A DNA stretch of 64,000 nt, taken from assembly GCF_004339765.1 (NCBI RefSeq), contig NZ_SMGO01000001.1, forward strand, positions 558,001 through 622,000, read 5' to 3'. Shown piece by piece: positions 1-64,000 of this stretch (position 1 is the first letter of the stretch; every line of letters begins with the position of its first letter). Made by a program: the position numbers and the translations under genes. This DNA is from Albibacterium bauzanense. GTDB taxonomy: Bacteria > Bacteroidota > Bacteroidia > Sphingobacteriales > Sphingobacteriaceae. The notes under the pieces were generated by a model. It was not told where the DNA came from, did no database searches, and saw nothing but the letters and a program-made list of their open reading frames with translations.

Positions 1-186
1 CCTACCTATAGTTTATTAAACGTTAGCGGTGGAACCAAACTATTAATGGGTTCACAGTCAATAGGATTAAACGTTTCAGCTAACAATTTACTTAACGTTT
101 CCTATAAAGAATACATGAATCGTTTTCGTTACTATGCTCACGACATAGGACGAAACATCACACTTAGATTATCTTATAATTTCTAA
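1..186 (+). CDS. TonB-dependent receptor, C-terminal fragment
   Basis: The window opens inside a gene; the last 61 codons are present, ending with TAA at 184-186. Alternating polar and aromatic residues form the last beta strands of an outer membrane barrel, including a SANNLLN turn, an NRFRYYAHDIGR stretch and a terminal LRLSYNF. Ending in Phe after such a strand is typical of TonB-dependent receptors, where the last residue helps insertion by the BAM complex. The ligand cannot be told from this fragment. It is followed 18 bases later by a lipoprotein gene on the same strand, so the two are probably one operon. Confidence 0.8.
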   Translation, partial: PTYSLLNVSGGTKLLMGSQSIGLNVSANNLLNVSYKEYMNRFRYYAHDIGRNITLRLSYNF

Positions 187-204
187 CATTAAAAATTTAC
201 AAAC

Positions 205-780
205 ATGAAAAAGAATCAATTATTATCAATCGCAGCAATCGCACTTTTACTTATAGTTAGCATCACATCTTGTTCTAAAAACGACCCTATTCCTGAACTG
301 GATCAAGAAGAATATAATTCTATTCAACTTGTTTTTGAACATGGAACTTATACTAACAACGTATTTACTCCTTCTGATGGAGAGACCCTTGTAACATTCA
401 CAAAAGACGGGACTCCAACTCCAGGAACTATCAATTTAACTGAAGGCAAATCTTACCGCATGAAAATCAACCTTCTTTCAGATAATGAAAGCATTAATCA
501 AGAGATCATTGACGAAGCAGATGAACACCAATTCTTCTTCTTAGGCTCGCCAGATGGAGTTTTCGATTATAAATACGAAGATGATCAAATTGGATTAACA
601 GGAATATTGAGTGCACTGAAAGAAACAAATGCAGCATTCGACTTCCAAATCCTATTACGTCATGCTCTAAACAAAGACCACGCTGCAGCTCAAGCATGGA
701 ATAGTAAAACTTACGTTGAAGCAGGAGGTGCAGATGATTTAAACATCAAACTGAAAATTCAAGTAATACCAGCGAATTAA
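205..780 (+). CDS. Putative lipoprotein downstream of a TonB receptor
   Basis: 191 residues. The N-terminus is a lipoprotein signal: MKKN, a hydrophobic run, then a lipobox ending ITSC with the modified Cys at residue 23. The mature part is acidic and has no transmembrane segment, so it should be anchored to a membrane and face the periplasm or outside. I recognise no catalytic motif. Similar small lipoproteins next to TonB-dependent receptors in Bacteroidota often bind the receptor's ligand, but that role is inferred only from the neighbouring barrel gene 18 bases upstream. A hairpin terminator follows. Confidence 0.8.
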   Translation: MKKNQLLSIAAIALLLIVSITSCSKNDPIPELDQEEYNSIQLVFEHGTYTNNVFTPSDGETLVTFTKDGTPTPGTINLTEGKSYRMKINLLSDNESINQEIIDEADEHQFFFLGSPDGVFDYKYEDDQIGLTGILSALKETNAAFDFQILLRHALNKDHAAAQAWNSKTYVEAGGADDLNIKLKIQVIPAN

Positions 781-814
781 AAACCAATAACAGTAATATT
801 AGATCAATCAACCG

Positions 815-848
815 ATGGTGGGCAGCATTAGCTGTTCACCATTTTTAT
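815..848. terminator. Terminator hairpin between lipoprotein and ubiX
   Basis: A 12-bp stem (815-826 with 831-842, two G-T pairs) around an ATTA loop is followed by a T-rich run. It sits between converging genes and overlaps the last bases of ubiX, so it may stop transcription from both sides. Confidence 0.7.
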
Positions 849-1423
849 TCTTCTCCCCAACGATAGCTTTTAAGCGAAAAACCAGCTAACTGCAAAACAC
901 GATCTACCACCGTAGCGGCAAGCTCTTCAAAATTCTTAGGTAAACTATAAAATGAGGGACTGGCAGGACAAATAATTCCACCTGCTTCAGTAATCTGCTT
1001 CATATTTTGCAGGTGAATTAAATTATAAGGAGTTTCACGAGCTACCAAAATCAACTTTCTACGTTCTTTTAGAATCACATCTGCAGCCCGGCTAACAAGG
1101 TCGTTCGATATCCCACTTGCAATTCTACCAATGGTACCCATTGAGCAAGGACAAACAATTAAACATTCATAACCTGCAGATCCTGAAGCAAAAGGAGCAA
1201 AAAAATCATTGGTTTTATAGAACGTAAAAGGATAATCTTTATAATTTGCATTACCAAGTTCTAACTCCCATACCGTTTCTGCATTATCCGACATAACAAG
1301 TCCAATATCCGACACCTGATCTCCTAACTGGGTTAATCTATCAAACAACACCTTAGCATAAATGGAGCCACTGGCACCCGTAACGGCAACTACAACCTTT
1401 TTTCTCTCTTGCATAACATACAA
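845..1423 (-). CDS. ubiX: UbiX family flavin prenyltransferase
   Basis: 192 residues, the usual UbiX length. Family members join a dimethylallyl group to FMN to make prenylated FMN, the cofactor of UbiD-type decarboxylases. The N-terminal TGASGS motif (residues 15-20) is the FMN-binding loop, and a VCPCSMGTIGRIA stretch in the middle is also characteristic. The encoded start has two Met residues; the second (base 1414, MQERKK) fits the family N-terminus better. In an organism using the futalosine route (mqnC is at 18.6 kb), the likely client is a UbiD-like menaquinone decarboxylase, not a ubiquinone enzyme. This link is inference, as no ubiD is in the window. Confidence 0.92.
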   Translation of the reverse strand: MYVMQERKKVVVAVTGASGSIYAKVLFDRLTQLGDQVSDIGLVMSDNAETVWELELGNANYKDYPFTFYKTNDFFAPFASGSAGYECLIVCPCSMGTIGRIASGISNDLVSRAADVILKERRKLILVARETPYNLIHLQNMKQITEAGGIICPASPSFYSLPKNFEELAATVVDRVLQLAGFSLKSYRWGEE

Positions 1424-1505
1424 ATAAACTCAAAGCTAAAACAAATAAATACTGATTACAATATAATCACATTTAAACGTTTTCTACCTCTTGCAAAAAA
1501 CAACA

Positions 1506-1536
1506 TTGGTATTCTACTGTTTAATCTTTAATTTTG
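1506..1536 (+). promoter_or_regulatory. Bacteroidota promoter of the TSUP gene, nearly leaderless
   Basis: A TTG at 1506-1508, 20 bases, then TAATTTTG at 1529-1536 matching TAnnTTTG. Using the SRP RNA gene as a ruler (start 4 bases after the box), transcription would begin near 1540, only 4 bases before the ATG at 1544. Confidence 0.6.
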
Positions 1537-1543
1537 GCGACAT

Positions 1544-2368
1544 ATGACAGCCCTCTTATTAATATTTCTGGGATTAATGGTTGGAACCTTTGGAACAATG
1601 GTAGGAGCTGGCGGGGGCTTCATTCTCGTACCCATACTCTTACTGCTTTACCCAGAAAAAGACCCCGAAATCATTACCAGTATCTCTTTAGCTGTCGTAT
1701 TTCTCAATGCAACCTCAGGATCTTTGGCCTATGCGTTTAAAAAGCGTATCGACTATAAATCGGCCTGGTTATTTTGTATAACTACCCTACCCGGCTCTAT
1801 TCTAGGGGCTTTATCAACCTCTTATATTTCAAGAAAAGCATTCGACCTAATATTTGGAATCGTTTTATTAATACTAGCGATCATATTAATCATCAAACCA
1901 ACAAAAACCGCCCCGGAGAAAGAAGGAAAGGAAAAGAAATCATTTTGGAGAATGGCAAGGTACCTGATGGATATTGATGGTGTTCGATATATCTATCGTT
2001 ATAATTTGCTTTTAGGGATTGTATTAAGCTTTTTTGTAGGCTTTGCATCTAGTTTATTAGGTATCGGCGGAGGCATTATTCATGTACCGGCAATGGTTAA
2101 TTTATTAAACTTCCCGGTTCATATTGCAACAGCAACTTCCCACTTTGTATTAAGTTTAATGGGTTTAAGCGGAAGTATGATCCATTACATTAAAGGAGAT
2201 TTACAAGAAGGATATTTTCAAATACTATGGTTAGGTATAGGTGTTATCGTGGGAGCACAGATTGGCGCTATATTCTCAACACGTATTAAAGGAAAAATAA
2301 TTATCCAATGCTTGGCATTTGCATTATTAATTGTTTCTATCCGAATTTTGTGGACAGCCTTTGGCTAA
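1544..2368 (+). CDS. TSUP (TauE/SafE) family permease
   Basis: 274 residues with about eight hydrophobic segments. Two glycine-rich repeats, GTMVGAGGGFILVP near the N-terminus and ASSLLGIGGGIIHVP in the second half, are the hallmark of the TSUP family, which exports sulfite, organosulfonates or similar anions across the inner membrane. The substrate cannot be read from sequence. The charged loop between halves (about residues 120-145) is Lys/Glu rich and should be cytoplasmic. It stands alone, divergent from ubiX, with its own promoter immediately upstream. The ATG start is supported by the promoter position. Confidence 0.88.
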   Translation: MTALLLIFLGLMVGTFGTMVGAGGGFILVPILLLLYPEKDPEIITSISLAVVFLNATSGSLAYAFKKRIDYKSAWLFCITTLPGSILGALSTSYISRKAFDLIFGIVLLILAIILIIKPTKTAPEKEGKEKKSFWRMARYLMDIDGVRYIYRYNLLLGIVLSFFVGFASSLLGIGGGIIHVPAMVNLLNFPVHIATATSHFVLSLMGLSGSMIHYIKGDLQEGYFQILWLGIGVIVGAQIGAIFSTRIKGKIIIQCLAFALLIVSIRILWTAFG

Positions 2369-2392
2369 TTCGCTTCTATTTTTATAATTTTG
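2360..2392 (+). promoter_or_regulatory. Promoter of the ankyrin gene
   Basis: TTTG at 2360-2363 (inside the end of the TSUP gene), a 21-base spacer, and TAATTTTG at 2385-2392. The predicted start near 2396 leaves a leader of about 60 bases. Confidence 0.55.
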
Positions 2393-2455
2393 TCGTTCTG
2401 GTTTTTAACATAAAATTATCATTCTCCCATAAAGAGACGATTTGAAAACAACAAT

Positions 2456-3106
2456 ATGAGTTTAAGCTTACTGGAAGAATACATAGAATCTGGCGATTCA
2501 TTCGCAATGGATAATTTACTGCATAATAATCCGAGCTTAGCTACACAAAAGACAAGTCACGATATCTCCCCGCTCCTGCTTGCCTGCTATTATCACAAGC
2601 TGCAAATTGTTAAAGTACTCTTAAAACATATTGATAAAGTAGATATCTATGAAGCTGCTGCAGTAGGCTTAGTAAACGAAGCTGCTGAAATTATTGAAGC
2701 TGATCCTTCTCAACTATCCTCCTATTCAAATCACGGCTTTACAGCTTTGGGAATGGCTTGCCACTTCGGAAATGAAGAAATAGTACGTCACTTATTATTA
2801 AAAGGCGCTGATCCGAATCAAACATCCGACAATGGATACCATGTAAACCCTTTGTATACAGCTGTTAATGCTAACTTTGATGCTATTGCTAAATTATTGG
2901 TTGAAGGGGGCGCAGAAGTAAATATTATACAAGCCGGAAACCTAACACCTTTGCATGCTGCTGCTGCAAACGGAAATATAGAAATGTTGATTCTATTATT
3001 GGAGAACGGGGCAAATGTGCTTATAAAAGATGATAACGGACAAACTCCGGCTAATTTTGCAGAAGCAAAAGGCCATCATGAGATAGCGAAGATTTTAAGT
3101 TTTTAA
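2456..3106 (+). CDS. Ankyrin repeat protein
   Basis: 216 residues made almost wholly of ankyrin repeats. Clear repeat cores are GFTALGMACHFGNEEIVRHLLLKGADPN, a PLYTAVNANFDAIAKLLVEGGAEVN unit and LTPLHAAAANGNIEMLILLLENGANV, preceded by more degenerate repeats from about residue 35. There is no signal peptide or membrane segment, so it should be a cytoplasmic protein-binding scaffold. The partner is unknown. It has its own promoter and runs convergently into the PspC-domain gene with only 12 bases between the stop codons. Confidence 0.9.
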   Translation: MSLSLLEEYIESGDSFAMDNLLHNNPSLATQKTSHDISPLLLACYYHKLQIVKVLLKHIDKVDIYEAAAVGLVNEAAEIIEADPSQLSSYSNHGFTALGMACHFGNEEIVRHLLLKGADPNQTSDNGYHVNPLYTAVNANFDAIAKLLVEGGAEVNIIQAGNLTPLHAAAANGNIEMLILLLENGANVLIKDDNGQTPANFAEAKGHHEIAKILSF

Positions 3107-3118
3107 GAGCCGAGTGTT

Positions 3119-3337
3119 TTAAAAGTCAAACAGGCTATTGTGAGTGCGCTTCACATAGTTTCTGACATCCAAAACAATACCTGCTAAAAGGTAGAAAATA
3201 ACGGGAAACCCTACCGCCAAAAATGAGCTATAAATAAAAAACAGGCGAATCCTTGCTACAGAAACACCAAAGCGCTCACCTAAATAGGTACATACACCAA
3301 ACGAACGTTGTTCTAAAAATACCACTAAGCCTTTCAT
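3119..3337 (-). CDS. PspC domain small membrane protein
   Basis: 72 residues. The first half carries the PspC signature: a short start, then FGVCTYLGERFGVSVARIRLFFI, followed by a hydrophobic segment (about residues 33-52). PspC-type proteins are inner membrane proteins tied to envelope stress sensing; many Bacteroidota have short single-domain versions of unknown role. It starts just 2 bases after the stop of the DUF2851 gene, so the two are co-transcribed. Confidence 0.85.
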   Translation of the reverse strand: MKGLVVFLEQRSFGVCTYLGERFGVSVARIRLFFIYSSFLAVGFPVIFYLLAGIVLDVRNYVKRTHNSLFDF

Positions 3338-3339
3338 AC

Positions 3340-4620
3340 TTATCTTTTAATAATTTGTGAACCAATCTCACAGTTTAAACAACGCTTTTTATCGCAATAA
3401 CTTATTTTTAATTGCTTTAAAGCTTGAGTATCTGCTGAAGATTGAACTCGTATTTGCAATTCGGTATATTTTTGAATAATACGATTATTCTCTGGCTTTA
3501 TACATTCAAGAAATAAAACACTTCGGTCCATAAAGCTGCTATCACCCACATACTTTCCATAGGAAAACAAAAGCAATGCAATCGTATTAATCAGAATAAG
3601 ATCAATGGCACCCTTACCTAATGTGGTATTATGTCTGGCAGTTTCCTTTTTAAAATGATAATGCGTAGACCAATACTCATTAATTATCAAGGCATTAAAT
3701 CGTACTCGCCACAAATTTAAGTTTTCTATTTCAATAATAAGAGCAAAAAAATGATTAATTGAAGAGCACAAAGCAGCAAACTGAGCTAAACGAATAGTTG
3801 GGAAACCTGAAGGGCGCATTCTAAGGAATTTCCAGCTCACACTTTCCATTGGCTTAAGCTTATGTATCTTGCGCAAATAATTGAATTCTTTCTGCAGATG
3901 TAGTGGGTATTCCTCCTGAAAATCAACGCCCAACATCCCAGCCTGTCCAAATACTAAAGCTTCAATAGCTGTACGATCGGGGCTGTATTTTCTTATTAAT
4001 CCAGAAGGTAATATTCTCGCCAGCTGCTCAAAAGCATCTGCATTTACACCAAATCCAAAACTTCTGGCAAGCATAATATAGCTCACCTCTTCCCAATCTC
4101 CACGATATTCATCTAATAATTTTAGAATATACGCTGATTTTGAAATAAACCTTTCAAACAGTAAAGTGCCAAACCACTGCTGGATATAAAACGGATCAAC
4201 CGTATGGATCAGTTTCTCGCAAGGGATCCAATGCATGCTATTCATGATAGAATCGTATCTTTCCAACACCTTAGCTTCTATCAATGATTCCAATACCAGT
4301 GTTTCAGGGATTGTACCGTCTTCTCGCTTAATTTCTACATCGTATTGATTTACAACATGAAGGACTACATTGTTATAAACTGGATTAGACTGATGATTAT
4401 GATTATTCCATTCCGAAGAGGTTGTATGAATTTCGACATTTCCTACCCAGCCAATACCATCAATACTAAGAAAAGCATTCTCGAAATCTGGCCCTTCATT
4501 AAAGTTTTGAAGTCCGACACGCTTAATCTGCAATTCCTTTCCCGATAGTGTACGAAGTTCTACCTTTCTAAAAAGTTGATACTTCCATATAAATTGAAGA
4601 ATATTCTCTGAAAGCTTCAT
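3340..4620 (-). CDS. DUF2851 family protein
   Basis: 426 residues, cytoplasmic by appearance. The N-terminal MKLSENILQFIWKYQLF, the early GPDFENAF motif, the WNNHNHQSNPVYNNVVLHVV block and the C-terminal cysteine cluster (CDKKRCLNCEIG) match the DUF2851 family, conserved in Bacteroidota and without an assigned function. The His- and Asn-rich block near residue 75 and the terminal Cys residues could bind metal; this is only a suggestion from composition. First gene of a two-gene operon with the PspC protein. Confidence 0.85.
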   Translation of the reverse strand: MKLSENILQFIWKYQLFRKVELRTLSGKELQIKRVGLQNFNEGPDFENAFLSIDGIGWVGNVEIHTTSSEWNNHNHQSNPVYNNVVLHVVNQYDVEIKREDGTIPETLVLESLIEAKVLERYDSIMNSMHWIPCEKLIHTVDPFYIQQWFGTLLFERFISKSAYILKLLDEYRGDWEEVSYIMLARSFGFGVNADAFEQLARILPSGLIRKYSPDRTAIEALVFGQAGMLGVDFQEEYPLHLQKEFNYLRKIHKLKPMESVSWKFLRMRPSGFPTIRLAQFAALCSSINHFFALIIEIENLNLWRVRFNALIINEYWSTHYHFKKETARHNTTLGKGAIDLILINTIALLLFSYGKYVGDSSFMDRSVLFLECIKPENNRIIQKYTELQIRVQSSADTQALKQLKISYCDKKRCLNCEIGSQIIKR

Positions 4621-4782
4621 CGCCCATCAAGATAAATATTAATCAATCTTCCTGAATTACTATCGCGCTAAAACTATAATTATTAGCCCTAACTATACTT
4701 AACTAGATATAGAACCGTTTCCTTTAAAAGCGAAAACTACACTCTTCAAGCCTAACTTCAAATAAAACAGTATATTTACAAT

Positions 4783-5562
4783 ATGGAAGCATTAAAAGTA
4801 ACCACATTCCAAGCTTATCTGTTTTGGGAGAACACTGAAAAGAACCTTAGCAATCTTTCTTTAAGACTATCCTCATTACGTACTTCCACAGATATAATTA
4901 TCCTGCCAGAGATGTTCAATACGGGATATACAATGAATGTTGAAAAATGTGCTGAAGAAATGCACGGCATAACCATGCAATGGATGAAAAGTCATGCCAA
5001 GAGGTATGACTGCGTTGTTGTTGGAAGTTTAATTATAAAAGAGAAATCCAATTACTACAACCGTTTAATATGGATGCGTCCTGACGGAACTTTCGAGCAA
5101 TATGACAAACGGCACCTTTTCACTTTAACGGAAGAAAAAACACTGTTTACTGCAGGAACCGAGCAGATTACTGTAGAACTTAAAGGCTGGAAAATACGTC
5201 CGCTAATATGCTATGATCTTCGTTTTCCTGTATGGTCAAGAAATGTTGATACAGAATACGATATCTTGTTATATATAGCAAGCTGGCCCGATTCAAGGAT
5301 TGAGCACTGGCAAAAACTGATTCCTGCGCGAGCAATTGAAAACCAATCTTTTGTTATTGCAGTAAACCGCGTTGGTTATGATGGCAATGAGATCTATCAT
5401 TCTGGCGGCTCCATGTGTATATCGCCTGCTGGTGAAGTAATTTACTATAAACCTGAAAACGAAGATCTATATACATTCACAATATACCCGAAAGATTTAA
5501 TAGCTAACAGAGAAGAATTTGCATTCTTGGCAGATGCTGAGAAGTTCAAGATAATTAAATAA
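4783..5562 (+). CDS. Nitrilase-superfamily omega-amidase (YafV/NIT2-like)
   Basis: 259 residues. The Glu-Lys-Cys triad of the nitrilase superfamily is present: E43 in LPEMFNTGY, K109 in QYDKRHLF and C143 in LICYDLRFPVW. The NTGY and DKRHLFTL contexts point to the omega-amidase branch, which hydrolyses alpha-keto acid amides such as alpha-ketoglutaramate as metabolite repair. No signal peptide. The start ATG is preceded by TATATTTA (4771-4778), one base off the -7 consensus and only 4 bases from the ATG, so this mRNA may also be nearly leaderless. Confidence 0.88.
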   Translation: MEALKVTTFQAYLFWENTEKNLSNLSLRLSSLRTSTDIIILPEMFNTGYTMNVEKCAEEMHGITMQWMKSHAKRYDCVVVGSLIIKEKSNYYNRLIWMRPDGTFEQYDKRHLFTLTEEKTLFTAGTEQITVELKGWKIRPLICYDLRFPVWSRNVDTEYDILLYIASWPDSRIEHWQKLIPARAIENQSFVIAVNRVGYDGNEIYHSGGSMCISPAGEVIYYKPENEDLYTFTIYPKDLIANREEFAFLADAEKFKIIK

Positions 5563-5633
5563 AGTACCTTTTAGAGAAAAGTTAATCTACTTCGAAAAGC
5601 AAGGCCATTCAAGCCTATAAAGTATGCTCTGGT

Positions 5634-6212
5634 TTAAGAATAAGGACGCTCAAGTATCGCTTTAATGACAATAGCTTCCTCTAGGTTGAAATGAACAGCG
5701 TTTCTTTCCCTCTCCAGATCATGAACCTCAAGCGCCATCGTTTCCAATCGCTTAGTTTCAGTTCTTCTATCTGCCCTTATTTTCTTCGCTCTTTTTATCT
5801 CTCCATCCTCATCGTAAGTAGATAGCCGTTTGTATTCTTCTAATAAACTTGCAGGTCTCTCAGTAGGAACGTATTTCTCTCGCTTATAAAAAGTCTCGTA
5901 TTGAGGTTCTACATAGGCTTGCTCATACCTTTCTTTTGGAACTTCAACTGGTGGTTTATCGACTATAACAGGCTGTTGCTGTGGCATTTGAGGATCCAAT
6001 AGTTCTTCCAGCCAATCTCTTTTTCGAGGAATAGCCTCCCTTTTTTGAGAAACAACTTTCTTAGCAGGTTCAGGATGAGAAGCTACCGGAGGAGGTGAGC
6101 CTGGTTTTCCTAAATTTCGCTTTGCCGCCTTTTCTTGTTCTTTCTTAACACCCAAATAGGCTTGAAAAATAAAGAAAGCAATCGCTAAAACAACGGGAAT
6201 GAAAGTTTCCAT
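5634..6212 (-). CDS. Conserved hypothetical single-span membrane protein
   Basis: 192 residues. An N-terminal hydrophobic segment (about residues 4-22) is followed by a basic stretch (KKEQEKAAKR) and a long, charged, Pro-rich region with no recognisable domain. The positive-inside pattern suggests an outside N-terminus and a cytoplasmic tail. The last 15 residues (LEEAIVIKAILERPYS) look like a conserved short helix. Alone, convergent with the omega-amidase and divergent from smc. Function unknown. Confidence 0.65.
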   Translation of the reverse strand: METFIPVVLAIAFFIFQAYLGVKKEQEKAAKRNLGKPGSPPPVASHPEPAKKVVSQKREAIPRKRDWLEELLDPQMPQQQPVIVDKPPVEVPKERYEQAYVEPQYETFYKREKYVPTERPASLLEEYKRLSTYDEDGEIKRAKKIRADRRTETKRLETMALEVHDLERERNAVHFNLEEAIVIKAILERPYS

Positions 6213-6339
6213 CCTTAAAGATACAATATTTATGGGGACATCAACAAAATAAAAGCTTTCCTATGTATAAACCATGCTCAATATTAAAAGAATTATTAAA
6301 TTCGCATTCCACTGTTTTTACCTTAGTACATAATTATTA

Positions 6340-9300
6340 ATGCAATTAACGCGGCTTGACATAAAGGGCTTCAAAAGTTTTGGTGATAAAACAACCATCC
6401 ATTTCAACAATGGGGTAACCGCGATTGTGGGTCCAAATGGTTGTGGAAAATCAAACGTGGTAGATGCAATACGATGGGTACTAGGAGAACAGAGCACTCG
6501 AAATCTTCGTTCAGAGAAGATGGAGAACGTCATTTTTAACGGCACGAAATCAAGGAAGGCAGCCCAGCTTGCAGAAGTATCGCTATCTTTTAATAATACA
6601 AATAACACCCTACCTACCTCTTTTTCTCAGGTTACCATTACCCGAAAATTATATCGCAGTGGTGAAAGTGAATACCGCATTAATGATGTTCAATGCCGAC
6701 TGAAGGATATAACGGATCTGTTTTTGGATACTGGTGTAGGTTCTGATTCATATGCCATCATTGAGCTGAAAATGGTGGATGAGATCATCAATAATAAAGA
6801 AAATTCACGACGCACCTTATTTGAAGAAGCATCGGGTATATCGAAATATAAGATCCGTAAAAAGCAGACTTTCAATCGTTTAAAAGAAACCGAATTAGAT
6901 TTAAGCAGAATAGATGACCTCTTACTTGAGATTGAAAAAAACTTAAAGAGTTTAGAATATCAAGCCAGAAAAACAGAACGCTATTACCATTTAAAAGAGC
7001 AATATAAAACGAATGGTATTGCTTTGGCTTCTTTGAGGATGGCTGGATTTAAAAAGGACTTAGAAAGCATTAAGGAAAAAGAGCTTGTTCAACAACAGCA
7101 GAACAACCAGGTTAGCAGTGAAATATTTAACGTAGAGGAAGCGATTAAAAAGTTAAAAGCGGATCTATTAACAAAAGAAAGCAACCTAAGTACGCAACAA
7201 AAGGCGCTCAATAAACAAAGTTCAGAAATCCAACAATATGAAACTGAGAGGAAGGTTAAAAATGAACAGCTTCGTAATCTAAATGAAAAGAACGAAAGCC
7301 TGAACAAAGACCTACTACAAGATAAACAGCAATATAATCACATTCAATATAACCTGACACGCATAAAGGAAGAGTTATTCATTGAAAAAGAAAAGCTAAA
7401 TGTCTCCAATCAGAACCTCGAAGGAAAGTCTAAAGAAGTAGATACGCTCAACAATCAACAAAAAACGATAAAAGCAGAACTGGATGAACTGTTGAGTCAA
7501 AAAAGCATTGCTCAAAATAAACGCTATGAATTAGAGAAATCAACTGCTGTATTGTTAATTCAAATTGATGCGTTAAAGCAAGAAAGTCAGAAAAGCTCAT
7601 CCGATAATGAGACTCATGAAATTGAACTAAGTTCATTTGATAAAGCGGTTACTGAAATAAAGATCAGGTTAGAAACACTTCAGAATGATTACGATTTCTT
7701 TATTAAAGAAGAAGAAACACTAGAGAATCAATTAAAGGAAACTACACAACGAATTGAGGAGCTCAACACGCAAAACAATCAGGAAATAAGGCTGTTAGAT
7801 GCCCGCCAAAACGAATATAACTTAACAAAATCGTTGGTTGATAATTTAGAGGGCTTTCCTGAATCTATTCGTTTCCTGAAAAAGAACCCAAAATGGAAAG
7901 CTAATGTTCCTCTATTTTCAGACATTTTATATTGCCAGGAGAACTACCGGGTAGCAATTGAAAACTACCTGGAGCCCTACATGAATTATTATGTGGTTGA
8001 TGATACGATAGATGCTTTAACCGCCATTCAACTTTTGAATGATTCAGCAAAGGGGAAAGCTGGTTTCTTTATTTTAAATGCGGTTAAACCCGTCGACAAA
8101 GAAGAAACTCTAACTGCTGACAATCTGATCCCTGCTTTAACCATCATTGATGTCGACAAGAAATATTTACATCTTTGCCAGCAGCTGCTAAGGAACGTTT
8201 ATTTTGAACGAGAAAGCACGACAAGCCTGCAAGATCATCAATTATCGGATACTGATCTGGTTATATTAGATAAACATGGATCGTTTATAAAGAAAAGCTA
8301 CAGCATCTCAGGAGGGTCTGTTGGCTTGTTTGAAGGAAAAAGAATAGGCAGAGCAAAGAACCTCGCTAACTTACAAACGGAGATCAATAAGCTGACTAAA
8401 AATCAGAAATCTTTAGAGTCATATCTACATCTTGAACAAAACAAATTAGCTTCTTTAAAAAACAGTTCCAGAAAAGAACAACTTCAGGAAATAAAGCTCC
8501 AGATTAACCAGCTTACCAACGAATTAATTTCGGTACAAACCAAACAAGAACAATACCAACATTTTATTGCCCATAATCAAAGCCAAAAAGAAAGTATCGA
8601 CCAAAAGATAAAGGAGTTTGAAATTGAACTGCAGGAGAAAAAAGTTGAATTAGATAGCAAAACAAATGCTGTAGAGTTGTTCAATGACAGGATTGATTAT
8701 CTCCAAAAAGAGCATACCAGTTATTCACAATTATATGCTGATGAGTCTGCTCTTTATAATCAGCAGAATATCAGCTTCCATCAACAAAAAAATAAGGTTT
8801 CAGGCTTAGAAAAAGACTTGGAATACCGTGAAATCCAATTAGAGAACATTGAAAACCGTGTTAGCAAACACCAGGAAGAAATTGAAAGAATAAAGCTTTT
8901 ACTTCAAGATACTGTTCAGTTTGTAGATCTATCTGATGTTGATTTACAAGCAATGTACGAGCAAAAGGATTCGCTTACAAAGGGCTTAAGCGAAATTGAA
9001 AAGGAATACTACGCTATCCGAAAGGATATTAATGACCTTGAAGATAAGGTGGTTATTTTACGTCGGAATAAAGAACAGACTGATATCCTTTTAAATGAAT
9101 TAAAGGATCGATCCAATGAGATAAGACTGGGCTTAAATGCTCTTTCTGAACGAATATCAGTAGAATTTAATCTGGAATTAGAAGATATAGAAACGCAGCA
9201 TAGCATTGAAGGAGACGAAGAAGAGCTAAGAGAAAAAACAAACCGGTTAAAAAAGCAGCTAGATGAATTTGGAGCCATCAACCCGATAGCAATGGAGTCT

Positions 9301-9885
9301 TTTAAAGAAATGGATGAACGCTATCAGTTCATTAAACAAGAGAAAAATGATTTGCTGGAAGCCAGGGAAACCTTACTTCAAACCATCAAAGAGATTGACA
9401 ATACCGCACGAGAGAAGTTCATGATTGCATTTAATGATGTAAGAGAGAATTTCATCCAGGTATTCAGGTCTTTATTCAGCGAAGAAGATACTTGCGATAT
9501 TTTACTAACCGACCCTGAAAACCCATTAGAATCTGATATACAAATCATTGCCAGGCCTAAAGGAAAGAAGCCTCTATCAATCAACCAACTTTCGGGTGGT
9601 GAAAAAACCTTAACTGCGACCGCATTACTGTTCTCTCTTTACTTATCGAAACCTGCTCCTTTCTGTATATTCGATGAGGTGGATGCCCCGCTTGATGATA
9701 CTAATATCGATAAGTTCAATAATATAATCAGGACCTTCTCAACAAGGTCTCAATTTATTGTTATCTCTCATAATAAAAGGACAATCGCCAACACGGACAT
9801 CATTTATGGAGTAACCATGGTAGAACAAGGTATATCCAGGTTAGTAGCCGTAGATATGCAGGATTTAGTAGTCGATAGCAATTAA
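6340..9885 (+). CDS. smc: Chromosome segregation protein SMC
   Basis: 1181 residues, full length for bacterial SMC. Order: Walker A GPNGCGKSN at residues 31-39, a first long coiled coil (about 170-500), the hinge beginning near GFPESIRFLKK (about 505-680), the returning coiled coil, then the ABC signature LSGGEKT near 1083 and Walker B FCIFDEVDAPLDD near 1108. SMC forms the condensin ring with ScpA and ScpB; scpB lies at 19.8 kb, but scpA is not in the window. Upstream, TACCTTAG (6319-6326) is a weak -7 match. Its last 21 bases overlap the 3' end of the next gene on the other strand. Confidence 0.97.
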   Translation: MQLTRLDIKGFKSFGDKTTIHFNNGVTAIVGPNGCGKSNVVDAIRWVLGEQSTRNLRSEKMENVIFNGTKSRKAAQLAEVSLSFNNTNNTLPTSFSQVTITRKLYRSGESEYRINDVQCRLKDITDLFLDTGVGSDSYAIIELKMVDEIINNKENSRRTLFEEASGISKYKIRKKQTFNRLKETELDLSRIDDLLLEIEKNLKSLEYQARKTERYYHLKEQYKTNGIALASLRMAGFKKDLESIKEKELVQQQQNNQVSSEIFNVEEAIKKLKADLLTKESNLSTQQKALNKQSSEIQQYETERKVKNEQLRNLNEKNESLNKDLLQDKQQYNHIQYNLTRIKEELFIEKEKLNVSNQNLEGKSKEVDTLNNQQKTIKAELDELLSQKSIAQNKRYELEKSTAVLLIQIDALKQESQKSSSDNETHEIELSSFDKAVTEIKIRLETLQNDYDFFIKEEETLENQLKETTQRIEELNTQNNQEIRLLDARQNEYNLTKSLVDNLEGFPESIRFLKKNPKWKANVPLFSDILYCQENYRVAIENYLEPYMNYYVVDDTIDALTAIQLLNDSAKGKAGFFILNAVKPVDKEETLTADNLIPALTIIDVDKKYLHLCQQLLRNVYFERESTTSLQDHQLSDTDLVILDKHGSFIKKSYSISGGSVGLFEGKRIGRAKNLANLQTEINKLTKNQKSLESYLHLEQNKLASLKNSSRKEQLQEIKLQINQLTNELISVQTKQEQYQHFIAHNQSQKESIDQKIKEFEIELQEKKVELDSKTNAVELFNDRIDYLQKEHTSYSQLYADESALYNQQNISFHQQKNKVSGLEKDLEYREIQLENIENRVSKHQEEIERIKLLLQDTVQFVDLSDVDLQAMYEQKDSLTKGLSEIEKEYYAIRKDINDLEDKVVILRRNKEQTDILLNELKDRSNEIRLGLNALSERISVEFNLELEDIETQHSIEGDEEELREKTNRLKKQLDEFGAINPIAMESFKEMDERYQFIKQEKNDLLEARETLLQTIKEIDNTAREKFMIAFNDVRENFIQVFRSLFSEEDTCDILLTDPENPLESDIQIIARPKGKKPLSINQLSGGEKTLTATALLFSLYLSKPAPFCIFDEVDAPLDDTNIDKFNNIIRTFSTRSQFIVISHNKRTIANTDIIYGVTMVEQGISRLVAVDMQDLVVDSN

Positions 9886-10143
9886 ACTATTCAAAGGCAA
9901 TAGAATTCCACCTTTAATTTGCAAATATTTATCCGTTAAAGACCAGACCGTAGTTTCAATACGCTTCGGACCATCTTGGGTCATAAACGTGATACTTGAT
10001 TTTGATTTAAATTCATTTCCCAAACGAAGTGCATTCTGTAGCTTTGCCTTCAAATCTATACTATGATCAACAGGAGCATTAATAATCTTGTATTGATAAA
10101 TATCCTCTTTTTGTATAAGTTCTGTTATCATTGCATTTTCCAT
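9865..10143 (-). CDS. Conserved hypothetical protein, 92 aa
   Basis: 92 residues, no signal or membrane segment. The sequence alternates short strands and ends ILLPLNSLIAIDY, suggesting a small all-beta or alpha/beta fold; I recognise no family. Its 3' end overlaps the end of smc by 21 bases in the opposite direction, so transcription of each could affect the other. It lies 57 bases downstream of the SDR gene on the same strand and may be the tail of the recR-SDR operon. Coding is supported by length and composition but not by a known domain. Confidence 0.6.
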   Translation of the reverse strand: MENAMITELIQKEDIYQYKIINAPVDHSIDLKAKLQNALRLGNEFKSKSSITFMTQDGPKRIETTVWSLTDKYLQIKGGILLPLNSLIAIDY

Positions 10144-10200
10144 ATTCCAAACTAGTTAAGGGCCCTTATTTTTCTCGTGAATTTAATCAAAAAAATAGAT

Positions 10201-11019
10201 TTATTTAATTAAAGGATTTTTTTCTTTAGCAAATAATTTAAATACTTGCTTATCAACCCATCCGGGAAAGAATTTATTCATAAAAACAGCCATTTTACCC
10301 TGTGAAGTCATAATTAAGGACCTTTTCCTCTTAAATACCCCATCTACTATTCGCTGTGCAACCTCTTCTGCCGACATCATTTTTCCTTCATCCATGTTAG
10401 TTTCACCTTGCTGTTTTCCTCTGGTATCCAATGCTGTATTACGGATGTTAGAAGCCGTAAATCCCGGACAGGCAAGCATAACATGTAAGCCGGTTTTAAG
10501 ATTCTCAACCCGTAAAGATTCCATAAATCCGTTCATTGCAAATTTAGATGCCGAATAACCGGTTCTACCGGGTAAACCTCTATAGCCTGCGATGGAAGAA
10601 ACCCCCACTAAAGAACCTTTTGATGCTAATAGTGATGACATTGCATATTTACTGCAATATACAGTACCCCAAAAATTGACATCCATTAAAGTCTTAAGAA
10701 CCTGCAAGTCCAGATCCTTAAACAAAGCACGCATGCTAATTCCTGCATTATTAATTAGCACATCTATTCCTGAAAATTCAAGAAGAGTTTGTTCAATCAA
10801 ATTCCTGCAATCTTCTTCTTTGCTGACATCACATTGAATAGATTTTGTTTTAATCTGATACTTTTCTTCAAGCTCTACTCCTAGTTCACATAAAGATGCA
10901 TACTTCCTCGCAGCCAATACTATATTTGCTCCTCTTGCTGCAAACTCTTCTGCACAGGCCCGGCCTATTCCTGAAGAGGCACCCGTGATGATTACCGTTT
11001 TATTTTTAAAATCTTTCAA
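10201..11019 (-). CDS. SDR family oxidoreductase
   Basis: 272 residues of the classical short-chain dehydrogenase fold. The cofactor motif TGASSGIG is at residues 12-19, NNAG near 90, and the catalytic Ser and YSASK follow in VSSIAGYRGLPGRTGYSASKFAMNG. The basic residue after the second strand (AARK) suggests NADP(H) preference. Substrate unknown; the C-terminal extension resembles DltE/YqjQ-type SDRs. It starts 18 bases after recR, so the two form an operon. Confidence 0.85.
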   Translation of the reverse strand: MKDFKNKTVIITGASSGIGRACAEEFAARGANIVLAARKYASLCELGVELEEKYQIKTKSIQCDVSKEEDCRNLIEQTLLEFSGIDVLINNAGISMRALFKDLDLQVLKTLMDVNFWGTVYCSKYAMSSLLASKGSLVGVSSIAGYRGLPGRTGYSASKFAMNGFMESLRVENLKTGLHVMLACPGFTASNIRNTALDTRGKQQGETNMDEGKMMSAEEVAQRIVDGVFKRKRSLIMTSQGKMAVFMNKFFPGWVDKQVFKLFAKEKNPLIK

Positions 11020-11037
11020 TTCAGAGGGATTAAGAAA

Positions 11038-11652
11038 CTAAGCAATATTACGCTCGTATGGAATCCTGGTTACAATAGAACGTCCCAGGGTTACCTCATC
11101 AACATATTCTAATTCGCCACCAAAGGCTATTCCTCGAGCAATGGTGCTTATCTTCAAGTTAAAATCCTTTATTTTCTTATATAGATAGAAAATAGTGGTA
11201 TCACCCTCCATCGTTGCACTTAAAGCCAGAATAATCTCTTCTACCTCGCCTTTTCTCAAACGTTCAAGAAGCTGTTCAATTCTCAAATCTGTTGGTCCTA
11301 CCCCATCCATCGGCGATATTAATCCGCCTAAAACATGATACACACCTTGAAACTGATTGGTATTTTCAATTGCCATTACGTCACGCGTATCCTCAACCAC
11401 ACAAATAATACTTTTATCTCTTTTATGAGAAGCACAGATCTCACAAATCTGATTATCAGCTATATTATAGCATTCTGAGCAATATTTAATCTTAGTCTTC
11501 AGCTCACTCATTGCTTCACTAAAGCGATTTACATCCTGTTCAGACTGGTTTAAAAGATGCAGCACTAATCGCAGTGCGCTCTTTTGTCCAATACCTGGTA
11601 AACGGCTAAATTCATTTACCGCATTTTCAAGTAGTTTAGAAGAAAAATTCAT
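11038..11652 (-). CDS. recR: Recombination mediator RecR
   Basis: 204 residues, normal length. Helix-hairpin-helix near the start ([15 protein letters not shown]), a four-cysteine zinc finger (C58, C61, C70, C73), then a Toprim domain beginning [11 protein letters not shown] and a C-terminal Walker-B-like segment ([20 protein letters not shown]). RecR works with RecO, and in some bacteria RecF, to load RecA on single-stranded gaps. It leads an operon with the SDR gene; recO and recF are not in the window. Confidence 0.96.
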
Positions 11653-11754
11653 CTAACAAAGATAGAAATTCTACCTAAAAATTGCAGTGTAGAAAGTAGC
11701 ATATACCCAAAGCCGAAGTAATTTATTAAATTAGCCCAATTCTATAAAAATATT

Positions 11755-12465
11755 ATGGTAGAACAAGGAGAAGATAGAATCAGAGATGCATTCGAGAATA
11801 AAAGCTGGCAAGAAATCAAAGTAACTGATTCATGGCAGATATTTAAAATCATGGCAGAATTTGTAGAAGGATTTGAAAAAATGGCCAAAATAGGTCCATG
11901 TGTTTCAATATTCGGCTCTGCACGTACACCTCGCGACCATGCATCTTATAAACTCGCAGAAGATTGCGCCCGACTATTAACTGAAAAGGGCTATGGTGTT
12001 ATTTCAGGTGGTGGCCCCGGAATTATGGAAGCTGCTAACAAAGGAGCTTATGAGGCTGGCGGAAAGTCGGTTGGGTTGAATATTGACCTGCCTTTCGAGC
12101 AGTTTCACAATCAATACATCGATCGCGATAAACTCTTAGAGTTCAATTACTTCTTTGTTAGAAAGGTGATCTTTACCAAGTACTCACAAGGATATATCGT
12201 ACTCCCCGGAGGTTTTGGAACGATGGATGAACTGTTTGAAGCCATTACACTAGTACAAACAGGTAAAATAGCCCGGTTCCCAATAGTTCTGGTTGGAAAA
12301 GAGTACTACGGTGGCATTTTTGATTGGATAAAAACCCAAATGCTTGGAGCAGGAAATATTAGCGAGGGTGATTTAAGCCTTTATAGATTAGTTGATACGG
12401 CAGAAGAAGCAGTTGAACATATATTTAGATTCTACAATAAATACTTGCTTAAACCAAACTTCTAG
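11755..12465 (+). CDS. LOG family protein (TIGR00730-type Rossmann fold)
   Basis: 236 residues. Two family signatures are present: GGGPGIMEAANKGA and PGGFGTMDELFEA (the PGGxGTxxE motif), with the conserved Arg before it in VRKVIF. LOG proteins cleave the ribose phosphate from cytokinin nucleotides or hydrolyse other nucleotide 5'-monophosphates; old annotations as lysine decarboxylase are wrong for this family. The N-terminal extension of about 40 residues marks the longer bacterial type. TAAATTAG at 11727-11734 is a near match to a -7 box. queG follows 26 bases later in the same direction. Confidence 0.88.
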   Translation: MVEQGEDRIRDAFENKSWQEIKVTDSWQIFKIMAEFVEGFEKMAKIGPCVSIFGSARTPRDHASYKLAEDCARLLTEKGYGVISGGGPGIMEAANKGAYEAGGKSVGLNIDLPFEQFHNQYIDRDKLLEFNYFFVRKVIFTKYSQGYIVLPGGFGTMDELFEAITLVQTGKIARFPIVLVGKEYYGGIFDWIKTQMLGAGNISEGDLSLYRLVDTAEEAVEHIFRFYNKYLLKPNF

Positions 12466-12491
12466 CGGCTATATAAGCTTATTACTATATC

Positions 12492-13427
12492 ATGTCTGTT
12501 GCTTCAACTTATAGCGCATTAATAAAAAAAGAAGCAGAACGTTTAGGCTTTCTTTCTTGCGGTATATCCAAAGCAGATTTTCTTGAAGATGAAGCCCCAC
12601 ACTTAGAGAGGTGGCTTAAAAACAATTATCAGGGTGAGCTCTATTATATGGAGAACAACTTTGATAAACGCTTAGATCCACGTTTATTAGTTGATGATGC
12701 AAAGTCGGTTATATCGCTATCATACAACTACTTTACAGAAGAAAAACAGCAAGACCCACAGGCTCCAAAACTATCGAAATATGCTTACGGAACGGATTAT
12801 CATTTCGTAATCAAAGATAAACTCAAAGAGCTTCTATTGTTTATTCAAGAACATATTGGAGAGGTATCTGGAAGAGCTTTTGTTGATTCTGCACCAGTAT
12901 TAGACAAGGCCTGGGCAGAAAGGGCTGGATTAGGGTGGATAGGTAAACATAGCCTTTTGCTCTCCAAACAAAAAGGATCCTTCTTTTTCTTATCGGAATT
13001 AATTGTTGATCTTGAATTAGAATACGATTCAAAAATACAAACAGACCATTGTGGAAGCTGCACAAAATGCATTGATGCCTGTCCTACAGATGCCTTACTG
13101 GATAATAAAACAGTAAATGCCAGCAAGTGTATTTCTTACCTCACCATTGAATTAAAAGAAAGCATTCCCTCCTCTTTCTCAGGAAAAATGGATAACTGGA
13201 TGTTTGGATGTGATATTTGCCAGGATGTATGCCCCTGGAATCGCTTTTCTATACAACATCAGGAACCTTTATTTAATCCCCATCCTGATTTATTAGGAAT
13301 GACTAAACAAGATTGGGAGGAAATAACAGAAGATACGTTTAAAAAGATATTTAAGAAATCGGCAGTGAAGAGAACAAAATATGCTGGTCTAAAACGCAAT
13401 ATCACGTTCCTGGACCAGCATACCTAA
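12492..13427 (+). CDS. queG: Epoxyqueuosine reductase QueG
   Basis: 311 residues. QueG carries out the last step of queuosine synthesis, reducing epoxyqueuosine in tRNA with cobalamin and two 4Fe-4S clusters. Both clusters are visible: C187, C190, C193 and C197 in [12 protein letters not shown], and [11 protein letters not shown] near residue 240. The conserved [23 protein letters not shown] stretch lies before them. Likely co-transcribed with the LOG gene. The last coding bases contain a 10-bp inverted repeat (13380-13389 with 13413-13422) that may help end the transcript before the convergent exonuclease gene. Confidence 0.95.
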
Positions 13428-13451
13428 TTCTATTTAAAGAATCTCTCTTTA

Positions 13452-14426
13452 CTATTTTCCGAACTTATCTTGCAAACTTTTTAACATATCTGCAGAGATA
13501 GGACGAGGAGGTTTAGATGACTCTTTTGGTCTCTCTCTTTCTGTTTTAACGGGTGGTTTTGCCTGGGCACTACTTTCACCTATCTGCTGACTTTTCTTTG
13601 GAGCATCAGGAGCCTTGGCCTGACTCTGACGTGAACGATTCCAGATCCTTTCTAAACAAGTCTTTGTATACATTGGAAAATCACCTTTCATCATCCAGGC
13701 ATAATAACTAGGTTCAATTTTAAAAATCTCCTCTACAGCCCTGCCTTTATGCTTGCCAAAGCTAAAAATCTCTATCCCCTCATTATCATAAACCATTCTT
13801 CCTGCGAAATCAACAGTTTTATTAAGATTAGTGAATTTATGCAAAGCCTCAATATCGTTTTTAACTGGAATCGACACTTTACCGGATTTATCTTCCCACT
13901 CTTTATTCTCGTATCTTAAAACCTGAGCTTTTAACACTTCAAAAGTGGCTATAACATCAGCCTCGGCTGAATGTGCATCTATTAAATCCTTTTCACAATA
14001 AAATTTATAAGCAGCCTTTAATGTACGCTGCTCCATCTGATGAAATATATTTTGAACATCAACAAAGAACCGGTTCTCGATATCAAAAGGAACATTCACC
14101 CGCAAGAACTCTTCCATCAATACTGGAATATCGAACCGATTTGAATTATAACCACCCAAATCAGCATCACCAATAAAATCTGCCAATTCCTGCGCTACTT
14201 CTCTAAAGGTTGGAGCATCAGCAATATCCTCCTGGTAAATACCATGAATTAATGAAGATTCTAATGGAATAGGCATTTCAGGATTAATCCGAAAGGTCTT
14301 TGTTTCTTCTGTACCATCAGGATTAGCTTTCAGTGCGCTGATCTCCACGATCCTGTCAGATGCTACATTAACACCCGTAGTTTCAAGATCAAAAATAACA
14401 AGGGGGCGTTTTAAAATTAAAGTCAT
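13452..14426 (-). CDS. DnaQ-like 3'-5' exonuclease with ExoX-type C-terminus
   Basis: 324 residues. The DEDDh exonuclease core spans about residues 8-175: FDLETTG (D, E), YNSNRFDIPVL (D) and AHSAEADVIAT (H, D). A second conserved block, FGKHKGRAVEEI through PSYYAWMMKGDFP (about 225-255), resembles the C-terminal domain of ExoX-like proteins. The tail is Lys/Pro-rich and probably disordered. It may be a stand-alone proofreading or repair exonuclease; it lacks any polymerase domain. Last gene of the mtaB - NlpC - small peptide series. Confidence 0.85.
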   Translation of the reverse strand: MTLILKRPLVIFDLETTGVNVASDRIVEISALKANPDGTEETKTFRINPEMPIPLESSLIHGIYQEDIADAPTFREVAQELADFIGDADLGGYNSNRFDIPVLMEEFLRVNVPFDIENRFFVDVQNIFHQMEQRTLKAAYKFYCEKDLIDAHSAEADVIATFEVLKAQVLRYENKEWEDKSGKVSIPVKNDIEALHKFTNLNKTVDFAGRMVYDNEGIEIFSFGKHKGRAVEEIFKIEPSYYAWMMKGDFPMYTKTCLERIWNRSRQSQAKAPDAPKKSQQIGESSAQAKPPVKTERERPKESSKPPRPISADMLKSLQDKFGK

Positions 14427-14450
14427 GATTATATTATAAGGAGGGAAAAA

Positions 14451-14570
14451 TTAACTGAATATGATGATTCCTATTATGATACCAACTATCATTACTACAT
14501 ATAGGGATATCTCAGAACTTGCATAATGTGTAAAATGACTCCACATACTTTCTTTATGCTTAGGTTTCAT
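14451..14570 (-). CDS. Small membrane peptide, 39 aa
   Basis: A short reading frame from ATG at 14570 to TAA at 14451. The first 20 residues are polar with His and Lys (MKPKHKESMWSHFTHY), then SLYVVMIVGIIIGIIIFS forms one membrane helix ending the protein. It lies in a 190-base gap between the NlpC/P60 and exonuclease genes on the same strand, so it could be part of their transcript. No family recognised. The amphipathic head plus single helix is typical of real small membrane proteins; comparison with related genomes would decide. Confidence 0.5.
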   Translation of the reverse strand: MKPKHKESMWSHFTHYASSEISLYVVMIVGIIIGIIIFS

Positions 14571-14616
14571 ATAACAAATTTAAAAAATCAAACGATATAT
14601 TCAGCAATTATAATGA

Positions 14617-15183
14617 TTATAAAACAGAGCCAGCACGAGAAAAATATTTCCAATACCAGGGTTCTTTCAAATCGCTGATTATTACTCCTTTACTGGTCGA
14701 TACATGTACAAATTTATTATTTCCCAAATAAACTCCAACATGGTCAAAGGTCTTTCCATCAAAATTAAAAAACACCAGATCGCCTTCCTTTAATTGATTC
14801 TCATACTTTCGTTTAACAACTTCAGCCATATCCCTCGCAGTTCTAGGAAGGGTTTTACCATATACATCCAATATCAAATGATTTGTAAAAGCAGAGCAGT
14901 CTATTCCTCTTTTATCCTGGCCACCCAAACGATGAGGAATCCCCATCCATTCATCAATGTATCTATAGAGTTCGTAATTTTTAAGATCCTTGGCATCTAC
15001 GCCAATAATATCCGCGTATTTATTAAAAATATTTCCAGAAGATGGGTTATTCCTTACAGAAGAAGATGGTGATGAAGGTAATGTTGTACGAAGACGTTCG
15101 GGGCGAGATAAACAACTCGTTAAAACGCTTGCACAAAATACAAGGATTATCCATGTACTAAGTCTTTTCCCCATCATTACCAA
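14617..15183 (-). CDS. NlpC/P60 (C40) cell-wall peptidase lipoprotein
   Basis: 188 residues. The lipoprotein signal ends in a lipobox VLTSC (Cys 24). After a Ser/Pro-rich linker comes an NlpC/P60 domain: catalytic Cys in RGIDCSAFTN, His in FDHVGVYLGNNKF and a third polar residue in FVHVSTSKG. Such enzymes cut D-gamma-Glu-meso-Dpm or related stem peptide bonds in peptidoglycan. It starts 6 bases after mtaB and is probably translated from the same mRNA. Confidence 0.92.
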   Translation of the reverse strand: MVMMGKRLSTWIILVFCASVLTSCLSRPERLRTTLPSSPSSSVRNNPSSGNIFNKYADIIGVDAKDLKNYELYRYIDEWMGIPHRLGGQDKRGIDCSAFTNHLILDVYGKTLPRTARDMAEVVKRKYENQLKEGDLVFFNFDGKTFDHVGVYLGNNKFVHVSTSKGVIISDLKEPWYWKYFSRAGSVL

Positions 15184-15189
15184 TAAAAG

Positions 15190-16509
15190 CTAATGAATAA
15201 AGGTTTCAGTAAGCTGTTGAATCTGAACATGGTTCTCTTCACTAATAGATAAAAGTTTCGCTTCAATAACTTCATTAATTAAAAGAGGATCATATGGCGT
15301 TTCAACCTTAACATAGTTCGATGAAAACCCATGCATTAATCCATTCTTCTGATCACTTTCAAATAATATCTCAACCTGCTTGCCAAGTTGTTGCTCATAA
15401 AACAAACGACGCTTCTTCTCAGATAGTATATGCAGCATTTTACTTCTCTCTGATCTGCTGGCACCAGGTACCGAACCTTCCATTTGTGCAGCGATGGTAT
15501 TTTCTCTCTCTGAATAAGTAAAAACATGCAGATAAGAGATTGGCAATTCATTTAAGAACTGGTAAGTATCGAGGAAGTCTTCCCTGCTTTCTCCAGGAAA
15601 CCCCACAATCACATCAACACCAATGCAGCAATCCGGCATTAAAGCTTTTATCGTTTTTACACGTTCTACATATAACTCACGTCGATATCTGCGTCTCATC
15701 AGTCCCAATATTTTATTAGAACCCGATTGGAGAGGCATATGGAAATGAGGAACAAAACGCTTAGAATTTGCTACAAAATGAATCACCTCATCGGTTAATA
15801 AATTAGGTTCAATAGAAGATATTCTAAACCTGTTAATACCTTCTACATGATCTAAAGCAGTAATTAGATCTAGAAAAGTCTCCTTACGCTCACCATTTTG
15901 CAATCCAAAATCACCAATATTCACCCCCGTCAATACAATTTCCTTAATTCCGGATGCAGCAATTTCTTCAGCTTGTTTAACAATGTCTGAAATTTTACCA
16001 CTTCTGCTGGCTCCTCTGGCAAGCGGTATGGTGCAAAAAGTACAAGAATAATCGCAACCATCCTGAACCTTCAAGAAGGTACGTGTACGGTCACCAATAG
16101 AAAAGGCAGGAACGAAAATATTGGTTTCAGAAATAGGTTTATTATGAATAATTGCCTTAGGCTGCTTCGTTAACTCATTGATATGTTCAATAATGTTAAA
16201 CTTTTCAGCAGCGCCCAATACCATATCCACGCCTTCAATTTCAGAGATCTCTTTTGGCTTTAACTGAGCGTAACAACCAACAATGGTTATGTATGCACCT
16301 GGCGAATGCTTTAAAGCTTCTTTTACAACCTTTCTACACTTTTTATCTGCATGGTCTGTAACAGAGCAGGTATTAATTACATATACATCTGCTTTCTCGT
16401 TAAAAGCAACAGGCTCATATCCAGCATCCTGAAACAACCTGCCGATGGATGATGTTTCAGAAAAGTTAAGTTTACAACCTAATGTATAAAAAGCTACTTT
16501 CCTATTCAT
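15190..16509 (-). CDS. mtaB: tRNA t6A37 methylthiotransferase MtaB
   Basis: 439 residues from the preferred start at 16509 (MNRKVAFYTLGCKLN); a Met four codons earlier is possible. Three parts are seen: the MTTase N-terminal domain with three cysteines (TLGCKLN, NTCSVTDHAD, VGCYAQ), a radical SAM core with CDYSCTFC, and a C-terminal TRAM-like region. MtaB adds the methylthio group to t6A at position 37 of tRNAs reading ANN codons. The TLGCKLN start distinguishes MtaB from MiaB and RimO. First gene of the mtaB - NlpC - small peptide - exonuclease series. Confidence 0.94.
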   Translation of the reverse strand: MNRKVAFYTLGCKLNFSETSSIGRLFQDAGYEPVAFNEKADVYVINTCSVTDHADKKCRKVVKEALKHSPGAYITIVGCYAQLKPKEISEIEGVDMVLGAAEKFNIIEHINELTKQPKAIIHNKPISETNIFVPAFSIGDRTRTFLKVQDGCDYSCTFCTIPLARGASRSGKISDIVKQAEEIAASGIKEIVLTGVNIGDFGLQNGERKETFLDLITALDHVEGINRFRISSIEPNLLTDEVIHFVANSKRFVPHFHMPLQSGSNKILGLMRRRYRRELYVERVKTIKALMPDCCIGVDVIVGFPGESREDFLDTYQFLNELPISYLHVFTYSERENTIAAQMEGSVPGASRSERSKMLHILSEKKRRLFYEQQLGKQVEILFESDQKNGLMHGFSSNYVKVETPYDPLLINEVIEAKLLSISEENHVQIQQLTETFIH

Positions 16510-16582
16510 AATTGCTTGCAAAAATAAGAAATTATTTAAGAGCTTTCCTATTCATTAGGATTCATAAAGAATAACACCTTCT

Positions 16583-17245
16583 TTAACTCTCTGTTTCCAG
16601 ATAAGGTGTGTCAACAGGTTTGGATTCAGGCGAACCCTTTTGACGTAAAAAGATAGTTAACACAACAATGGATGCGACAGATAGAAATTCGCTTTGCCAA
16701 TTCTGAAAAGTCTCAAACCAAAAGGTTGGCTCAAAAACATACATTGATATTTCAACTACAGGTTTTCCGTCCATCTTCTGCTCAACATTAAAATCTTCCC
16801 AGCTACCATAAAAATGCATTGTCCAACTTATAAGAAATAACAATAAAAAAGTGAGGGATAAAGAATGACTGTACAATTTTAAGATCCAACCACCCTTACG
16901 AACAGGCCAGGGAGCTTTAGCCGAGGGCTCGGGTTCTCTATCTACCGGTTCCTTTCCTTCTATCTTTTTAGATTCTGCAGATCCTATCTGACGTAAACTA
17001 ATAGTAAGCACCACATATAAAGCCATTTGAAGAAATTCACTTTCAAAGTTTTCAAAAGTAGCTGAAATAAAATGACCACTATTTAAATATTCTGTAAATG
17101 ATAAAGCAGCCATTGAAGCGTCTTCTAATTCAGAATTATGGACTTTAAAGCCTGTTAAGGCCTGTGCCAAAAGAGTTATGAAAAATAGAGCAATGAAAAC
17201 TATCGATAAACTATTACGATATAACCAAGAATAGTGCTTCTTCAT
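16583..17245 (-). CDS. DUF6766 family membrane protein, internally duplicated
   Basis: 220 residues from the Met at 17245 (MKKHYSWLYRN); an upstream start at 17320 would add 25 residues lacking support. Four hydrophobic helices are arranged as two repeats, each a helix followed by a loop, then a SEFL motif and a second helix ending LRQ.GS.ESK: FESEFLQMALYVVLTISLRQ near residue 85 and WQSEFLSVASIVVLTIFLRQ near 200. The two halves are plainly a tandem duplication. Function unknown. Divergent from the DUF763 gene. Confidence 0.75.
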   Translation of the reverse strand: MKKHYSWLYRNSLSIVFIALFFITLLAQALTGFKVHNSELEDASMAALSFTEYLNSGHFISATFENFESEFLQMALYVVLTISLRQIGSAESKKIEGKEPVDREPEPSAKAPWPVRKGGWILKLYSHSLSLTFLLLFLISWTMHFYGSWEDFNVEQKMDGKPVVEISMYVFEPTFWFETFQNWQSEFLSVASIVVLTIFLRQKGSPESKPVDTPYLETES

Positions 17246-17356
17246 ATATTTATTTTTATACCAAATTATCTGTAAAAAGGTGTTCTCTAAAATAACATTC
17301 AATCTCTTATTAAGTTTCATGATGAATAAAACTAATTAAATTAGTAAATTGCATGC

Positions 17357-18583
17357 ATGAGAAGCGGACAAGCAGACTTACCTTTACATTATGGCAAAGT
17401 ACCCATCTGGCTAGCAGAAAGGATGAGTAAATTGGGAGGTGCAATTGCAGAAGCTATTGTATTAGAATATGGCAAAACCACCTTATTGCAAAAATTAAGC
17501 GATCCATGCTGGTTCCAGTCTCTTGGCTGTGTTATGGGCATGGACTGGCATTCATCGGGTATCACTACTTCGGTAATGGGTGCACTTAAGAAATCCATAA
17601 ACACTCGCTCACAGGAACTAGGAATCTATATATGTGGAGGCAGAGGAAAACATTCTCTTAAAACTCCCATGGAAATAACGGCCATCGCAAATAAAACAGG
17701 AATGGCTGGCGAAGAACTTATCCGCGCAAGCAGGCTCTCTGCAAGAGTTGATAACAACGCTATACAAGATGGATTTCAGCTTTATTTACATTCATTTATT
17801 TTAAGTAATGAAGGAGAATGGGCGGTTATTCAACAAGGAATGAATACCAATAACAAAATGGCCAGAAGATACCATTGGCATTCTCCAAGTATAAAATCCT
17901 TTACAGAAGAACCTCATCAATTTATTTATGGAAAGAATCAAGGAAAGATCTTAAATCTTACAGATAAAGCAGCAACTCCATTAAAATCAGAGATGATTCA
18001 ATTGTTAAAAGAGGAACCGTCTCACTTATTAAAAGAAATAAAAACACTCTGCATGCCCGCACATCACGATGTCAGAGAAAAAGATATAAACCTAAAACGT
18101 TTAGGATCAATTTTAACACTTGCGCAGAACTTAGAAGTGAATGACATGGAATCTTTGTTATTACTAGACGGAGCAGGCCCCCGAACTATTCAGTCATTGG
18201 CATTGGTCAGTGAAGTTATTCATGGAACAACTTCTCGTTTTGATGACCCGGCACGCTTCTCTTTTGCACATGGCGGAAAAGATGGCCACCCCTTCCCTGT
18301 TCCTTTAAAGGTCTATGATGAAACTATACAACACCTTGAAACAGCCTTGCAAAAGGCTAAATTAGGTTTCAATGACAAGAATCAAGCATTAAAAAACCTG
18401 TCAAAAGTTGCTATCGAAATGGAAAAGGACTTTAAGCCCAATGATCGGTTTGAGGATTTGATTCAAAAAGAACGGGATGACTCCTGGAAATATAAAGGAA
18501 TGACAGTTAATGGTCCTGCAATACCCAATAAAAAGGGAGATTTAAGTAAAAAGAAACACATTCAATTAAAGCTTGACTTTTAG
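17357..18583 (+). CDS. DUF763 domain protein
   Basis: 408 residues, full length. Family features include RSGQADLPLHYGKVPIWL at the start, the MGMDWHSSGITTSVMGALK block, GRGKHSLKTP, and a central RRYHWHSP segment followed by an LLLLDGAGPRTIQSLALVSEVIHGT helix-hairpin-helix-like stretch (about residues 270-300) and an FSFAHGGKDGHPFPVP motif. Conserved His, Asp and basic residues suggest a nucleic-acid enzyme, and the HhH-like stretch favours DNA binding; this is inference. The family is better known from archaea and thermophiles. A near -7 box (TAAATTG, 17345-17351) lies just before the ATG. Confidence 0.85.
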   Translation: MRSGQADLPLHYGKVPIWLAERMSKLGGAIAEAIVLEYGKTTLLQKLSDPCWFQSLGCVMGMDWHSSGITTSVMGALKKSINTRSQELGIYICGGRGKHSLKTPMEITAIANKTGMAGEELIRASRLSARVDNNAIQDGFQLYLHSFILSNEGEWAVIQQGMNTNNKMARRYHWHSPSIKSFTEEPHQFIYGKNQGKILNLTDKAATPLKSEMIQLLKEEPSHLLKEIKTLCMPAHHDVREKDINLKRLGSILTLAQNLEVNDMESLLLLDGAGPRTIQSLALVSEVIHGTTSRFDDPARFSFAHGGKDGHPFPVPLKVYDETIQHLETALQKAKLGFNDKNQALKNLSKVAIEMEKDFKPNDRFEDLIQKERDDSWKYKGMTVNGPAIPNKKGDLSKKKHIQLKLDF

Positions 18584-18606
18584 ATAACAGACTAAGAACA
18601 ATTTGC

Positions 18607-18637
18607 TTTGCCTTTCATTTAAAGCTATGTATATTTG
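18607..18637 (+). promoter_or_regulatory. Consensus promoter of mqnC
   Basis: TTTG at 18607-18610, exactly 19 bases, then TATATTTG at 18630-18637: a perfect match to the Bacteroidota -33/-7 pattern. The predicted start is near 18641, so the mRNA would begin at the ATG pair and favours the second ATG (18643). Confidence 0.7.
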
Positions 18638-18642
18638 TAATG

Positions 18643-19767
18643 ATGGATATAAAACAACTTTTAGAGAGAGCCCTGCGATTTGAATTCTTAACACAAGAAG
18701 AAGGAGTTTATCTATATAACAATGCTTCTACAGCTGAATTAACCTTTACGGCTAATGAGCTTCGTAAAATTCAGGTACCTCACGGAAAAGTAACCTGGCA
18801 GATTGATAGAAACGTTAATACAACCAATGTCTGCATTGCAAATTGCAAGTTTTGTAATTTCTTCAGACGCCCGGGTCATCCAGATAGCTATATCACCGAC
18901 ATAGAAACCTATAAGCAAAAAATAGAAGAAACCTTCCTCTATGGAGGCGATCAGCTATTGCTTCAAGGAGGTCATCACCCAGATTTAGGGCTTTCCTTTT
19001 ATACCACTCTATTTAAGCAATTAAAAGAACTCTATCCTACCTTAAAGCTACATGCTTTAGGCCCCCCAGAAATAGCTCACGTCTGTAAATTAGAAGGATT
19101 AAGCCATACTGAAGTTTTAAAGGCTTTAAAAGAATCAGGCCTTGATTCGCTACCTGGTGCTGGTGCTGAAATATTAAACGATCGGGTAAGAAGACTGATT
19201 TCTAAGGGTAAATGTGGCGGACAAGAATGGCTGAAGATTATGGAATCGGCTCATCAGCTAAACATTTCTTCTTCTGCTACCATGATGTTCGGACACATTG
19301 AAACCATTGAAGAACGCTTCGAACACCTGGTTTGGATTCGTGAAGTTCAGGAAAAGAAACCTCCAGAAAGCGATGGTTTTATTGCCTTCATTCCATGGCC
19401 ATTTCAAGATGACGGAACTTTACTTAAGAAAGTACGCGGTATAACGAATACCACCACCAGCGAAGAATATATCCGCATGATTGCCTTAAGCAGGATTATG
19501 CTACCTAATATTAAAAACATTCAGGCCTCTTGGTTAACTGTTGGTAAGAAAACAGCACAGGTTTGCTTACATGCAGGTGCAAATGACTTTGGTTCCATTA
19601 TGATCGAAGAAAACGTAGTTTCTGCAGCTGGTGCGCCTCATCGCTTTACCTCACAAAGTATTCAAAAAGCGATACAAGAAGCTGGATTCGAACCGCAATT
19701 GAGAAATCAGAAATACCAATGGCGGGAAACTCCTGCCCATATGGAAGAACAAGTTATAGATTATTGA
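18643..19767 (+). CDS. mqnC: Cyclic dehypoxanthinyl futalosine synthase MqnC
   Basis: 374 residues from the second of two adjacent ATGs, chosen because the promoter predicts transcription starting at 18641. Radical SAM enzyme that cyclises dehypoxanthine futalosine in the futalosine route to menaquinone. The cluster motif is CIANCKFCNFF (CxxxCxxC), followed by GGDQLLLQGGHHPDLGLSFY and HALGPPEIAHV, which distinguish MqnC from its relative MqnE. scpB follows after 6 bases, so the two share an mRNA though unrelated in function. Confidence 0.94.
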   Translation: MDIKQLLERALRFEFLTQEEGVYLYNNASTAELTFTANELRKIQVPHGKVTWQIDRNVNTTNVCIANCKFCNFFRRPGHPDSYITDIETYKQKIEETFLYGGDQLLLQGGHHPDLGLSFYTTLFKQLKELYPTLKLHALGPPEIAHVCKLEGLSHTEVLKALKESGLDSLPGAGAEILNDRVRRLISKGKCGGQEWLKIMESAHQLNISSSATMMFGHIETIEERFEHLVWIREVQEKKPPESDGFIAFIPWPFQDDGTLLKKVRGITNTTTSEEYIRMIALSRIMLPNIKNIQASWLTVGKKTAQVCLHAGANDFGSIMIEENVVSAAGAPHRFTSQSIQKAIQEAGFEPQLRNQKYQWRETPAHMEEQVIDY

Positions 19768-19773
19768 TTCTAA

Positions 19774-20337
19774 ATGATCGATCAATTAGAGCAGCATATC
19801 GAAGCCTTAATCTTTGCCTCTGAGCAAAGTATTTCCGCATTAGAGATACAAACCATCCTCCAAAACACATTTAACGAGGAAGTAGCTGCTGAAGAGATCG
19901 ATCAGCTTATTAATAGAATTGAAAGTAAATACAATCAGGAAGAGCTTGCAATTGGTTTGTTCCGCTTAAATGATGGCTTCCAATTTTTGAGTAAAGCCAA
20001 GTATTACACAGTTATTAACCAATTACAAATACACCGTTCTAAGAAGAAATTAAGCCAGGCAGCCTTAGAAACCCTGGCTATTATTGCTTACAGAGAGCCC
20101 ATTACCAAGCTGGAAGTCGAACAAATTAGAGGTGTCAATTGCGATTACTCCATCAGAATGCTTTTAGAAAAAGAGCTGATCACCATTCTTGGAAAGTCAG
20201 ATGCTCTTGGAAAACCCATCCTTTACGGCACAAGCCCCTTATTTTTAGATCACTTTGGCATTAACTCAAAAGCCGATTTACCAAAGCTAAAAGAGATCGT
20301 TTCGGAAGAAAATTTTATTGGAAATTCTGAAGAATAA
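19774..20337 (+). CDS. scpB: Segregation and condensation protein ScpB
   Basis: 187 residues, normal length. Two winged-helix domains: the first from MIDQLEQHIEALIFASEQ, the second around QAALETLAIIAYREPITKLEVEQIRGVNCDYSIRMLLEKELI, which is the family's most conserved stretch. ScpB dimers bind the ScpA kleisin and regulate the SMC ring (smc is at 6.3 kb). Co-transcribed with mqnC, 6 bases upstream. Possibly continued by the small acidic protein gene 84 bases downstream. Confidence 0.94.
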   Translation: MIDQLEQHIEALIFASEQSISALEIQTILQNTFNEEVAAEEIDQLINRIESKYNQEELAIGLFRLNDGFQFLSKAKYYTVINQLQIHRSKKKLSQAALETLAIIAYREPITKLEVEQIRGVNCDYSIRMLLEKELITILGKSDALGKPILYGTSPLFLDHFGINSKADLPKLKEIVSEENFIGNSEE

Positions 20338-20421
20338 AAATCAATAATATTTTAGGAAAATATTTTAAATACTTTGTACTTTTATAATCCAAAACAGGTA
20401 ACAATAAAATTTGACTAATTT

Positions 20422-20589
20422 ATGAAAACGCCGGGAAAGACTGTACGAGCTGATAAAAAATCAGAAGTGTTTAAAAAGAAAGGTTCGAACAACGATTCAT
20501 TTAATGACTTTGACGACGAAATGGAGTTAGAGGATTTTAGTGAATTCGAAGACTTAGATGACTTCGACGTTGAGGACGACGATTTTTAA
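20422..20589 (+). CDS. Small highly acidic protein, 55 aa
   Basis: Reading frame from ATG at 20422 to TAA at 20587-20589. The first 20 residues are basic (MKTPGKTVRADKKSEVFKKK); the last 30 are almost only Asp, Glu, Phe and Leu, with repeated DDF/EDF/EDL units ending DVEDDDF. Such a basic-head acidic-tail layout suits a DNA-mimic or RNA polymerase-binding peptide, but no function is known to me. It has good start and stop context, a strong terminator 20 bases after its stop, and lies between scpB and an XRE regulator. Confidence 0.6.
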   Translation: MKTPGKTVRADKKSEVFKKKGSNNDSFNDFDDEMELEDFSEFEDLDDFDVEDDDF

Positions 20590-20608
20590 TCCATCCAGAA
20601 TCTTTTAG

Positions 20609-20652
20609 AAAAGAACCTAGAATAATGGCAATACTATATCCTAGGTTCTTTT
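20609..20652. terminator. Bidirectional terminator between acidic peptide and XRE gene
   Basis: A perfect 12-bp stem (20609-20620 with 20641-20652) with a 20-base loop, A-rich on one side and T-rich on the other. It ends the plus-strand acidic protein transcript and the minus-strand XRE transcript, whose stop is at 20656. Confidence 0.75.
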
Positions 20653-20655
20653 AGA

Positions 20656-20994
20656 TTAGTTTCCTTTAACCTTACGAAGCTCTTCGTAAAGGTCGATTAC
20701 CTTTTTTTGCAAACCGATGATCTGATCCTCACAGGCTTTAATCTTTCCGTTTGCCAGTTCAAGCTCCGTATTATACTTCTTCTGGTCATCCGCATCATTA
20801 TAAGTAAGAAGCTGTACAATACTCAAATCAAACAATTGAGAAATTTGATCTAAACGCGATAAGTTCACGTCAGTTATACCGGTTTCTATTTTAGAAAATG
20901 CAGGAATAGAGATATCCAAGCGTTTCGCAACATCTTCCTGGCTCCAGCCACGTTGATGCCTTAACAGCCTAATTTTTTTTCCTAGATTTTTCAT
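20656..20994 (-). CDS. XRE family transcriptional regulator with C-terminal coiled coil
   Basis: 112 residues. Residues 6-60 form a Cro/C1-type helix-turn-helix (IRLLRHQRGWSQEDVAKRLDISIPAFSKIETG). The rest, from about 70, is a short coiled coil rich in Lys/Glu heptads (ELANGKIKACEDQIIGLQKKVIDLYEELRKV), probably for dimerisation. No phage genes are near, so it is likely a chromosomal regulator. A TATCTTTG promoter lies about 55 bases upstream. Confidence 0.85.
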   Translation of the reverse strand: MKNLGKKIRLLRHQRGWSQEDVAKRLDISIPAFSKIETGITDVNLSRLDQISQLFDLSIVQLLTYNDADDQKKYNTELELANGKIKACEDQIIGLQKKVIDLYEELRKVKGN

Positions 20995-21048
20995 ATGCTA
21001 CCCTTTATGTGTGTTTTAAGCGTATTTGTCGTTCACATAACACCCTTA

Positions 21049-21056
21049 CAAAGATA
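21049..21056 (-). promoter_or_regulatory. -7 box of the XRE gene
   Basis: Minus-strand TATCTTTG, a full TAnnTTTG match. Start expected near 21045, giving a leader of about 50 bases. Confidence 0.5.
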
Positions 21057-21088
21057 CAATTAACTAATTAAGAAATAAACCTCTCTGA

Positions 21089-22447
21089 TTAAGAAATAAA
21101 TTCTTCAGCAAAATTAACCAGGCTAATTCCTCCGAAATTGCCTGAACTCATAAAGAGTAAATTTTTACCCTTCGAGTCTATTCCTTGTAAATATCTTTTC
21201 AAACTATGAATGGTACTAAAGCAAACTATATTCTCATTATTGAAAGCGGTTCGTAGTAAACTGTCGCTTAAAGGAACAAGATTCTTTTGTTTAAATGTTT
21301 CCTGATTAATAAATATCAAGGGGATATCAGCCTTATTCATGGTATCCTTATATTCTGATAGAAAACCTTCATTCAAACTTACGTTAGAAGGTAACTCCAT
21401 AATAGCCACCAAAGTTTTATCAGGATATTGTTCTTTTACAGCTTGAATAGAAGCTTTTACCTTCGAAGGTGTATGAGCAAAGTCTTTATAAACCACACTC
21501 TCACTGTTGCTGGTAACAAACTCGAGTCTCCTTGAAGCACCTTTAAAGGATTGAATTATTCTAAAAAACTCCTTACGGCTAATCCCTAACCACTCACAAA
21601 CTGTATAAGCTGCTGCTAAATTTGAAAGATTATGGCGGCCAAATACCTGAAGAGGAATTTCACCTTCGGGTGTATGTACTGATGTTTGTCCTTTATTAAT
21701 CGTAAACTCAGGTGTGCGATAACCGTGTTTATTAATTCTTGAATTATTCTCAGAAACCAATTCTTGAACTTGCTTATCCTCCTTGTTGTAAATTAAAGTT
21801 CCTTTTGGAGCAATACTTTCAATAAAGAGTTTAAACTGACGCAAGTAACTTTCGAAAGTCGGATAAATATCAACATGATCCCAGGCTATACCGCTTATTA
21901 AAGCAATATTAGCTTTATATAGCAAGAATTTAGGACGTTTATCTTCAACAGAGGCAAAGTTATCATCGCCCTCAATAATAATTATTGGAGCGTCTTTAGA
22001 GATACGTACCATATTCTCAAAGTCATTAAGCTTCGCCCCTACCACATAATCAAATTCACGGCCCAATTCTTTCAAAACATGCATAATCATCGAGGTAATT
22101 GTAGTTTTTCCATAACTACCTCCTATCACAACGCGTAATTTATTAACAGATTGCTCGTAAATAAACTCCGGATAAGAATAAACAGTTATCCCCAACTCCT
22201 TCGCTTTAATTAATTCAGGATTATCTGCCTTGGCATGCATTCCTAAAATAACCGCATCTAGCTCACTATCAATCTTATCAGGATACCACCCATTTTCTCT
22301 GGGCAGTAAACCATGCTCAAATAAATTAGAATGCGCGGGCTCATAAATGTAATCATCAGAGCCGCTAACTATATAGCCCTTATTGCTCAGAGCTATTGCC
22401 AAGTTATGCATAATACTTCCGCCAATAGCAATAAAATGAACGCGCAT
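21089..22447 (-). CDS. mpl: Mpl-type murein peptide ligase
   Basis: 452 residues, Mur ligase fold. N-terminal Rossmann domain starting MRVHFIAIGGSIMHNLA, ATP-binding loop GGSYGKTTITSM near residue 110, then the IIIEGDDN and GIAWDHVDIYPTFESY motifs and a C-terminal ligase domain (EFVTSNSESVVYKDFAHTPSKV). Mpl joins recycled L-Ala-gamma-D-Glu-meso-Dpm tripeptide to UDP-MurNAc. The IGGSIMHNLA start and the pairing of SYGKTT with DFAHTP separate it from MurC. Last gene of the glmU-like - tpiA - prmA - mpl series; the gap after prmA is 3 bases. Confidence 0.92.
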   Translation of the reverse strand: MRVHFIAIGGSIMHNLAIALSNKGYIVSGSDDYIYEPAHSNLFEHGLLPRENGWYPDKIDSELDAVILGMHAKADNPELIKAKELGITVYSYPEFIYEQSVNKLRVVIGGSYGKTTITSMIMHVLKELGREFDYVVGAKLNDFENMVRISKDAPIIIIEGDDNFASVEDKRPKFLLYKANIALISGIAWDHVDIYPTFESYLRQFKLFIESIAPKGTLIYNKEDKQVQELVSENNSRINKHGYRTPEFTINKGQTSVHTPEGEIPLQVFGRHNLSNLAAAYTVCEWLGISRKEFFRIIQSFKGASRRLEFVTSNSESVVYKDFAHTPSKVKASIQAVKEQYPDKTLVAIMELPSNVSLNEGFLSEYKDTMNKADIPLIFINQETFKQKNLVPLSDSLLRTAFNNENIVCFSTIHSLKRYLQGIDSKGKNLLFMSSGNFGGISLVNFAEEFIS

Positions 22448-22450
22448 AAA

Positions 22451-23299
22451 TTATTGTTCTTTATTAAATTTAAATTTTGCAGCAACCCAATTGTCGCGTG
22501 TCTTATAATCCATAAATTCAAAACCGCATTTAGCAGCCTCTTTCTTTAATAGATCAAGATCTTCCCCTTGGTAAAAACCACTTAAAAACAAGTTCCCCCC
22601 TTGCACAATAGCCTGCGAATAATAATAAAGATGTTCTAATAGTATATTTCTGTTAATATTAGCCAATATAATATCAAAGTTCTGGTGAGGGATTGCATAA
22701 GCAGAACCTTCCAGAACTTTCATGTTGCTAATATTATTTAAATGTTTATTTTCTTTCGAACTTTCCACACATATTGGATCATTATCAATTGAAACAATAT
22801 TGTTTGCTAAAAGTTTGGAGGCAAGAATACCAAGTATTCCTGTCCCACAACCAATATCCAATATGGTTTTACCTTCCAGATCTTCTTCCAGAATATACTC
22901 CATCATTAAACTTGTTGTTTGATGATGGCCTGTTCCAAAAGCCATTTTCGGATCTATCAAGATCTCAATTGGGTAATCTGGATAAGCATCATGAAAAGTT
23001 GCTCGAACACATACCCGATCCTTAATAAAGATTGGCTGAAAGTTGCTCTCCCACAATGCATTCCAGTTCTGAGGAGCTATCGAAGACAATTTATAGCTTA
23101 CCTGAAAACCGCTATCTAAGTTCAACAGAACTGTTTCCAGATCAATCGGATTAAAATTAGGTTCAGGAATATAAGCTTTAAACCCCTCCTCTGTTTGCTC
23201 AAAAGTATCAAAACCTGTATCGCCAAGTTTATCGATCAATAAATCTTGCTGCCAGCTCTGCGAGGGATTACAATTAAAATCGAATTCTAAATATTTCAT
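22451..23299 (-). CDS. prmA: Ribosomal protein L11 methyltransferase
   Basis: 282 residues. N-terminal substrate-recognition domain (about 1-100), then the SAM-binding domain with GTGHHQTTSLMMEYI, DIGCGTGILGILASKL and the ANINRNILLEHL motif in place of NPPY. PrmA trimethylates L11 at several sites; loss is usually mild. Lies between tpiA (14-base gap) and mpl (3-base gap) in a tight operon. Confidence 0.93.
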   Translation of the reverse strand: MKYLEFDFNCNPSQSWQQDLLIDKLGDTGFDTFEQTEEGFKAYIPEPNFNPIDLETVLLNLDSGFQVSYKLSSIAPQNWNALWESNFQPIFIKDRVCVRATFHDAYPDYPIEILIDPKMAFGTGHHQTTSLMMEYILEEDLEGKTILDIGCGTGILGILASKLLANNIVSIDNDPICVESSKENKHLNNISNMKVLEGSAYAIPHQNFDIILANINRNILLEHLYYYSQAIVQGGNLFLSGFYQGEDLDLLKKEAAKCGFEFMDYKTRDNWVAAKFKFNKEQ

Positions 23300-23313
23300 C
23301 GGTTAGGACCGTA

Positions 23314-24084
23314 TTAACGTCCGTTAAACACATTTATAATATCAAGAAAATCTCTTGATTTCAAAGAAGCTCCGCCAATTAACCCACCATCAATATCTGC
23401 TTGTGAGAAAAGCTCAGCAGCATTCTTAGGATTACAACTTCCTCCATAAAGAATACTTGTGTTATCTGCAACCTCTTGATTAAAGCTCTTAGCAATCTCT
23501 TCACGAATAAAAGCATGAACCTCTTGTGCCTGCTCAGGAGTAGCTGTTAAACCTGTACCGATAGCCCAAACAGGCTCATAAGCAAGTACCACATTTGCAA
23601 AGTCTTCGTTTGAAAGAAGAAACACAGTCTCTTTTAATTGTTTTGCAAGAATATCCCAAAATTCACCCGATTCTCTTTCGTCTTTCGTTTCACCGATACA
23701 GAAAATAGGCTTCAATCCATTCTTCAAAGCCTGGTTCAATTTCACTTCAAGCAATTTCTCATCTTCACCAAAGTATGCACGACGCTCTGAGTGACCTAAT
23801 ATTACATAAGATGCGCCTGTAGATTTAACCTGGCTTGCAGAAATTTCTCCTGTATAAGCCCCACTATCATTTTGATGAATATTTTGTGCTCCTACAAAAA
23901 CATTTTCAGAATCCTTTGATTGTTGGGCGATGTTGTATAAATGGATAAAAGGACTGCAAACAATTACTTGTTGATTGCCCCTTGTTTCATCTCCAACCAT
24001 GTTAAGGATCTCTGAAAACAAACTAATTCCTTCTTGATAGTCAAGATTCATTTTCCAATTACCAGCAACGATTTTATTTCTCAT
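23314..24084 (-). CDS. tpiA: Triosephosphate isomerase
   Basis: 256 residues. Catalytic residues are seen in context: Lys in GNWKMN, His in [10 protein letters not shown] and Glu in [11 protein letters not shown], with the phosphate loop [10 protein letters not shown] and GGLIGGASL near the end. Interconverts glyceraldehyde-3-phosphate and dihydroxyacetone phosphate in glycolysis. Second gene of the four-gene operon, 12 bases after the glmU-like gene. Confidence 0.97.
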
Positions 24085-24096
24085 GTTTTAAATAAT

Positions 24097-25308
24097 TTAA
24101 TAATTTCTATAGTTTTTCGTTAAATCAAAAACCGATTTAAGCAATTTTTTTTCAATCTCGTCAAATTTACAACTACGCCTTTGAAAAAGCAATTCACTGG
24201 TCTGAAACATTTTCTCTATCTCATAACAAGTAAAACTACCCTTACTTCCCCATGAAAAATCAGGGATAAAAGTAGGCGGTACACCTACATCAAAAATACT
24301 AACACTCACCCCCACCACTGTACCTGTATTAAAGGCAGTATTAATGGCGCAACGAACATAGTCGCCCATAATAACACCACAAAACTGCAAACCAGTTTCC
24401 CGATAATTCTTCTTCTCGTAATCATAAAGGCGCACATCCTTGAAATTGTTTTTCATATTAGAGTTATTCGTATCTGCGCCCCAATTACACCACTCACCTA
24501 CCACCGAATTTCCCATATAACCATCGTGCCCTTTATTTGAATTTCCCCAGATAACGCTGGTATTCAATTCTCCTCCAACCGTACAATAAGGCCCTATAGT
24601 AACATTACTGTAAATCCGAGCACCCATCTTTATAGTCGATTCTTCACCTAAAGCAAAAGGACCACGAATGTGGCTTCCTTCCCAAACCTGACTTGATTTG
24701 CCCAAATAAACCGGCCCCCTACTGGTGTTAAAAGTTGCAAATTCAGCATTTACCCCTTCTTCCAAAAAGATAGGGTAATCTCCAAAAACTTGGTTTGTTG
24801 TACTTAAAGGAGCAGAAACTCGCCCTTTTGTTAAAAGTTCAAAATCTTTCTTAATCTCTTCTCCATTATTCTTAAAGATATCTTCCGGATAGTCAATACG
24901 ATCTATTGATTCCTGATAATGAACAAGTTTAATGCTCTTTTTATCCAGATCTTTAATATGAAAAGATGAAACAGTTCCCGCGTCAGCCACATCTGTTTTA
25001 AATGCGATAATCTCATCCTGTGAAACCAATGCCTCACCTGCTTTTAAACTACGAAGGCTTTCACATAAATGTTCGTCAGGGAGAATATTTCCACGGATAA
25101 TCAGAACCGTATTATCCGATACATTACTTAAAGGATATTTTTCTGCCAGATAGTCTTCTGTAACAAAAGATACCGGCACATTGAAGTATTTACTCCATTT
25201 CTCATCAATGGTTAATATCCCTACCCTCAAATTCGAAACAGGACGTGTCAATGCTAAAGGGAAGAGCTTTACACGCCATAAATCGTTATCATAAAGAATT
25301 ATCTGCAT
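24097..25308 (-). CDS. GlmU-like putative sugar-nucleotide enzyme
   Basis: 403 residues from the Met at 25308 (MQIILYDND); upstream residues overlap the region before a terminator and lack support. The N-terminal half is a degenerate nucleotidyltransferase domain (LALTRPVSNLRVG replaces the usual GxGTRM loop). From about residue 180 a left-handed beta-helix begins, with GPVYLGKSSQVWEGSHIRGP and NVTIGPYCTVGG. This is the Bacteroidota GlmU-family protein, thought to act in sugar-nucleotide or UDP-GlcNAc formation; activity is unproven. First gene of the operon ending in mpl. Confidence 0.85.
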   Translation of the reverse strand: MQIILYDNDLWRVKLFPLALTRPVSNLRVGILTIDEKWSKYFNVPVSFVTEDYLAEKYPLSNVSDNTVLIIRGNILPDEHLCESLRSLKAGEALVSQDEIIAFKTDVADAGTVSSFHIKDLDKKSIKLVHYQESIDRIDYPEDIFKNNGEEIKKDFELLTKGRVSAPLSTTNQVFGDYPIFLEEGVNAEFATFNTSRGPVYLGKSSQVWEGSHIRGPFALGEESTIKMGARIYSNVTIGPYCTVGGELNTSVIWGNSNKGHDGYMGNSVVGEWCNWGADTNNSNMKNNFKDVRLYDYEKKNYRETGLQFCGVIMGDYVRCAINTAFNTGTVVGVSVSIFDVGVPPTFIPDFSWGSKGSFTCYEIEKMFQTSELLFQRRSCKFDEIEKKLLKSVFDLTKNYRNY

Positions 25309-25348
25309 GACCTGTTTGTTGGGTAATAACCGATTGAATTTCAATAAA

Positions 25349-25383
25349 ATTAAAAAAGTCCCGGCAATAATAACCGGGACTTT
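25349..25383 (-). terminator. Terminator after rpmE
   Basis: A 10-bp GC-rich stem (25355-25364 with 25374-25383) with a 9-base loop, followed on the minus strand by six T residues. It lies between the rpmE stop and the GlmU-like start and separates the two transcripts. Confidence 0.85.
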
Positions 25384-25403
25384 CTTTTTATTCTAAAATA
25401 TGC

Positions 25404-25652
25404 TTATTTTTTATTGTAACGAGTACGGAATTTATCAATACGTCCCGCAGTATCAATTAACTTCATTTTTCCAGTATAAAATGGATGTGAAGTATGAGAA
25501 ATTTCTAGTTTAACCAATGGATATTCATTCCCGTCTTCCCACTGAATAGTCTCTTTGGTATCAATGCAAGACTTTGTTAAAAAGGCATATTCGTTAGACA
25601 TGTCTTTAAAAACAACTGGTCTATAATTTGATGGATGCAAATCTTTTTTCAT
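25404..25652 (-). CDS. rpmE: 50S ribosomal protein L31 type B
   Basis: 82 residues. The start [19 protein letters not shown] and the [28 protein letters not shown] end match L31 type B. The CxxC zinc site of type A L31 is absent; one Cys remains. Zinc-free type B forms can replace type A when zinc is scarce, but Bacteroidota often have only this form. Alone, with a consensus promoter and its own terminator. Confidence 0.96.
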
Positions 25653-25698
25653 TGTATTTTTTATATGATTGTATACTTGTTCTCTGCTAATTAGGGCG

Positions 25699-25729
25699 CA
25701 AATATACTTAAACCAAATGCATTAACAAA
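25699..25729 (-). promoter_or_regulatory. Consensus promoter of rpmE
   Basis: On the minus strand: TTTG (25726-25729), exactly 19 bases, TATATTTG (25699-25706). Start expected near 25695, a leader of about 43 bases. It lies just beyond the stop of the deacetylase gene. Confidence 0.75.
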
Positions 25730-25745
25730 ATATTTTAACGCATTT

Positions 25746-26645
25746 TTAAAAAACCTTCAACGCCTGTTTAAATGTATTGCAATGTGCATCTACAATTGCC
25801 CGATGCTGAGGAGAATAGCCCCCTCCCATGCTTACCTGAACAGGAACTTTATATTCCTTACAGTATTGAAATACGAGTAGATCTCGCTCCTGGCAGCCTT
25901 TTTCTGAAACAGACAGCTTACCCAATTTATCAGAAGCAAGAATATCTACCCCTGATAGATAAAAAACAAAATCGGGTTGCTCTCTCGAAAACAAAAGCTT
26001 TAAATTATCAGCCAACACTTCCAGGTATTCATCATCGCCTGTATAATCCGGCAGTCCGACATCCAGATTAGAAACTTCCTTTTTAAAAGGGAAGTTATTC
26101 TGACAATGCATCGAAAATGTAAACACCTTGCTATTACTCTCAAAGATCTCTGCCGTGCCATTTCCCTGATGAACATCCAGGTCAATCATCAAGATCTTCT
26201 TGCAATGCTTTTTATTCAACAAATAAGCAGCAGCAATTGCCTGGTCATTTAACAAACAAAAGCCCTCTCCCCAATCGCTTCCAGAATGATGTGTACCTCC
26301 GGCAATATTAAAAGATACACCCTCATCCAAGGCAAACAAGCTCCCTTTTATCGTGCCCTCAACAATTCTAAGTTCACGTTCAATAAGCTGTTCTGATAGC
26401 GGAAAGCCAATCCGCCTGATCTCCTGATAACTAAGCTGCATCGTTTTCAAACGCTGCCAGTAATCTGCTTTATGCGCTAATAAAATATAGTCCTCATTTA
26501 CCGGTTCCGGCTCAAAGAAATTATCCAATGTAACTACCCCTTGATATATCAGCTGTTTATAAAGCAACTCATATTTAACCATCGGGAAACGATGCCCCTC
26601 TGGTAAAGGATGCACATACAAAGGATGATATGCTATCTTAAACAA
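25746..26645 (-). CDS. Histone deacetylase-like family protein
   Basis: 299 residues of the arginase/deacetylase superfamily. Active-site blocks are GGTHHSGSDWGEGFCLLND (the double His and the FC-N-D channel) and MIDLDVHQGNGTAEIF (Asp and His zinc ligands), with YLSGVDILASDKLG supplying the third. Bacterial members act on acetylated small molecules or proteins, as in acetoin utilisation (AcuC) or polyamines; the natural substrate here is unknown. Co-directional with trxB (20-base gap), so probably co-transcribed. Confidence 0.88.
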   Translation of the reverse strand: MFKIAYHPLYVHPLPEGHRFPMVKYELLYKQLIYQGVVTLDNFFEPEPVNEDYILLAHKADYWQRLKTMQLSYQEIRRIGFPLSEQLIERELRIVEGTIKGSLFALDEGVSFNIAGGTHHSGSDWGEGFCLLNDQAIAAAYLLNKKHCKKILMIDLDVHQGNGTAEIFESNSKVFTFSMHCQNNFPFKKEVSNLDVGLPDYTGDDEYLEVLADNLKLLFSREQPDFVFYLSGVDILASDKLGKLSVSEKGCQERDLLVFQYCKEYKVPVQVSMGGGYSPQHRAIVDAHCNTFKQALKVF

Positions 26646-26665
26646 TAGGAATCTTTTTAAACGCC

Positions 26666-27652
26666 TTATTCAGCCATCACATGTTCTTTCGCTGTTATAT
26701 AGCGTTCAGCTTCTAAAGCAGCCATACAACCCGTTCCTGCTGCAGTTACCGCTTGTCTGAATACATGATCCTGCACATCGCCACAAGCAAAAACACCTTC
26801 AATATTGGTTTGCGTACTGTTATCTTTTGTTATCAGATAACCAGTGCTTTCCATATCAAGCCAATCAACAAACAGCTCAGTATTAGGCTGATGACCGATA
26901 GCAACAAAGAAACCTGTTACATCAACCGCTGATTCTTTAAGTGTTTGGTTATTAACTACCCGAACACCGGTAACATTTAACCCGTCACCCAAAATCTCTT
27001 TGGTTTCAGTGTTATAATAGATCTCAATATTTGGGGTATTTAATACGCGATGCTGCATCACCTTAGACGCACGAAACTCGTCACGGCGAACAAACATATG
27101 CACCTTTTTACAAAGTTTTGCCAGGTATGTAGCTTCTTCTGCGGCTGTATCTCCAGCTCCTACAATCGCTACTTCTTGTCCTCTAAAGAAAAAGCCATCA
27201 CAAACTGCACAAGCAGAAACACCGAAACCATTGTATTTTTGTTCACTTTCTAATCCCAGCCATTTAGCACTGGCGCCAGTTGCGATAATAATAGTATCGG
27301 CAGTAATAACCGTTACTCCATCAACTTCAACCTTATGTACCGGACCAGTAAAATCTACTTTAGAAACATGGCCAAAACGTATCTGAGCTCCAAAGCGCTC
27401 TGCTTGCTTCCTGAAATCCTCCATCATTAAAGGACCGGTTATACCTTCAGGATAACCCGGATAATTCTCTACATCATTTGTGGTGGTTAATTGCCCTCCA
27501 ATAATAATTCCAGTATATAAAACTGGCTTCAAATCTGCCCGGGCAGCATAGATGGCTGCAGTATAGCCAGCAGGGCCTGAACCAATAATCAAACATTTTA
27601 CATGTTCCACTTCCTGCGCGTCTTTTTCTACTTCTTCTATTTTTTCTATCAT
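26666..27652 (-). CDS. trxB: Thioredoxin-disulfide reductase
   Basis: 328 residues from the Met at 27652, which fits the promoter; an earlier start would add 8 residues. FAD motif GSGPAGYTAAIYAARA at 24-39, NADPH motif GAGDTAAEEA, and the redox pair C148 and C151 in ACAVCDG. Reduces thioredoxin with NADPH. Minus-strand TATTTTTG box at 27674-27681 predicts a short leader of about 18 bases. A second flavin reductase, YpdA, is at 51.2 kb. Confidence 0.95.
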   Translation of the reverse strand: MIEKIEEVEKDAQEVEHVKCLIIGSGPAGYTAAIYAARADLKPVLYTGIIIGGQLTTTNDVENYPGYPEGITGPLMMEDFRKQAERFGAQIRFGHVSKVDFTGPVHKVEVDGVTVITADTIIIATGASAKWLGLESEQKYNGFGVSACAVCDGFFFRGQEVAIVGAGDTAAEEATYLAKLCKKVHMFVRRDEFRASKVMQHRVLNTPNIEIYYNTETKEILGDGLNVTGVRVVNNQTLKESAVDVTGFFVAIGHQPNTELFVDWLDMESTGYLITKDNSTQTNIEGVFACGDVQDHVFRQAVTAAGTGCMAALEAERYITAKEHVMAE

Positions 27653-27673
27653 TTTTACCGTGTTATTTGCGAA

Positions 27674-27681
27674 CAAAAATA
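27674..27681 (-). promoter_or_regulatory. -7 box of trxB
   Basis: Minus-strand TATTTTTG, a full TAnnTTTG match, ending 22 bases before the preferred trxB ATG. It lies inside the longer alternative reading frame, which argues for the shorter start. Confidence 0.55.
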
Positions 27682-27810
27682 AGAAATTTTAAGATAGCAA
27701 TTGTCTGACTAAATTCAAATGAATAAGCATCAAACATTTATAAATAATTAGAATTTTAATACTCTTTTAATACGCCGGATGATGTTATTTATCGCTAATA
27801 TTACATGAAA

Positions 27811-27818
27811 TATTTTTG
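27811..27818 (+). promoter_or_regulatory. -7 box next to polysaccharide deacetylase start
   Basis: TATTTTTG ends 6 bases before the ATG at 27825. With a start 4 bases after the box, the leader would be only about 3 bases. No clear -33 TTTG is visible. Confidence 0.5.
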
Positions 27819-27824
27819 CGCAAA

Positions 27825-28709
27825 ATGAAACAGAATGGATACGTATCGGGGTTATTTTTTGCCTTGATTTTAAGCAGCTGCCAATACCAAAACACCGCCG
27901 ACAAGATCATTAAAGGCGATCTCAACAAAATAGATGTCGAAGTCAGCGAAGTATTGCAACCAGCAGAAGATACCGCGAAAGAAAGAAAGGTAGCAAGTGC
28001 AGCAGAAATATTAGCGAGAAAGCAGGTCCCTATACTTTGCTATCATCAAATAAGAGACTGGACTGCCAAAGACTCAAAAAGCGCTAAAGATTACATCACT
28101 CCTATCGACATATTTAAAGATCAGATAAAAGCACTGGCAGATAGCGGTTATACTACCATCTTGCCCGATCAGCTTTATAATTATTTGGCATACGGAGATG
28201 AATTACCGGAGAAACCGATCATGCTTACTTTTGATGATAACGATTTATCTCAATATGAAAATGCGGCACCCTTTTTAAAGGAATACGGATTTAAAGCTGT
28301 ATATTTCGTAATGACGGTCACCATCGGCCGGCCGAAATACATGAGTAAAGAGCAAATAAAGGAATTATATGACGATGGAAACGTAATTGGAAGTCATACC
28401 TGGGACCATCATAATGTTAAAAAATACGAAGGTGAAGACTGGGTGACTCAAATTGAGAAACCCTCCAAGGTGTTAGAAGGAATCATTGGCAAGAAGATAG
28501 ATGATTTTGCTTATCCATTCGGGCTCTGGAGTCCTGAGGTTTTGCCCGAGCTTCAGAAAAGAGGAATACGAACTGCTTTTATTCTCTCTACCAAGCGCGA
28601 CGAAAACCAACCTCTCTTAACTATTCGCCGAATGATTGCAAGTGGTTTTTGGGGAGGCAAAACGTTAATCAACGTAATGGATAAAACCTTTGCAGCATCC
28701 CGAAATTAA
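27825..28709 (+). CDS. Polysaccharide deacetylase family lipoprotein
   Basis: 294 residues. The ATG at 27825 gives a clean lipoprotein signal (lipobox ILSSC); a TTG nine bases earlier lies inside the promoter box. The NodB-like domain starts with VPILCYHQIRDW; the metal motif TFDDN appears where most relatives have TFDDG, and the second metal motif is IGSHTWDHHNV. The DFAYPFGLWSPE block near residue 225 is also typical. Likely removes N-acetyl groups from an extracellular polymer in the periplasm or outer surface. Substrate unknown. Confidence 0.85.
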   Translation: MKQNGYVSGLFFALILSSCQYQNTADKIIKGDLNKIDVEVSEVLQPAEDTAKERKVASAAEILARKQVPILCYHQIRDWTAKDSKSAKDYITPIDIFKDQIKALADSGYTTILPDQLYNYLAYGDELPEKPIMLTFDDNDLSQYENAAPFLKEYGFKAVYFVMTVTIGRPKYMSKEQIKELYDDGNVIGSHTWDHHNVKKYEGEDWVTQIEKPSKVLEGIIGKKIDDFAYPFGLWSPEVLPELQKRGIRTAFILSTKRDENQPLLTIRRMIASGFWGGKTLINVMDKTFAASRN

Positions 28710-28799
28710 AGAATATCTTCAAGTAAGAACCCTGATTAAATATCAGATAGAAGTTGCTTTACATCGTTCCATACTTAGTCCCTATATTCTTTGTTATAT

Positions 28800-28828
28800 C
28801 TACGTTGTTTTTAGGCTAAACAACGTAG
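28800..28828. repeat. Perfect 11-bp inverted repeat
   Basis: Stem 28800-28810 with 28818-28828 and a 7-base loop, downstream of the deacetylase. There is no T run after it, so it may be an mRNA 3' end stabiliser or a processing site, not a classic terminator. Confidence 0.5.
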
Positions 28829-28906
28829 ACACAACGAAGGGATCACTCGCTAACAACGCAAGCATGTAAAGCAAGGGTATAACATGTGTAAAGCAACTGT
28901 ACAACA

Positions 28907-28938
28907 AAGGGTCGTAGCTGTTAAAAACTACGACCCTT
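28907..28938. terminator. Hairpin between deacetylase and guaB
   Basis: An 11-bp stem (28907-28917 with 28928-28938) and a 10-base loop. On the minus strand it is followed by TTTGTT, so it most likely ends the guaB transcript. Confidence 0.6.
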
Positions 28939-28971
28939 AAAAATACTTCAATTTAACCTTAAATTCTTTAC

Positions 28972-30483
<1,512 letters not shown>

Positions 30484-30549
30484 TTATAAAAACCGGCAAT
30501 TGAAAGTATTTGCAAAGATACTCTTTTTAAAAAAGGAATTCGATTTTTA

Positions 30550-30557
30550 TATCTTTG
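30550..30557 (+). promoter_or_regulatory. -7 box abutting the SpoU methyltransferase start
   Basis: TATCTTTG, then three bases, then ATG at 30561. By the SRP RNA ruler, transcription would begin at the A of the ATG: a truly leaderless mRNA. Confidence 0.6.
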
Positions 30558-30560
30558 CCC

Positions 30561-31097
30561 ATGCGAAAATTAGCAATGGACGAGCTAAACCGTCCAACCA
30601 TCGAAGAATTTCAAGAACAAAAGAAGTTACCTATAACTTTAATTCTAGACAGCATTCGCAGTTTACACAATGTAGGGTCAATATTTAGAACTGCTGACGG
30701 CTTCGCTGTTGAGAAAATAATACTTTGTGGCATTACTGGTCAGCCACCTCATCGTGAAATTGAGAAGACAGCATTGGGTGCCACGAGCTCTATTTCTTGG
30801 GAATATGAGCAAGATATTGTTACAGCTATTTCTTCCTTAAGATCAAAAAATTACAAAATAATAGCAATTGAACAGGCAGAAAACAGCCAATTTCTGAATA
30901 CCTACTCCCCTAACCCTCAAGAAAAGTATACTTTGATTTTAGGAAATGAAGTACACGGAGTGTCGGACGAGGCGATGAAAATGATTGATGGCTGTCTGGA
31001 GATCCCTCAGTTTGGCACTAAACATTCGTTAAATGTTGTAGTTTCTGCCGGGATTGTATTGTGGGATTTTGCTTCGAAGTTGGGGTTTGAGGTGTAG
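30561..31097 (+). CDS. SpoU/TrmH family RNA methyltransferase
   Basis: 178 residues; the ATG at 30561 is preferred over a TTG inside the promoter box. The three SpoU motifs are seen: LDSIRSLHNVGSIFRTADGF (motif 1), LILGNEVHGVSDE (motif 2) and IPQFGTKHSLNVVVSAGIVLW (motif 3, forming the trefoil knot). Family members put 2'-O-methyl groups on tRNA or rRNA with SAM. The exact site cannot be assigned. Last core gene before the accessory region. Confidence 0.9.
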   Translation: MRKLAMDELNRPTIEEFQEQKKLPITLILDSIRSLHNVGSIFRTADGFAVEKIILCGITGQPPHREIEKTALGATSSISWEYEQDIVTAISSLRSKNYKIIAIEQAENSQFLNTYSPNPQEKYTLILGNEVHGVSDEAMKMIDGCLEIPQFGTKHSLNVVVSAGIVLWDFASKLGFEV

Positions 31098-31457
31098 AGT
31101 TTTTGCTAAAGAAAAAATATTATTCTGATAATTATTTATAGAATATAAAGAACTATATTCGTATAAATCAAAGTTAACAACAATAATTGTTAGCAATTAA
31201 TAATTATAAACCCAGTACCTGACATCATATCTTTATAATATTAAAGCATTTAATTTCGCGTTAGCGAGGGGTTTCATGCTTCGCGGACATTTTGATTTCG
31301 TCACGTTTAACAAACGATATATCAATTAAAATCAAGATATTAACTTATTAATTCAAAACAAATTTATATAAATGGAGGCTTGTAACCATTTTAAAAAACA
31401 GGGCGAAAACGAAAAGCCATACGAGTAGAAATTATTAAATAAATAAAAATAAACCTA
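31098..31457. other. Gene-free 360-base stretch at the left edge of the accessory island
   Basis: No convincing gene. It is AT-rich, with a short inverted repeat (TAACAA/TTGTTA near 31175-31192), a more GC-rich patch (31258-31290) unlike its surroundings, and a 19-codon frame at 31372 that I do not accept. It may be scarred insertion-site DNA; no direct repeat or attachment site is recognised. Confidence 0.4.
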
Positions 31458-31796
31458 ATGGATGCACAAAGAGTAGATATGTTTATCATGTCAAATGCAA
31501 AATATTTCGAGAGTTATCAGCTTAATGCAATTAGAGATAGACTAATTGCAATGGATGATTCTAAATGGGTAATGATTTCAACTTTACAGTTAAAAGACCC
31601 GACTACAAGTTTAATTGTTTCAATTTTAGTTGGCACACTTGGTGTTGACCGGTTTATCATTGGCGACACGGGGCTAGGTATTGGTAAACTTTTAACCTGT
31701 GGTGGTTTAGGAATTTGGACGATTATAGACTGGTTTATGATTCAAAGCGCTACGAAAGAAAAGAACATGCAAAAAATACAACAGTTTTTATATTAA
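31458..31796 (+). CDS. TM2 domain protein
   Basis: 112 residues. A polar N-terminal region (about 1-48) precedes a TM2 domain: two short hydrophobic hairpins with the GTLGVDRFIIGDTGLGIGKLLTCGGLGIWTIIDW signature. The N-terminal helix may bind partners. Its stop codon overlaps the start of the following DUF2752 gene (TAATG), so the pair are translationally coupled. No Bacteroidota -7 box is seen close upstream. Confidence 0.85.
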   Translation: MDAQRVDMFIMSNAKYFESYQLNAIRDRLIAMDDSKWVMISTLQLKDPTTSLIVSILVGTLGVDRFIIGDTGLGIGKLLTCGGLGIWTIIDWFMIQSATKEKNMQKIQQFLY

Positions 31797-32212
31797 TGAT
31801 CCTCAGCAGGAATAAACTGTATTCAATCATGTTTATAGCCTGCATAGCAGGGTATACCTGGCTTTATTTTGTTTTGTCAAATGAAAGATCTGAAAGCAAA
31901 CAGGTTCAAGTATGCTTAATAAAGCAATTTACCAATATACCCTGCCCTTCTTGTGGCTCAACCCGTTCAATAATATTATTGACAAAAGGCAATTTTCTTC
32001 AAGCCCTTAACATGAATCCAATGGGTGTTATAATTGCATTCATTATGTTGCTTTCTCCAATTTGGATCATCGCAGACCTAATTACCAGAAAAAAAACTTT
32101 CTTTGATTTTTATCTAAAAATAGAGAGCTACTTAAAAAGACCACGATACGCTATACCATTAATTTTACTTGTTATTATCAATTGGATTTGGAACATCGCA
32201 AAAGGACTATGA
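31796..32212 (+). CDS. DUF2752 family membrane protein
   Basis: 138 residues from the ATG at 31796 that overlaps the TM2 stop by one base; a longer frame into the TM2 gene is not credible. Three hydrophobic helices and the CPSCGSTRS motif in the first loop define DUF2752. The paired Cys look like a redox or metal site facing the membrane interface. TM2 and DUF2752 proteins often occur together, and here they are coupled. Function unknown. Confidence 0.85.
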   Translation: MILSRNKLYSIMFIACIAGYTWLYFVLSNERSESKQVQVCLIKQFTNIPCPSCGSTRSIILLTKGNFLQALNMNPMGVIIAFIMLLSPIWIIADLITRKKTFFDFYLKIESYLKRPRYAIPLILLVIINWIWNIAKGL

Positions 32213-32219
32213 TAAGTAA

Positions 32220-32353
32220 CAAACATTTTCTATGCTGTAAAAGACAGAAACTTGGTGACCAGTCAGAATCCGTTTTCAGGAACTGCATTTAACAAACTTT
32301 TTTTACAAGCACTGCCTGAATATTTAGCATCGAACGAAGATTACAGTAGTTGA
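32220..32353 (+). pseudogene. Remnant of a DJ-1/PfpI (type 1 glutamine amidotransferase-like) gene
   Basis: After the DUF2752 stop, the sequence can be read as the last 40 or so residues of a PfpI-type protein: NLVTSQNP followed by FSGTAFNKLFLQALPEYL and a TGA at 32351. The GQNP-like motif then a helix is the usual C-terminal end of that family. There is no start codon or N-terminal domain, and the two parts fall in different frames around 32280, so a one-base slip is needed. It looks like a decayed gene left by rearrangement. Confidence 0.45.
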
Positions 32354-32435
32354 ACTTCAAAAAGACGAATATTTTTCTGAAACTGATAATTATATATAAC
32401 TTTCGAATAGTTATCTTGCATATTGAATACACAAT

Positions 32436-33227
32436 ATGAGAAAACAGAAAATATATCAGATAGATGCATTTGCCGACAAAGTATTCTCAGGAAACCCGGC
32501 AGCCGTTTGTCCGCTTGACCAATGGTTGAGTGATGATATTTTGCAGAAAATAGCAATGGAAAACAATCTTGCTGAGACTGCATTTTATGTAAAGCAGGAT
32601 AACCAATATCAAATAAGGTGGTTTACACCAACAATTGAAGTGGACCTCTGTGGACACGCAACTTTGGCGGCGGCTTTTGTTTTATTCAACCACGAAAACT
32701 ACAACGAGAATATCATTCGGTTTTATTCCCCAAGAAGTGGAGAATTAACGGTAAAGAAAAAAGGGGAATTATTGGTACTGAATTTTCCGACAGATGTATT
32801 TGAGCAAGTAATGTTATCTGATGAAATAACTAGTGGCTTTAATATCAAACCCAAATTAGCCTTTAAAGGTAAAACGGACTACTTACTCGTATTTGACAGT
32901 GAAGATGAGATAAGAAACATAGTTCCTGAATTTGAGGCACTTTCAAGATTAAAGGCGCGTGGAATTATTATAACAGCCAAAGGTGACAAGGTTGATTTCG
33001 TGTCGAGATTTTTTGCCCCACAATCAGGCGTTAACGAAGATCCTGTAACAGGGTCTGCTCATACTACTTTAACCCCATATTGGGCAAAACAACTTGGCAA
33101 GATTGAACTGACGGCAATACAACTTTCAGAGCGTAAGGGATATTTACAATGCAGCTATTTAAACGACAGAGTTGAAATTAGTGGGCAAGGAAAGTTATAT
33201 TTAATTGGAGAGATATATTTGGAATAG
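32436..33227 (+). CDS. PhzF family isomerase/epimerase
   Basis: 263 residues, full length. The start KIYQIDAFADKVFSGNPAAVCPL, the catalytic Glu in NNLAETAFYV and the DLCGHATLAAAFVLF and GVNEDPVTGSAHTTL motifs are all classic for PhzF. Although named for phenazine synthesis, most family members are housekeeping or detoxifying enzymes of unknown substrate; no other phenazine genes are near. First intact gene after the PfpI remnant. Confidence 0.93.
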   Translation: MRKQKIYQIDAFADKVFSGNPAAVCPLDQWLSDDILQKIAMENNLAETAFYVKQDNQYQIRWFTPTIEVDLCGHATLAAAFVLFNHENYNENIIRFYSPRSGELTVKKKGELLVLNFPTDVFEQVMLSDEITSGFNIKPKLAFKGKTDYLLVFDSEDEIRNIVPEFEALSRLKARGIIITAKGDKVDFVSRFFAPQSGVNEDPVTGSAHTTLTPYWAKQLGKIELTAIQLSERKGYLQCSYLNDRVEISGQGKLYLIGEIYLE

Positions 33228-33256
33228 ATTGACTGAAATTATAAAAAAATATACCA

Positions 33257-33736
33257 ATGAAAAAAAGCAACCTACTACAAATGAACAATGTCGGTATCGT
33301 TGTAGAATCCCTTGACAGCGCTATTTCTTTTTTTACAGAAATAGGATTGAAGCTCGAAGGACGGGCTATGGTAGAAGGTGAATGGGCTGGACGTGTAACA
33401 GGGCTTGGTAATCAGTCTGTTGAAATTGCTATGATGATTACTCCCGATGGACACAGCCGTCTTGAACTTTCACGTTTTATAACACCATCTATTATATCAG
33501 ACCACAGGACTGCCCCTGTAAACTCTCTCGGCTATCTTCGTACCATGTTTACTGTTGACAACATTGATGAGTTGGTATCCAGACTTATCAAGCATGGTGC
33601 TCAGCTCGTTGGCGAAGTGGTTCAGTATGAAGACGTGTATCGGCTCTGCTACATTCGCAGTCGTGAAGGGCTTCTCGTCGGGCTAGCTGAACAACTCGGC
33701 AATAAATCAGCGACAGATATTGTAGAAAACTCTTAG
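33257..33736 (+). CDS. VOC (glyoxalase/bleomycin resistance) superfamily protein
   Basis: 159 residues with two beta-alpha-beta-beta-beta units (MNNVGIVVESLDSAISFFTEIG and LGYLRTMFTVDNIDELVSRLIKHGA). His or Glu metal ligands are plausible (near NNV and LELSRF) but not complete, so the activity is uncertain: lyase, dioxygenase or antibiotic binding are all possible. Its C-terminal half has more GC than the neighbours, hinting at a separate origin. Co-directional with PhzF, 29 bases after it. Confidence 0.8.
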   Translation: MKKSNLLQMNNVGIVVESLDSAISFFTEIGLKLEGRAMVEGEWAGRVTGLGNQSVEIAMMITPDGHSRLELSRFITPSIISDHRTAPVNSLGYLRTMFTVDNIDELVSRLIKHGAQLVGEVVQYEDVYRLCYIRSREGLLVGLAEQLGNKSATDIVENS

Positions 33737-33813
33737 CAGAGAAATTTTCGCTAAAAAAGTCTCTTGACAATAGCAATTGTGAGGTTAATATAGACAATAA
33801 AAGACAATAATAA

Positions 33814-34257
33814 ATGAAACCATTTTTTAAAGAGTTATTTGAATATAATCATCATTACAATCAAAAATTGGGAGACGTTTTTAACGACAATCCAGACAAA
33901 ACATCCGAAAAGGCGATAAAATTATTTAGCCATATATTAAATGCTCACCGTGTTTGGAACATTAGAATTGACCCCAAACAAACGGCTTTCGGGATTTGGG
34001 AAATTCATCCTATTCAGAACTTTAAGAACATTGACAAGGTGAATCAAGAGCATTCACTGCTTATACTCGACAAATTTGATTTAAACGAAACCATCAACTA
34101 TGTCACTAGTAATGGGCAGGCTTATAGTCATTGTATTCGGGATTTATTATTTCACGTGATTAATCATTCCACTTATCATAGAGGGCAAATTGCAACTGAA
34201 TTTAGACAAAACGGACTTGACCCTTTGGCTACAGATTATATTCATTATAAAAGATAA
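33814..34257 (+). CDS. DinB family protein
   Basis: 147 residues, a four-helix bundle. Metal-ligand histidines are seen near the start (NHHYNQKLGD), in SHILNAHRVWNIR and in HVINHSTYHRGQIA, the last being the family's hallmark. DinB/YfiT proteins include bacillithiol- or mycothiol-dependent S-transferases and damage-induced proteins. A bacillithiol transferase role would fit the ypdA gene at 51.2 kb, but this is inference. Confidence 0.85.
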   Translation: MKPFFKELFEYNHHYNQKLGDVFNDNPDKTSEKAIKLFSHILNAHRVWNIRIDPKQTAFGIWEIHPIQNFKNIDKVNQEHSLLILDKFDLNETINYVTSNGQAYSHCIRDLLFHVINHSTYHRGQIATEFRQNGLDPLATDYIHYKR

Positions 34258-34297
34258 AGTAAAAGAACGTAACAAACATCAATAAAAATAGAGCCAT

Positions 34298-34864
34298 ATG
34301 AGAAAAATAATTTCATTTATGCACATATCGCTTGACGGTTTTGTAGCAGGATCGAACGGAGAGATGGACTGGATTAAAGTTGATGAAGAAATTTTTGACC
34401 ATGTCGGTAAGCGGATAAGTGAAGGCGACACTGCATTATATGGACGAGTGACTTATCAGATGATGGAAAATTACTGGCCTACCGCAGGGGACAAGCCGGC
34501 AGCGACCAAACACGATATTGAGCATTCAAAGTGGTACAACAAAGTTCATAAAGTTGTTTTATCGAAAACAATGAAAGACGCGAGTTTGACCAATACAACA
34601 ATTATTAGCGACAATCTTTCAAACAGAATAAATGAAATAAAACAAACGGCAGGCAATGATATCTTGCTTTTTGGTAGCCCGACAGCAACACATTCACTTA
34701 TTCAACTGAACTTAATTGACGGCTACTGGCTATTTGTTAATCCAATTATTCTTGGACAAGGCATTCCATTGTTTGTAGATATCACAGACAAAATAAAACT
34801 AAATCTATTGACAACCCGACAATTTGCTTCTGGAGTAACTGAACTGAATTACATCGTGGACTGA
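34298..34864 (+). CDS. Dihydrofolate reductase/RibD C-terminal family reductase
   Basis: 188 residues. MRKIISFMHISLDGFVAG, the DTALYGRVTYQMMENYWP block and DILLFGSPTATHSLIQLNLIDGYWLFVNPIILGQG are typical of the RibD-C/YyaP family. NADPH-dependent reductases of this group act on unknown substrates; it is not the folate enzyme of the organism on present evidence. Member of the co-directional run from PhzF to arr. Confidence 0.87.
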   Translation: MRKIISFMHISLDGFVAGSNGEMDWIKVDEEIFDHVGKRISEGDTALYGRVTYQMMENYWPTAGDKPAATKHDIEHSKWYNKVHKVVLSKTMKDASLTNTTIISDNLSNRINEIKQTAGNDILLFGSPTATHSLIQLNLIDGYWLFVNPIILGQGIPLFVDITDKIKLNLLTTRQFASGVTELNYIVD

Positions 34865-34888
34865 CAATAACAACTTAAACAAGATTAA

Positions 34889-35374
34889 ATGAAGGCTAAA
34901 AAACTTGACATAAAACTTAGACCAACAGAAATTGCAGACTTAGACTTTTTGTTTCAATTTCAACTGGACAAAGAAGGTGGATACTTAGCTGCATTTATGC
35001 CAAAAGATCCGACAGACAAAGCAGCGTACATAACAAAACATACGAAATTATTGAGCGACCCAACAGTTAACAACCAGACAGTAATTATTGACAACATTAT
35101 TGTTGGAAGTATTGCAAAATTTGTAATGGAGGGAGATACGGAAATTACTTATTGGATTGACAGAAAATTTTGGGGACAAGGTATCGCAACAAAGGTATTA
35201 AACGAATTTCTTGCCATTGAAACTTCCAGACCCATTTTTGGACGAGTTGCATTTGATAATTTTGGCTCACAAAAGGTTTTAGAAAAATGTGGTTTTATAA
35301 AAGTCGGAAATGACAAAGGTTTTGCAAATGCGCGACAAAAAGAGATAGAAGAATTTATTTATAAACTGACTTGA
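34889..35374 (+). CDS. GNAT family N-acetyltransferase (RimJ/RimL-like)
   Basis: 161 residues. The acetyl-CoA loop is in DRKFWGQGIATKVLNEFL, and the later NFGSQKVLEKCGFIKVG stretch is the classic GNAT C-terminal part. It resembles RimJ-type enzymes that acetylate protein N-termini or amines such as aminoglycosides; substrate unknown. The stop is 26 bases before the preferred arr start, and the two are likely on one mRNA. Confidence 0.87.
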   Translation: MKAKKLDIKLRPTEIADLDFLFQFQLDKEGGYLAAFMPKDPTDKAAYITKHTKLLSDPTVNNQTVIIDNIIVGSIAKFVMEGDTEITYWIDRKFWGQGIATKVLNEFLAIETSRPIFGRVAFDNFGSQKVLEKCGFIKVGNDKGFANARQKEIEEFIYKLT

Positions 35375-35400
35375 CAAAATCGCCACCTTCGACCAAGCCA

Positions 35401-36144
35401 ATGGAATTTAATCCGAACAATCCTATTGTTAAGCTCTGTATCCAAGGAATGGGTATGGAAGAAAAAAATAAATCTGAAGATGCAAGCAGACTGTTTCTTC
35501 AGGCATGGGATGAGGCAACAAATGACTTCGAAAAATATATTGCTGCTTTTTATGTTGCCCGACATCAAGAAAATGTTCCCGACAAATTAAAATGGCTCGA
35601 AACAACTTTGCAGTTTGCATTAAGAATAAATGACGACTCAGTTAAAGGAGCATTCTCTTCTCTATATTTAAACATTGCCAAATGCTATGAGGATTTGAAC
35701 GACCTTGACAATGCAAAAAAGAATAATGACTTGGCGGTTTCGTTCAAGGAACAATTGTTTGACACCGGACCCTTTTATCATGGAACAAAAGCAGATTTGG
35801 GGATTGGTGATTTACTGACAGCAGGAAGCAGGTCTAATTACAAGACCGAAGTCATCATGAATCACATTTATTTTACCGCCTTAATTAATGGAGCTGGACT
35901 TGCTGCAGCACTGGCCAAAGGTGAAGGTCGTGAACGTGTTTATATCATTGAACCGACAGGGAGCTTTGAAAACGACCCAAACGTTACAAATAAAAAATTT
36001 CCGGGCAATCCGACACGTTCTTATCGCAGCCAAGAACCATTGAAAATCGTTGGTGAGATAACAGATTGGGTAAGACAAACACCTGAGCAGCTCAAAGAAT
36101 GGCGTGAAAGATTGGCAAATAATAAAGGAGAAATTATTAATTAA
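35401..36144 (+). CDS. arr: Rifampin ADP-ribosyltransferase (Arr) with N-terminal helical extension
   Basis: 247 residues from ATG 35401; a TTG at 35371 overlapping the GNAT stop is less likely. Residues about 125-240 are an Arr domain: FYHGTKADLGIGDLL, MNHIYFTA, GRERVYIIEPTGSF, END PN and FPGNPTRSYRS. The catalytic set matching H19, Y49 and D84 of the mycobacterial enzyme is intact as H127, Y157 and D192. The first 120 residues form helices in a TPR-like pattern (AAFYVARHQ..., YLNIAKCYEDLND), as in longer Bacteroidota Arr proteins. Arr moves ADP-ribose from NAD to rifamycins, inactivating them. Resistance in this organism is inferred, not shown. Confidence 0.9.
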   Translation: MEFNPNNPIVKLCIQGMGMEEKNKSEDASRLFLQAWDEATNDFEKYIAAFYVARHQENVPDKLKWLETTLQFALRINDDSVKGAFSSLYLNIAKCYEDLNDLDNAKKNNDLAVSFKEQLFDTGPFYHGTKADLGIGDLLTAGSRSNYKTEVIMNHIYFTALINGAGLAAALAKGEGRERVYIIEPTGSFENDPNVTNKKFPGNPTRSYRSQEPLKIVGEITDWVRQTPEQLKEWRERLANNKGEIIN

Positions 36145-36157
36145 AATCTCAAAAAAA

Positions 36158-36514
36158 CTATTTCTCAATAATTTTCTTTCGATGTTCAATTCCCCATTCT
36201 GTCAGATTGTTAATTATGGTCTGTAGTGTTTTGCCGTGTTGTGTAAGCTCATACTGAACGGTTATAGGTTGCGTGTCTAAAACTGTTCGTTTAACCAATT
36301 TGTTTATTTCCAATTCTTTTAATTCCTTGCTTAACATTTTGTTGGAAATACCAACCACATCATTTAAAATGTCGGAAAATCTTCTTTTGTTGTAATAGCA
36401 AATAGATGATATAATAGAGATTTTCCATTTCCCATTAAGCACGTCCATTGAATCCTGGACAGCCATCATTTCTTTTTTATACTCTTTTTGAAATTCTTTT
36501 ACTTGACACTCCAT
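36158..36514 (-). CDS. HxlR family transcriptional regulator
   Basis: 118 residues with the winged helix of HxlR/YodB proteins: VLNGKWKISIISSICYYNKRRFSDILNDVVGISNKMLSKELKELE. A Cys at residue 3 and another in SSICYYNK could sense oxidants or electrophiles as in YodB/HypR, but this is inference. Divergent from two SDR genes it probably controls. Its promoter overlaps repeated GTTAC motifs. Its 3' end faces arr with only 13 bases between stops. Confidence 0.9.
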   Translation of the reverse strand: MECQVKEFQKEYKKEMMAVQDSMDVLNGKWKISIISSICYYNKRRFSDILNDVVGISNKMLSKELKELEINKLVKRTVLDTQPITVQYELTQHGKTLQTIINNLTEWGIEHRKKIIEK

Positions 36515-36562
36515 GTTACTTTGTTACCTCAAGGTTACTATTACTTTTGGTTACAAAGTTAC
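36515..36562. promoter_or_regulatory. GTTAC repeat operator candidate
   Basis: Five GTTAC copies at 36515, 36523, 36534, 36550 and 36558; two pairs have the form GTTACnnnGTTAC (36515-36527 and 36550-36562). The second pair covers the minus-strand TAACTTTG box of the HxlR gene (36554-36561). A likely HxlR binding site and point of autoregulation. Confidence 0.55.
36554..36561 (-). promoter_or_regulatory. -7 box of the HxlR gene
   Basis: Minus-strand TAACTTTG, a full TAnnTTTG match; the leader would be about 36 bases. It lies inside the second GTTACnnnGTTAC repeat. Confidence 0.5.
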
Positions 36563-36582
36563 TAAAATAACTTTCCATGATA

Positions 36583-36590
36583 TAGCTTTG
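36583..36590 (+). promoter_or_regulatory. -7 box of the SDR operon
   Basis: TAGCTTTG, a full TAnnTTTG match, 23 bases before the ATG of the first SDR gene. Just outside the GTTAC repeats. Confidence 0.5.
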
Positions 36591-36613
36591 CTAATAATTT
36601 TTAATTAAATGAA

Positions 36614-37369
36614 ATGGGCAAACTAAAAAACAAAGTAGCGGTAATTACAGGTGCTTCAAAAGGAATAGGTGCTTCTATCGCAAAATACTTTGCAGCAGAA
36701 GGAGCAAAAGTTGTTGTAAATTATGCTGCGAGCAAAGAGGGAGCAGATAAAGTTGTGAAGGCCATAACAGATAATGGCGGAATAGCAATTTCGGTACAGG
36801 GGGATGTATCAAAAGAAGCTGATGTAATCAAACTGTTTAAAGAAACAAAGAATGCTTTTGGGACGTTGGATATTTTGGTAAACAATGCAGGTATTTATCT
36901 ATACGAGCCGATTGAACAGGTATCGGCAGAAACTTTTCATCAACAATTCAACATTAATGTTTTAGGCTCTATACTCACCATTCAAGCAGCTTTGAAGCTG
37001 TTTGGCGATAAGGGTGGTAATATCATCAATATTAGCTCGGGTGCAAGTAATACGCCTTTGCCGACAGGGTCAATATATTCTGCCACAAAAACTGCATTAG
37101 ATGCCATTACTATTTCTTTATCGAAAGAATTTGCAGGAAGAAATATCCGGATTAACTCTATTCTGCCTGGTGTGGTAGAAACTGAAGGTTCATATAGTGC
37201 AGGTTTTATTGGCAGTGAGGCTGAAACAAAATTAGTTGCCAATACACCGCTTGGTCGAACCGGTCAGCCAGAAGATATTGCAAAAGTTGCCGTATTCCTT
37301 TCTTCTGATGATTCAGCTTGGATTACGGGAGAGAAAATTTCCGTTTCAGGCGGTATTTACGGTTTATAA
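36614..37369 (+). CDS. SDR family oxidoreductase (FabG-like)
   Basis: 251 residues. TGASKGIG at residues 12-19, NNAG near 90, catalytic Ser in ISSGAS and Tyr-Lys in YSATK, with the C-terminal WITGEKISVSGGIYGL close to FabG-type enzymes. NADP(H)-dependent; substrate unknown. Under control of an HxlR regulator it may clear quinones, aldehydes or other electrophiles; this follows from the divergent regulator, not from the enzyme itself. A second SDR follows after 25 bases. Confidence 0.88.
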   Translation: MGKLKNKVAVITGASKGIGASIAKYFAAEGAKVVVNYAASKEGADKVVKAITDNGGIAISVQGDVSKEADVIKLFKETKNAFGTLDILVNNAGIYLYEPIEQVSAETFHQQFNINVLGSILTIQAALKLFGDKGGNIINISSGASNTPLPTGSIYSATKTALDAITISLSKEFAGRNIRINSILPGVVETEGSYSAGFIGSEAETKLVANTPLGRTGQPEDIAKVAVFLSSDDSAWITGEKISVSGGIYGL

Positions 37370-37394
37370 ATTCATCATTCAAAAAACAAAAACA

Positions 37395-38384
37395 ATGGGA
37401 CAAAATAATTATAACGGAGCATTACAGAAACCAATAGGTTCAGGATTTAATGCAGTTTCTACCTCATCAGAAGTAATCAAAGGAATTGATCTTACAGGGA
37501 AAATTGCAATCGTAACCGGTGGCAACACAGGGATTGGATTAGAAACAGTGAGAGCACTTGCAAATGCAGGAGCAACTGTAATTGTTCCTGCGAGGAATAT
37601 TGAAAAAGCAAAAAGAAACTTACAAGGAATCAGCAATGTAGAAATAGAAGAAATGGACTTAATAGATCCCTACTCTATTGACAAATTTTCTGAAAAGTTT
37701 TTGGCTTCGGACAGACCCTTGCATCTACTTATCAATAATGCGGGCATTATGTTTGCTCCGTTACGCAGAGACAGTCGTGGAATAGAATCCCAATTAGTGA
37801 CTAACTATTTAGCACAATTTCAATTAACAGCAAGATTATGGAATGTACTCAAGAAAGCCAATGGGGCAAGAGTAATTAACGTATCTTCTCAAGGACATCA
37901 TTTTGCAGCGTTCAATTTTGAGGACCCTAATTTCGAAAACCGTGAGTACGAAACTTTATCAGCATATGGACAATCGAAAACTGCTGTCAATCTATTTTCA
38001 CTTGAATTAGACAATCGCGCTAAAGCATTTGGAATAAGAGCATATTCAGTACATCCGGGCAATATTTGGGGAACTGAATTGGCAAGAGAAGCACCAATGG
38101 AGTTATTACAGAATTTTGGTTTCCTTGATGAAGAAGGGAATCCGGTACAGGAAGTTGTAGCATCGCTAAAAACCATTCCACAAGGTGCGGCTACAACGAT
38201 TTGGTGTGCTACAAGCCCTTTATTAAACAACATTGGCGGAGTATATTGTGAAGATTCTAATATTGCTGATTTAGCTGTGGGGCAGGAAATGACAGGTGTA
38301 AAACCCTATTCATTAGATGAAACCAACGCAAAACAACTGTGGACATTAAGTGAAAAATTAACCGGGACTACATTCACTGATTGA
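37395..38384 (+). CDS. SDR family oxidoreductase (retinol dehydrogenase/WWOX-like)
   Basis: 329 residues from ATG 37395; an in-frame upstream extension runs into the previous gene and is not credible. TGGNTGIGLETVRAL is the cofactor loop, NNAGIMFAP the central motif, VSSQGHH the catalytic Ser and YGQSKTA the Tyr-Lys. The long N-terminal lead and these motifs resemble atypical WWOX/retinol dehydrogenase-like SDRs. Same operon as the FabG-like SDR, ended by a strong terminator. Confidence 0.86.
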   Translation: MGQNNYNGALQKPIGSGFNAVSTSSEVIKGIDLTGKIAIVTGGNTGIGLETVRALANAGATVIVPARNIEKAKRNLQGISNVEIEEMDLIDPYSIDKFSEKFLASDRPLHLLINNAGIMFAPLRRDSRGIESQLVTNYLAQFQLTARLWNVLKKANGARVINVSSQGHHFAAFNFEDPNFENREYETLSAYGQSKTAVNLFSLELDNRAKAFGIRAYSVHPGNIWGTELAREAPMELLQNFGFLDEEGNPVQEVVASLKTIPQGAATTIWCATSPLLNNIGGVYCEDSNIADLAVGQEMTGVKPYSLDETNAKQLWTLSEKLTGTTFTD

Positions 38385-38404
38385 TAATAAGTATTGCTAT
38401 TATG

Positions 38405-38438
38405 AGGACTAACGTTATATTTCGTTAGTCCTTTTTTT
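38405..38438 (+). terminator. Intrinsic terminator of the SDR operon
   Basis: Perfect 10-bp stem (38405-38414 with 38423-38432), an 8-base loop and a run of seven T (38432-38438). The strongest classic terminator in the accessory region. Confidence 0.85.
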
Positions 38439-38439
38439 A

Positions 38440-38447
38440 TACATTTG
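38440..38447 (+). promoter_or_regulatory. -7 box for the GNAT-cupin operon
   Basis: TACATTTG directly after the terminator's T run; leader of about 70 bases to the ATG at 38523. Termination and re-initiation sit back to back. Confidence 0.45.
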
Positions 38448-38522
38448 TATTGTATTGAACGTAAATGTTTTAACTCCACACTGTGACAATACCTGAACCG
38501 TTATACAATTATACCGACATTT

Positions 38523-39038
38523 ATGATCGAATTACTGGCTTTTGAAGAAAAAGACTTTGGCCGACTTATTTCCTGGATTAAAAATAAAGAAGAAATGATT
38601 CAATTTGCTGGCCCTGTATTTACTTATCCACTGACTCGAGAGCAGCTACTGAAATATGTTGGTGATAGTGCAAGACAAGTTTTTAAAGTTCGACTAATGT
38701 CAACTGGTGAAATTATCGGGCATTGTGAACTTAATCTTCAAAATGAAATTCCACGGCTTTCAAGAATATTAATTGGCGATCGTTCTGTCAGAAATCAAGG
38801 AATAGGAAAAGCAATAATAAAAAATTTATTAAGTCGTGTATTTACGACTACTGAATTTGAAAATGTTGACTTAACTGTTTTTGATTGGAATCACAATGCA
38901 ATTGCTAGCTACAAAAGTGTAGGCTTTGAAGTTAACCCTGGATTTGAAACCTATATGGAAGTTAATGGAAAAATTTGGACCGCTTGTAATATGATAATCA
39001 GTAAGCAAAAATATCAACTTTTGAGAGACCACATATGA
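38523..39038 (+). CDS. GNAT family N-acetyltransferase
   Basis: 171 residues. The acetyl-CoA loop is in SVRNQGIGKAIIKNLLSRVF and the C-terminal strand-helix in VFDWNHNAIASYKSVGFEV, both typical of GNATs. It differs clearly from the GNAT at 34.9 kb. Substrate unknown. Its stop overlaps the cupin start by 4 bases (ATGA), so the two are translationally coupled. Confidence 0.85.
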   Translation: MIELLAFEEKDFGRLISWIKNKEEMIQFAGPVFTYPLTREQLLKYVGDSARQVFKVRLMSTGEIIGHCELNLQNEIPRLSRILIGDRSVRNQGIGKAIIKNLLSRVFTTTEFENVDLTVFDWNHNAIASYKSVGFEVNPGFETYMEVNGKIWTACNMIISKQKYQLLRDHI

Positions 39039-39385
39039 CAGAGAAAATAATTGATAGGCAAACAGCAGAGCATTATTTGTGGGGTGAAAATTGCAACAGT
39101 TGGGTTTTAGCAGACACAATTGGACTTTCGGTTAAACAAGAAAACATGCCTAGTCGAACGAAGGAAAAATTACATTTTCATACTAACGCCCAACAGTTCT
39201 TTTTTATACTCAAAGGTTCTGCAACCTTTTATATAGATGACAACAAGATAATTGTAGTCGAGCAAAAAGGAATATTAATTCATCCTAAAACAGAACATTA
39301 TATAGCGAATGAGACCGATGAACAACTTGACTTTCTTGTAATTTCACAACCGACAACAAATAATGATAGAACTATAATTGAATGA
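39035..39385 (+). CDS. Cupin domain protein
   Basis: 116 residues. Cupin motif 1 is HFHTNAQQFFFILKGSATFYI, with three possible metal-binding His or Gln; motif 2 is GILIHPKTEHYIANETDEQLDFLVIS. A single small beta-barrel, likely metal-binding, function unknown. Start overlaps the upstream GNAT stop; the next gene begins 4 bases after its own stop. The three therefore form one coupled unit. Confidence 0.85.
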   Translation: MTEKIIDRQTAEHYLWGENCNSWVLADTIGLSVKQENMPSRTKEKLHFHTNAQQFFFILKGSATFYIDDNKIIVVEQKGILIHPKTEHYIANETDEQLDFLVISQPTTNNDRTIIE

Positions 39386-39389
39386 TAAT

Positions 39390-39692
39390 ATGATACTGAT
39401 GACTCAACTAATTTACATAATTGAAGGACAAGAAAAGACTTTCGATGAATTTGAAAGTATCGCAATCCCTACAATTTTAAAGTATAATGGGAGACTTTTA
39501 TTCCGAATAAGGCCTACAGAAAACAATTTTATTGAAAGCCATATTGACAAACCCTATGAAATTCATCTTGTAGAATTTGAAACACAACAAGACTTTGATA
39601 ATTTTAAACAAGATGAAGAACGAAAAAAATTTTTACACCTAAAAAACCAATCAGTAAAGTCATCAATCTTAATACAAGGAACAAAGCTATAA
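39390..39692 (+). CDS. DUF1330-like small protein
   Basis: 100 residues from ATG 39390; a TTG at 39378 would overlap the cupin gene. The layout (TQLIYIIEGQEKTFDEFES, then KYNGRLLFRIRP, then HLVEFETQQDFDNFKQDEERKKFL) matches the ferredoxin-like fold of DUF1330 or antibiotic biosynthesis monooxygenase-type proteins. Assignment rests on pattern only. Third gene of the GNAT-cupin unit. Confidence 0.6.
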   Translation: MILMTQLIYIIEGQEKTFDEFESIAIPTILKYNGRLLFRIRPTENNFIESHIDKPYEIHLVEFETQQDFDNFKQDEERKKFLHLKNQSVKSSILIQGTKL

Positions 39693-39735
39693 CGACAGAT
39701 AACAACGTAGTATATACACAAAACAACAAATCTCA

Positions 39736-40902
39736 ATGGATGCAATAAGTGGGCTAAAAAAAATCGCGATTATTGGCGGTGGTCCAGGTGGATTAACATT
39801 AGCAAGACTTTTGCAGCTTAAAGGTGCAAAAGTAAATGTGTATGAAAGAGACTTGAATAAGAATGCCCGTGTGCAAGGTTCTCCGCTTGATTTGCACGAT
39901 GAATCGGGTTTGGCAGCCATCATTAAGGCAAATCTGTTAGATGAGTTCAAAAATAATTTACTCCCCGGAGCCGATAGAAAGAAAATAGTTAATGAACGTG
40001 CAGAAGTATTTTTCAGCGACCACGAAACCAAACTTGAGGAAAACTTTGGCAGCGAATATTTTCGCCCTGAAATTCTCAGAGGGACATTAAGAAAAATATT
40101 TTTAGAATCTTTACATCCAGAAACCGTGGTATGGAACAGCCATTTTATTTCAATGGAAAAACAAGATGAAGGTTGGCTGTTGCATTTCAAAAATGAAAAC
40201 TCTGCTTATGCAGATATTGTAATCGGCGCTGACGGAGCGAACTCAAAGATCCGTCCATACATCACAAACATTAAAGCTCTTTATTCGGGCATTATAATGC
40301 TTGAAGGTAATATTTATAATGCGAAAAATGCAGCACCAAAAATTTCTGCATTACTGAATGGCGGAAAAATAATGGCATTCGGAAATAAAAAGAATATACT
40401 AATGGGGCAAAAAGGTAATGATGAAATCGGATTTTATGCAAGCTTTAAAGCAATAGAAAATTGGCCGGCTAACAGTGGTTTAGACTTTTCAGATAAAACA
40501 CAATTGCTTGAATGGTTTAAAAAAGAATATTTTGAATGGAGCAGCATTTGGTATGAACTATTTGAAAATACAACAACACCTTTTATCCCAAGACCGATAT
40601 ATTGTATACCTTTAGACCAAACCTGGGAAGCCTTGCCCAATTTAACAATGCTTGGCGATGCGGCTCATACAATACCTCCATTTGCAGGCGAAGGTGCAAA
40701 TATGGCTATGCTTGATGCGTTGGAGTTGAGCGAATGTTTAACGTCTGACAAATTCGATACTGTGCACGAAGCTATCTCTTTCTATGAAATAAACATGCGT
40801 AAAAGAGCAGCGATTGCAGCAAAAGAGTCGCTTGAAAATGGTGAACGAATGCACAGTGAAAAAGCATTAAACACCATGCTAGGGTTCTTTAGTGCACACT
40901 AA
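39736..40902 (+). CDS. Tet(X)-family FAD-dependent monooxygenase
   Basis: 388 residues, the length of Tet(X). FAD motif IIGGGPGGLTLARLLQ, YERD at 36-39, GSPLDLHDESG matching the GGTLDLHKGSG of Tet(X), the FAD-contacting Arg (R115) and MLGDAAHTIPPFAGEGANMAM with the conserved GD motif near 307. Family members hydroxylate aromatic substrates, some of them tetracyclines. Aligned without gaps, residues that contact tetracycline in Tet(X) differ here: Q192, R213, H234 and G236 correspond to E190, K211, G232 and Y234. It is therefore a relative with probably another substrate. Next to a Crp/Fnr regulator gene. Confidence 0.85.
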   Translation: MDAISGLKKIAIIGGGPGGLTLARLLQLKGAKVNVYERDLNKNARVQGSPLDLHDESGLAAIIKANLLDEFKNNLLPGADRKKIVNERAEVFFSDHETKLEENFGSEYFRPEILRGTLRKIFLESLHPETVVWNSHFISMEKQDEGWLLHFKNENSAYADIVIGADGANSKIRPYITNIKALYSGIIMLEGNIYNAKNAAPKISALLNGGKIMAFGNKKNILMGQKGNDEIGFYASFKAIENWPANSGLDFSDKTQLLEWFKKEYFEWSSIWYELFENTTTPFIPRPIYCIPLDQTWEALPNLTMLGDAAHTIPPFAGEGANMAMLDALELSECLTSDKFDTVHEAISFYEINMRKRAAIAAKESLENGERMHSEKALNTMLGFFSAH

Positions 40903-40970
40903 ACAGGTATACCAACAGCAGATCATCGCAAACCCTGAAATAAATAAAGAATTATCTACCTTTACAATTG

Positions 40971-41555
40971 ATGGAATACGACCCAATTATAGAATACATT
41001 TCAAGATATGTAGAATTAACCGATGAGGAAGTAGATCAGCTTACACCCTTTTTTAAGATTAAAAAAGTTAAGAAAAGACAATTTATTGTACAACCAGGGT
41101 TTGTTTGCAGACATAAGAGCTATGTGGTTAAGGGAGCATTTAGAGCCTATTTAGTCGACAATCAAGGTAAGGAACACACATTAGCTTTTGCAATAGAAGA
41201 CTGGTGGATTTCTGATTATAGCAGTTTAATTTATCAAGAACCAGCTACCTTATTTGTTGAGGCTTTGGAAGATTCTGTTCTTATACAAATTGATTTTAAG
41301 GACGAACAGACTTTCCTAAAGGAAATACCAAAAATGGAAAAATTTGAACGTATTATTACTCAGCGTTCTCTAGCATTTCAACAAAAAAGGTTACTTTCTA
41401 ATTTTACAAAAACAGCAGAAGAACGCTATGATGAATTTATAAGCAAGTACTCTGCAATTGCCAATCGAGTTCCACAATATGCTTTAGCTTCTTATCTTGG
41501 TTTTAGCACCGAATATTTGAGTAAGATCCGCAATCGAAAAGCTTTAAAAAGTTAA
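40971..41555 (+). CDS. Crp/Fnr family transcriptional regulator
   Basis: 194 residues from ATG 40971. The N-terminal cyclic-nucleotide-binding fold runs to about residue 110 (VQPGFVCRHKSYVVKGAFRAYLVDNQGKEHTLAFAIEDWW), and the C-terminal winged helix contains VPQYALASYLGFSTEYLSKIRNRK. No cAMP-binding Arg/Ser set is obvious and there are no Fnr cysteines, so the signal is unknown; such short Crp-like regulators are common in Bacteroidota. It may control the monooxygenase or the SDR on either side. Confidence 0.85.
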   Translation: MEYDPIIEYISRYVELTDEEVDQLTPFFKIKKVKKRQFIVQPGFVCRHKSYVVKGAFRAYLVDNQGKEHTLAFAIEDWWISDYSSLIYQEPATLFVEALEDSVLIQIDFKDEQTFLKEIPKMEKFERIITQRSLAFQQKRLLSNFTKTAEERYDEFISKYSAIANRVPQYALASYLGFSTEYLSKIRNRKALKS

Positions 41556-41656
41556 TCTAGTTCAACCATTTTTCCTAGACCAGTTCATTTTTATCTTTTT
41601 TATTCTGCCCCACCTTTGTAAGGTCAATAAAGGCAAATAATTTAAAGAAATAAAAA

Positions 41657-42481
41657 ATGATTAAGACAATTTTAATTACAGGAGCTTCTCGGGGATTTGG
41701 AAAAATATGGGCAGAAGCATTTTTGAAACGTGGCGATAATGTTATTGCTACATCAAGGAACATTGACCATTTACAAGAATTAGCAGATAAATATGGCGAT
41801 GCTGTTTTAACGCTACAATTAGATGTTACGAGCAAAGCCGACTGCATAAACGCCGTAGAAAAAGCAACACAACATTTTGGAAAAATCGATGTAGTGATAA
41901 ATAATGCAGGCTATTGTGTATTTGGTACTATTGAGGAAAACAGTGAAAAAGAAGCAAGGGATTTATTTGAAGCCAACGTATTCGGAACTTTATGGATGAC
42001 ACAAGCGATTCTTCCAGTTTTCAGAAAACAAGGCAAGGGCCATATTATTCAATTATCAAGCGTTTTGGGTATTAATTCTTTACCTACAATGGGATTATAT
42101 TCTGCTACAAAATTTGCAGTAGAAGGACTAAGCGAAGCATTACAAGCAGAAGTAAAAGATTTGGGTATTCATGTTACAATGCTAGAACCTAATTCTTTTA
42201 AAACTGATTTCTTTGGCTCGTCAGCAATAGAAAGTACACCAATAGACGCTTACGAAAAAGTGACTTCGGATTTCAAAAATGGCGAGGGAGTGAAACCAGA
42301 AAACATTGGTGACCCTATTGCAACTATTGAAGCTATTTTTAAAGTGGTGGATTCTGAGAACCCTCCCCTACGTTTATTTCTTGGTAAATTAGCTTATCCC
42401 TGGACACAATATACCTATGGTGAAAAATTAAAATTGTGGGAAGAGTGGAAAGATGTTTCCACGAAATCGCATGGGCATTAA
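41657..42481 (+). CDS. SDR family oxidoreductase
   Basis: 274 residues. TGASRGFG cofactor loop at residues 8-15, NNAGYCVFG, LSSVLGINSLPTMGLYSATKFAVEGLSEAL with the catalytic Ser, Tyr and Lys. The long C-terminal part is typical of the YusZ/retinol dehydrogenase-type SDRs that follow Crp-like regulators in Bacteroidota. Terminated by a stable hairpin at 42503. Confidence 0.87.
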   Translation: MIKTILITGASRGFGKIWAEAFLKRGDNVIATSRNIDHLQELADKYGDAVLTLQLDVTSKADCINAVEKATQHFGKIDVVINNAGYCVFGTIEENSEKEARDLFEANVFGTLWMTQAILPVFRKQGKGHIIQLSSVLGINSLPTMGLYSATKFAVEGLSEALQAEVKDLGIHVTMLEPNSFKTDFFGSSAIESTPIDAYEKVTSDFKNGEGVKPENIGDPIATIEAIFKVVDSENPPLRLFLGKLAYPWTQYTYGEKLKLWEEWKDVSTKSHGH

Positions 42482-42502
42482 ATAGATTTATTTAAAAAAA
42501 TT

Positions 42503-42550
42503 ATTAGCCGAATTGTTGCTCATGTTGAGTCAATGATTCGGCTAATTTTG
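42503..42550 (+). terminator. Terminator after the SDR gene
   Basis: An 11-bp stem (42503-42513 with 42536-42546), further internal pairing in the loop (CTCA with TGAG), and TTTTG after it. Confidence 0.7.
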
Positions 42551-42600
42551 TAAATTCGAGCTGACTAATATTTGATATTTCTAGTAAAGGCCCAAGAAGC

Positions 42601-43137
42601 ATGCGTAAATATTTAAATTTAATTTTGCCTATAATTATCTCATTACTTGTAATTTATGGCACATCAATCTGGAAAGGCTTGGATAGTTTTTTATTCGCTT
42701 GGATACTAAATTTTATGCTGATGATATCGGTCCTTTCATTTACTCAAACCTTAAAACCAAAACTAGCTTCCAGTTACTACAATACTAAAAAATGGGAAGA
42801 AGAAGGGACAATTTATCAATTCTTGGGGGTTAGTTTTTTTAGAAAAATTTTAGTTTGGATTGGTTGGGAGAAACTCAATAAAAAAGGAAATCCTGTTAAA
42901 AAGAATATAGATTCATTATTACATCTTGAATATGGAACAAGGCAATCTGAATTCGGTCATCTTATCATATTCTTTATAGTATTAGCAATAAATATTTTTG
43001 TAGCTATAAAATTCGGGTTTGTAAAATCATTATGGCTTTTGATATTAAATCTGATATTAAATTTTTATCCAATAATTGTTCAACGCTATAATAGACCAAG
43101 ATTGAAAAAAGTTATAAATGCAAAGAGAAGTTTATAG
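42601..43137 (+). CDS. Membrane protein with CrtO-acyltransferase-like C-terminus
   Basis: 178 residues, about four hydrophobic helices: two near the start (to residue 50) and two at about 120-160. The central EYGTRQSEFGHLIIFF and the end NFYPIIVQRYNRPRL resemble the glycosyl-4,4'-diaponeurosporenoate acyltransferase (CrtO) family. There are no carotenoid genes nearby, so the true substrate is unclear. The last codons take part in a terminator stem shared with the opposing DUF2249 gene. Confidence 0.6.
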   Translation: MRKYLNLILPIIISLLVIYGTSIWKGLDSFLFAWILNFMLMISVLSFTQTLKPKLASSYYNTKKWEEEGTIYQFLGVSFFRKILVWIGWEKLNKKGNPVKKNIDSLLHLEYGTRQSEFGHLIIFFIVLAINIFVAIKFGFVKSLWLLILNLILNFYPIIVQRYNRPRLKKVINAKRSL

Positions 43138-43170
43138 TCTCACTAAATCTAAGATTAGGGAGACTATAAA
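43131..43170. terminator. Bidirectional terminator at the right edge of the island
   Basis: 11-bp outer stem (43131-43141 with 43160-43170), imperfect pairing within the loop. It includes the stop codon of the membrane protein gene and ends 3 bases before the DUF2249 stop. Confidence 0.65.
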
Positions 43171-43172
43171 GA

Positions 43173-43925
43173 TTATTCCTTTGTTTTAATGACTCTCACT
43201 TTCCATGCTTCAGGACCTTTTTCAAGGTACTCCCATTTAAAAGGTTCTTTGCTTTCTGCTTCCATTTGATAATAAAGAGGCAATGGGTCATGATCATTGA
43301 TAAATTCGAAAGCTTCGCCTGCTTTTATATCAGCAAAGGCTTTATAAAACATCTCATGGCGTTCTGTTGGTGGAAAAGGCCGGATATCGAACTCATTAAC
43401 GACTGAAAAACCATCATCTCCTAAACCACTCTTAACTTCCTTTTTTATATGAACAATGTATTCATTAGGTTCCTTTTTCTTATATATCCAGGAATGTTGT
43501 CCTTCAAATTTATTAATAAAAATGTCATGAATTTCTTTTGGATCTTCCGCAGCAATAATTTCCATTACGTCACCTTGCTCCATCATACCGTAACGGTGAA
43601 ATACGATCTGTTTCCATTCATTTTCATTGGCTTTCCGAAGATCAAGCAAGGTTGAGATATCTGTGAATTCTCTTCCTTGAGAAGCCTCGATTCGAGTAAC
43701 TTTTACCTTCCATTCTCTGCCTCCACGATTGAGATACTCCCATCCCACTACATCTCCATAAATTGAACGAAACTCGTAATAAAGAGGAATTGGATCATGG
43801 TCATTGATAAAGATGAAGCTTTCATCAACGGGTAATTCCTTAAACAGTTGTATTAATTTCTTGTGTCTTTCAATCGGAATAAGCACACGCACATCCAATT
43901 CTTCTATTTGTATTTTATTATCCAT
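43173..43925 (-). CDS. Double DUF2249 domain protein
   Basis: 250 residues with two copies of DUF2249: LDVRVLIPIERHKKLIQLFKELPVDESFIFINDHDPIPLYYEF (about 9-75) and FDIRPFPPTERHEMFYKAFADIKAGEAFEFINDHDPLPLYYQM (about 180-245). The NDHDPxPLYY motif and the ERH lead are conserved in both. A middle region of about 80 residues, IVFHRYGMMEQGDVMEIIAAEDP to GQHSWIYKKKEPNEYIVHIKK, looks like a third, diverged or different domain. DUF2249 proteins are tied to nitric oxide or hemerythrin-type metal chemistry in some bacteria; here this is only a hint. Confidence 0.8.
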   Translation of the reverse strand: MDNKIQIEELDVRVLIPIERHKKLIQLFKELPVDESFIFINDHDPIPLYYEFRSIYGDVVGWEYLNRGGREWKVKVTRIEASQGREFTDISTLLDLRKANENEWKQIVFHRYGMMEQGDVMEIIAAEDPKEIHDIFINKFEGQHSWIYKKKEPNEYIVHIKKEVKSGLGDDGFSVVNEFDIRPFPPTERHEMFYKAFADIKAGEAFEFINDHDPLPLYYQMEAESKEPFKWEYLEKGPEAWKVRVIKTKE

Positions 43926-44003
43926 GTTTTTTTTATTTATTGCATAAAGATATAAAAGATGTTTTTGTCTTTTATTTAAATAAGGTCACTTCTCTGCAAT
44001 AAA

Positions 44004-44034
44004 AAAGTCTATCCTTTTTTAAGGGATAGACTTT
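44004..44034 (-). terminator. Terminator after gltD
   Basis: 11-bp stem (44004-44014 with 44024-44034), a T/A-rich loop, and on the minus strand further T residues. Ends the gltBD transcript. Confidence 0.75.
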
Positions 44035-44056
44035 AATCTTTAGATACTTATATTAT

Positions 44057-45520
44057 TTAAAGTACTGGAATTGCGTCTTTTGATTCGAGCTCGGAAACTC
44101 CCATTAAGAATTCGTCTACCTTTCTGGCACATTCTCTACCTTCTGAAATAGCCCAAACAACTAATGACTGACCTCTGCGCATATCTCCGGCAACAAATAC
44201 TTTGTCGACATTAGTGCTATAAACACCTTCCTGAGCTTTAACGTTTCCACGTTGATCATATTCTAGTCCAAGTTGATCTAATAAACCTGAATGCTGTGGA
44301 TAAAGGAATCCCATGGCTAGAAGAACCAATTCGCAAGGTAACTCTCTTTCAGAGCCTTCAATTTCTGTAAATTTAACAGGTCTTCCATGGCGATCTTTTT
44401 CCCATTCTAAATCAACTACTTTTAATCCTTTGAGATTACCATTTTCATCAGCAATAAATTCTTTGGTGTTAATAGACCAATAACGTTCGCAACCTTCTTC
44501 GTGGGATGAAGTAGTTTTAAGTAGCATAGGATATGTTGGCCAAGGCATGGCTTCTGTACGGTTAGCAGGTGGCTGAAACATCAACTCAAACTGAGTAACT
44601 GAATTTGCGCCTTGGCGATTAGAAGTACCAACGCAATCTGAACCTGTATCTCCACCGCCGATAACAATTACATTCTTTCCTTTTGCTGTAATTTCTTCAG
44701 TAAGGATTGGAGATTCTCCTACCCTCTTATTTTGTTGTTTTAGAAAATCCATTGCAAAATGAATGCCTTTAGCTTCTCTGCCTTTATTTGGTAAATCACG
44801 CGGGATGGTTGAACCACCAGCAAGAACAACGGCATCGTATTGTTCTAATTCCTTTACAGAAACATCAACACCTACCTCAGCATTGCATTTGAAAACAACG
44901 CCTTCCTCTTCCATTATTTTTAACTTACGATCAATAACCCATTTATCAAGTTTAAAATCAGGAATTCCATAACGAAGTAGTCCACCTGGTTTATCGTCTC
45001 TTTCAAACACAGTAACCTGATGGCCAGCTTTACTTAATTGAGCTGCAGCGGCTAAACCTGCAGGACCAGATCCTACTACTGCAACGCTTTTACCTGTGGG
45101 AAATAATACAGGTTTCGCTTTTGCATAACCTCTGGAATAAGCAATTTCAGCTATATGTTTCTCAATAGATTCAATGCTTACCGGTGAACGGTTAATGCCT
45201 AGCACGCAGGCTGACTCACAAGGAGCCGGACAAATCCTTCCGGTAAATTCCGGAAAGTTATTTGTTGAAGAAAGGATGTCGTAAGCCTCTTCAAATTTAC
45301 CATTATAAACAGCATCGTTAAAATCAGGAATAACATTTCCTAAAGGGCAGCCCGACTGACAAAACGGGATACCGCAATCCATACATCTGGCTGCTTCTTT
45401 ATTTAATTCCTGATCTGTAAAAGGCTTAACAAATTCTTTAGAATGTTTTAACCTTTCAGTCACCAATTCCTTTTTAGGAGACCTTCTTTCATACTCCTTA
45501 AACCCTGTTATCTTTCCCAT
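44057..45520 (-). CDS. gltD: Glutamate synthase small subunit
   Basis: 487 residues. N-terminal Fe-S region with [17 protein letters not shown] and [16 protein letters not shown] motif [13 protein letters not shown] and NADPH motif GGGDTGSDC. The subunit takes electrons from NADPH and passes them to GltB for the synthesis of glutamate from glutamine and 2-oxoglutarate. Starts 12 bases after gltB; the two form an operon with gltB first. Confidence 0.96.
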
Positions 45521-45532
45521 TATTGTTGTGTA

Positions 45533-48500
45533 CTAATTGTTGTTAATAAGTGATTTAGCCATTAAAGCTTGTTTGTATTCTTTCGGGAATACTTTAACAA
45601 AGAATGGTTTATTATCTTGCCAATTACTTAAGATATGATTTGCGATATCACTGTTGGTAAGATGTATATGTTGTTTAAGCAAAGATATTATTTGTGTCTC
45701 GTCTTGTGTTTCCAGTTTTTCAAGATCAACCATTTCCAGGTTACATTTTGATCTGAAAGTACCCACTGTATCAAAAACCCATGCAACACCTCCGCTCATA
45801 CCGGCTGCAAAGTTTCTTCCGGTTTCTCCTAATACCAAAACACTTCCACCGGTCATATACTCACAACCATGATCGCCAAGTCCTTCGACTACAGCCGTTG
45901 CGCCCGAATTTCTTACTGCGAAACGCTCGCCAGCCTGTCCGCGAACAAATAACCTTCCGGATGTGGCACCGTATAAGGCTACGTTTCCGATAATTATATT
46001 CTCACTTGCTTTATATTCACTCTCTTTTCGAGGATAAATAGCTAATTGTGCTCCTGAAAGGCCTTTTCCTACATAGTCATTTGCTTCACCTTCTAATTCA
46101 AAAGATAAGCCCTTAGTTGCAAAAGCCCCGAAACTTTGTCCGGCATAGCCATTAAACTTGTAATTGATGGTATTATCAGGCAAACCTTCCGATTTATATC
46201 TTTTCGATATTTCATTGGATAATAAAGTACCAATGGTACGATCTGTATTTTTAAGATTAAAATTACCAAAAACAGGTTCCCTGGTTTCAAGCGCGTTTTC
46301 AGCTAATTTCAACAATTCCCAATCAAGGATGGTATCCATTTCATGATCCTGACCTTCTGTATGATATAAAGACCGAGGGTTTGAATGATGTGCCACATGG
46401 AGAATATCTGAAAGATCTATACGATCTATCTTCCAATGATGTATTCCTTCTTTTCTCTTTAAGAACTGAGCTTTACCAACCATATCATTGATGGTTCTGA
46501 AGCCTAAAGAAGCCATGATTTCACGAAGTTCTTCAGCAATAAAATAGAACAGGTTAACAATGTGTTCTGGCTTACCGGTGAAGAGTTTACGAAGTTCAGG
46601 ATCTTGTGTTGCCACACCTACCGGACAAGTATTTAAATGGCATTTACGCATCATAATACATCCTCCGGCTACTAAAGCGGCAGTTGCAACGCCCCATTCT
46701 TCTGCACCCAAAAGTGTGGCTATAGCTATGTCTCTCGCAGTTTTCATTTGTCCGTCGGCTTGTAATACAACCCGGCTTCTTAATTGATTTTTAACCAATG
46801 TTTGATGAGCTTCTGCTAATCCTAACTCCCAAGGTAAACCTGCATGTTTGATAGAGCTAACTGGCGAAGCACCTGTACCACCATCATAACCTGCAATTAA
46901 AATCACATCGGCATGAGCTTTTGCAACCCCTGCAGCTATCGTTCCAACACCTGCTTTAGATACTAATTTAACATTGATCCGAGCTGCTCTATTCGCATTC
47001 TTTAAATCAAATATCAACTGTTTTAAATCTTCAATTGAATAGATATCATGATGTGGCGGCGGTGAGATTAATCCTACTCCTGGTGTAGCATGTCGAACGC
47101 GGGCAATCCAGTCATCAACTTTATGTCCGGGTAATTGTCCTCCTTCACCAGGCTTAGCACCTTGTGCCATTTTTATTTGTAATTCGTCTGCTTCGCTTAA
47201 ATAATAAGAGGTTACACCGAAACGTGCAGAAGCAATTTGTTTGATGGATGAACGCATAGAATCGCCATTTTGTAATGGCTGATACCTGATTTCATCTTCT
47301 CCACCTTCACCTGTATTACTTTTACCGCCAATTCTATTCATGGCTATGGCTAAAGTACTGTGGGCTTCATGTGAAATGGAACCAAAAGACATAGCTCCGG
47401 TTGCGAAACGTTTTAAAATATTTTCGGCAGGTTCAACCTCTGCTAAAGGTACAGCAGGGCGGTGATATGCAAAATCTAAAACATTACGAAGAGTATAAAA
47501 TCTATCTGTTTGCTTACTTATTAAAGCTGAATATTGTCTATAGACATCAAAATCATTGGTTCGACAAGCTCTCTGAAGTAAGTGAACGGTCTCTGGATTA
47601 AATAAATGAGACTCTCCTCTTTTTCTCCATGCATATAAGCCTCCTTCTGGCAGCAAATTACTGGCAGACCTGCTACTTGCAAAGCCTCTTCTATGTTTAA
47701 TGATAACTTCTTTTGCAATTTCATCAAGGCCTAAACCTCCAATTCTTGATACTGCACCACAGAAATAATTATCAACTACATCATTATTAATTCCTAGTAT
47801 TTCAAAAGATTGTGCTCCATGATAAGATTGTAAAGTTGATATTCCCATTTTAGAGAAGATCTTTAACAAACCTTGACAAATGGATTTCACATAGTTCTTT
47901 CTAAGTTCTGGCCATGTTAATTCAGTAGTTATAGAACCTTGTTCTTTTAAGGTACGGATTGATGCAAGTGCCAAATAAGGGTTGATTGCAGTAGCACCAA
48001 AAGCTAATAAACAAGCGAAATGATGAACTTCCCAAACATCCCCTGCTTCAACAACCAAACCTACTGATCCACGATGTCCGGTTTTAATTAAGTGGTGATG
48101 TACAGCAGATACCGCTAATAATGAAGGAATTGCTGCATGCTGTGAATCAATTGCCCTATCGGTTAAGATAATAACCTCAAACCCATCATTTACAGCATCT
48201 TCTGCATATTTACATAGACGATCTAAGCCTGCTTGCAAAGCACCCGGCTTATCTTCTGCCTTAAAGTAAGTCTGTAAACTTTTAGCCTGAAAAACGCCTG
48301 TATCAATGCTTCTTAATTTCTCTAATTCCTTGCTTGTTAAAACAGGATGTTCTAGAGCTACGCAGTGGCAATGCATTTTATTTTCATCAATAATATTGCC
48401 TCCATTACCTATAAAGGTTGCTAAGCTCATTACCAATTTCTCACGAATAGGATCGATTGGAGGGTTAGTAACCTGTGCAAAATATTGTTTAAAGTAGCTG

Positions 48501-50053
48501 GATAAATGCTGCGCCTGGGTAGAAAGAACTGCCAAAGGCACATCGGTTCCCATAGATCCTATGGGTTCTTTTCCGTCAAGAGCCATCGGTGTTAAAATAT
48601 CTTCAACATCTTCACGAGAATAGCCAAAGGCTTGCTGATAGCGATAAACCGATTCTTTAGCTAAATAGGTAAAGGTAACGCGTGGTTCTGCAAGGTCGTC
48701 TAACCTGATCTTATATTGATTTAACCAATCGCCATAAGGTTGTTGATTAGCAAGTTCATCTTTAATCTTTTCATCACTGATGACCTCTCCTTTTTCCATA
48801 TCAACCAAGAATATTTTTCCTGGTTGTAAACGTCCTTTCTTGATAACAAGTTTTTCATCCAATGGTAGAGCGCCAGTCTCTGAAGCAACAATTACACGAT
48901 CATCTTTCGTAATTGAATATCTTAAAGGACGCAAACCATTTCTATCAAGCATGGCACCAATCATTTTGCCATTGGTAAAACACAAAGCAGCAGGACCGTC
49001 CCAAGGCTCGATTAGAGTTGCGTGGAATTCATAAAAAGCTTTCTTTTTAGGTTCCATTTGATCGTTTCCATCCCAAGCTTCAGGAACCATCATTAACATT
49101 ACATGTGGCAATGACCTTCCGCAATGCATTAAAAGTTCTGCAACGTTATCTAAACAAGCTGAATCAGACTGTCCTTTATCAATAATAGGCAAAAGGATTT
49201 CCATCTCTTCTTTTGTAAAAAACGGGGAGGCTAATGATCTCATTCTAGCATAAAACCAGTTTAAGTTACCTGTTAGGGTATTTATCTCTCCATTGTGAGC
49301 TACAAAACGAAAAGGTTGAGCAAGTTTCCATGAAGGAAAAGTATTAGTAGAGAAACGTGAATGGACTAAGCCAAATGCCGAAACCATTCTTGCATCGCTG
49401 ATATCGGGATAGTAAGCACGAACTTGAGAAGTCGTTAGTTGTCCTTTATATACAATGGTTTCGCATGATAAAGAGCTAACATAAAATTGCTCCTGAACTT
49501 GATGTTCCGTCTTTTTTATTTCTTGAACGATTAATCGGCGTAAAACAAATAGTTTACGTTCGAAATCTTCATTATTCTTTATTTCTGCTGGTCTTTCTAC
49601 AAAAAATTGAACAATTGCAGGTTCAACACTCAATGCTGTTTTACCTAAACCGCTTGAGTCAACTGGTACATCCCGGTAACCTAGAAATTTAAATCCTCTA
49701 TCTTGAGCTGCCTTTTCAATAATCGATCTGCAAATATCATTCTCTTTTTCACCTTTTGGTAAGAAAGCCATACCAACACCATAATGGCCAGGTTCTTTTA
49801 ATAAAATGTCTAATGCAATACACTCTTCCCAGAAAAATTGATGAGGAATTTGGAACATAATACCTGCTCCATCTCCACTGTCAGGATCGCAACCGCAAGC
49901 TCCGCGGTGCTCCATATTTTCTAACATTATCAACGCATCCATAATTTGCTGATGCGATTTTTCTCCTCTTACATGCGCAACGAAACCCACTCCACATGCA
50001 TCGTGTTCAAACTCAGGGCGATATAATCCGTTTGATTGTGCTTCTTTATTCAT
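45533..50053 (-). CDS. gltB: Glutamate synthase large subunit
   Basis: 1506 residues, full length. Cys 20 in HDACGVGFVAHV is the glutaminase nucleophile exposed after removal of the leader. It is followed by the class II amidotransferase domain (RFSTNTFPSW...AHNGEINT), a central domain, the FMN-binding synthase domain (MSFGSISHEAHSTLAIAMNRIGGKSNTGEGGED) with the 3Fe-4S cysteines (GGCIMMRKCHLNTCPVGVATQ), and the C-terminal GXGXG beta-helix. A 300-base gap with no gene precedes it. Confidence 0.97.
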   Translation of the reverse strand: MNKEAQSNGLYRPEFEHDACGVGFVAHVRGEKSHQQIMDALIMLENMEHRGACGCDPDSGDGAGIMFQIPHQFFWEECIALDILLKEPGHYGVGMAFLPKGEKENDICRSIIEKAAQDRGFKFLGYRDVPVDSSGLGKTALSVEPAIVQFFVERPAEIKNNEDFERKLFVLRRLIVQEIKKTEHQVQEQFYVSSLSCETIVYKGQLTTSQVRAYYPDISDARMVSAFGLVHSRFSTNTFPSWKLAQPFRFVAHNGEINTLTGNLNWFYARMRSLASPFFTKEEMEILLPIIDKGQSDSACLDNVAELLMHCGRSLPHVMLMMVPEAWDGNDQMEPKKKAFYEFHATLIEPWDGPAALCFTNGKMIGAMLDRNGLRPLRYSITKDDRVIVASETGALPLDEKLVIKKGRLQPGKIFLVDMEKGEVISDEKIKDELANQQPYGDWLNQYKIRLDDLAEPRVTFTYLAKESVYRYQQAFGYSREDVEDILTPMALDGKEPIGSMGTDVPLAVLSTQAQHLSSYFKQYFAQVTNPPIDPIREKLVMSLATFIGNGGNIIDENKMHCHCVALEHPVLTSKELEKLRSIDTGVFQAKSLQTYFKAEDKPGALQAGLDRLCKYAEDAVNDGFEVIILTDRAIDSQHAAIPSLLAVSAVHHHLIKTGHRGSVGLVVEAGDVWEVHHFACLLAFGATAINPYLALASIRTLKEQGSITTELTWPELRKNYVKSICQGLLKIFSKMGISTLQSYHGAQSFEILGINNDVVDNYFCGAVSRIGGLGLDEIAKEVIIKHRRGFASSRSASNLLPEGGLYAWRKRGESHLFNPETVHLLQRACRTNDFDVYRQYSALISKQTDRFYTLRNVLDFAYHRPAVPLAEVEPAENILKRFATGAMSFGSISHEAHSTLAIAMNRIGGKSNTGEGGEDEIRYQPLQNGDSMRSSIKQIASARFGVTSYYLSEADELQIKMAQGAKPGEGGQLPGHKVDDWIARVRHATPGVGLISPPPHHDIYSIEDLKQLIFDLKNANRAARINVKLVSKAGVGTIAAGVAKAHADVILIAGYDGGTGASPVSSIKHAGLPWELGLAEAHQTLVKNQLRSRVVLQADGQMKTARDIAIATLLGAEEWGVATAALVAGGCIMMRKCHLNTCPVGVATQDPELRKLFTGKPEHIVNLFYFIAEELREIMASLGFRTINDMVGKAQFLKRKEGIHHWKIDRIDLSDILHVAHHSNPRSLYHTEGQDHEMDTILDWELLKLAENALETREPVFGNFNLKNTDRTIGTLLSNEISKRYKSEGLPDNTINYKFNGYAGQSFGAFATKGLSFELEGEANDYVGKGLSGAQLAIYPRKESEYKASENIIIGNVALYGATSGRLFVRGQAGERFAVRNSGATAVVEGLGDHGCEYMTGGSVLVLGETGRNFAAGMSGGVAWVFDTVGTFRSKCNLEMVDLEKLETQDETQIISLLKQHIHLTNSDIANHILSNWQDNKPFFVKVFPKEYKQALMAKSLINNN

Positions 50054-50342
50054 TTTTTTATTTGGTAGAACCTCTTGAATTGTTTTGCTAAATTACTATT
50101 ATTTTTAATAAATATTATCTTTTCCGTAATTTTTATTTACTTTCCTTAAAGAAAACTCATATAAACTTGAATATAATAGGTTTTTAGCAAAACGATGTAC
50201 AAGAATTTAAGCAAATTTCCATCCAGTAGTATCCTGCTTTCCTCTCAACTTTCGGAAGCCTGGGATAAGAAAATTAAGGTCAAGTAAATCAATCATATAA
50301 CGATTAGAGTGCCCATTTTTATATTTATATCACTTTTTTTCT
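50054..50342. other. Gene-free stretch between gltB and the SRP RNA gene
   Basis: No convincing gene. It is AT-rich and holds the gltB leader on the minus strand, though no full -7 box is seen for gltB. A 30-codon frame at 50195-50287 has no support. Confidence 0.4.
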
Positions 50343-50350
50343 TACTTTTG
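50343..50350 (+). promoter_or_regulatory. -7 box of the SRP RNA gene
   Basis: TACTTTTG, a full TAnnTTTG match, ending 4 bases before the predicted 5' end of the RNA. Used here as a ruler for other promoters because an RNA gene has a definable start. Confidence 0.65.
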
Positions 50351-50353
50351 TGG

Positions 50354-50452
50354 TGGGTAAGTCTTTTACGACCAGCTCCCTTTGAACTCCCCCAGGGTGG
50401 GAACGCAGCAAGGGTAAAAGGTTGTAGCGGTGCGATAAAAGGGGCTTGCCCA
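50354..50452 (+). ncRNA. ffs: Signal recognition particle RNA (4.5S-like)
   Basis: A 99-base RNA. The ends pair over 10 bp (50354-50363 with 50443-50452, two G-U pairs). The apical stem has the conserved SRP domain IV signature: CCAGGGTGGGAACGCAGCAA, with the GGAA tetraloop-like turn and the AGCA asymmetric loop bound by Ffh. A run of T (50453-50458) right after the closing stem is the terminator. With Ffh this RNA delivers nascent membrane proteins to FtsY. Confidence 0.9.
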
Positions 50453-50515
50453 TTTTTTGTTTCTTTTCTTTCTGAATAAGAAACAGGGGTTTATAAAAAC
50501 CTGAATAATATTGGC

Positions 50516-50523
50516 TAAATTTG
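50516..50523 (+). promoter_or_regulatory. -7 box of the transaldolase gene
   Basis: TAAATTTG, a full TAnnTTTG match; start near 50527, leader of about 35 bases. Confidence 0.5.
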
Positions 50524-50561
50524 TCCGTATTATTTAACAATTCACATATTCAAGTAATCTC

Positions 50562-51221
50562 ATGAAATTTTTTATTGATACTGCCAATCTTGCTCAGATT
50601 AAAGAAGCTCAAGATTTAGGCGTTCTAGACGGAGTAACCACTAATCCGAGTTTAATGGCCAAAGAAGGCATCAGTGGTGAGGAAAACATTATCAATCATT
50701 ATAAAGCTATTTGTAAAATTGTAGACGGCGATGTAAGTGCGGAAGTTATTTCTACAGATTATGAAGGTATCATCAAAGAAGGTGAAGCTTTAGCAAAATT
50801 AGACGACAAGATTGTTGTTAAAGTTCCGATGATTAAGGACGGAATAAAAGCTTTAAAATATTTCTCTTCAAAAGGAATTAAAACAAATTGCACGTTGGTA
50901 TTCTCAGCTGGTCAGGCTTTATTAGCTGCCAAAGCTGGTGCAACCTACGTTTCTCCATTTATTGGGAGATTAGACGATATATCGACTGATGGCTTATCAT
51001 TGATCGAAGACATTCGATTGATTTATGACAATTACGGTTTCGAAACTCAAATACTTGCTGCATCTGTAAGAAATAGTATTCATATTCTTGGATGTGCAAA
51101 ACTTGGAGCAGATGTGATGACAGGTCCCCTATCAGCTATTCTTGCTCTTTTAAAACACCCTTTAACCGATAGCGGTTTGGCTCAATTCTTAGCTGACCAT
51201 GCTAAAGCAGCTGGTAAATAA
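50562..51221 (+). CDS. Transaldolase/fructose-6-phosphate aldolase family (small type)
   Basis: 219 residues, the compact type. [16 protein letters not shown], the [14 protein letters not shown] loop and [13 protein letters not shown] with the Schiff-base Lys (about residue 86) are characteristic. [33 protein letters not shown] is also conserved. The family includes real transaldolases (talC-type) and fructose-6-phosphate aldolases (fsa-type); the sequence alone does not decide. Its role is in the non-oxidative pentose phosphate pathway if it is a transaldolase. Confidence 0.92.
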
Positions 51222-51244
51222 TCTAAATCTTTTTGATTGCTATT

Positions 51245-52234
51245 ATGCAAATTGAAAAAATTATTGATTTAATTATTATTGGAGGTGGCCCCATAGGACT
51301 GGCCTGTGGGATCGCCGCCAAAAATGCCGGACTATCCTATCTAATTATAGAGAAAGGTTGCTTAACCAATTCCCTTTATAATTATCCGCAAGGAATGACT
51401 TTCTTTTCAACCGCTGAGCGTTTGGAAATCGGCAATTTGCCCTTCGTAAGCATTAACCCGAAACCTAAGCGAGCAGAGGCTCTGGAATATTATAGAAAAG
51501 TCTCACTTTCTTATGATCTAAACATCCGTCTTTTTGAACCGGTAAAGAACGTGCTAAAAAAAGACAACACCTTTACAGTAGAAACTTCAAAAAGCAACTA
51601 CGAAACAAGGAATATTATTGTCGCTACCGGATTCTATGACATTCCAATGCTAATGGATATCCCCGGCGAAGATTTACCGAAAGTCTTTCATTATTACCAA
51701 GAACCTCATTATTTTTCTCATCAAAATGTAGTTGTAGTTGGCGCAAGCAACTCTTCTGTCGATGCTGCTCTTGAAACCTTTAGAAAGGGAGCGAACGTTA
51801 CCTTAGTTGCAAGAGGTTCCGGAATTGGAGAACGTGTAAAATATTGGGTAAAGCCAGATATCGAAAATCGGATTGCTGCAGGCGAAATAAAAGCTTATTT
51901 TTCGAGCAATTTGGTCGAGATTAGGGAAACAGAAGTGGATATAGAAACACCTGATGGTAAAATAACAATCCCTAATGACTTTGTCTTAGCTTTAACAGGC
52001 TATCAACCCAATTTTCAATTCCTTGAAAATATAGGAATAGAGCTTGATCAGGAAAACATGAGAATGCCACGTTATAATGAAGTAACTATGGAAACCAATG
52101 TTGAAAATATTTATCTGGCAGGCGTAGTATGCGGCGGATTAAATACACATTCCTGGTTTATTGAAAATTCAAGAATCCATGCTGATCAAATAATTGAGGC
52201 AATTAAGCAAAAAGGAAATATAGCTAAGATATAG
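51245..52234 (+). CDS. ypdA: YpdA family bacillithiol disulfide reductase
   Basis: 329 residues from ATG 51245; an upstream TTG is unsupported. FAD motif IIGGGPIGLACGIAAKNAG and NADPH motif VVGASNSSVDAAL, with YNYPQGMTFFSTAERLEIG typical of YpdA. These enzymes reduce bacillithiol disulfide with NADPH, and bacillithiol is the main low-molecular-weight thiol of many Bacteroidota and Firmicutes. No CxxC is present, unlike TrxB at 26.7 kb. Follows the transaldolase by 23 bases. Confidence 0.9.
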   Translation: MQIEKIIDLIIIGGGPIGLACGIAAKNAGLSYLIIEKGCLTNSLYNYPQGMTFFSTAERLEIGNLPFVSINPKPKRAEALEYYRKVSLSYDLNIRLFEPVKNVLKKDNTFTVETSKSNYETRNIIVATGFYDIPMLMDIPGEDLPKVFHYYQEPHYFSHQNVVVVGASNSSVDAALETFRKGANVTLVARGSGIGERVKYWVKPDIENRIAAGEIKAYFSSNLVEIRETEVDIETPDGKITIPNDFVLALTGYQPNFQFLENIGIELDQENMRMPRYNEVTMETNVENIYLAGVVCGGLNTHSWFIENSRIHADQIIEAIKQKGNIAKI

Positions 52235-52303
52235 CTGTTTACTTATATAAATAAATCATTTAACTTTACAGAAATAATATAGATTGGGCCACAGGCTAAA
52301 GAT

Positions 52304-53446
52304 ATGGCAAAAGAATTTTACAGCGATTTAAGGTTGGGTATTTTAGGAGGTGGACAATTAGGACGGATGCTTATTCAAGAAGCAATCAATTTTAATGCGA
52401 GTGTATCAGTACTTGATCCGGATGAAAATGCTCCTTGTAAGAATCTTTGCGATCATTTTGAGGTAGGCGCACTTGATGATTATGATACGGTTTATAAGTT
52501 TGGAAAACGTGTTGATTTGCTGACTATTGAAATTGAGAAGGTAAATGTTGACGCGTTAGAAAAACTCGAAGAAGAAGGTATAATCGTTTATCCTCAAGCA
52601 CGGATTATTCGATTAATTCAGGATAAAGGCTTACAAAAAGAATTCTTTAAACAAAATAATATTCCTACTGCTCCATTTCAATTGATTTCTTCAAGAGATG
52701 GTTTAGATAATGCAAAGCTTCAACTTCCCTATATTCAAAAATTAAGAAAGGATGGCTATGATGGCCGTGGTGTAATGAAGATTACAAACGAAAACGATAA
52801 AGCCAAAGCTTTTGAAGCACCTAGCTTAATTGAGAAATGGATTGACTTTGAAATGGAAATCGGGGTAATTGTTGCCAGAAATCAAAATGAAGAAGTTAAA
52901 GCCTTCCCTTGTGTAGAAATGGAATTTAACCCAGAAGTGAATTTGGTAGAGTATTTAATCTCTCCTTCTCTTTTGCCTCATGATATTCAACAGAGAGCAG
53001 AATCTTTAGCGATTAAAATTGCTGAAGACCTTCAAATTGTCGGTCTGCTAGCTGTAGAAATGTTTTTGACTAAAGATGGTGAAATCCTTGTTAATGAACT
53101 TGCTCCTCGTCCGCATAACAGCGGCCACCAAAGTATTGAAGGGAATATTACATCGCAATTTGCACAACATTTGCGAGCTATATTCAATCTTCCGTTAGGA
53201 GAAACACAATGCAGAACGAATGCTGTTATGATTAATTTACTTGGAGAATCTGATTTTCAAGGCTTAGCTCAATATGTTGGTTTAGAGAAAGTATTAGAAA
53301 AAGAAGGTGTTTACATTCACCTATATGGTAAAAAATACACAAAACCATTTCGTAAAATGGGTCACGTAACGATTGTTAATGACGATCGTGCAAAGGCTAT
53401 AGAAACAGCCCGATCTGTTCAGGATATTTTAAAAGTAATTGCTTAA
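52304..53446 (+). CDS. purK: N5-carboxyaminoimidazole ribonucleotide synthase
   Basis: 380 residues. ATP-grasp fold: GILGGGQLGRMLIQEA at the start, KLRKDGYDGRGVMKI, EKWIDFEMEIGVIVARN and EMFLTKDGEILVNELAPRPHNSGH. Carboxylates AIR with bicarbonate and ATP to N5-CAIR in purine synthesis. purE follows after 9 bases, the next step, so this is a functional operon. Confidence 0.96.
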   Translation: MAKEFYSDLRLGILGGGQLGRMLIQEAINFNASVSVLDPDENAPCKNLCDHFEVGALDDYDTVYKFGKRVDLLTIEIEKVNVDALEKLEEEGIIVYPQARIIRLIQDKGLQKEFFKQNNIPTAPFQLISSRDGLDNAKLQLPYIQKLRKDGYDGRGVMKITNENDKAKAFEAPSLIEKWIDFEMEIGVIVARNQNEEVKAFPCVEMEFNPEVNLVEYLISPSLLPHDIQQRAESLAIKIAEDLQIVGLLAVEMFLTKDGEILVNELAPRPHNSGHQSIEGNITSQFAQHLRAIFNLPLGETQCRTNAVMINLLGESDFQGLAQYVGLEKVLEKEGVYIHLYGKKYTKPFRKMGHVTIVNDDRAKAIETARSVQDILKVIA

Positions 53447-53455
53447 ACTAAAAAT

Positions 53456-53965
53456 ATGTCAAATCATCAACTTGCAGAAGTGGCTATAATTATGGGAAGT
53501 CAATCAGACCTGCCCATCATGAAGGATGCTGCAGAAATATTAAAAACTTTAGGAGTGAGATTTGAATTAACTATAGTCTCAGCTCATAGAACTCCGGACA
53601 GGCTCTTTGAATTTTCAAGAAGTGCTGCCTCTAAAGGATTGAAAGTAATTATTGCGGGAGCGGGTGGCGCAGCTCATCTTCCAGGTATGGTTGCTTCATT
53701 AACCCATTTACCTGTTATTGGAGTTCCTGTAAAATCATCAAACTCAATTGATGGCTGGGATTCGGTTCTCTCTATTCTGCAAATGCCAAACGGTATTCCT
53801 GTTGCTACTGTTGCCTTAAATGCAGCAAAAAATGCAGGGATTTTAGCTGCGCAAATACTAGCAACCAATAATGAAGAACTGACACAAAACCTAATAAACT
53901 ACAAAGAAGAATTAAAGAAAAAGGTGGAAGAGAGTGCTGATGATGTGGAGAAAATGAACTTTTAA
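53456..53965 (+). CDS. purE: N5-carboxyaminoimidazole ribonucleotide mutase
   Basis: 169 residues. [17 protein letters not shown], the catalytic His in [12 protein letters not shown] and the [27 protein letters not shown] core are those of class I PurE, which moves the carboxyl group of N5-CAIR to make CAIR. It works after PurK, the preceding gene. Confidence 0.97.
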
Positions 53966-54054
53966 CCACTTTGAAACTTTCTATATTTAATTTATACATC
54001 CACATTTTTACTTTCATTTGAACTAAACATAAATCCATTCCATATATTTTGCCT

Positions 54055-54062
54055 TACATTTG
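54055..54062 (+). promoter_or_regulatory. -7 box of mnmA
   Basis: TACATTTG, a full TAnnTTTG match, ending 18 bases before the ATG at 54081; leader of about 15 bases. The box covers the alternative TTG start, arguing against the longer protein. Confidence 0.5.
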
Positions 54063-54080
54063 CAGCTTCAACATATTGAT

Positions 54081-55169
54081 ATGAGTAAACGCGGAAGAGT
54101 ATTAGTGGCAATGAGTGGCGGAGTTGATAGTTCTGTAGCAGCAGTTATGCTTCATGAACAAGGCTATGAGGTTATTGGTTTAACAATGAAAACCTGGGAT
54201 TATGCTTCAGCAGGCGGATCGTCCAAAGAAACTGGATGCTGTAGCTTAGATAGTATAAATGATGCACGTGCTTTAGCGGTAGCCTATGGCTTTCCACATT
54301 ATATTTTAGATATCAGGGATGAGTTTTCAGGCTTTGTAATTGACAATTTTGTTGAGGAATATATTGCTGGTAGAACGCCTAACCCTTGTGTGCTATGCAA
54401 TACTCATATTAAATGGGAAGCTCTTTTAAAACGTGCAAATCATCTTGATTGTGAATTTATTGCAACCGGGCATTATGCTAATATTAGGTTGCAAGATAGT
54501 GGCCGCTATGTAGTTTCAAAAGGTAAAGACGAAAACAAAGATCAATCGTATGTACTTTGGGGTGTTTCACAAGAAAATCTTGCACGAACACGTTTCCCTC
54601 TTGGAACTTATAGTAAACCGGAAATCCGGCAAATGGCTAATGATATGGGACAACGAGAGTTGGCTAACAAATCCGAAAGCTATGAAATATGTTTTGTTCC
54701 TAATAACGACTATCGATCATTTTTACGTCACCGTGTTGAAGATTTGGACGAGCGTGTTGGGGCTGGCAATTTTGTATTAAGCGATGGGACGGTTGTTGGA
54801 AAACATGAAGGCTATCCTTATTATACAATTGGGCAACGAAAAGGACTTGGTATCGCTTTAGGAAGACCTGTATTTGTTATTAAAATTATTCCGGAAACTA
54901 ATACCGTTGTATTAGGTGATGAAGTTGAGCTGCAAAGATCTTTCGCCATTGTAAAAAACATCAATCTTGTAAAATATGCATCCATTGATGCCCCTTTTGA
55001 GGCTGTAACTAAGGTACGGTATAAGGATGCCGGAATGCTAAGTACAATTGAACAAGAAGGTACTTCTATGAAGGTTGAATTCCACCATGCAGTTAAAGGA
55101 ATTGCACCTGGCCAATCAGCTGTTTTCTATGAAGGAAATGACTTAATTGGAGGAGGTTTCTTAGCTTAA
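54081..55169 (+). CDS. mnmA: tRNA 2-thiouridylase MnmA
   Basis: 362 residues from ATG 54081. ATP PP-loop AMSGGVDSSVAAVML, nucleophile Cys in TPNPCVLCN and the persulfide Cys in SYEICFV, with GKHEGYPYYTIGQRKGLG near the C-terminus. Adds sulfur to U34 of tRNA Lys, Glu and Gln. An insert of about eight residues (ASAGGSSKETGCC) near residue 45 contains a Cys pair, as in Bacteroidota MnmA. Ends with a good terminator. Confidence 0.95.
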   Translation: MSKRGRVLVAMSGGVDSSVAAVMLHEQGYEVIGLTMKTWDYASAGGSSKETGCCSLDSINDARALAVAYGFPHYILDIRDEFSGFVIDNFVEEYIAGRTPNPCVLCNTHIKWEALLKRANHLDCEFIATGHYANIRLQDSGRYVVSKGKDENKDQSYVLWGVSQENLARTRFPLGTYSKPEIRQMANDMGQRELANKSESYEICFVPNNDYRSFLRHRVEDLDERVGAGNFVLSDGTVVGKHEGYPYYTIGQRKGLGIALGRPVFVIKIIPETNTVVLGDEVELQRSFAIVKNINLVKYASIDAPFEAVTKVRYKDAGMLSTIEQEGTSMKVEFHHAVKGIAPGQSAVFYEGNDLIGGGFLA

Positions 55170-55197
55170 TTACATTGTATAATACCTATAAATTAAC

Positions 55198-55230
55198 AAA
55201 CCAAGGCAATATTTAACACCTTGGTTTTTT
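55198..55230 (+). terminator. Intrinsic terminator of mnmA
   Basis: 9-bp stem (55198-55206 with 55219-55227), 12-base loop and a run of T to 55230. Confidence 0.8.
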
Positions 55231-55343
55231 CATTTCATATATTCAATAAAAAGTGTGATTTCATAATATTCAATAAATTAAATATTGGCATAGGCTTGAA
55301 AATCCCTTTTTAATTGACTTTATTTGCAAAAATCAAGTTATTA

Positions 55344-57737
55344 ATGGCAAAGAATTTACTTATCGTTGAGTCTCCAGCAAAAGCGAAAACAATAGAAGGA
55401 TATTTAGGAAAAGATTTTTTAGTTAAATCCAGTTATGGACATATACGTGATCTTGTCAAGACGGATGAAGCAATCGATACAACAAATAACTTCGCACAGA
55501 AATATGAAGTCCCAACAGATAAAAAAGCAGTTGTAAGCGAACTTAAAAAGCTAGCAAAAGCATCTGAAACTGTTTGGCTAGCTTCAGATGAGGACCGTGA
55601 AGGAGAAGCAATTTCCTGGCACCTGTTTGAAACACTAGGCTTGGACGAAAGTAAAACAAAGCGAATAGTTTTCCATGAAATAACGAAACCTGCTATTTTA
55701 AAAGCCATCGAGAACCCTCGTAAAATTGATTATAATTTGGTGAATGCGCAGCAAGCGCGACGCGTGTTAGACAGACTGGTTGGCTTTGAACTTTCTCCTG
55801 TACTTTGGAAGAAAGTAAAACCATCTCTATCAGCAGGAAGAGTACAATCAGTTGCAGTAAGATTATTAGTAGATCGCGAAAGAGAGTATAATAATTTTAT
55901 ACCGGTTGCATCTTTTAAAGTAGTTGCCATATTTTATACTGATAATAAAAAAGAACTTTTCAAAGCGGAACTGCCAAAACGTTTTCAAACAGCAGGAGAA
56001 GCAGAGAATTTTTTAAAAGACTGCATAGCTGCAGAGTTTAAAATCAAATCGTTAGAAACGAAACCCGGCAAACGCACTCCATCTGCACCCTTTACAACCT
56101 CTACACTACAACAGGAAGCTAGTAGAAAGCTAGGTTATTCTGTTGGCAGAACAATGAGTTTAGCACAACGTTTATACGAAGCAGGTTATATTTCTTACAT
56201 GCGTACAGACTCAGTGAACTTAAGTCAAACGGCTTTAGATGCTGCAGAAAAAGAAATTAAGAATGCTTATGGAGATAAATACCATAAGCCCCGTCAATAT
56301 AAAACAAAATCTTCCGGAGCTCAGGAAGCTCACGAAGCCATACGACCTACGAATTTTGCAAGCCATAGTATTAGTGGAGATTCTGCTGAACGTAAATTGT
56401 ATGAATTAATTTGGAAACGTGCTATTGCTTCGCAAATGAGTGAAGCCGAGTTTGAAAAAACAACTGCTAAAATTTCAATCTCTTCCCGATCTGAAGAATT
56501 AACTGCCAGCGGAGAAGTAATGAAGTTTGATGGATTTTTAAAAGTATATTTTGAATCAACAGACGAAGAAACAGATATTAATTTAGATGATAGCAGTGAT
56601 AATGCCCTTCTTCCACCACTGAAAACAGGGCAAATCGTTTCCTTAAAGGAAATGAACGCAACTGAACGATATAGCCGTCCGCCTTCTCGTTATACAGAAG
56701 CAAGCTTAGTGAAGAAAATGGAGGAATTAGGAATTGGTCGTCCTTCAACATATGCTCCAACTATATCAACCATACAAAACAGAGGTTATGTAGTAAAAGA
56801 AGATAGAGAAGGGAAATCACGTAATTATCAAGTAATTTCCTTGGGTAATGGTATAATTACATCAATCGTTAAATCAGAAATTACTGGTGCGGAGCGAAAC
56901 AAGCTATTTCCAACCGATATTGGAATTATGGTAAATGATTTCTTAGTGGAACATTTTGTAGATATTGTTGATTTTAATTTTACAGCAACTGTTGAAAAGG
57001 AATTCGACGATATAGCACACGGCTTAAAAGAGTGGACAACCATGTTAAAGGACTTTTACGGACCTTTTCATACCGATGTTGAGAATACCCTCGAAACTGC
57101 AGAGAGAGCTAGTCATGAGCGAGAATTAGGCACAGATGCTGCAACAGGAAAAAAGATTATTGTTCGTGTTGGCCGATTTGGCCCTTTAGTTCAAATCGGA
57201 TCTACTGAAGACGAAGAAAAGCCAAGATTTGCGAGTTTACGGCAAGGACAAATGATTGAAACCATTACTTTGGAAGAGGCCTTAGAATTATTTAGGCTTC
57301 CAAAAAATGTTGGAATGTTTGAAGGTAAAGATATGACGGTCGCAATAGGTAGATTTGGTCCTTATATTCGTCATGATGGATCTTTCTATTCTTTATCTAA
57401 GGATATTGACCCTCATAAAGTTGAGGAAGAAGAAGCTATTGAGATCATTAAAACAAAACGTCAAAAAGATATAGATAAAATTATTAAAACTTTTGATGAA
57501 GATCCTGAAGTTCGTATAGAGAATGGTCGTTGGGGCCCCTTTATCAGATATGGTAAACTTAACATAAAGATACCTAAAGATAAATTACCTGAGGACCTTA
57601 GTTTCGACGAAATTAAAAAGCTTGCAGACGAACAACCTGCAGCCAAGAAATCTTTTAAAGGTGCAAAGACCACTGCAACAGCAGCTAAGAAGAAGGCTCC
57701 AGCTAAGAAAAAAGCTGCTCCAAAAGCAAAAAAATAA
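55344..57737 (+). CDS. topA: DNA topoisomerase I
   Basis: 797 residues from ATG 55344 (MAKNLLIVESPAKAKTIEGYLG); ten upstream residues are unsupported. Toprim domain with DEDREGEAISWHL, active-site Tyr in YISYMRTDSVNLS. C-terminal part has repeats of the topo_C_Rpt type (VRVGRFGPLVQIG, VAIGRFGPYIRHDG, IENGRWGPFIRYG) and no CxxC zinc fingers at all. The last 35 residues are Lys/Ala-rich, a likely DNA-binding tail. It relaxes negative supercoils, opposing gyrase (gyrA at 60.6 kb). Confidence 0.96.
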   Translation: MAKNLLIVESPAKAKTIEGYLGKDFLVKSSYGHIRDLVKTDEAIDTTNNFAQKYEVPTDKKAVVSELKKLAKASETVWLASDEDREGEAISWHLFETLGLDESKTKRIVFHEITKPAILKAIENPRKIDYNLVNAQQARRVLDRLVGFELSPVLWKKVKPSLSAGRVQSVAVRLLVDREREYNNFIPVASFKVVAIFYTDNKKELFKAELPKRFQTAGEAENFLKDCIAAEFKIKSLETKPGKRTPSAPFTTSTLQQEASRKLGYSVGRTMSLAQRLYEAGYISYMRTDSVNLSQTALDAAEKEIKNAYGDKYHKPRQYKTKSSGAQEAHEAIRPTNFASHSISGDSAERKLYELIWKRAIASQMSEAEFEKTTAKISISSRSEELTASGEVMKFDGFLKVYFESTDEETDINLDDSSDNALLPPLKTGQIVSLKEMNATERYSRPPSRYTEASLVKKMEELGIGRPSTYAPTISTIQNRGYVVKEDREGKSRNYQVISLGNGIITSIVKSEITGAERNKLFPTDIGIMVNDFLVEHFVDIVDFNFTATVEKEFDDIAHGLKEWTTMLKDFYGPFHTDVENTLETAERASHERELGTDAATGKKIIVRVGRFGPLVQIGSTEDEEKPRFASLRQGQMIETITLEEALELFRLPKNVGMFEGKDMTVAIGRFGPYIRHDGSFYSLSKDIDPHKVEEEEAIEIIKTKRQKDIDKIIKTFDEDPEVRIENGRWGPFIRYGKLNIKIPKDKLPEDLSFDEIKKLADEQPAAKKSFKGAKTTATAAKKKAPAKKKAAPKAKK

Positions 57738-57752
57738 GCATTTAATTATTTA

Positions 57753-58157
57753 ATGAAAAGAGACTTACCAAAAAATATAGTTGAAGATATAGGAATAGCC
57801 ATTGTTCTAGAAGGCGAAACACCTGAAAGCAAATTCTGGTATGTTTATATTATTAATCGAAAAAAAGAAACAATTAATAATGTTTTAGTAAGCTCTAGAG
57901 GCTATGACTATACGGATGGTAAAGATATTCAAACTACTACATTAAGACACTTCATTGGAGATATTAATGGAAATTCCTTCGCCAAGATAGAACCTATTGA
58001 TGAAGCCCTGTTTGGATTAACCAATGAATACTGGCTTAGCTATTATATTAATGGGATCATTTACGATAAGAAATTTATCTTCTTACCCGAAAGCGTGGTT
58101 GATTCAAATTTCGTTAGAATACCTATTATTAACAAACCAGGGGTATTGATTGGTTAA
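57753..58157 (+). CDS. Conserved hypothetical protein, 134 aa
   Basis: 134 residues, no signal or membrane segment. Patterned beta strands (KFWYVYIINRKKETINNVLVSSRGYD, then SYYINGIIYDKKFIFLPESV) suggest a compact beta-sandwich or Ig-like fold. It lies 15 bases after topA and is probably co-transcribed. No recognised family; similar genes next to topA are likely in relatives. Ends at a 58-bp palindrome. Confidence 0.7.
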   Translation: MKRDLPKNIVEDIGIAIVLEGETPESKFWYVYIINRKKETINNVLVSSRGYDYTDGKDIQTTTLRHFIGDINGNSFAKIEPIDEALFGLTNEYWLSYYINGIIYDKKFIFLPESVVDSNFVRIPIINKPGVLIG

Positions 58158-58203
58158 TCAGCTACAAACTACTTAAACCTTATATTTATAATTCAAGGTT
58201 ACA

Positions 58204-58261
58204 AGATTTAATAAAACAAGAATGGCTGGAAATTTCCAGCCATTCTTGTTTTATTAAATCT
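58204..58261. terminator. Perfect 58-bp palindrome, bidirectional terminator
   Basis: Bases 58204-58232 are the exact reverse complement of 58233-58261 with no spacer. As RNA, either strand folds into a long hairpin with a GC-richer centre and flanking A and T runs. It sits between convergent genes (stops at 58157 and 58269). The length and perfection exceed what termination needs. Confidence 0.85.
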
Positions 58262-58268
58262 CTATAAA

Positions 58269-59441
58269 CTATAGTTCTTTTATTTTTGCTTCTATTTCTG
58301 CTACTTTCTCAGCATTCTCTTTGATTTGATAATAAGTCTTTAGATTTTGCCAAGCTATTGCATGTGTAGGTGCTACCTCTGTTGCTTTCTCTAAATACGG
58401 GAACGCCTCTTCAATCAATGCATTACCTTCTTTAGCACGTTCATTATATTCACTTTGCTGATTTGCAGGTAACTTACTTGCTTCCCTAAACATATTAATA
58501 CCTTGATCTAATAACATTACACCCAGATTAACATACGCATCTGCGAAGGTAGGATCTAACTCAACAGCTTTTATATAGGCTTCTTTAGCAGCTTTTTCAT
58601 CTTTATTAGAGCTTAATGCAATTCCATAATAATATTGCAATCTGGCATCGCCTGGGTTCTTCTCAATTTGTCCGGCAATACTTGAAATTAGCTTTTCTCC
58701 ATGACCTGCTTGAAGGTTTAATTCAATATTTTGAGTAGCCAACTGCTGGTTATCTGGAAATTTGACAGATCCCTCTTCAGCATATTTAATAGCAGCCACG
58801 GTATCTTTCGATATCATGTATAGACGAGAAAGATCTAGATATATTTGAGGCAAAGTAGAAAAATCTTCATGTCCTAATAACACCTTATATTTTTCTATAG
58901 CATTAGGGTAGTCTTTAGCATTAATAGCAGCTAAACCTGCATAATAGCTAAACAAAGTATCTCCTGGTAAATAATCAAGCCCTTTATTAAAAGACTGATA
59001 TGCGGAAGCATAATCCTTAGCCTCAAAGGCTGTAACGCCGGCATTTAATTCAATCTCAGCTAAAGTGCTTGAAGCCGCGGAAATATTTTGTGCTTGTTCT
59101 GCATTTCCTTCTGCTGCTTTAGCTTTTGCAATTGCATCAATAGCTTTTTGCTTGTATTCTGCTGCTGCAGGAGTCTTATCTACAAGAGCATAGTCTGCAT
59201 ATACGAGAGCTAAATAAGTCCAGGTTTCTGATAAGTTGGAAGTTTTATCATTTGAAGACGCCTTCTCTAAAGACGTTTTTGCAGCTTCCAGGTCTTTCAT
59301 TCCCAGAGCCGGTGTACCAATTTGTTTAACCTGGTTAAACTTGTTGTAGCTAGCCACACCTTTCTTTAATTCCCCGCTTTGTGCAAATGCACCGAAAGAA
59401 TAGAATAAAGCAGCAAGTAATAAGAGTGATTTAATTTTCAT
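58269..59441 (-). CDS. TPR repeat periplasmic protein
   Basis: 390 residues. A signal peptide (MKIKSLLLLAALFYSFGAFAQ, cut after AQ) is followed by tetratricopeptide repeats, for example YQSFNKGLDYLPGDTLFSYYAGLAAINAKDYPNAIEKYK and QYYYGIALSSNKDEKAAKEAYIKAVELDPTFADAYVNLGVML. Exported; probably a binding scaffold in the periplasm. Third gene of the gyrA operon, 6 bases after the other TPR protein. Confidence 0.88.
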   Translation of the reverse strand: MKIKSLLLLAALFYSFGAFAQSGELKKGVASYNKFNQVKQIGTPALGMKDLEAAKTSLEKASSNDKTSNLSETWTYLALVYADYALVDKTPAAAEYKQKAIDAIAKAKAAEGNAEQAQNISAASSTLAEIELNAGVTAFEAKDYASAYQSFNKGLDYLPGDTLFSYYAGLAAINAKDYPNAIEKYKVLLGHEDFSTLPQIYLDLSRLYMISKDTVAAIKYAEEGSVKFPDNQQLATQNIELNLQAGHGEKLISSIAGQIEKNPGDARLQYYYGIALSSNKDEKAAKEAYIKAVELDPTFADAYVNLGVMLLDQGINMFREASKLPANQQSEYNERAKEGNALIEEAFPYLEKATEVAPTHAIAWQNLKTYYQIKENAEKVAEIEAKIKEL

Positions 59442-59447
59442 TTTGGT

Positions 59448-60572
59448 TTAATTGAATGTATTTTGATTTAATTGATTTTTTACTCGCTCATATTGTATTA
59501 TATCAGCCGACTTCTCATATAATACTGCTAGTGACTTCAATGCATTTTCAGAATTAGGATCAATTTCGTTCGCTTTCAGTAAATATTTTTCTGCTAATTC
59601 AAAGTTTTCAACGTTTGTTGTATCGCTGATATAGTCCTTTAAAAAAAGTAATCCTAGTTCATAATTCCCATCATAGTTATTGTCATCTAGCTTTATAACA
59701 GTTTCATAATACTGCGCAGCTAATTTACGATTTCCTATAATTTCATAAGCATAGCCAGCTAAATAATTTAACTTTATATTTTCCGGATCTAACTCATGTG
59801 CTACACTGATTAAAGGGATAACAGCATCATATGAACCATTATCTGCATAGATATTGATTGCCTCGAATAGAATATCCTTATTGTTCGGAAAAACATCCAA
59901 ACCATCTAACAATGTATTTAATTGTTCAGTGGGGTTACCCGCTTTTGAATATAGATCAGCTAGTATTAAGACATTCTCAGGACTCAATTTGTTCAGACTT
60001 TCCAGATAGTCTTTATAATAATTAACTGCTTCTTCGGGCTTATCAAGACGCGAGCTTAAGACTGATAAATTATGTTTAACATTAATTCCACTTTTACTAA
60101 AAGCATCTACTTCTTTGAAGTTATTATACGCTTCCTCTAGTTTGTTATTATTAAGAGCTCTTTTTCCTAAGATTAAATAGGCATTAGATAACTTTCTGTG
60201 AATATAAATTATCTGGGCCTCGTTCTCATAGTTTAGCTGATTATCATTCAACCTTGATAATGCGAATTTAGCCTCCTCAATCGGATCTTTTGTATACTTT
60301 AATTTCCTGTTCGAATCAGCAACAGCCAAACTACTATAAACTAAGGCACGTAAAAGATTATTCTTATAAGCTATGGAGTCTCTATGATCTTTATATGCAT
60401 TATCAGAAAACTTCCTTGCTTTTTCCAGGACTGTAAAATCTCCTGATTTGGTATACATCGCAAAATTATTGCGTCCTTCTTTTTCGTCCGATTGTGCGTA
60501 GACCACTCCCTGACCAATAAAAAGTAATAGGAAAATTAGAAAGAATCGACTTTTTAATTTAAACAATAACAT
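59448..60572 (-). CDS. TPR repeat periplasmic protein
   Basis: 374 residues. Signal peptide FFLIFLLLFIGQGVVYAQ (cut after AQ), then irregular TPR units (EAYNNFKEVDAF, KPEEAVNYYKDYLESL, YAYEIIGNRKLAAQYYETVIKLDDNNYDGNYELGLLFL). Exported. It begins 5 bases after the gyrA stop; no functional link between gyrase and an exported scaffold is known, so the order may be for expression only. Confidence 0.88.
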   Translation of the reverse strand: MLLFKLKSRFFLIFLLLFIGQGVVYAQSDEKEGRNNFAMYTKSGDFTVLEKARKFSDNAYKDHRDSIAYKNNLLRALVYSSLAVADSNRKLKYTKDPIEEAKFALSRLNDNQLNYENEAQIIYIHRKLSNAYLILGKRALNNNKLEEAYNNFKEVDAFSKSGINVKHNLSVLSSRLDKPEEAVNYYKDYLESLNKLSPENVLILADLYSKAGNPTEQLNTLLDGLDVFPNNKDILFEAINIYADNGSYDAVIPLISVAHELDPENIKLNYLAGYAYEIIGNRKLAAQYYETVIKLDDNNYDGNYELGLLFLKDYISDTTNVENFELAEKYLLKANEIDPNSENALKSLAVLYEKSADIIQYERVKNQLNQNTFN

Positions 60573-60577
60573 ACTAA

Positions 60578-63130
60578 TTAATCATTTTCAATTATACTTG
60601 AATCATCATTTAATCCATTTTCATCAATCTGTGGATTATCTTCTACATCTTCATCTTCTTCCCGCACTACCTTAGCAACCGATGCAATTTGATCGTCTTT
60701 CTTCAAATTAATCAACTTAACTCCCTGAGTAGCACGTCCCATTACACGAAGTTCGCTTACTGAAATACGGATAACAATGCTCGATTTATTAATGATCATC
60801 AAATCATCCTGGTCAGTAACATTCTTTATTGCAATTAGGTCACCAGTTTTTTCAGTTATACTAATCGTCTTTACACCTTTACCCCCGCGGTTCGTGATGC
60901 GATAATCTTCTAACTCAGTACGTTTTCCATAACCATTTTCAGATACAACCAAAATGGTAGTTTCAGGATCATTCACACTAACCATACCAACTACTTCGTC
61001 ATTTTCATGAGCTAAAGTAATTCCACGTACACCAGTAGCTGTTCTTCCCATAGGACGAACAGTTGATTCATTAAAACGGATTGCTCTGCCTGAACGCAAT
61101 GCAATTACTATTTCACTTTCACCACTAGTTAAGTTAGCTTCTAATAATTGATCGCCTTCATTGATATTAATTGCATTAATTCCATTTGCACGAGGACGAG
61201 AATATGCTTCTAAAGAGGTTTTCTTTATTGTCCCCTTCTTTGTACACATAATAATGAAGTTATTTTCCAGATACTCCTGATCTTTCAAATTCTTCACCTT
61301 TATATAGGCTTTAACCTTTTCATCTTTCGGAATATTAATAATATTCTGCAAGGCTCTACCTCTTGAAACTCTTGATCCTTCAGGAATTTCAAAGGCTCTT
61401 AGCCAGAAGCAACGTCCTGCTTCTGTAAAGAACAATAAATAATTATGAGCAGTGGCAGAGATAATATGTTCTGTAAAATCACTGTCTTTGGTATTCGAAC
61501 CTAAAGCACCTTTTCCACCTCTACCTTGTGTACGATATTCTGTAAGAGGTGTTCTTTTAACATATCCATCATGTGATATGGTAATAACAATTTCCTCGTC
61601 ATCAATAAAGTCCTCCATACTCATATCTCCCGCAGAATGAACAATTTTAGAACGTCGTTCATCACCATACTTTTCTTTAACCTCCAGAAGTTCGTCTTTG
61701 ATAATCTGCATACGAAGACCTTCATCAGCAAGAATAGACTTCAAGTATTCAATGGTTTTCATTAACTCAGCATACTCTTCTTTAATCTTATCGCGCTCTA
61801 ATCCTGTTAAACGACGAAGAGTCATATCCAGAATAGCCCTAGATTGAATATCTGACAAACCAAATTTCTCCATTAAACCAGTACGTGCCTCTTCAGGTGT
61901 ATTGGATGCACGGATTAATTTAATAACCTCTTCAATATGATCTAATGCAATTAATAAACCTTCAAGAATATGTGCACGTTTTTCGGCCTCAGACAATTCA
62001 AACTTCGTCCGGCGAATAATTACTTCATGTCTATGTTCAACGAAATAGTGAATTAAATCCTTTAGATTTAACATGACTGGCCTTCCATTGACCAATGCAA
62101 TGTTATTCACACTAAAAGAGGTTTGTAAAGCAGTGTACTTAAACAAATTGTTTAACACCACAGAAGCATTAGCATCTCGTTTAATATCATAAACAATTCG
62201 CATACCATCTCTATCTGATTCATCACGAATTGAAGAGATACCTTCTATCTTTTTCTCATTAACTAATTCAGCTGTACGCTCAATCATGGTCGCCTTATTC
62301 ACTTGATAAGGGATTTCGGTTACAATAATTTGCTCCCGATCGCTTTTGGTAACTTCTATCTCAGCTTTGGCACGCATAATTACGCTACCACGTCCTGTCT
62401 CAAAAGCACTCTGAATCCCTGAATAACCATAAATGATACCTCCTGTAGGGAAGTCAGGTCCTTTAATATGCTGCATTAAATCAGCTATTGTAATATCACG
62501 ATTATCAATATAAGCTATCGTTCCATCAATCACTTCTGATAGATTATGAGGAGCCATATTTGTGGCCATACCTACAGCAATTCCAGACGCTCCGTTGACT
62601 AATAAATTAGGTATACGAGTTGGCAGAACCGTTGGCTCATGCAATGTATCATCAAAATTCAATTGGAAATCAACGGTGTCTTTTGTAATATCGCCCAACA
62701 TATCTTCAGCGATCTTCTTCAACCGTGCTTCTGTATAACGCATTGCTGCAGGAGAGTCTCCATCAACAGATCCAAAGTTACCCTGTCCATCAACTAAAAC
62801 GTAGCGCATGCTCCATTCCTGAGCCATTCTCACCATGGTACCATATACAGAAGAGTCTCCGTGTGGATGATATTTACCTAAAACATCCCCAACTATACGT
62901 GCTGATTTTTTATGTGGCTTGCTGCTTGTGACACCCAAATCTAACATACCATATAAAACCCGCCTGTGCACTGGTTTTAACCCATCGCGTACATCAGGTA
63001 ATGCCCGTGAAACGATAACCGACATTGAATAATCAATGTACGATGATTTCATTTCATCTTCAATATTAATCTGGATTATACGATCGTCAGCTGGTATTAA
63101 ATTGTTTTCATTTTCTGTTTCGTCAGCCAT
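60578..63130 (-). CDS. gyrA: DNA gyrase subunit A
   Basis: 850 residues. N-terminal winged-helix with catalytic Y132 (AAMRYTEAR) and the quinolone-determining region [27 protein letters not shown]. The GyrA box QGRGGKG is near residue 537 at the start of the C-terminal beta-pinwheel. The Ser matching E. coli S83 (S93) is present; the site matching D87 is Gly (G97). The acidic C-terminal tail is rich in Asp, Glu and Asn. Introduces negative supercoils with GyrB, which is not in this window. Confidence 0.97.
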
Positions 63131-63237
63131 AAGAATTTAGTTCATTTAAACTATGCTTTCAAAAATTTGAACGCATGCGAAGTTAGCAATTTTATGCTTA
63201 TTTAGCGAATATTAAGAGACAATTGGGTGGTGTTTTT

Positions 63238-64000
63238 TTAGGATATCCATTCAATTCCTTGCTTTAATAAACCAAGGGTTTTTTCTTCCTCACTTCCCTG
63301 TTCCGGCTTAAAGTTATAATGCCAGTTAGCTTGTGGAGGCAGACTCATAAGAATAGATTCTATGCGACCATTGGTTTCCAATCCAAACTTGGTCCCTGCA
63401 TCATAAACCAGGTTAAACTCAACATAGCGGCCTCTTCGGAGCGCTTGCCAGGTCTTATGTTTATCAGAATAAGATTTATCTTTGTTGCGTTCAATTAGCT
63501 CTGTATAAATAGGTAAAAAAGAATTACCAACCTGCTCTGAAAAATTAAGGATTTCACCATATGACAATCCACTTTTTTCCGGATCTAATCGATCATAAAA
63601 GATTCCACCAATACCACGTGTTTCCTTTCGGTGATTAATGTAAAAATACCGGTCAGCCCACGATTTAAAATCTGCATAAAACAATGGAGAAGATTGATCA
63701 CAAATATCTTTAAGATAAGAATGAAAGAAACGAGCATCTTCTTCTATAATATAATGAGGAGTTACATCAATACCACCACCAAACCAGCGAACTTTCTCAT
63801 TTAATTCAAAGTAGCGAATATTCATATGGATAATAGGAATCCATGGATTAACAGGATGGATCACAATAGACACACCTGTTGCAAAGAAATCATCTTCATC
63901 TACCCCAAACGATTTCTTAATTTGTTCTGGAAGCTTCCCATGCACTGCAGAAAAATTAACTCCTCCACGATCAATAACAGCGCCTCCTTGCATAATTCTG
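63238..64000 (-). CDS. hemF: Oxygen-dependent coproporphyrinogen III oxidase, 5' end cut off
   Basis: The gene runs off the right end; bases 63997-64000 are still coding (RIM before QGG), so the Met at 63993 is internal. At least 253 residues are present of about 300. The GGVNFS start block, GVSIVIHPVNPWIPIIHMNIRYFE, RWFGGGIDVTPHYI and FNLVYDAGTKFGLETNGRIESILMSLPP are conserved HemF features. Converts coproporphyrinogen III to protoporphyrinogen IX with oxygen in haem synthesis, implying aerobic growth. Confidence 0.95.
   Translation of the reverse strand, partial: RIMQGGAVIDRGGVNFSAVHGKLPEQIKKSFGVDEDDFFATGVSIVIHPVNPWIPIIHMNIRYFELNEKVRWFGGGIDVTPHYIIEEDARFFHSYLKDICDQSSPLFYADFKSWADRYFYINHRKETRGIGGIFYDRLDPEKSGLSYGEILNFSEQVGNSFLPIYTELIERNKDKSYSDKHKTWQALRRGRYVEFNLVYDAGTKFGLETNGRIESILMSLPPQANWHYNFKPEQGSEEEKTLGLLKQGIEWIS

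Follow-up and report, generated by a model that had tools for sequence, protein, structure and literature searches.

A 58-bp perfect palindrome between convergent genes of Albibacterium bauzanense as a probable bidirectional intrinsic terminator

Bidirectional Rho-independent terminators between convergent genes were reportedly described by Carlomagno et al. in 1985. In the passages of the TransTermHP paper drawn on here, its authors describe stem bases that are formed by the hybridised tails of such terminators (PMC1852404). AT-rich 4A/4T stem-loops of low-GC Firmicutes, in which the 3' U tract pairs with the 5' A-rich tract, are terminator-like and were suggested to be bidirectional terminators, according to the portion of that work cited here (PMC1590033). 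For E. coli, the cited part of a survey of perfect inverted repeats with cruciform-forming potential indicates that most of those at gene ends belong to intrinsic terminators, and that arms of at least 13 bp with a spacer of at most 8 are scarce (PMC6060812).

The palindrome analysed here resembles these systems in having, between convergent stop codons, a hairpin with an A-rich tract on one side and a T-rich tract on the other, which can be read from either strand. In contrast to the bidirectional terminators of the cited TransTermHP passages, its stem continues in perfect pairing for 5 bp beyond the 8-nt tails, has no spacer and has 29-bp arms. The tail-stem rule given there requires five or more consecutive A and would not strictly apply, given that the longest A run of this stem is four (PMC1852404). 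The host belongs to the Sphingobacteriaceae rather than to the low-GC Firmicutes of the 4A/4T stem-loops (PMC1590033), and its genome, unlike that of E. coli as described in the cited part of the survey (PMC6060812), holds many arms of 20-30 bp.

Structure of the site and its gene setting

Positions 58204-58261 of the window (the whole 64,000-nt stretch of DNA that was analysed) form an exact 58-bp palindrome of two 29-base arms, with no spacer and no mismatches, just as the first-pass annotation had described it. This is the longest of six perfect inverted repeats in the window (arm at least 10, loop at most 12). The next longest has an arm of 12 bases, and the longest arm per window after mononucleotide shuffling was 9-11 (20 shuffles). 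The RNA fold of 58180-58285 has an energy of -40.8 kcal/mol (z -11.3), which none of 200 dinucleotide shuffles equalled. The palindrome is real and far beyond chance.

On the forward strand, topA (55314-57737; DNA topoisomerase I, with Pfam Topoisom_bac and Toprim) is followed by a gene for a 134-aa protein (57753-58157) that has no Pfam family and is 72% identical in the sister species. The opposing run on the reverse strand consists of a gyrA-like gene (60578-63130; DNA gyrase/topoisomerase IV A subunit, 850 aa, with Pfam DNA_topoisoIV and six DNA_gyraseA_C stretches), a gene for a TPR protein of 374 aa (59448-60572) and a gene for another of 390 aa (58269-59441). The palindrome lies 46 nt from the stop codon of the 134-aa gene and 7 nt from that of the 390-aa TPR gene, on both sides as close as expected of an intrinsic terminator. 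Across 55314-63130, topA and a gyrA-like gene converge on one putative terminator, and in the 30 loci read topA lies within 1.5 kb only in the two loci of the genus.

The palindrome has the parts of an intrinsic terminator on each strand. The core (58217-58248; locus row L003), which is identical on either strand, has 14 pairs, seven of them G-C, with AATT as a 4-nt loop. Transcripts of the forward strand, from the topA side, would carry the T-rich tail TTTTATTA (58249-58256). Transcripts of the reverse strand, from the TPR and gyrA-like side, would carry the tail at 58209-58216, which pairs with the first, and by symmetry each tail has six T in eight positions. In RNA from either strand, the core CAAGAATGGCTGG/CCAGCCATTCTTG would fold as a hairpin just before the U-rich tail, after which the polymerase would release. 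As the site has to serve transcripts from both sides, what one strand reads as a T-tail is an A-tract on its complement; the tails therefore pair, and the 14-pair hairpin would be lengthened to a 27-pair RNA stem (29-bp arms in DNA). A simple terminator scan missed the site, apparently because pairing of the stem extends across the tails.

Based on this arrangement of stem and tails on both strands between convergent genes, the palindrome is very probably a bidirectional intrinsic terminator common to a topA-134-aa and a gyrA-like-TPR-TPR transcription unit. Both the transcription units and actual termination at the site are what we infer from the sequence. Two features are evidence against the terminator reading, namely that the outermost 5 bp are more than a terminator needs and that only six of the eight tail positions are T. 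We suspect that these outer 5 bp arose when the stem was formed or repaired by template switching, or by chance, and have no separate function. The terminator reading, which the first-pass annotation had listed among several, is supported in that the site is terminator-like on both strands.

Long perfect repeats across this genome and others

Repeats were counted in 864 kb of the 3.08-Mb genome (28%, window included), with genes taken as long open frames rather than curated calls. This sample holds 27 perfect repeats with arms of at least 16 bp and 20 with arms of at least 20 bp (loop at most 12). Three of them reach arms of 29-30 bp: the palindrome at 58204-58261, L177 and L041. Fifteen of the 20 longer repeats are terminator-like on both strands and five on neither; these counts, and those of perfection below, include L041, a coding repeat that is one of the five. 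Among gaps of 16-399 bp in the sample, an arm of at least 20 bp occurs in 15 of 65 convergent gaps, 2 of 250 tandem gaps and none of 92 divergent gaps. L177:5636-5695 is a 60-bp perfect spacerless palindrome (30-bp arm) with convergent genes on either side; it is longer than the 58-bp palindrome and shares with it the outer run ATAAAACAAG. A spacerless palindrome at L044:3275-3324 has a 25-bp arm and no terminator tails, and open frames of 100 aa or longer are all more than 300 nt away.

The impression that the 58-bp palindrome is exceptional is not supported by this comparison: where convergent genes end in the sampled part of the genome, palindromes that are long and perfect are common. Most likely the locus itself is ordinary, and a long, perfectly paired type of stop is used at many gene ends here. 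This population view points to long perfect palindromes as a routine gene-end signal in this genome, although sbcD is present, and is a caution against taking a long palindrome for a special regulatory site. With such a set of sites, the origin of terminator hairpins and the upkeep of their perfect pairing could be put to the test.

A different function at the level of RNA would make the element a stabiliser or RNase III processing site at 3' ends, or a small RNA, with termination secondary. A stem of 27 pairs has sufficient length for RNase III. RNA stability can be altered by terminator mutations, as stated in the cited part of the work on 4A/4T stem-loops (PMC1590033). However, the U-tails and the bias towards convergent gaps point to termination, and an Rfam search of the site gave no family at gathering score (16 matches listed, all below it). 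We consider this function quite unlikely to be the primary one.

Repeats with arms of at least 20 bp were also found elsewhere, with six in 400 kb of the sister species (G001) and four in 200 kb of G057. There was one in G008 and none in G017 or G051 (200 kb each), and none in 100 kb of E. coli K-12. The class is frequent in the genus, yet not confined to it. Among stems of at least 20 bp, the perfect ones in this genome number 20 of 21 under a strict mismatch penalty, a choice that flatters the result, and 20 of 27 under a laxer one; in the sister species they number 6 of 6 and 5 of 9. In other genera, the perfect stems under the strict penalty were 4 of 7 in G057 and 1 of 3 in G017, G051 and G008 together, so that a surplus of perfect stems is less clear than in this genus.

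Long perfect palindromes had been taken in the first-pass annotation to be normally unstable in replication, a premise that is not supported here. A match to sbcD over the cut-off is present in five of six genomes, including this one (G008 has a weak match only), and loss of SbcCD as a permissive factor for long palindromes was dropped on account of these matches. A recA mutant of E. coli grew unimpeded with an 85-bp interrupted palindrome, according to the cited part of that study (PMC3315005). By this yardstick a 58-bp palindrome would need no special protection, in a comparison that is made across species and with a palindrome that bears a spacer, which the 58-bp one lacks. A literature search for inviability of E. 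coli palindromes at 150 bp with a cruciform found nothing.

The locus in relatives

The TPR gene was matched in 56 of 61 family genomes, and the best 30 loci were read. In 23 of these a terminator lies within 150 nt after the stop codon of the related TPR gene, against a total of 0.02 expected from mononucleotide shuffles, and seven have none under the criteria applied. In genome_contigs, no relative of the TPR protein was confirmed among 46 pattern stretches. The sister species keeps the flanking gene order. At the same position it has a hairpin with an unrelated stem, with a 15-bp perfect arm and a G-T pair nearer the loop, which is terminator-like on the TPR side only; the gap of this only sister species is not alignable by eye at the palindrome.

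It had been proposed that selection or recent origin may maintain the palindrome, and the absence of the 58-bp stem from the same position in the sister species supports this. The same annotation held that relatives keeping only a short imperfect hairpin would count against its reading. This is largely what the single sister species has, with a 15-bp arm and a G-T pair.

The palindrome could instead act as DNA, as a cruciform or a site bound by protein, through which the supercoiling between topA and the gyrA-like gene would be sensed or set, a role that the first-pass annotation had raised on account of the neighbouring topA. The symmetry is perfect, the centre is AT-rich and two topoisomerase genes converge on the palindrome. 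However, topA lies within 1.5 kb of the TPR gene in just 2 of the 30 family loci, those of this genome and the sister species (in L023 and L034 the downstream sequence is shorter than 1.5 kb), versus 23 of 30 with a terminator after the TPR gene. Palindrome and topA neighbourhood are not conserved together. The stem is single copy, lacks conservation in the sister species, and by inspection shares no GC core with the other long palindromes of the class. We found nothing tying the palindrome to topoisomerase control, and regard such a role as very unlikely.

A strict palindrome in an intergenic gap would also be compatible with a palindromic element of the REP/BIME kind, mobile or repeated, or with the scar that an element left. 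In addition, L077 (Cyclobacteriaceae), which has the same 12-bp stem, has four more stem bases alike (AAAC/GTTT). REP/BIME elements are expected in many copies, but a whole-genome search with a 117-base query across the palindrome matched only itself and its own reverse complement, so the copies elsewhere in the genome that the first-pass annotation had proposed looking for are absent. Among 101 family genomes, only this one and G045 have the 12-bp stem (loop 0-12), which is also present in five genome_contigs stretches from different groups. The loops of these differ, as do most of the flanks, which fits chance reuse of the stem in terminators; in one of the five, from Solitalea agri, the stem has flanks as in G045 (30-nt flanks). 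We consider an element of this kind highly improbable. Perfect palindromes can disturb assembly in general, but an assembly or base-calling artefact, which had been named as a way for the first interpretation to fail, is barely credible: no evidence for one was found, both flanks lie within one 1.3-Mb contig, the same gene order in the sister species makes a misjoin unlikely, and palindromes of a similar kind are present at other places in this genome as well as in the sister species.

Turnover of stems and template switching

Four of the other 19 long-arm sites were traced in the sister species, each by one flanking gene. At two of the four both flanking genes are kept, and the stem there is again long and perfect but differs in its core: the arm in the sister species is 28 bp in L185 against 24 in L045, and 18 bp in L182 against 30 in L177. 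In the bases read of the other two there is no perfect arm of at least 9. For L184, the counterpart of L174, the partner gene did not turn up in the vicinity; the match at L187, the counterpart of L162, is 56% identical and one of nine, and its orthology is doubtful. In all three slots with both flanks kept, the focal one included, the sister species has a perfect arm of 15-28 bp in other sequence, and three is few.

Hairpins made by template switching acquire perfect stems in one event (PMC8794818), and quasipalindrome correction makes stems perfect (PMC7202029), according to the cited parts of these studies. The perfection of the stems fits both processes, as does the finding that long stems in the genus are more often perfect than mismatched. 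Near-perfect stems of 20-30 bp that are favoured in the genus, with sequence turnover between species, would fit replication template switching. The 58-bp palindrome is probably long because the tails pair and because the stem was perfected, perhaps by templated mutation.

From the perspective of the genus as a whole, we tentatively suggest, as a possibility rather than as the probable account, that terminators of convergent genes are repeatedly rewritten as long flawless palindromes. Template switching would make or repair whole stems in one step, so that the stem sequence would be replaced completely between sister species while the slot retains long perfect pairing; this would amount to a drive towards palindrome perfection across the genome, coupled to termination. 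Strong selection on pairing is an alternative cause of flawless stems, and the focal locus has no direct trace of template switching.

Beside the hairpin that the sister species has at the focal position (L072:12551-12590, the same place as L004:1334-1373), an inverted copy of 15 bases from the end of the 134-aa gene lies 10 nt downstream of them, with no T tail. This inverted copy looks like a template-switch product.

The 29-bp arm of L041 was also considered as a product of template switching at gene ends. This was rejected, because the repeat is C-terminal coding sequence that two paralogous restriction-modification genes have in common, and it does not resemble a terminator. L041:16162-19957 (about 406.2-410.0 kb of contig C1 in this genome, G000) holds a gene for an Eco57I-type restriction-modification protein convergent with a separate, partial copy of the TaqI_C specificity region. 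The paralogues overlap at their near-identical C-terminal ends (LTKEEIAFIExQ), which gives the inverted repeat, and the pair looks like an invertible specificity cassette. Similar convergent paralogous matches occur in G014, G025 and G015, and at both ends of contig C1 of the sister species.
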